IMG/VR virus record: IMGVR_UViG_3300032288_005651
Coordinates: 1-20,792 of that record
From: a virus
Strand: one strand, 5' to 3'
Length of the DNA stretch: 20,792 nt
This document shows positions 1-20,792 of this stretch, piece by piece; the stretch's first letter is position 1, and each line of letters starts with the position of its first letter. The position numbers and the translations under genes were made by a program. Under the pieces are notes generated by a model that searched no databases, had not been told where the DNA came from, and was given only the letters and a program-made list of their open reading frames with translations.

Positions 1-155
1 CCGTCTGTACCTGATGTACCACTAGAACCTGAACTACCATCCGTACCACTTGTACCAGAACTTCCTGATGAACCATCTGTTCCGCTTGTTCCTGAAGAAC
101 CAGAGCTTCCGTCTGTACCTGAAGAACCACTAGTACCTGAAGAACCAGAACTTCC
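1..155 (-). repeat. 36-bp-period collagen-like coding repeat
   Basis: The repeat encodes Gly-X-Y triplets with a 12-residue period (DGSSGSSGTSGT). At least three full units are visible, and the array continues beyond the left edge. The protein units are identical, but their codons differ widely, including AGY versus TCN codons for serine, so the DNA repeat is much more degenerate than the protein repeat. Confidence 0.85.
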
Positions 156-1034
156 AAATGTACCTCCCGTAACAACTACTGTTAAATTTCCACCACCATT
201 ATCAATTACACTCGCACCTGAAAAAGTTATCCCTGTTACGTTGGTAACAGTTACTCCTGATGTTGCATCATAAACAGTTAATGGACTTCCTCCACCTCCT
301 GTATTAAATCCTGTTACATCAAATGAACTTCCGTCACTATTATTTAATGTTAAAGTCCCTGTACCACTATTATATGTTCCACCTGTAACTGTTCCTGTAA
401 ATCCAGTAATTGTTACAGTACCTCCTGTACTATTATATAAATCTAATGAAGTTGTTGCGGAATAATACGTTCCTCCTGTAATTTGAACATCCGAGCCGTA
501 AAATATTCTCCATCTTGCATCTTCATGTGAAACAACATCAATACCTTCAATTGTAGATGCAGTCCACGCATTAACAAATGCTTGTCCCGCTGCAGAACGA
601 TTGTTAACTACAGTTTGATATTCCGTTTGAGTAATACCTGAATTACCTGTAAGACCCGATAAATTATCCCATAATTGTTGATAATTTGAAATTGTGTATT
701 GGTATACTGTATCAGTTTCTTGAACATGGACTTGCATACCTAGTCTTCTTCTACCTGAAGATATATTATCAGAATTAAGTGTTACAAAGTCAGAAGAAAA
801 AACACTACCAGTACCTTTTGTAAAGTTAATTGGTATTGTATTGGCTGATAACTGAATCTGCGATGGGTAAGTAGCCGCTGTTAGAGTTAATCTAAGGTCA
901 CTAATATTCCACACCTCCATGTAACCACCGACATTAAGAACGGAAAATCCTATCCCTTGGACAAGATTTCTAGTTACCGATTCTGGTCCTGATAGTTGAG
1001 CTGCTGATATGGGATTTTTATATGGGGTTGCCAT
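1..1034 (-). CDS. Collagen-like Gly-X-Y phage fibre/adhesin protein (3' end outside window)
   Basis: I read this frame directly from the ATG at 1032-1034. It is open to the left edge, giving at least 344 residues with no stop. Residues 1 to about 290 look like a beta-rich, Gly/Thr/Asn/Ser-rich structural region with many VTITGFTG-type strands. From about residue 294 to the edge every third residue is Gly, in a 12-residue unit of the form GTD-GSS-GSS-GTS. This is a collagen-like Gly-X-Y pattern without proline, and such stretches commonly form extended trimeric shafts in phage fibres. There is no signal peptide, and the gene follows other virion genes with a 23-nt gap, so a tail or capsid fibre is the best inference. 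The N-terminal region was not recognised, so the exact particle location is unknown. Receptor-binding or tip sequence would lie further left, outside the window. Confidence 0.8.
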   Translation of the reverse strand, partial: MATPYKNPISAAQLSGPESVTRNLVQGIGFSVLNVGGYMEVWNISDLRLTLTAATYPSQIQLSANTIPINFTKGTGSVFSSDFVTLNSDNISSGRRRLGMQVHVQETDTVYQYTISNYQQLWDNLSGLTGNSGITQTEYQTVVNNRSAAGQAFVNAWTASTIEGIDVVSHEDARWRIFYGSDVQITGGTYYSATTSLDLYNSTGGTVTITGFTGTVTGGTYNSGTGTLTLNNSDGSSFDVTGFNTGGGGSPLTVYDATSGVTVTNVTGITFSGASVIDNGGGNLTVVVTGGTFGSSGSSGTSGSSGTDGSSGSSGTSGTDGSSGSSGTSGTDGSSGSSGTSGTD

Positions 1035-1057
1035 TTATTTAGTTAACAATTTTTAGT

Positions 1058-2134
1058 TTATGTTTTAGTATCACCTTTAAAGTAAATAGATTGAGTTAAT
1101 GGTACACTATTTGGTTGTTGCATTTGTGAATACATCCACAACACCCTATATGTTCCGTCAGGTATTGGTCCTCCTGATAGCGTAACTGATGTTCCAGCAA
1201 GTACTGAGTCAGGTATACCATCATTTATAATACTTGTAGAACAAGCAGAACCTAATCCAAGGTCAAGTGTCATATTATTCATAGTTCCACCAACACCGGC
1301 AAGTGGTATCCAAACTGTATACCAATAGTAAACTGACGGGTTAACTTGGGATGTTGTTACTTGTATTGTTCCGAAAGTGTATTGGTTTTGAGAACATCCA
1401 AATCCATCAACGCCAGAACCAGATGATTGTCTGATAGGACTTTTTAGTGATATTACAGGTGTTATAAAGTTTCCACTACTTCCAGTCCATCCACTGTATT
1501 TTGCATAATAATTCATGTTTGCATTGTAGTTAGACGTAGATGGAACACCCGTGTTTCCAAAACCATACCAATCAGCACCAATGTCATACATATATTGACC
1601 CAAATCATTTTGAGATGTACTATCAAGTGGTTCAGGGAATAGATAAGCAAAGAAACTATTACCACTTGGTGTTGGTGTTTGCGTCATTGTTGGAGTATTT
1701 GTTGGTGTTTCTGTGGCAGTTTGTGTTGGAGTAAGAGTATTTGTTGGTGTTTGTGTAGGTGTTTGGTTGGTTGGCGTTTGTGTTGGCGTTTCAGTATTAG
1801 TTGGCGTTTGTGTTGGTGTTTCAGTATTTGTTTGTGTAGGTGTTGGAGTGTTAGCAGATGGTGTAACTGTAGGTGTTATAGTTGGTGTTGGAGTTGGAGT
1901 TGGTGAGCACTCGAATGTTACAACAACACCTGCAATCATCTGAGTTCTTGTTACCGCAGAATAATATGGTGTAGAACCTGTTGAATCTATATACACATTA
2001 AATGGACCTACCGCATTAGAATTTGGTGTCAATCTAACAACATAAGAAGTACAACCTGTTACGGTAACTTGTTGTTCTATTTCTGTATTACATCCAGGTG
2101 TTGTGTTTACTACGATTATACTATATAAAGACAT
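1058..2134 (-). CDS. Phage structural protein with Thr/Pro-rich linker
   Basis: This 358-residue protein starts at the ATG at 2132-2134. Residues 1-76 form a small beta-rich domain with three cysteines before the linker (C15, C28, C76). Residues about 78-157 are a low-complexity linker made almost only of Thr, Pro, Gln, Asn and Glu ([13 protein letters not shown] type). Residues about 158-358 are an aromatic- and Gly-rich globular domain. Two domains joined by a stiff, extended Thr/Pro linker suggest a fibre or decoration protein that holds a binding domain away from the particle. It has no signal peptide or membrane segment. It lies between two small paralogues and a collagen-like protein in the fibre end of the cluster, with an 85-nt upstream gap that holds a promoter-like element. 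Neither globular domain was recognised; the function is inferred from architecture and neighbours. Confidence 0.8.
1664..1903 (-). repeat. Thr/Pro linker coding repeats, including a near-perfect 30-bp tandem pair
   Basis: This low-complexity DNA encodes the Thr/Pro linker. Within it, 1771-1800 and 1801-1830 are adjacent 30-bp copies differing at two positions. They encode the same ten-residue unit ([10 protein letters not shown] type). Shorter, less regular copies flank them. Such arrays can change length by slippage. Confidence 0.85.
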
Positions 2135-2145
2135 CCGCGGTTTTC

Positions 2146-2155
2146 TTAATAAATA
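2146..2155 (-). promoter_or_regulatory. Promoter-like AT element (TATTTATTAA)
   Basis: In the 85-nt gap upstream of the Thr/Pro-linker gene, the coding strand reads TATTTATTAA, beginning 21 nt before the ATG. It matches the core of the elements upstream of the 302- and 1571-residue proteins. The rest of the gap (2156-2219) is AT-rich, with only a weak 6-bp inverted repeat. This is the weakest of the three copies, because the TAAAC prefix is missing. Confidence 0.3.
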
Positions 2156-2219
2156 CCATATCCATATGTTTCAGCACGTTTAAAAAAGAAACAATACAGA
2201 TTTAATTTTATTATAGCTC

Positions 2220-2519
2220 TTACACAGATATAGACATGTTCACAGTACAGGATGCCAATTCAATTGTAACCTCAAAAGCACACCCAAAAGTACAGTCAAG
2301 TATTTTAGATATTTCACAGTTTTTACTATCAATTAAAGTTAATCTTATTTCAGGTGCAGTATTAAATATTGGTGGAATTGTAGAATTGTATGTTATTGTT
2401 GGTGGTACTGATGAACTAATTACCCCTAAAAGATATTTGTTATTCAAATAAACATCTGAAATATATACCTCAACAGGTAATGTTTCCCCCGTTATATTTG
2501 TTATTCTTACTTGAGTCAT
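2220..2519 (-). CDS. Small beta-rich phage protein, copy A of a tandem paralogous pair
   Basis: This 99-residue protein has its ATG at 2517-2519, one base after the stop of the preceding gene, so translation is probably coupled. It begins MTQVRITNI and contains VPPTITYNSTIPPIF and CEISKILDC blocks. All three blocks recur in the next gene upstream (2521-2790), so the two are tandem duplicates. It has no signal peptide, membrane segment or recognised domain. The alternating hydrophobic pattern and conserved Cys suggest a compact Ig-like or jelly-roll fold. Its position between the SprB-repeat protein and the Thr/Pro-linker protein suggests a small fibre or decoration subunit. It carries about ten extra C-terminal residues that its partner lacks. 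The function is unknown. Confidence 0.75.
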   Translation of the reverse strand: MTQVRITNITGETLPVEVYISDVYLNNKYLLGVISSSVPPTITYNSTIPPIFNTAPEIRLTLIDSKNCEISKILDCTFGCAFEVTIELASCTVNMSISV

Positions 2520-2520
2520 T

Positions 2521-2790
2521 TTATATCTCTGTTATTACTATTTCATAAATACAATAAATGCAGTCAAGTATTTTAAATATTTCACATCCATTGTTGTCAG
2601 TTAGTATTAACATTACTTCATCAGCACCTTCGAACAAGGCAGGTATTGTTGTATTAAATGTGGCTGTAGGTGGCACGGGACCAGGATTTATTGTCCCTAT
2701 CGAAACTTTATTATTAGCATTTGTGTCAGCAATAGAAACATTTATTGGGTAAGACGCATTAGAAATATTTACAATTCTAACTTGTTTCAT
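2521..2790 (-). CDS. Small beta-rich phage protein, copy B of a tandem paralogous pair
   Basis: I chose the ATG at 2788-2790, giving 89 residues that begin MKQVRIVNI. A GTG nine bases upstream would add only three residues. The ATG forms an ATGA overlap with the stop of the SprB-repeat gene, the usual arrangement for coupled translation, and it aligns with the start of paralogue A. Blocks shared with A include QVRI.NI, NNK, VPPT, N.TIP, CEI and KILDC. By eye about half of the roughly 80 alignable residues are identical. No known family was recognised. A small structural or decoration role is inferred from the neighbours only. Confidence 0.75.
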   Translation of the reverse strand: MKQVRIVNISNASYPINVSIADTNANNKVSIGTINPGPVPPTATFNTTIPALFEGADEVMLILTDNNGCEIFKILDCIYCIYEIVITEI

Positions 2791-4931
2791 TTTAAACACA
2801 TTATATCATAAACAATCAACAACTCTATTTTTATTTCTTGACCATTCAAAGAATTATTATTCTTATCTGTTTCAATAGTTATTTGATTGTTTAGTTGATT
2901 TATTGTAACACCTCCAACACCTGGTATACTTAATAATAAACTTTTTACCGTATTGTAATATAAGTTATCTGAAGGTGCGTTATTTAAACTTGTTGATGTA
3001 TAGAAAAGATTACTTGTTGTATACCCCGCAGGAGAAACAGAAACTTTAGCAGTAAAGGTCGCACTAACCAAATCACAACTTGTATTATCTGAAGTTAAGT
3101 CAGCAAACCCTTCATTCATCATTTGTAACAAACCATACTTTACTGGTGATTGAATCAAAAATGTATCAGCTCCCATAACATATGTTTCATATGCCGCGTA
3201 GTTTGTATTACAAGTGATTGTTGTTGTTCTTTTTTGTGTACATCCAGAAGCATCTATAATCGTTAAACTATAAGTTCCCGCAGTTAATCCTGCAACTTGA
3301 ATTTGTTGTGGGTTTCCGCTAACATTATCAGACCATTGAAATGTAAATGGTGGTACTCCGCTAGATATAAAGGCAGTTAAAACTCCATTACTTCCACTAC
3401 CACAAGAAGTACTATATAAAGAATAATTTAAATTTTCACTTGACGGAATAAAAACATTTTGAGTTTTTACACATCCGTCGGCATCGGTAACTGTAACAAC
3501 ATGTGAACCTGAAGTTAAGTTATTAATTGTTACTGAACTGAATGTTGAATCAATAATGTTATATAGACCATCAACAGAATAATCTATTGGCTTTGTTGCC
3601 CCTGTTGTGGTGGTAATTTTAATCTGACCATTATTTTGACCACAAGTTGTAGATGTTGCCTCTGTTGTAATTGTGTATTTATTTTCCGTAATTAAATAAA
3701 CTTCTCTTAAATAAGAACATCCCGAATTATCTTCTACAACTACGGTATAGGTCCCAGCATTTAAGTTAGAATATAATTGACTTGTTTGTGAATTGGTAAC
3801 ATCTAATTGTGTTGCATCAGGAAATATTAAAGTATATGTATACGGTGTTACTCCCCCAACCACACTTATCAATATCGAACCATTATTACTTGAACATGTT
3901 GAATTTTGTGCCGTAACTGTAACTGAAGCCATTCCTAATGGCGATTGTATTGTTGTTCCAGCATTAAAACTACACAATCCCGCATCTGTAACTAAAAATC
4001 CATAATTACCTGATGATAAACCTGTTAAGGTATACGTTCTTGAATATGAAATAAGAACATCACCTGTTGATGCAGAATAATAAAAAGGAGCCGTTCCTCC
4101 TGTAATTGTCATACTAATTACACCGTCACTAGAAAAACAGTTTGGTTGTGTTGCCGTAAACACACCTAACCCAATTGGTGGTACTTTTTCAACTGTTGTT
4201 GATTTTGAAGTAACACACCCATATGAGTCAGTAACCTGTACTGAATAACTACCTTCTGTTAATCCTGTTATGGACTGAGTTGTCGCCCCATTACTCCATA
4301 GATAAGTGAAAGGTGGTGTTCCTGTTTGACCTGTAACAAATATTTTACCGTTAGGTAAATTGGCACATGTTGAATTGGGAACTGTGTATAACCCAAAATC
4401 TAATGGTGAAGAATCTTCAACAATAAAAGTTTGACTTCTTCCTGAGCAACCACCCAAATCTAAAGCAACCAAATAATAAGTTCCCGCAGTTAGATTAGTG
4501 AATACCGCTGTGGCTAAGTTTGTTGTTGCAGAACTAACAAACGTATCATCTTCTTTATATATTGAAAATTTTGTACTTGAATATAGTGATGTTGACGTTC
4601 CTGTAACCGAACCATTATTTAATCCACATGTTGTTCCTTGTACGGATACAATACTACAACAAACACCGCTAGATACGGGTATGTTTACATAAAACTGATT
4701 ATTGGTTGGTAGGGTACTATCATTTAATCTAACAGAATAAGTTCCGTATGCTAAATTAGTTCTATTTGAATTTCCTGTTGTAACTTCAACTGGAGGTAAT
4801 GATGGGTCATACCATTCTACTGTATATGGAGGGGTTCCTCCCGACACATAAATGTTAATCGCACCAGCACTTGTATGTGAACAATCACCTGTTACAGATA
4901 CTAAATAATTAAATGGTCCATAACTCTGCAT
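2787..4931 (-). CDS. SprB-repeat phage tail fibre/adhesin-like protein
   Basis: This is a 714-residue protein. Residues about 10-573 contain seven SprB-type repeats (roughly 10-85, 93-172, 182-249, 258-328, 337-414, 420-495 and 502-573). Each has the pattern C..(N/S)G.I.V...GG.PPYT..W followed by GL..G.Y.V.V.D..GC. Repeat 3 is closest to the family consensus, with GTPPFTYLWSNG and TDSYGC. SprB repeats are known from the flavobacterial gliding adhesin SprB and other Bacteroidota surface proteins. Residues about 574-714 form a different C-terminal domain that I do not recognise, a candidate tip or attachment domain. There is no signal peptide and no type IX secretion tail, and the gene lies 9 nt after the gpI-like gene. 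It is therefore best read as a tail fibre or appendage protein, not a bacterial adhesin. Its receptor target is unknown. Confidence 0.85.
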   Translation of the reverse strand: MQSYGPFNYLVSVTGDCSHTSAGAINIYVSGGTPPYTVEWYDPSLPPVEVTTGNSNRTNLAYGTYSVRLNDSTLPTNNQFYVNIPVSSGVCCSIVSVQGTTCGLNNGSVTGTSTSLYSSTKFSIYKEDDTFVSSATTNLATAVFTNLTAGTYYLVALDLGGCSGRSQTFIVEDSSPLDFGLYTVPNSTCANLPNGKIFVTGQTGTPPFTYLWSNGATTQSITGLTEGSYSVQVTDSYGCVTSKSTTVEKVPPIGLGVFTATQPNCFSSDGVISMTITGGTAPFYYSASTGDVLISYSRTYTLTGLSSGNYGFLVTDAGLCSFNAGTTIQSPLGMASVTVTAQNSTCSSNNGSILISVVGGVTPYTYTLIFPDATQLDVTNSQTSQLYSNLNAGTYTVVVEDNSGCSYLREVYLITENKYTITTEATSTTCGQNNGQIKITTTTGATKPIDYSVDGLYNIIDSTFSSVTINNLTSGSHVVTVTDADGCVKTQNVFIPSSENLNYSLYSTSCGSGSNGVLTAFISSGVPPFTFQWSDNVSGNPQQIQVAGLTAGTYSLTIIDASGCTQKRTTTITCNTNYAAYETYVMGADTFLIQSPVKYGLLQMMNEGFADLTSDNTSCDLVSATFTAKVSVSPAGYTTSNLFYTSTSLNNAPSDNLYYNTVKSLLLSIPGVGGVTINQLNNQITIETDKNNNSLNGQEIKIELLIVYDIMCLK
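3213..4904 (-). repeat. Seven SprB-like protein repeats
   Basis: Seven units of about 70-80 codons each are recognised by an N-terminal Cys, a GG-x-PPY-type turn, a G-x-Y strand and a D-x-x-GC end. The units are diverged at DNA level; repeats 2 and 4 lack a clean PPYT motif. Boundaries are approximate. Confidence 0.8.
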
Positions 4932-4940
4932 TAGTTTCTG

Positions 4941-7922
4941 TTATTTACAATTTATACTAAGATTTATCCCAACATTCAAAGAAACTAAATCCTTTAAATT
5001 TCTTGGTTCACAAGTCAAACTTGTTATTGTTAACAAATTCCCATTTAAGAAATATGTATACCCATAATCATAAAGATTTGGCAGATATTGTATTAGAGCG
5101 TTTCTCCACATTGTATTTGTAGGCGCATCTGTGTACCCATATCCACTATAAAACATTTCTTTTATAATAATATCCCCACCTATTTTTAAATCAATAAACC
5201 ATTGTGTCTGTGTTGAATTTTGAACACAATCGTTAAGTGTAAGATTTTGAGTTGCCAAATAAGAACTAACCCTATTAGCCAAGATTCCTTGGAAATTGCT
5301 CACGTTCACATCACCATTAAGCCATGGTAAGATATAGAAATCAACATATTCAGACGCACAAGTGAAATCAAAAATGTTTGAAATTATATAACAAGGTTCA
5401 GCAGGTACTGGTACAAACTGACAACCCCTTTGTCTTCTATAAACAAACTTCTGTCTTTGGAAAATTGAATTTTCTAGTTTTGTTCCTGTATTCCAAATTG
5501 TTGTTGCGGGAATCATTTGTTCCACAAGTTTCATCCAATTTGGATTTATACCATTAACATAATCAATAAGTTTTTGGTATGTGTATTTGTTATTTGGTAA
5601 ACCAACGGTTTGTTCTGACTCGATGTATTTCCACCAAATAGATTGGAGTGTTGGATATCCTCCTGTCTTACCATCGGTAATAAATTGTCTGTTTCTTGTA
5701 TTAATCATATTCTGCCAAAAAGTTTGGTAGAATTCAAAGAATGTTTTTTTCTTTGGTTCAGGATTAACATAAGTCCAATCAACCCCTCCTGGTACAGGAT
5801 AACCTACAGTTAAACCTGATTCAGGTATTGGGTAATCATATCTAACTGATTGTACCCACACATCGTAAGCCATTCCCTGTGAAGGGTTTAAGAAAAGGTC
5901 AATGTTCTTGACATTTAATACCAATTTTTCATTGTCCGTAAAATAATATGCATTGTAATTGGCATCGTTAGAAACTCTAATCTTATCATCATTTTCCAAC
6001 CAAGATTTATTATTATCAACAATTTTTCTTAGTTTGAAACCTTCGTTCATATATGGGAACTGTCTGAATCTATCAAGATAAAGTTGTCCGTATGTGAATG
6101 GCTGTAGTTGTGTTTGAATATCGTAGTTCTGTCCAGTATATACGTCACCCGTAATTACCACTTGGTCAGGACTTCTATGTGATGGGGTTACTTGATACCA
6201 TCCTGCACCTAATTGGAAGAAGTAAGATTCAGTATTAACAGGTGCCTTTGGAAATCCTTCTCTATCCATTGGGTAATCATCCAATGTAACGGATACGTCT
6301 TCGTAGTTTTGTGTAGATGTAAATGCTGTAAATGTACGACCTTTGATTTTATAAGTTTGTCCCGCCAAATATCCAGGTTGATTTTGTACGTATGTACCTC
6401 CCGATATCTGAGCCCATTGATAATCAAATTGGTCCAAATTAATTTTTTGGTCAGCCAAATAAATGTGCTCATTATATTCAATCAATGATTCGGGAGCTCC
6501 TATCATTCTTAATAAAAATTCAATAGACCTTCTTGTACCTTTAGATTTAAAAAGATATGCCGAATTTAAAATCAAGTTTCTATAAAACTGATAATTTAAT
6601 TCAGTTGGCGTCAGGGCTCTTGCATAACCAGGATACGTTGGTGTTGAAGTATTACCAAACACCGAACTTAAAAAATCTTCATTTGTTATTGGCGAAAAGT
6701 TTGACGACCATCCCAACGTTTGTGATAAGTTCACAAGCAATTGTGATGGGATATCATTTTCAGGGTTGTAGTTTACCGAATTCATATATGCCAAAGCATC
6801 AATGAATTGTTTTATCTGGTCAAAACTTCTTCCATAGATTTGAAATACCTTTTCAACCTTTTGACCTAAAGTATCAAACTCTTTTAAAGATGCGGTAATC
6901 AAAAATCTTGATATTAGATTTGTTTTGAATGAATCAAGATTTTCCGCAACACCTTCAAGTTGTGTTAAATAATCATCAAACAAGAAAGACCTAATATCCA
7001 AATTCCATGGACCATCTTTCGGCCAAGTAACATTTTGGTAATTAGTATAATATTGCCCATCGTCATTTTGTTGTGGGACTTGAAAGGCGGCAGTATATTC
7101 AGGTCTAACTAATCTATTTAATAAAAACTTTTCTACTTCATTAAAATCTTCAGCAAATACTTTATCACAGATATAGTCATTTGGTCTAATCTGAAAATTA
7201 TCATAAATTGTTGTTGCGCTTGTTCCAAATGGAGCACCTGAAACATAAAACGCAATTGAACCCGAACTAAGTGTTGGTGATGGACTAAATGATGTTATTT
7301 CGTAGTTGTTATCATTTATTGCAAGTGCATAATCTAAATAAGTGTTATATAGATTTCTATATTTTGAAACTGTAATTTCCCTTAGATTTAGATTTGTTGT
7401 CGCACTTAATGAATAATCTATATCAAACGGATTATTAATTCTACTAACAGGGACTTCAAAATATGTTTCATCCAAAACCGAATCATAACTTACATTAACC
7501 GCAGTCGCACCTGTAACATATTCTAAATTTGAAAACAACACATCAAGTGATGCAGGAAAATAATTAATAATGTTGGTAACAGAAACCTGAAACCTTTTCG
7601 CCAAAGACCCATACATTGAAAAGTTAAGGACCTGTGATACATCATAGTTTGGATAAACTCTAAATTGTGTTGCAAGTATGGTTCTACTTTCGGCAAGGTC
7701 TTCGATATCCAAATCATCCAAACTGATTGGTTCTGAAAACGCACCTACGTTAAATTTTCTATTAACCTTTTCGACAACAGAAGTTGTAAAATCAAAGTTA
7801 CCTTGCGTAAGACCCCCACCTTCAACAGTTTGTAAACCTACAATGTTATCTGAGAAGGTATTGGCTCCACTACCAGGCCTCGGTGGATAAAAATATTTTG
7901 TTGTCTTTATTGTAGTTGCCAT
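4941..7922 (-). CDS. Baseplate/tail protein with P2 gpI-like motif (gp7-like wedge candidate)
   Basis: This is a 993-residue protein; its ATG overlaps the stop of the previous gene as TAATG. Residues about 352-405 and 440-477 form a helical block that ends in FKSKGTRRSIEFLLRMIGAP (458-477). This resembles the K.KGT(...)hhh signature of the P2 gpI tail-protein family, which in simple contractile baseplates is related to part of T4 gp7. The preceding LLVNLSQTLGW (395-405) fits the same family's conserved 'LPWLAWALGW' area. The rest is beta-rich, aromatic-rich and long compared with gpI (under 200 residues), so it would be a greatly enlarged homologue. It sits just upstream of the fibre genes, as I precedes H in P2. 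A baseplate-to-fibre connector is inferred. Similarity outside the motif was not recognised. Confidence 0.65.
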   Translation of the reverse strand: MATTIKTTKYFYPPRPGSGANTFSDNIVGLQTVEGGGLTQGNFDFTTSVVEKVNRKFNVGAFSEPISLDDLDIEDLAESRTILATQFRVYPNYDVSQVLNFSMYGSLAKRFQVSVTNIINYFPASLDVLFSNLEYVTGATAVNVSYDSVLDETYFEVPVSRINNPFDIDYSLSATTNLNLREITVSKYRNLYNTYLDYALAINDNNYEITSFSPSPTLSSGSIAFYVSGAPFGTSATTIYDNFQIRPNDYICDKVFAEDFNEVEKFLLNRLVRPEYTAAFQVPQQNDDGQYYTNYQNVTWPKDGPWNLDIRSFLFDDYLTQLEGVAENLDSFKTNLISRFLITASLKEFDTLGQKVEKVFQIYGRSFDQIKQFIDALAYMNSVNYNPENDIPSQLLVNLSQTLGWSSNFSPITNEDFLSSVFGNTSTPTYPGYARALTPTELNYQFYRNLILNSAYLFKSKGTRRSIEFLLRMIGAPESLIEYNEHIYLADQKINLDQFDYQWAQISGGTYVQNQPGYLAGQTYKIKGRTFTAFTSTQNYEDVSVTLDDYPMDREGFPKAPVNTESYFFQLGAGWYQVTPSHRSPDQVVITGDVYTGQNYDIQTQLQPFTYGQLYLDRFRQFPYMNEGFKLRKIVDNNKSWLENDDKIRVSNDANYNAYYFTDNEKLVLNVKNIDLFLNPSQGMAYDVWVQSVRYDYPIPESGLTVGYPVPGGVDWTYVNPEPKKKTFFEFYQTFWQNMINTRNRQFITDGKTGGYPTLQSIWWKYIESEQTVGLPNNKYTYQKLIDYVNGINPNWMKLVEQMIPATTIWNTGTKLENSIFQRQKFVYRRQRGCQFVPVPAEPCYIISNIFDFTCASEYVDFYILPWLNGDVNVSNFQGILANRVSSYLATQNLTLNDCVQNSTQTQWFIDLKIGGDIIIKEMFYSGYGYTDAPTNTMWRNALIQYLPNLYDYGYTYFLNGNLLTITSLTCEPRNLKDLVSLNVGINLSINCK

Positions 7923-8830
7923 TAACTAGTTATGTTTGTGAAATTCTTACTAAAATCAATATTATTACCTCTATTCTGTCTAACCTCATACAACAATGCG
8001 TTGAATTGGTCTCTGATTTCATAAAGATTGTATTGTTTGTAGATGTTGTTTTGTGAATCGTAAATTGTGTAGATACCGTCATCAATAGATTTAGTTTGAT
8101 TACCATAAAGAGCAATTGCAAGTGATGATATATCATACTCAACCATTTCAATTTCAATAGTTACAGGATTAAAGAAAGTATTTGTTATAATAATTTCTTG
8201 GTCAGGTTGTCCAATGAAAGGTGTTGCATTTGGCTTATTTGTTGGTGATGATGATGGTGATAAAGTTAAAAATAATAAGTTAGACACCCCGTCAACATAT
8301 CTATATCTAATGGATTTTTGCGTTGTGTTAACTTCATTTGTAACAACAGGTTCACAATAAAAAGAAGATGTTACCACTCTAAAGAAGTTAGGAATTTTAG
8401 AACCGTCAGCATTTAGATATTCAATTCTAAATCCTACCAAACCTTGTGGTACAAATTTATTAATATATTGACTTGGCACATTACTTAAATCAATAACCAA
8501 TCCCTTTACATTCGGTAAGGCACTCAACACACCACAGTCAGTTATAACTGTTCTAATCTGAGCAGGTCTTAAATATAATGTATAAATCCCCAAAGCATTG
8601 AACGTAGTTGCTGGTAAAGTTAGATTATATAATCCACCCAAAACCTCAACACCAGCATTTCCACCTGTTTGTGAATTATTGAAGTATGGTCTCAATAAAG
8701 TTTGAGCATCTAAAGTAGTTAGTACAAACGAATCAGTAACGTCTCTGGTTGGGGTATACACCATTTGTATCTCCACATCTGCAGGGCTAACATCTGATGG
8801 TCTTATTGTACCGTATGAACCTATTGCCAT
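7922..8830 (-). CDS. Unrecognised phage structural protein (302 aa)
   Basis: This 302-residue protein has its ATG at 8828-8830; its TAA shares one base with the next start (TAATG). It appears mostly beta-strand, with short Ser/Pro-rich turns near residues 190-205. It lacks a signal peptide, membrane segment or catalytic motif that I can identify. The C-terminal ~60 residues are polar with heptad-like spacing of hydrophobic residues, possibly a short helix for oligomerisation. A 42-nt gap upstream carries the TAAACTATTTAT element, so this gene may begin a transcription unit that includes the gpI-like and fibre genes. The virion role is inferred from position between baseplate genes. Confidence 0.7.
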   Translation of the reverse strand: MAIGSYGTIRPSDVSPADVEIQMVYTPTRDVTDSFVLTTLDAQTLLRPYFNNSQTGGNAGVEVLGGLYNLTLPATTFNALGIYTLYLRPAQIRTVITDCGVLSALPNVKGLVIDLSNVPSQYINKFVPQGLVGFRIEYLNADGSKIPNFFRVVTSSFYCEPVVTNEVNTTQKSIRYRYVDGVSNLLFLTLSPSSSPTNKPNATPFIGQPDQEIIITNTFFNPVTIEIEMVEYDISSLAIALYGNQTKSIDDGIYTIYDSQNNIYKQYNLYEIRDQFNALLYEVRQNRGNNIDFSKNFTNITS

Positions 8831-8846
8831 TTGTTTTTATTTTTTA

Positions 8847-8858
8847 ATAAATAGTTTA
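8847..8858 (-). promoter_or_regulatory. Promoter-like 12-mer TAAACTATTTAT
   Basis: The coding strand has TAAACTATTTAT ending 16 nt before the ATG of the 302-residue protein. The identical 12-mer lies at exactly the same distance before the 1571-residue protein. The only other content of this 42-nt gap is A/T-rich leader. Confidence 0.45.
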
Positions 8859-8872
8859 GTTAGTTTTTTCAA

Positions 8873-9964
8873 TTAAGTTATTTTCTTATTTTCAACATTA
8901 AAGAAACCATAACCATAGTTAATCATGTCACCCAAATTATCAACCTCACCTAATCTCTGTACTCTTTCGTATGCACTGTTCTTACCTCTTTCAACAAAGA
9001 CGTTGGTTTGTATTTGTGGTTGGTCATATACTTTCAATAAAACTTCATCTTTCGTGATTGGTTGTGCCGTAAGATTATTTTCAGTTAACCCTGATGATTG
9101 TTCAAAGAAAATTGTTGTTCCATCTGAATAATCATAATAATCAACACTGTTTACAGTGTAACCAGTAAAGACAGAATTCATATTAAAAATTACACCCCAA
9201 ATCTGACCATTAGCAATTACAGGTGTTCCCACTTGATACTTAGGTGACCCGTATAATTCCAATTCTGTTATTCTTGATTTTGTTAATCCTGATATTGTAA
9301 ATGGAACTGAAACATAATTCACCGATGTTTGTGGTGCAACCTCATTAACAGCGTCTCCTGAGAATATATAGTTGTAAGATACAGGTGTACCAACCCAACT
9401 TCCATAAGACGGTGCAAAGAAAGATTCTCCCTGTGGATTGTATATTGTAGGGTTTGTAAATGGTGTGGTTATTGTTTTTGTTACAGTTGTGATGCCCCAA
9501 GGATTTGTTTGCTCCAAAGTTATTTTGTAAGTGGCATCTTCTGTTGGGTAGGTATGTGTTATGTAATTTGGTGTGTATTGTGTGATAATTTGTTTTGGGC
9601 TTCCATCTCCCCAATTAATAGTATAAACCGACAATTCTAAGAATTTCTGAAATTCATTAGATGTGTTATAAACATTATAAACATATGGGTTGGATGTTGT
9701 AGATGAAAATATAAAATTAGATACTACATCTTTTTGTAAAACAGCTCCGTCAAATTGTGTATAGTATCCGGCATCAACTGCCGATTGTCTTAGTAATATA
9801 GGTACTGATAATTGTTTCATTAATGAAGTACCACCAGTACTTCCACTAACAACTTGAGTCATTGATGAATAAACTCCGACAGGTGTTCCTTTATAGTTAA
9901 CAGTTGATAAATCACTTTTAACATTTTCAGGAGAAACAATAAATTTATAATAATCTTGTGACAT
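8873..9964 (-). CDS. PKD-domain phage structural protein
   Basis: This is a 363-residue protein. Residues about 108-168 look like a PKD domain: a strand leading to NWGDGSP (117-123), then HTYP (137-140), then Y.I.L and a closing T.TVTKTI strand. The WGDG and HTY motifs are the hallmark of this Ig-like fold, which usually mediates protein-protein or polysaccharide contacts on extracellular proteins. The remaining N- and C-terminal regions (1-105 and 170-363) are beta-rich and unrecognised. The ATG overlaps the upstream stop as TAATG. The location between baseplate genes suggests a baseplate- or tail-surface protein with an exposed domain. There is no signal peptide. Confidence 0.75.
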   Translation of the reverse strand: MSQDYYKFIVSPENVKSDLSTVNYKGTPVGVYSSMTQVVSGSTGGTSLMKQLSVPILLRQSAVDAGYYTQFDGAVLQKDVVSNFIFSSTTSNPYVYNVYNTSNEFQKFLELSVYTINWGDGSPKQIITQYTPNYITHTYPTEDATYKITLEQTNPWGITTVTKTITTPFTNPTIYNPQGESFFAPSYGSWVGTPVSYNYIFSGDAVNEVAPQTSVNYVSVPFTISGLTKSRITELELYGSPKYQVGTPVIANGQIWGVIFNMNSVFTGYTVNSVDYYDYSDGTTIFFEQSSGLTENNLTAQPITKDEVLLKVYDQPQIQTNVFVERGKNSAYERVQRLGEVDNLGDMINYGYGFFNVENKKIT

Positions 9965-10788
9965 TATGGATTAACATATTCGTACCATTTTATGGGTATA
10001 TTAGTTCCCAATCTTTGACCCTTAGTGTTAAAGATTTGATATGTTTGACTCGGATAATCTAACTTAACTGTGTAATAGAAATATTGTGTACTATCAAAAC
10101 TAAATTTATCTCCTGATATATTTGCTTGAGGTCCATTTGTATTATCAAGTGGGTTACCACCTCTACCTGTCATCATTTTAGTGAATTGACCTGTCTTAGC
10201 ATTGTAAAACTTGGCAGTCATATAGAAAGTTGTTATATCCAAGAACTCTCTACTCTTCAACCAATAAAGAAAAAACCCTTCTTTATCCCCAATAAAGTCC
10301 AAAATAAATTTTGGTTTCTTTATAGATACTGGTGTTCTTTGCATTTGAGTATCCATCTTTAACCCTTGTTGTGTTGGGATGATTATTGTAAGATAGTTTG
10401 TTTGTTTTTTATCGTCGGGTGTGTCATATAAATCAAGTTTGAAAAAAGAATTACTAAATGAATTGTTGTAGTAGAATATTTCTTGAGTACTAAATCCTTC
10501 AGATATATAGTTTACTTTCCAATTATTCAAATCATTTAATGTTCCTCCCGAATAAAAATAAAACTCATAATTAATTTCTGTTGCATCAGTTGTTCCTGTG
10601 GCAGGTGCATGTGAAAATCTTGAAACCTCAAAATCTCTACCAAGACCAATAACTTCAGTTATTACCTGGGTTTCATATTCATCAACCGCTAAATCCAAAC
10701 CAAGATAATCCCATGTAAGTTGTACAGGAATATTAACTTGTTTATCAACACCAGGTTGTTGTAATATTGAAAATTTATTCACATTCAT
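9964..10788 (-). CDS. Unrecognised phage structural protein (274 aa)
   Basis: This 274-residue protein uses the ATG at 10786-10788, overlapping the upstream gene by 14 nt. An in-frame GTG two codons into the reading frame is less likely. It is rich in Tyr, Phe and Asn with alternating hydrophobic strands, and the C-terminus is aromatic (IKWYEYVNP). I do not recognise the fold, and there is no signal peptide or membrane segment. Tight overlap on both sides with structural genes argues for co-translation and a shared assembly. A tail or baseplate accessory role is inferred only from context. Confidence 0.7.
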   Translation of the reverse strand: MNVNKFSILQQPGVDKQVNIPVQLTWDYLGLDLAVDEYETQVITEVIGLGRDFEVSRFSHAPATGTTDATEINYEFYFYSGGTLNDLNNWKVNYISEGFSTQEIFYYNNSFSNSFFKLDLYDTPDDKKQTNYLTIIIPTQQGLKMDTQMQRTPVSIKKPKFILDFIGDKEGFFLYWLKSREFLDITTFYMTAKFYNAKTGQFTKMMTGRGGNPLDNTNGPQANISGDKFSFDSTQYFYYTVKLDYPSQTYQIFNTKGQRLGTNIPIKWYEYVNP

Positions 10789-12463
10789 CGATAAGTGGCT
10801 TTATTGGTTCGTTTATACCTGTAGTACTATAATTAGACCCTTCAGGTATTAATCTAAATATGATTTCATTAAAAGGATAATGTGCCATGTTTAGGTATGG
10901 ATAATCAACACCTCTACCTAAACTATCAATAAAACCATAACTATATAAATCTCTCCACCTAAACTGTTGGTCAGCGTTTGAATAAAAAGACCAGTTTGGA
11001 ACTTGGTCAATAAAATTAGTATCACCTGTTTCAATATAATCAGAAAAAAATCTGATTGTCATTTCGTTATGTGGTTTATAATAATAACCTGGCGTGTTGG
11101 TCCCTCCATTAGATGTGGTTTGGAAAACTAATTGGTTGAATTTAATTTTGTGATAATAATCAGAAATTACTCTTTCGGACTGTTCATAATCATTCCACTC
11201 ACAAAACGCACCGTCAATAATATCATCCTTTTTTAAATTTTCATTATAATAAAATGTTTTGGTTACACCACTAGTTTTAACGTATGATTTAACAGGTATT
11301 GTTGTATTTGAATTAAAATTATTTCCGTCCCACCAAGAGTTTGTTTTTGGTGTAATATTAAATTTCCAACCTTGTTTCAAACCAATATTATTAAACGGTT
11401 GATTAAAATATCCTGAATATCCTCTTGAAATTATTGTTAAATATATTTTAGAAATTGGTCTCTTCTGATTGTCCAATAAATTTGCAAAATCAACATCGTA
11501 TGATGATGTGATGTCGTAAGCGTTACTACTTGTTTTTTGTGATATCCTTGTTATTTTGTTAGGTGTAATTGAACTAAATTCAATTTTTCTTTGTTCATTA
11601 AACACATTTTTTTCAAACCCCGCTTTAGTAATATCCAAATCATCTAAGTTTGTTAGAACTTTATGTTCTCTAACATAATACTTAGATTTTGTTTCCATAT
11701 TTTGTGGATTAATAACTCTTTTAAATGTACCTGTAGTTCCATTATTAAACGTGTTACCTGTATACCCTATATTTAAAATATTAAATATATAAGGGTCACT
11801 ATCGAAAGAACCATTACCTAAAGAATAAACCTGAAATAGATTTTTATTTTTATAACTTAAGGATAACTCTACAGATTCTCCCGATGTAAGTCCATGTGGC
11901 GCAATACACTGAAATGATATTATACCATTACCATTTTCAGTTGAATTTAAAATTGTGAATGGTATTCCATCTTTTGCAACCCATGTTATATTATTAGAAT
12001 TTTCAGAATTATATGTTAAAGATTTTTCGTAGTTATTGTTTGCCGCGTATGATAAATAATATGTCCAATTGTATGTGTATGCACTTTTAGATTTATAATC
12101 TATGTGTTGGTCAGTTATTGGTGGTCTATAAAAATCAAACTCATAATACTGTGGAAATCCTACCCAATTACCATTAGAAATGGAAATTTCAGGATTTACG
12201 TAGTAAAGATTATTTTGAAATGGTATATAATTTGTCTTTCCCGTGTATGTGTTTTCGTATATATAAGTTATTTTGAAAGTTGGTCTAAATACGGTACAAG
12301 CTTGTCTTTCGTCATCATATACTTGAGCTAAACTTAAAGTTACACTTCTGTCATATTCGGTTATTTCCTGTTTTTTTTCATCTAAATTTATAGATAATTC
12401 TTCATCAACAGAAGGTGCCGATGCATATTTTAATCTACTTGGTATAATCGTATATTTATTCAC
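10775..12463 (-). CDS. Unrecognised phage structural protein (562 aa, GTG start)
   Basis: This is a 562-residue protein. The start codon is GTG at 12461-12463, overlapping the end of the 1571-residue gene by 8 nt. The first in-frame ATG is about 250 codons later, so GTG is required for a full product. The protein is rich in Asn, Tyr, Ser and Thr. Residues about 188-202 (APHGLTSGESVELSL) fit the 'HGLxxGdxVxlS' loop seen in several phage fibre and baseplate beta domains. A more polar, mixed region follows from about 258. It has no signal peptide or membrane segment. The overlap with the preceding giant protein suggests stoichiometric co-expression. I cannot name a family. Confidence 0.7.
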   Translation of the reverse strand: MNKYTIIPSRLKYASAPSVDEELSINLDEKKQEITEYDRSVTLSLAQVYDDERQACTVFRPTFKITYIYENTYTGKTNYIPFQNNLYYVNPEISISNGNWVGFPQYYEFDFYRPPITDQHIDYKSKSAYTYNWTYYLSYAANNNYEKSLTYNSENSNNITWVAKDGIPFTILNSTENGNGIISFQCIAPHGLTSGESVELSLSYKNKNLFQVYSLGNGSFDSDPYIFNILNIGYTGNTFNNGTTGTFKRVINPQNMETKSKYYVREHKVLTNLDDLDITKAGFEKNVFNEQRKIEFSSITPNKITRISQKTSSNAYDITSSYDVDFANLLDNQKRPISKIYLTIISRGYSGYFNQPFNNIGLKQGWKFNITPKTNSWWDGNNFNSNTTIPVKSYVKTSGVTKTFYYNENLKKDDIIDGAFCEWNDYEQSERVISDYYHKIKFNQLVFQTTSNGGTNTPGYYYKPHNEMTIRFFSDYIETGDTNFIDQVPNWSFYSNADQQFRWRDLYSYGFIDSLGRGVDYPYLNMAHYPFNEIIFRLIPEGSNYSTTGINEPIKPLIDECE

Positions 12464-15400
12464 CTATAGAATATTTTGTTTTAAATTTATCAAGAGCAGA
12501 ATTACCCTTTACTACACCAAAATAAAACTGAAATGGGGCTCCTACTATAAATTTATCCGATAATTCACCATCTTTTATATAATTTCCTGATGAATCAACA
12601 TTAAAAATATATCCTCTAGCATTTAAATCACTTATTGAAGTACTTGTATTTTTAAAATATTTCGTGGATAAACTAGACCTATCTAAACTTTGATAATATT
12701 GGCTTTGTACAATATCATCACTTTCTGTTGCCCAATTATTATATTGATTACCAAATATTGTATCACTTTTAATATCAAGTTTCCACTGATAAAATGGTAC
12801 TATTTGAGATTTAATACCATATGGATAAGGGTAATACCCAACATTGTCAGGTCCCCTAAAATCAATTTTCCCTGGTGTTAAATAATCTTTTGTTTGTAAA
12901 TCTTGTGTTGTTGATGAAAACCAAACAGCTATAACAGGTTCCCCTGATTGGTCAACTAAGATTGTAGATGCCCCTTTACCATAAAATTCTGGTGAAAAAT
13001 TTATATTACCAATTTCACTGTTGATTGACATTAATTGTGCCAAATCTCCGTCTATCCTTTTTTGTGGTCTAGTAAATAATTGGTCCAAAGAATTATCCCC
13101 AACAGATATAATTTGTTGTAAAAAACTTTCATCTGTAATTCTTGAAATTACGAATAAATTAATTAAATCAGATGTATCCCCATAACTTGTAGAATCAATA
13201 CTTGGAATAATGTAAGCGTTTGTGTCTGCATCAAAAGTAATTTCTCCATAAAAAGAATCTTTTATTCCCAAATTTATTATTGTTGTCGGGAACATTAAAT
13301 TCAAAGCATTTACACTACCAGTGTTATTAGTTCTTCTACCAATGAATTTATTAGTATTGTCATTATATGGACTACTTCTGTAATAAAAATTGTTAGAATC
13401 TTGGTTAAAATACACTAAAGAATTACAATAGATTGAATATGCTTTATTTTGTTTATTATAAAATGTGTCAACTTGTATTGGGAACATATATAAAGAGCCA
13501 TTAATCCAATTATTAACAAAAGATTGTGATAAAACCCCTCTACATAAACCATAAAAAAATCTAAATCTAAAGGACCATTCTGCAAAATTTTTCCAGTCTT
13601 TTGGTATATCTAATATTAATCTCCTCAAAAACATATAACACCCTTTCTCTACTGCATCTTTAGTTGTGCAGTTCTGGTTAATTTCAAAATCAGTTCCAAT
13701 ACCTGTGTAACAATCTAAACCAACCATCTTTTCACAACCAAAACTTTCAAATACTGTTACATCGTTTGTAAGACCTGAAATTTCTGCTGTAGGTATATCA
13801 GCCCCTGTTGAAAATGTCTGGCTTGTTATTGAGTCCGAATCAAGATTAATCAGATTAAAATTAAATGCTAGATTTTGTTGTAATAACGATGGATTGTTTC
13901 CCCAACTTCCTCCATCCAATTTATCAGAGCTAGGTAATCTATCAGTTCTTAAAACATTTTTTGTTCTATCTGATATTGTTAACGCCGACCATGAAACACC
14001 TTGATATATAGTTTTAGTATAATATTTAAGGTCGAAATATGGTTGGTAATTATTCCAAGGGTGGGTATTTCCAGCATATCGATTTCCTCCCATTGCACCT
14101 AAACCTGTTAAATCTTCTGATAAATCATAGAATGAACCATTTGGATTTGAATCGTAAAACGCATTAGATGTTTTACTAACAACTTGATTTCCTACATTAT
14201 TAAAATAGGATGGTATTGATTGTTGGGAATCCAATAAACCATAATATCCTGTGTTAATTGTTGAATACCCACTAAACTCCAATCCAGGTGTTGAACTTCC
14301 GACTATACCAGGACTAAAGAAATATGATTGAAAATACATTTCATTTTGGTTATATCCTTGTATTGAAATTGATGAATTTGAATTTGGTTGAATTGGTACG
14401 TTTAATCTTGTTTCAGCAGTAAAAGTGAAATTTGGGTCATTTTCTCCAGTACCAAAAAGATTACCTAATTGATACTTTTGTTTATATTTTGGTGAATATG
14501 GGTCAACACCTCTTTGTAAAACTAAAACATATTGAGATGATATGTCAGAATAATATTCAACTGGAGCTGCGTTTAAAGTATTAGTATTTATATATCCCGT
14601 AACAAGTCCACCACCTTTCCATTCAAGCACTGTTGATGGAGAATATAGAATATTAGGAAAAGATTCTATAGTATTCGGATTCCACATACTAACAACATCG
14701 CTCCAAGTTATTGCAGTCACCACTTGAAAATATTCTATATCTGATGGTGCTTTATAATTTTTTGGTTCACTTCCATAAGGAACATTATACTGTACAGTTT
14801 GTGATGCGGTTGTTGATGTTGCATAACTTATATTCACTGTAGTTGCCGCTGTTGTTGAATATGGTGTTCCACTAATACCACTAATAACACCATCTGCAGT
14901 TGAAGCACTGTATAACCAGTTAGAATCCATACTATTACTAAGGTCTACCATAGTTATTACATCACCAGCATTCAATTGTTGGTTAGATAGGACCGTTATC
15001 GTGTTGTCATAATGATATTTACCAACATTTAGATTTGGTTCAACCTGAACTTTTATTTTATTAACGTTTTCAAAAAACTTTTTTCTTCCATTAAAGATGT
15101 TAACTCTTTCCCCTAAAGGTAGATTTTTTGAAGAAGCGTGGACAAAATATGGTCCATCGTATGGTACATTTTGTGATAAAGGTAATTTATAAACATTAGA
15201 ATCATTTATAAAAGCTAGTTCAGCTCTTCCTGCTAAAGCTTCAGAATATACTGTAGACAGAGCATCCCCGTTAGTGTCCGCAGAAAATTTTTGGGCGAAA
15301 TTGTCATAGTACTCTTCAGGTGCTGATAAATAAGTTAAAACACCTGTAGCATTTGTATTTGGATTTGCAGGTAAAGTTGATGCTGTTGTATCATAATCTG

Positions 15401-17171
15401 ACTTACAGTCGCAAGCCTGACACTCAGGATAAGTTATCATTGGCAATCTCAATGTATAACTTTTTTTATCGCACTTTATACCTAATTCTCTACATAACCA
15501 TCTAAAGGGATAAACTTTAATAACAGGTATTCGTATCTCACAAAGTAAACAGAAAAAATCTTGAACGAGTTTATATAAAAATAATATTATATGGGCAACA
15601 GTAAGTAGTATTAATCCTATTGGTTGTAATATTATCATTAGAATTGCAAATAAGAAATAAAGAAAATCAAAATTTCTAAATCCATCATTTACAGGAAACT
15701 TGTTTATACTACTTGCACATGAGTCATCATCAATTTCTTTAATTCCTATGAATCTACCTTTTGCACCTTTTTTATACTCATCAATTAATGATGACACAGT
15801 ATAGACCCTATTGAATTTCATTTCATAGAATGTGTCTTCCCCATTAATACAATCATTTAATTTATCCGCTTTCTGGGTTCCTGTAAATCCATTGGTATAC
15901 CCTGACCATGCCAATCCGAAATAATAGGAGCTTTCTACTTTTTTCTTCGTGTTTGTATTTGTAGAATTTATAGGGTCATTAGTAGAACTAGACCATCCGT
16001 ATTCTCTAACATTTGGGACTAAATAATGTGGTCTTCTTGTTTGGATAGTTAAATCGTTTGGTTGTTGCCATTTTACCTTAAATCTATATTTTGCTTTGGT
16101 TGGAATTCCTATTGATGGGTCATTAGAAATAACTTTTTCACCAAATTCATTTGTTATGTAATAATCTAAATTCATTGGTAATTCCGTAAGCCATGTTCCG
16201 TCACCATCAATAATATTTCCTGATTGTTCTAATTGAAATTGCTCTAATATTGGATTACCGTCCGAATCTTGTTGTATTGTTTGTCTGATGGCTAAAATTT
16301 GTCCAGGGGAAGTTGTCAATTCACAAAGATTCCCCATGTTGTCTCTTGGTTTACAATTATTTCTAATTCTATATTTGTCAGCAGCAGAATACATAGACCC
16401 CATAAAAACAGATGTAGGTCTAATGTCTATATTGGCTTGGTCTCTTAAATCAAAATCTAATCTATTAACCGCAATTTGGCAAACGCTAGGGTCACCCCAT
16501 AATGGTGAAATTTCAATTGTTTGTGTTAAATTAACTATTTGTGGAAGTGAGCTTAAATCTGTTGATGTCTTAAATCTTCCTCCGGCAACTTGAGCATCAG
16601 TTGCAATACCCATTCTAATCAAATCCTGTGGCGTTAATGAAAACTCCCCAATGTCTGAAAGGTCAACATCCATAACAACCGTTTGATTACCTAATGGTAC
16701 ACCCATTATCATGTAATCACCACTTTCATTTGTTTTTGCGGTGAACTTATAATATTTGTCATATAATTCAACTGCAGTTGTACCTGTTAATGCATCTACT
16801 CTTGATGGTAAAGTACCTGTGGCGGCGTGTGTTGAATATGATTTTTCGTAAGGTAATAAGTTATATCTGTATCCATCTTCATTTTTGTCACTTGGTGATT
16901 TATAAGGGTATATTGATGATATAATCGGATTAGATTCATCAATTGTTTCTATAGGTATGAAAATTGAAACTCTGGCATTAGGTAACCCAAATCCGTTATT
17001 GGCTGTTACCCTTCCAACTAAAACCCCGTAATTTGAACAACTTCTAAGGTAGATATCAGTTTGTTGTATTTTTAAAGATAAGATTTCTAAAAATTCAAAA
17101 TCTTGTTCTAAATTAAGATTTATTGTTTTATTAATACCTAACTCTGTTCTTATTCTGTAGGATTGACCCAT
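12456..17171 (-). CDS. Giant phage structural protein with carboxypeptidase-regulatory-like domain and membrane-like segment
   Basis: This 1571-residue protein follows the gp6-like gene. Residues about 48-74 (GVLVGRV...GLPNARVSIF) and 140-170 (FTAKTNESGDYMIMGVPLG) together look like a carboxypeptidase-regulatory-like Ig fold, split by a ~65-residue insertion. Residues about 502-540 are strikingly hydrophobic, with no charged residue from about 504 to 533, enough for one long or two short membrane spans. They are followed by a Cys cluster at 541, 544, 560, 567, 584, 587 and 589. A second Cys group lies at 1146, 1154, 1168, 1178 and 1210. The rest is beta-rich, Asn/Ser/Tyr-rich and unrecognised. 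There is no signal peptide. By position it could be a baseplate hub-periphery or wedge component. A membrane segment in such a protein is unusual and may act in penetration. The fold assignments for most of the chain are open. Confidence 0.75.
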   Translation of the reverse strand: MGQSYRIRTELGINKTINLNLEQDFEFLEILSLKIQQTDIYLRSCSNYGVLVGRVTANNGFGLPNARVSIFIPIETIDESNPIISSIYPYKSPSDKNEDGYRYNLLPYEKSYSTHAATGTLPSRVDALTGTTAVELYDKYYKFTAKTNESGDYMIMGVPLGNQTVVMDVDLSDIGEFSLTPQDLIRMGIATDAQVAGGRFKTSTDLSSLPQIVNLTQTIEISPLWGDPSVCQIAVNRLDFDLRDQANIDIRPTSVFMGSMYSAADKYRIRNNCKPRDNMGNLCELTTSPGQILAIRQTIQQDSDGNPILEQFQLEQSGNIIDGDGTWLTELPMNLDYYITNEFGEKVISNDPSIGIPTKAKYRFKVKWQQPNDLTIQTRRPHYLVPNVREYGWSSSTNDPINSTNTNTKKKVESSYYFGLAWSGYTNGFTGTQKADKLNDCINGEDTFYEMKFNRVYTVSSLIDEYKKGAKGRFIGIKEIDDDSCASSINKFPVNDGFRNFDFLYFLFAILMIILQPIGLILLTVAHIILFLYKLVQDFFCLLCEIRIPVIKVYPFRWLCRELGIKCDKKSYTLRLPMITYPECQACDCKSDYDTTASTLPANPNTNATGVLTYLSAPEEYYDNFAQKFSADTNGDALSTVYSEALAGRAELAFINDSNVYKLPLSQNVPYDGPYFVHASSKNLPLGERVNIFNGRKKFFENVNKIKVQVEPNLNVGKYHYDNTITVLSNQQLNAGDVITMVDLSNSMDSNWLYSASTADGVISGISGTPYSTTAATTVNISYATSTTASQTVQYNVPYGSEPKNYKAPSDIEYFQVVTAITWSDVVSMWNPNTIESFPNILYSPSTVLEWKGGGLVTGYINTNTLNAAPVEYYSDISSQYVLVLQRGVDPYSPKYKQKYQLGNLFGTGENDPNFTFTAETRLNVPIQPNSNSSISIQGYNQNEMYFQSYFFSPGIVGSSTPGLEFSGYSTINTGYYGLLDSQQSIPSYFNNVGNQVVSKTSNAFYDSNPNGSFYDLSEDLTGLGAMGGNRYAGNTHPWNNYQPYFDLKYYTKTIYQGVSWSALTISDRTKNVLRTDRLPSSDKLDGGSWGNNPSLLQQNLAFNFNLINLDSDSITSQTFSTGADIPTAEISGLTNDVTVFESFGCEKMVGLDCYTGIGTDFEINQNCTTKDAVEKGCYMFLRRLILDIPKDWKNFAEWSFRFRFFYGLCRGVLSQSFVNNWINGSLYMFPIQVDTFYNKQNKAYSIYCNSLVYFNQDSNNFYYRSSPYNDNTNKFIGRRTNNTGSVNALNLMFPTTIINLGIKDSFYGEITFDADTNAYIIPSIDSTSYGDTSDLINLFVISRITDESFLQQIISVGDNSLDQLFTRPQKRIDGDLAQLMSINSEIGNINFSPEFYGKGASTILVDQSGEPVIAVWFSSTTQDLQTKDYLTPGKIDFRGPDNVGYYPYPYGIKSQIVPFYQWKLDIKSDTIFGNQYNNWATESDDIVQSQYYQSLDRSSLSTKYFKNTSTSISDLNARGYIFNVDSSGNYIKDGELSDKFIVGAPFQFYFGVVKGNSALDKFKTKYSIGE

Positions 17172-17187
17172 GAAGTATCTTTAGTTT

Positions 17188-17199
17188 ATAAATAGTTTA
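17188..17199 (-). promoter_or_regulatory. Promoter-like 12-mer TAAACTATTTAT
   Basis: The coding-strand 12-mer ends 16 nt before the ATG of the giant protein, identical in sequence and spacing to the copy at 8847-8858. It lies in a 96-nt AT-rich gap (17172-17267), one of the longest in the window. The gap otherwise shows only a weak TGCATA/TATGCA inverted repeat. Confidence 0.45.
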
Positions 17200-17267
17200 T
17201 GCATAATTTTTAAGGATGTATATGCACACTTTAGAATAATAAACCAATAACTAAATAAATAAACTTG

Positions 17268-19106
17268 TTACGAGAATGTTACAGATTGGAAATTTTTAAC
17301 AGATACCCTGATATCTTTGTTTGGATATCTAACCTGATAAACCTGTGATGGTTGTGCAAATATTGTATCATCAATTGGACCAATTTCTCTCGTTTCAGGA
17401 TTTGAATATTCCATTGATGTTTCTGCCGAAGAGTATTGACCACCAACATTATTATAAATTGTAAGTCCTGCAACAGTAAGAACACCATTCTGATTTTGTA
17501 TGATGCTTCTTATCTCTGATAAATAAACATTTTGACCTAACTGTCTTGTCTGTGGGTTGAAATAAGTCGATATCTTATCCACAACATCAGCAATGATTTG
17601 TCCTGAGTTTTGTGCAGAATCTAAAACGATTGAAATATCCACACTTAAATCAATAACTTCAGCAGTTAAGATTGATATGTAATCATTCATCATTCTATAA
17701 TTAGAAAGATAGTTTGCAACATTTTGCTTCAGTGTATTAGAAACAATACTTGTTAACTTACCTGAAGTATCATATGATAATAATTGAATTAAAATCTTGT
17801 TATTATTTTCAGTAATAGAAACTTTTGCAGGTGCTCCATATTCTGATGGCATGTTTCTTATGATTGATTCATAATCCTGAACTGTGACCGCTCTTTTCTG
17901 TGCAGCAAAATTAAATGAAACATAGTTTCTTATTTCTTCTAATGAAGGAACCCCCGCACCACCAACTGCTGCAGTAACGTTATTACATCTTAGAGAGTTA
18001 ACAACAGATGAGTTGGTTAACTCTGAAGGTCCATTAACAAAAAATGAAACAGTTCCAATTTGATTAATCACGTTTGTTCCCAAATTGGTTGACAATCCTC
18101 CACCGATTCTATACTGAATAAATAATGTGGAGTTGGGTGTCAATGCAGAACCTAAAGAAAAGTTATTACTATATCTTTGTAAATCTAATGTTGCACCTAC
18201 AGTTGTGAATTGGTCCAAAGCGTCTTGTGCCGTATTTGTACCTCCACCAAAAGTCATTTTTTTAAATCCTTCAGGTGTAAATTCAGTTATAAATCTATTT
18301 TGTGTTTGAATGTATTTTCCAACTTTAAGACCTGGTTGGTCCGATACTTTTGTTGGGTCTTCAACCCAAACTCTGTCTTCAGCCAAAGCATCGACTTCAT
18401 ACCATCTATTAGATACACCTAAAAACTCTGCAGCTGTTGGTATGTTTGTATACTCTGTTCCACTTTTCAATAAAACACTTGTAATACCTAAAACATTTTT
18501 TTCAGGTAAAAATAATTCAAAGAAAGGTCTAACATCATTTGGTGTAATAACTCTTTTGAAAACTTTAGTTATACCATTAACAACAAGTTCTCTTTTTGTT
18601 ATTGTATAATTAATTAAAACATTATTGGCATTAAAGTTTGGTATTTTTAATCTATTAGGAAATCCTTGGGAATTGTATGGAGACGCAAAATCAACATCAT
18701 AAATATTTTCAAATACTATTCCAGCACCTGTTACTTGTGAACCTCTTGTTAAAACACCCAAATATCTTTCATCTTCTTTATCACCAAAAGCAGGAACTGT
18801 AATAGAAAAATCAACCAAAGCAACTGATGGTCTTTGACCTGGAAGCTTTAGTCCGTATGTTCTTGCAATGTTATATATTGACGATTTTTGTTGTGCATAT
18901 TGTAAAACAGTTTCCTGAATACTTCTATCAATATGATAATGTAAGTTATCTGCAACCGCGGCATTCAAATCCAAGAATACCGAAAAAACTGAAGCATCAT
19001 TAAAATCTTGAATAAGTTCTGGATAATAAGTTCTTACATAGTTTAATAACTCTGTTCTTATTCCCTGATAATCTCTGGTTGTATATGATATTTTACGATT
19101 GGCCAT
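17268..19106 (-). CDS. Baseplate wedge protein, T4 gp6 / P2 gpJ-like
   Basis: This is a 612-residue protein (T4 gp6 is about 660). The N-terminus (residues 7-80: SYTTRDYQGIRTELLNYV, YPELIQDFND, DNLHYHID and a following Q.A...S...A...G pattern) is typical of gp6/baseplate-J proteins, which form the ring of wedge dimers around the tail tube. Later marks of the family are QYRIGGG (331-337) and QKRAVTVQDYESII (403-416), matching the 'a.. RAVT..DY..l' segment. The C-terminal ~150 residues, with IVLDS..N..QII.DV and a LG..VYLSEI..II helix, fit the family end. The gene lies 5 nt after the gp25-like gene, as J follows W in P2. It is a confident structural assignment. Confidence 0.92.
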   Translation of the reverse strand: MANRKISYTTRDYQGIRTELLNYVRTYYPELIQDFNDASVFSVFLDLNAAVADNLHYHIDRSIQETVLQYAQQKSSIYNIARTYGLKLPGQRPSVALVDFSITVPAFGDKEDERYLGVLTRGSQVTGAGIVFENIYDVDFASPYNSQGFPNRLKIPNFNANNVLINYTITKRELVVNGITKVFKRVITPNDVRPFFELFLPEKNVLGITSVLLKSGTEYTNIPTAAEFLGVSNRWYEVDALAEDRVWVEDPTKVSDQPGLKVGKYIQTQNRFITEFTPEGFKKMTFGGGTNTAQDALDQFTTVGATLDLQRYSNNFSLGSALTPNSTLFIQYRIGGGLSTNLGTNVINQIGTVSFFVNGPSELTNSSVVNSLRCNNVTAAVGGAGVPSLEEIRNYVSFNFAAQKRAVTVQDYESIIRNMPSEYGAPAKVSITENNNKILIQLLSYDTSGKLTSIVSNTLKQNVANYLSNYRMMNDYISILTAEVIDLSVDISIVLDSAQNSGQIIADVVDKISTYFNPQTRQLGQNVYLSEIRSIIQNQNGVLTVAGLTIYNNVGGQYSSAETSMEYSNPETREIGPIDDTIFAQPSQVYQVRYPNKDIRVSVKNFQSVTFS

Positions 19107-19111
19107 CTATG

Positions 19112-19582
19112 TTAAATATTAATAATAACAAAATCACTTTGGGCAAAAGTGTTTTTATTATTTGAATAATCTATTTTTATTTTTGCAGTATATTCTGCGG
19201 TTCCTTTTCCTGGAAATCTGTAGATTGAAATGTTTGATGGTCCAGCAATATTTGTTTGTGTTCCCGCATTTACTTCTTCCATCGGGTCTAAAGGTTCTAT
19301 TGTTATATTATTTAATAGTAGATTTGGCATATACTTTTGAACCGAATCTCTAATATCTGATTCTATTGCGTCAAAAGTCAATCCATCAAATGGTTCAAAA
19401 ATATATTCATATAATCTTGTACCAAAATCTGGTAAAAAATATCTAGAACCTTTTCTCGTTAGTAAAAGATGTATTAAGTCAGCCTTAATTTCTTGGGATT
19501 CAAATTCAGTTAATTCTAAATAATCACCTCGTCTTGAATCCCTAAAAGGAAAATTTATACCATATGTAGTTCCATCTGCCAT
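19112..19582 (-). CDS. Baseplate wedge protein, T4 gp25 / P2 gpW-like
   Basis: I chose the ATG at 19580-19582, giving 156 residues that begin MADGTTYG. A longer frame to 19684 would add 34 basic residues overlapping the neighbouring gene and is not supported by the family. Residues 36-63 (LIHLLLTRKGSRYFLPDFGT then RLYEYIFEP) are the gp25/W/TssE signature, with the conserved R-x-G...R...P-x-FG and lfeP elements. gp25 binds gp6 and starts sheath polymerisation. The family's C-terminal EPR-type motif is expected near residues 85-87, but here reads Met-Pro-Asn. An insertion of about 30 residues (98-127) precedes the last strands. The adjacent gp6-like gene supports the call. Confidence 0.9.
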   Translation of the reverse strand: MADGTTYGINFPFRDSRRGDYLELTEFESQEIKADLIHLLLTRKGSRYFLPDFGTRLYEYIFEPFDGLTFDAIESDIRDSVQKYMPNLLLNNITIEPLDPMEEVNAGTQTNIAGPSNISIYRFPGKGTAEYTAKIKIDYSNNKNTFAQSDFVIINI

Positions 19583-19602
19583 ATGAAATAAATATACTTT
19601 GT

Positions 19603-19797
19603 TTATTTTTTTATTGTAGTGTTTCCTTTTTGACCCTTTGGTTCGAATGGACAATGACGACACCCATTTATCGAACCGCAACAATACCCTCGACTTAAAT
19701 GATATTCTTCAGTGAATACAACTCTACTATTTTCAATGTAATAATCAGAAGGGAGAATCGTTTTTTGATTCTCCCTTTCTTTTTGAATATTTTCCAT
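19603..19797 (-). CDS. DUF5522-like small Cys/His protein
   Basis: This is a 64-residue protein starting at the ATG at 19795-19797. It ends with YIENSRVVFTEEYHLSRGYC, then C-G-S..GCRHCPFEP. That is the signature of the DUF5522 family: a Tyr-rich start, VFT..YHL.RG, two adjacent Cys, then GC.HCP. These are short proteins of unknown function, widespread in Bacteroidota. The two CC residues (39-40), C46, H48 and C49 could bind a metal; this is inference. It sits between the reductase and the baseplate genes, 3 nt from the reductase stop, so it is probably co-transcribed with it. It has a 2-residue insertion (SI) in the CCG..GC turn relative to the usual CCGxGC. It is likely host-derived. Confidence 0.8.
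   Translation of the reverse strand: MENIQKERENQKTILPSDYYIENSRVVFTEEYHLSRGYCCGSINGCRHCPFEPKGQKGNTTIKK
19749..19777. terminator. Perfect 11-bp hairpin inside the DUF5522-like gene (+ strand terminator-like)
   Basis: AAGGGAGAATC (19749-19759) pairs exactly with GATTCTCCCTT (19767-19777) around a 7-nt loop. On the plus strand it is followed by a T-rich run (TTTCTTTTT), as in an intrinsic terminator. On the minus strand, where all genes lie, no T-run follows. It begins 20 nt after the first base of the minus-strand start codon, so it may instead act on mRNA folding. Its role is uncertain. Confidence 0.5.
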
Positions 19798-19800
19798 ATC

Positions 19801-20792
19801 TTAAACTAAAACACAAGCTCCACCAGCACAAGCCAATTCACCACTTAAATCAGTATCATCGTCCATTTCAATGATTTCAGACAAATCAACATCGTGTAAT
19901 GTCTTCATAAGCTCTTCATACTTTTCTTTAGTACAATCTTCAAAAGGAGCTTGGATATAAGTTCCTCCGTCATATGGAAGAACTGACAGACCGTTGTAAG
20001 CGTCTTTGTTTTCCCACATCCACTCACCAACTGCTGGCCATTCGTGTTCACGAATAGATATTGTTGCAGATACGTTATGTGCGTTTGAACCACTTCTGTG
20101 TCCAGGTTTAATCCATTCTTGTTGAACTTTTTTAACCCTCTCCAACAATTGGATTGGTGATTCATTTCTTAGGATTGACCCTTCGGGTGCTTTTTGTGGA
20201 ATACCAATAACCGCAGTATCATGTGGTCTAAAGTATTCATCTTCAACCAATTCAGGATGGTTTACCGCTAAGTGTGAATAAATTGCTTCATTCTTACCAA
20301 CTCTCACTCTTCTAATATAGTAGTCGTTGTGCCAAGCGTGGATACCTGAAGATGTACCTAAAGTTAATGATGTTGTTCCTGCAGGTTTAACTGTAGTTGT
20401 TCTTGCCGCTGGATTAATTCCCAATAACTCAGCAACTCTTTTATTTTCTTCTTTAACAACCTTTGCCGCTGATTTCATATTCAAACCAAGAACCGCACCT
20501 GAACCAATGCCTGTCATTGAAATTCCAATCAAAGCATCCTTTTCTGTTGTTCTTTGCCAAATAGGTCTCAAGTAGTGGAAGTTAGTGTATCCCGCTTGAA
20601 GTGTTCCGATAAACGATGCAGCCTTAACCCTATCTTCATAATCTTCTTGTGATACTACGTTTGAAACGTTTACCTCTGTTAGATTACAGAATTGGAATGG
20701 TCTAAGAGCAATTTCACAACAAGGATTAGTTCCCCAATCTTTATCATTACTCAAATAGATTCCAGGTTCTCCTGCTCCACTTGCTTCAATTC
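19801..20792 (-). CDS. nrdJ: Class II (B12-dependent) ribonucleoside-triphosphate reductase, C-terminal part
   Basis: The frame is open to the right edge, so the 5' end is missing; about 330 residues remain. A TTG at 20752-20754 is internal, since upstream codons read GEPGIYLSNDKDWGTNP, a family sequence. NPCCEIALRPFQFCNL (20680-20727 region) holds the active-site radical Cys, the Glu two residues later, and the second reductant Cys eleven residues on, as in the Lactobacillus leichmannii enzyme (C408, E410, C419). KPAGTTSL and YYIRRVRV match the class II core. The C-terminus CAGGAC has the redox Cys pair spaced by five (C731/C736 in that enzyme). It converts NTPs to dNTPs using adenosylcobalamin, feeding phage replication. 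It lies next to baseplate genes at the edge of the metabolic module. Confidence 0.9.
   Translation of the reverse strand, partial: IEASGAGEPGIYLSNDKDWGTNPCCEIALRPFQFCNLTEVNVSNVVSQEDYEDRVKAASFIGTLQAGYTNFHYLRPIWQRTTEKDALIGISMTGIGSGAVLGLNMKSAAKVVKEENKRVAELLGINPAARTTTVKPAGTTSLTLGTSSGIHAWHNDYYIRRVRVGKNEAIYSHLAVNHPELVEDEYFRPHDTAVIGIPQKAPEGSILRNESPIQLLERVKKVQQEWIKPGHRSGSNAHNVSATISIREHEWPAVGEWMWENKDAYNGLSVLPYDGGTYIQAPFEDCTKEKYEELMKTLHDVDLSEIIEMDDDTDLSGELACAGGACVLV

Follow-up and report, generated by a model that had tools for sequence, protein, structure and literature searches.

Why does a phage keep, among its baseplate genes, an array of domains of the kind found in Bacteroidota adhesins, and is the protein that carries them the part that touches the host? 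The window, i.e., the whole 20,792-nt stretch of DNA that was analysed (IMG/VR virus fragment IMGVR_UViG_3300032288_005651, positions 1-20,792), has its genes on the minus strand, that of the 714-aa SprB-repeat protein included, in the order ribonucleotide reductase, gp25-type wedge, baseplate J-like protein, proteins of 1571, 562, 274, 363 and 302 aa, p993 and the SprB protein, after which come two small proteins, a Pro/Thr-stalk protein and a collagen-like protein (Table 1). Because the gp25- and J-type genes are recognised by family matches, we regard the region as the baseplate cluster of a contractile tail. The SprB gene begins 10 bases past the upstream p993 gene and overlaps the gene that follows. 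A sequence-only reading of the locus had described its product as probably a fibre with a borrowed host adhesion fold, encoded directly after a gpI-like baseplate gene, and its C-terminal domain as the best candidate for a tip.

Table 1. Features of the baseplate region, in window coordinates.
Feature	Positions	Strand	Remarks
Baseplate J-like (gp6-type) and gp25-type wedge genes	17268..19684	(-)	Family matches
p993, conserved baseplate-block protein (993 aa)	4941..7922	(-)	Directly upstream of SprB gene
p993 C-terminal domain, about residues 870-993	4944..5315	(-)	Probably related to residues 575-714 of the SprB protein; invariant Cys899, Cys992
SprB-repeat protein, 714 aa	2787..4931	(-)	Final gene of the vertically inherited baseplate block; ATG start
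SprB-type unit 1, residues 7-92	4656..4913	(-)	Least conserved part
SprB-type unit 2, residues 93-176	4404..4655	(-)	Diverged; not detected by Pfam SprB
SprB-type unit 3, residues 177-252	4176..4403	(-)	Top Pfam SprB match
SprB-type unit 4, residues 253-333	3933..4175	(-)	Pfam and segment profile
SprB-type unit 5, residues 334-416	3684..3932	(-)	Pfam and segment profile
SprB-type unit 6, residues 417-499	3435..3683	(-)	Pfam and segment profile
SprB-type unit 7, residues 500-574	3210..3434	(-)	Pfam and segment profile
C-terminal alpha/beta domain, residues 575-714	2787..3209	(-)	Phage-only in the searches made; invariant Cys619, Cys712
Two small proteins, 92 and 99 aa	2220..2799	(-)	48% identical; head of decoupled module
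Pro/Thr-stalk protein	1058..2134	(-)	Likely an exchangeable fibre, with variable stalk and end domain behind an N-terminal anchor
Collagen-like protein	3..1034	(-)	Cut by window end; likely fibre

The HMM search that the sequence-only reading had proposed places the protein firmly in the SprB repeat family (PF13573): Pfam-A matches it over six stretches with E=2e-30 and 104.5 bits, against a curated cut-off of 28 bits. Searching the whole record with PF13573 gave six places, three of which singly exceed 28 bits, and the same search found no match in any of 14 control genomes. Seven segment profiles, cut at the unit limits of Table 1, each recover the positions of the other six units in register, including unit 2, which Pfam misses, although a few of these cross-matches are short and near or below zero bits, mostly those to unit 2 and those between units 1 and 2. 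As the segment profiles locate one another's places, we count seven units, the number that had been read from the sequence. The AlphaFold2 model (46 sequences, mean pLDDT 83) shows successive beta-sandwiches followed by a separate C-terminal alpha/beta domain. All units carry two conserved cysteines about 50-74 residues apart (window 3210-4913), which might form disulphides; disulphides are unusual in a phage part assembled inside the cytoplasm. Sequence searches of the PDB returned weak matches only, e.g., the T5-type decoration protein 5lxk at E=0.05.

The relatives of these repeats lie in Bacteroidota. A GTDB scan with the family alignment yielded 64 bacterial loci, all but one titled Bacteroidota or members thereof, and most of the alignments were confined to the repeats, ending at or before residue 598, with a few extending to 630-662. 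Of 198 Bacteroidota genomes, 50 contain SprB; none of the 14 controls does. Over the repeat region the phage protein is ~25-32% identical to proteins of Rufibacter, Flavobacterium, Robiginitalea and others, with which it shares the family match, its own units having conserved cysteines. It differs from these adhesins in always having seven units, whereas dozens are present in single bacterial genomes, and in having a C-terminal domain of its own, not found in the bacteria searched. As units 3-6 match bacterial repeats better than they match one another (there being far more bacterial repeats to choose from), the array appears akin to Bacteroidota adhesin repeats rather than being a recent expansion within the phage. 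The exception in the GTDB scan (L166), a MAG titled Sphingomonadales whose SprB protein is ~4200 aa long, is probably misbinned.

Unlike most of the bacterial proteins, the phage protein shows no export signals. By a simple hydrophobicity rule, a signal-like N-terminus was present in 48 of the 54 bacterial SprB proteins with a complete start and in none of 70 family members (the window protein and 69 relatives). Type IX sorting domains occur in the two bacterial SprB proteins that were checked, and the Pfam search of the window protein gave neither CHU_C nor Por_Secre_tail above cut-off. The lack of a secretion signal noted previously was thus confirmed, and we rejected a secreted host-type protein. 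That the homologues might mainly be secreted host proteins, which would have spoken against the proposed fibre, is true of the repeats by themselves; the whole architecture was found only in phages.

The start codons of this lineage also point to Bacteroidota. Shine-Dalgarno motifs precede 3.7% of them versus 3.3% in shuffled sequence, a pattern shared with the Bacteroidota loci (4.8% versus 4.0%) and with a Flavobacterium phage, which likewise lacks them, whereas Microcystis phage Mel-JY01 reaches 28.6% versus 11.6%. Bacteroidetes are naturally without Shine-Dalgarno motifs (PMC6847099). As the signal is missing, a Bacteroidota host is likely for this phage lineage, judging from a feature that fits Bacteroidota in general and from close relatives all of which are metagenome contigs. 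The ribonucleotide reductase fragment (window 19801-20790) is 68% identical to the ribonucleotide reductase of Mel-JY01 and 62-63% identical to Oceanospirillum and Vibrio phage genes that bear the annotation 'recombinase'; with its nearest relatives in phages of Microcystis and of Oceanospirillum/Vibrio, it proved uninformative as a host marker.

To judge what the protein does we turned to its natural variation. IMG/VR holds at least 467 p993 relatives, and the clade examined comprises those in which p993 is ~76% identical or more, on contigs of up to 326 kb; redundancy was reduced, though it is still present in some counts. In all 99 loci that continue for at least 2,250 bases past p993, the next gene encodes the repeats and the C-terminal domain. 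The lengths of 94 of 100 complete SprB proteins fall between 709 and 715 aa, and among 81 distinct C-terminal sequences the domain is preceded by 570-587 residues wherever the 5' side is complete, so that the number of units is constant, with neither gain nor loss. The fixed place within a cluster of gp25- and J-type genes, following p993 each time, is that expected of a baseplate or tail structural protein, and with such constancy the SprB protein resembles a permanent component more than a variable tip that selects the host. The adjacency that had been described therefore stood in every locus, and the gpI-like label did not: 25 members of the p993 family gave no Pfam family above cut-off, p993 had no PHROG match and its structure model is poor.

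Co-inheritance was evaluated by setting the pairwise distances of each protein against the p993 distances from the same contigs, a measure that leaves room for local exchange inside a protein. The distances of the SprB protein closely track those of p993 (r=0.92; 0.92 for the repeats and 0.84 for the C-terminal domain), as do those of the 562-aa (0.93), 363-aa (0.90), 302-aa (0.84) and 274-aa (0.83) proteins of the baseplate block, the 1571-aa protein being lower at 0.65. At the very next gene the correlation drops, to 0.36 for the small protein, 0.42 and 0.28 for the N-terminal part and the end domain of the Pro/Thr-stalk protein and 0.32 for the collagen-like protein. The border between the vertically inherited baseplate genes and the exchanged genes is therefore located directly after the SprB gene, where an exchangeable host-range module would begin. 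Conservation along the SprB protein is fairly even: it is lowest where unit 1 begins, and the C-terminal domain lies a little above average. A receptor-binding tip is expected to show variability and exchange of its distal domain, whereas here that domain is conserved and co-inherited, and the variability of host-range type appears, from these comparisons of sequence, to sit in the genes downstream. The two small proteins at the head of the downstream module seem to be a tandem duplication in the window and in one relative (L001); other relatives have a single longer copy.

The C-terminal domain, proposed previously as the tip, is modelled by AlphaFold2 as a helix, a hairpin, a helix and strands, behind a linker of low confidence (residues 575-597). 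Residues 574-714 had been called unrecognised, and they indeed match no family in Pfam or PHROG. A profile of the domain found nothing in 395 Bacteroidota genomes or in the 64 bacterial SprB loci, and recovered the domain in 4 of 4 related phage records that served as positive control. A few relatives continue past it with a Pro/Thr-rich linker, some of them with differing end domains in addition, over 31 to at least 376 residues. Such fusions mark the end of the domain as a site at which tips can attach, and because these relatives append linkers and end domains after it, the SprB protein would be an anchor or platform and not itself the tip. The fused Pro/Thr linkers were seen in L133, L144, L043, L046, L037, L047, L054 and L140, several with different end domains, and, inspected visually, those of L133 (same contig as L043) and L144 resemble YVTN-type beta-propellers, for which Pfam gave no match.

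When the window proteins were compared by profile, the C-terminal domain paired best with the end of p993, at a score of 23.3, compared to 13.7 +/- 3.0 for column-shuffled decoys, of which 2 of 150 reach that score. Only the C-terminal parts taken alone gave a signal (E=0.005 in one comparison, hhalign probability 7%), whereas comparison of the full-length profiles gave none; the SprB protein and the small downstream proteins compare at E=0.003 and probability 11%. The predicted order is the same in both C-terminal regions (a helix, two long strands, a second helix and further strands), the C-terminal end being the only usable part of a p993 model whose overall quality is poor (pLDDT 36); a fold search with p993 returned nothing and a sequence search against solved structures found no match to it. 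The invariant cysteines are 93 residues apart in both proteins, and the offset of 280 between the two pairs equals the offset of the profile alignment, outside which the cysteines lay. We conclude that the two regions are probably of common origin, on sequence evidence that is marginal. A domain that varies no more than the rest of its protein, is inherited with p993 and probably related to its end, turned up in none of the bacteria searched and carries, in a few relatives, linkers and varied end domains does not behave as a tip. What stands of the fibre proposed earlier is a protein of the tail/baseplate region made of a Bacteroidota-adhesin-type domain.

Based on these data we consider it probable, with some reserve, that the SprB protein is an obligate structural part of fixed length at the outer edge of the baseplate, beyond which adhesive and exchangeable parts are attached. 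The phages would be large and contractile-tailed and would probably infect Bacteroidota. The seven Ig-like SprB-type domains may serve as an elongated spacer or strut, and the C-terminal alpha/beta domain, probably related to p993, as a docking or oligomerisation platform; the downstream Pro/Thr-stalk and collagen-like proteins, mounted beyond it, would choose the host, and in some relatives the end domains fused to the protein's own C-terminus may take over the exchangeable adhesive role. We infer the presence of the protein in the virion, its position and orientation at the baseplate edge and its contacts with p993 and the fibres, its location being deduced from gene order. A more specific version, which we put forward only tentatively, is that an adhesin domain was turned into an invariant baseplate strut when seven units were joined to a second copy of the p993 C-terminal domain, which now acts as a platform for fibres or tips.

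A repeat array with a terminal domain is the usual make-up of a fibre, SprB-type domains are typical of adhesins and fibre-like genes come next in order, all of which would suit a receptor-binding fibre with an SprB stalk and a C-terminal tip that binds the host directly. A receptor-binding protein that happens never to be exchanged would also be co-inherited, and this counts against our preferred explanation. Still, we find such a fibre unlikely, as its length and unit number are fixed, its supposed tip is not variable and is passed on together with the baseplate block, further end domains follow that tip in a few relatives and p993 probably has a similar end. Somewhat less probable still is that the repeats form a non-specific adhesion layer like Hoc or the BACON/Ig arrays, binding polysaccharides weakly and lengthening contact while specificity resides elsewhere. 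The Ig-like fold, the PHROG matches of the protein to Hoc-like decoration proteins (2e-8) and to a tail protein, and the likeness of units 3-6 to bacterial adhesin repeats are in line with it; however, weak adhesion needs no strictly constant number of units, and we know of no binding residues in SprB units. Such a layer is compatible with a fixed baseplate part and does not exclude it.

The remaining alternatives start from the host. That the repeats mimic or grip host gliding adhesins and so attach the phage to a moving surface seems very improbable, since to our knowledge no SprB-SprB interaction has been described, our results do not support gliding hosts and an arms race would hardly have left the phage units so conserved. 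The idea draws on the presence of SprB-type units in both phage and host and on the gliding machinery having been proposed as a phage receptor in Flavobacterium (PMC7345892). We give almost no credence to display or secretion of the protein by the infected cell, outside the virion, in the manner of host SprB proteins: a 642-kb uncultured phage does encode an SprB protein in which a signal-like N-terminus is combined with a type IX sorting domain, but in the present family none of the 70 members is signal-like, no sorting domain exceeds the cut-off and the gene keeps its fixed place inside the baseplate cluster.

Ig-like arrays are common in phage tails and their role is mostly guessed. Here, natural variation draws a sharp line between two adjacent genes, with the fixed part on one side and the exchanged part on the other, which opens the role of a borrowed adhesin-type domain to testing; the determinants of host range in this widespread uncultured lineage should be looked for in the genes after the SprB protein and not in its C-terminal domain.

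SprB repeats in phage proteins are already present in databases and are not new there, and the literature that we searched held no description of them. A0A6J5LD72, named 'SprB repeat' and from an uncultured Caudovirales phage, is the best viral structure match and likewise has 714 aa, aligning over the full length at 34% identity; it is more distant and known by its database name only. The nearest described case is that of the crAss-like phages, in which tandem BACON repeats of tail-associated proteins arose by duplication or transfer of single domains (PMC6949934). Both are Bacteroidota-type surface domains arranged in tandem in a phage tail-associated protein, yet the domain families differ and here the number of units is unchanged among the 81 distinct sequences. 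With the Ig-like domains of Hoc-type and T5-type (5lxk) proteins the units share the beta-sandwich and the PHROG matches, whereas the SprB gene lies at the baseplate and not among head genes, and its product combines seven units with a C-terminal alpha/beta domain.

The best matches among solved structures are to fragments of GhpA (9flp, 9fly, 9flw; 17% identity, Foldseek E down to 6e-20), the grappling hook protein of the Bacteroidota member Aureispira; they are chains of like beta-sandwiches. GhpA differs in being a giant bacterial surface protein, and the whole-chain TM-scores are ~0.15-0.2, as expected for flexible chains, so that the match is one of domains and not of the whole chain. Immutovirus and Mel-JY01 have the gp25 and J genes in common with the window (J ~27%) and no SprB protein at the corresponding place, indicating that the protein is specific to this lineage and not a universal baseplate part.

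Some phage records show further features. In L002 an extra gene of 226 aa with a zinc-finger-like cysteine pattern, possibly a homing endonuclease, is inserted at 3388-4068 in the otherwise constant cluster. LR756502.1, the 642-kb uncultured phage referred to above, encodes a protein of 1670 aa (L020:18927-23939) that lies in no tail cluster and combines numerous SprB repeats with a signal-like N-terminus, a CHU_C type IX sorting domain and a PKD domain; here a phage genome holds an entire secreted adhesin of host type. In two relatives of 317 and 321 kb, SprB-like units occur together with Pro/Thr linkers in a second large protein (L294:8510-11464 and L295:7339-10188), which adjoins another fibre-like gene away from the baseplate cluster.
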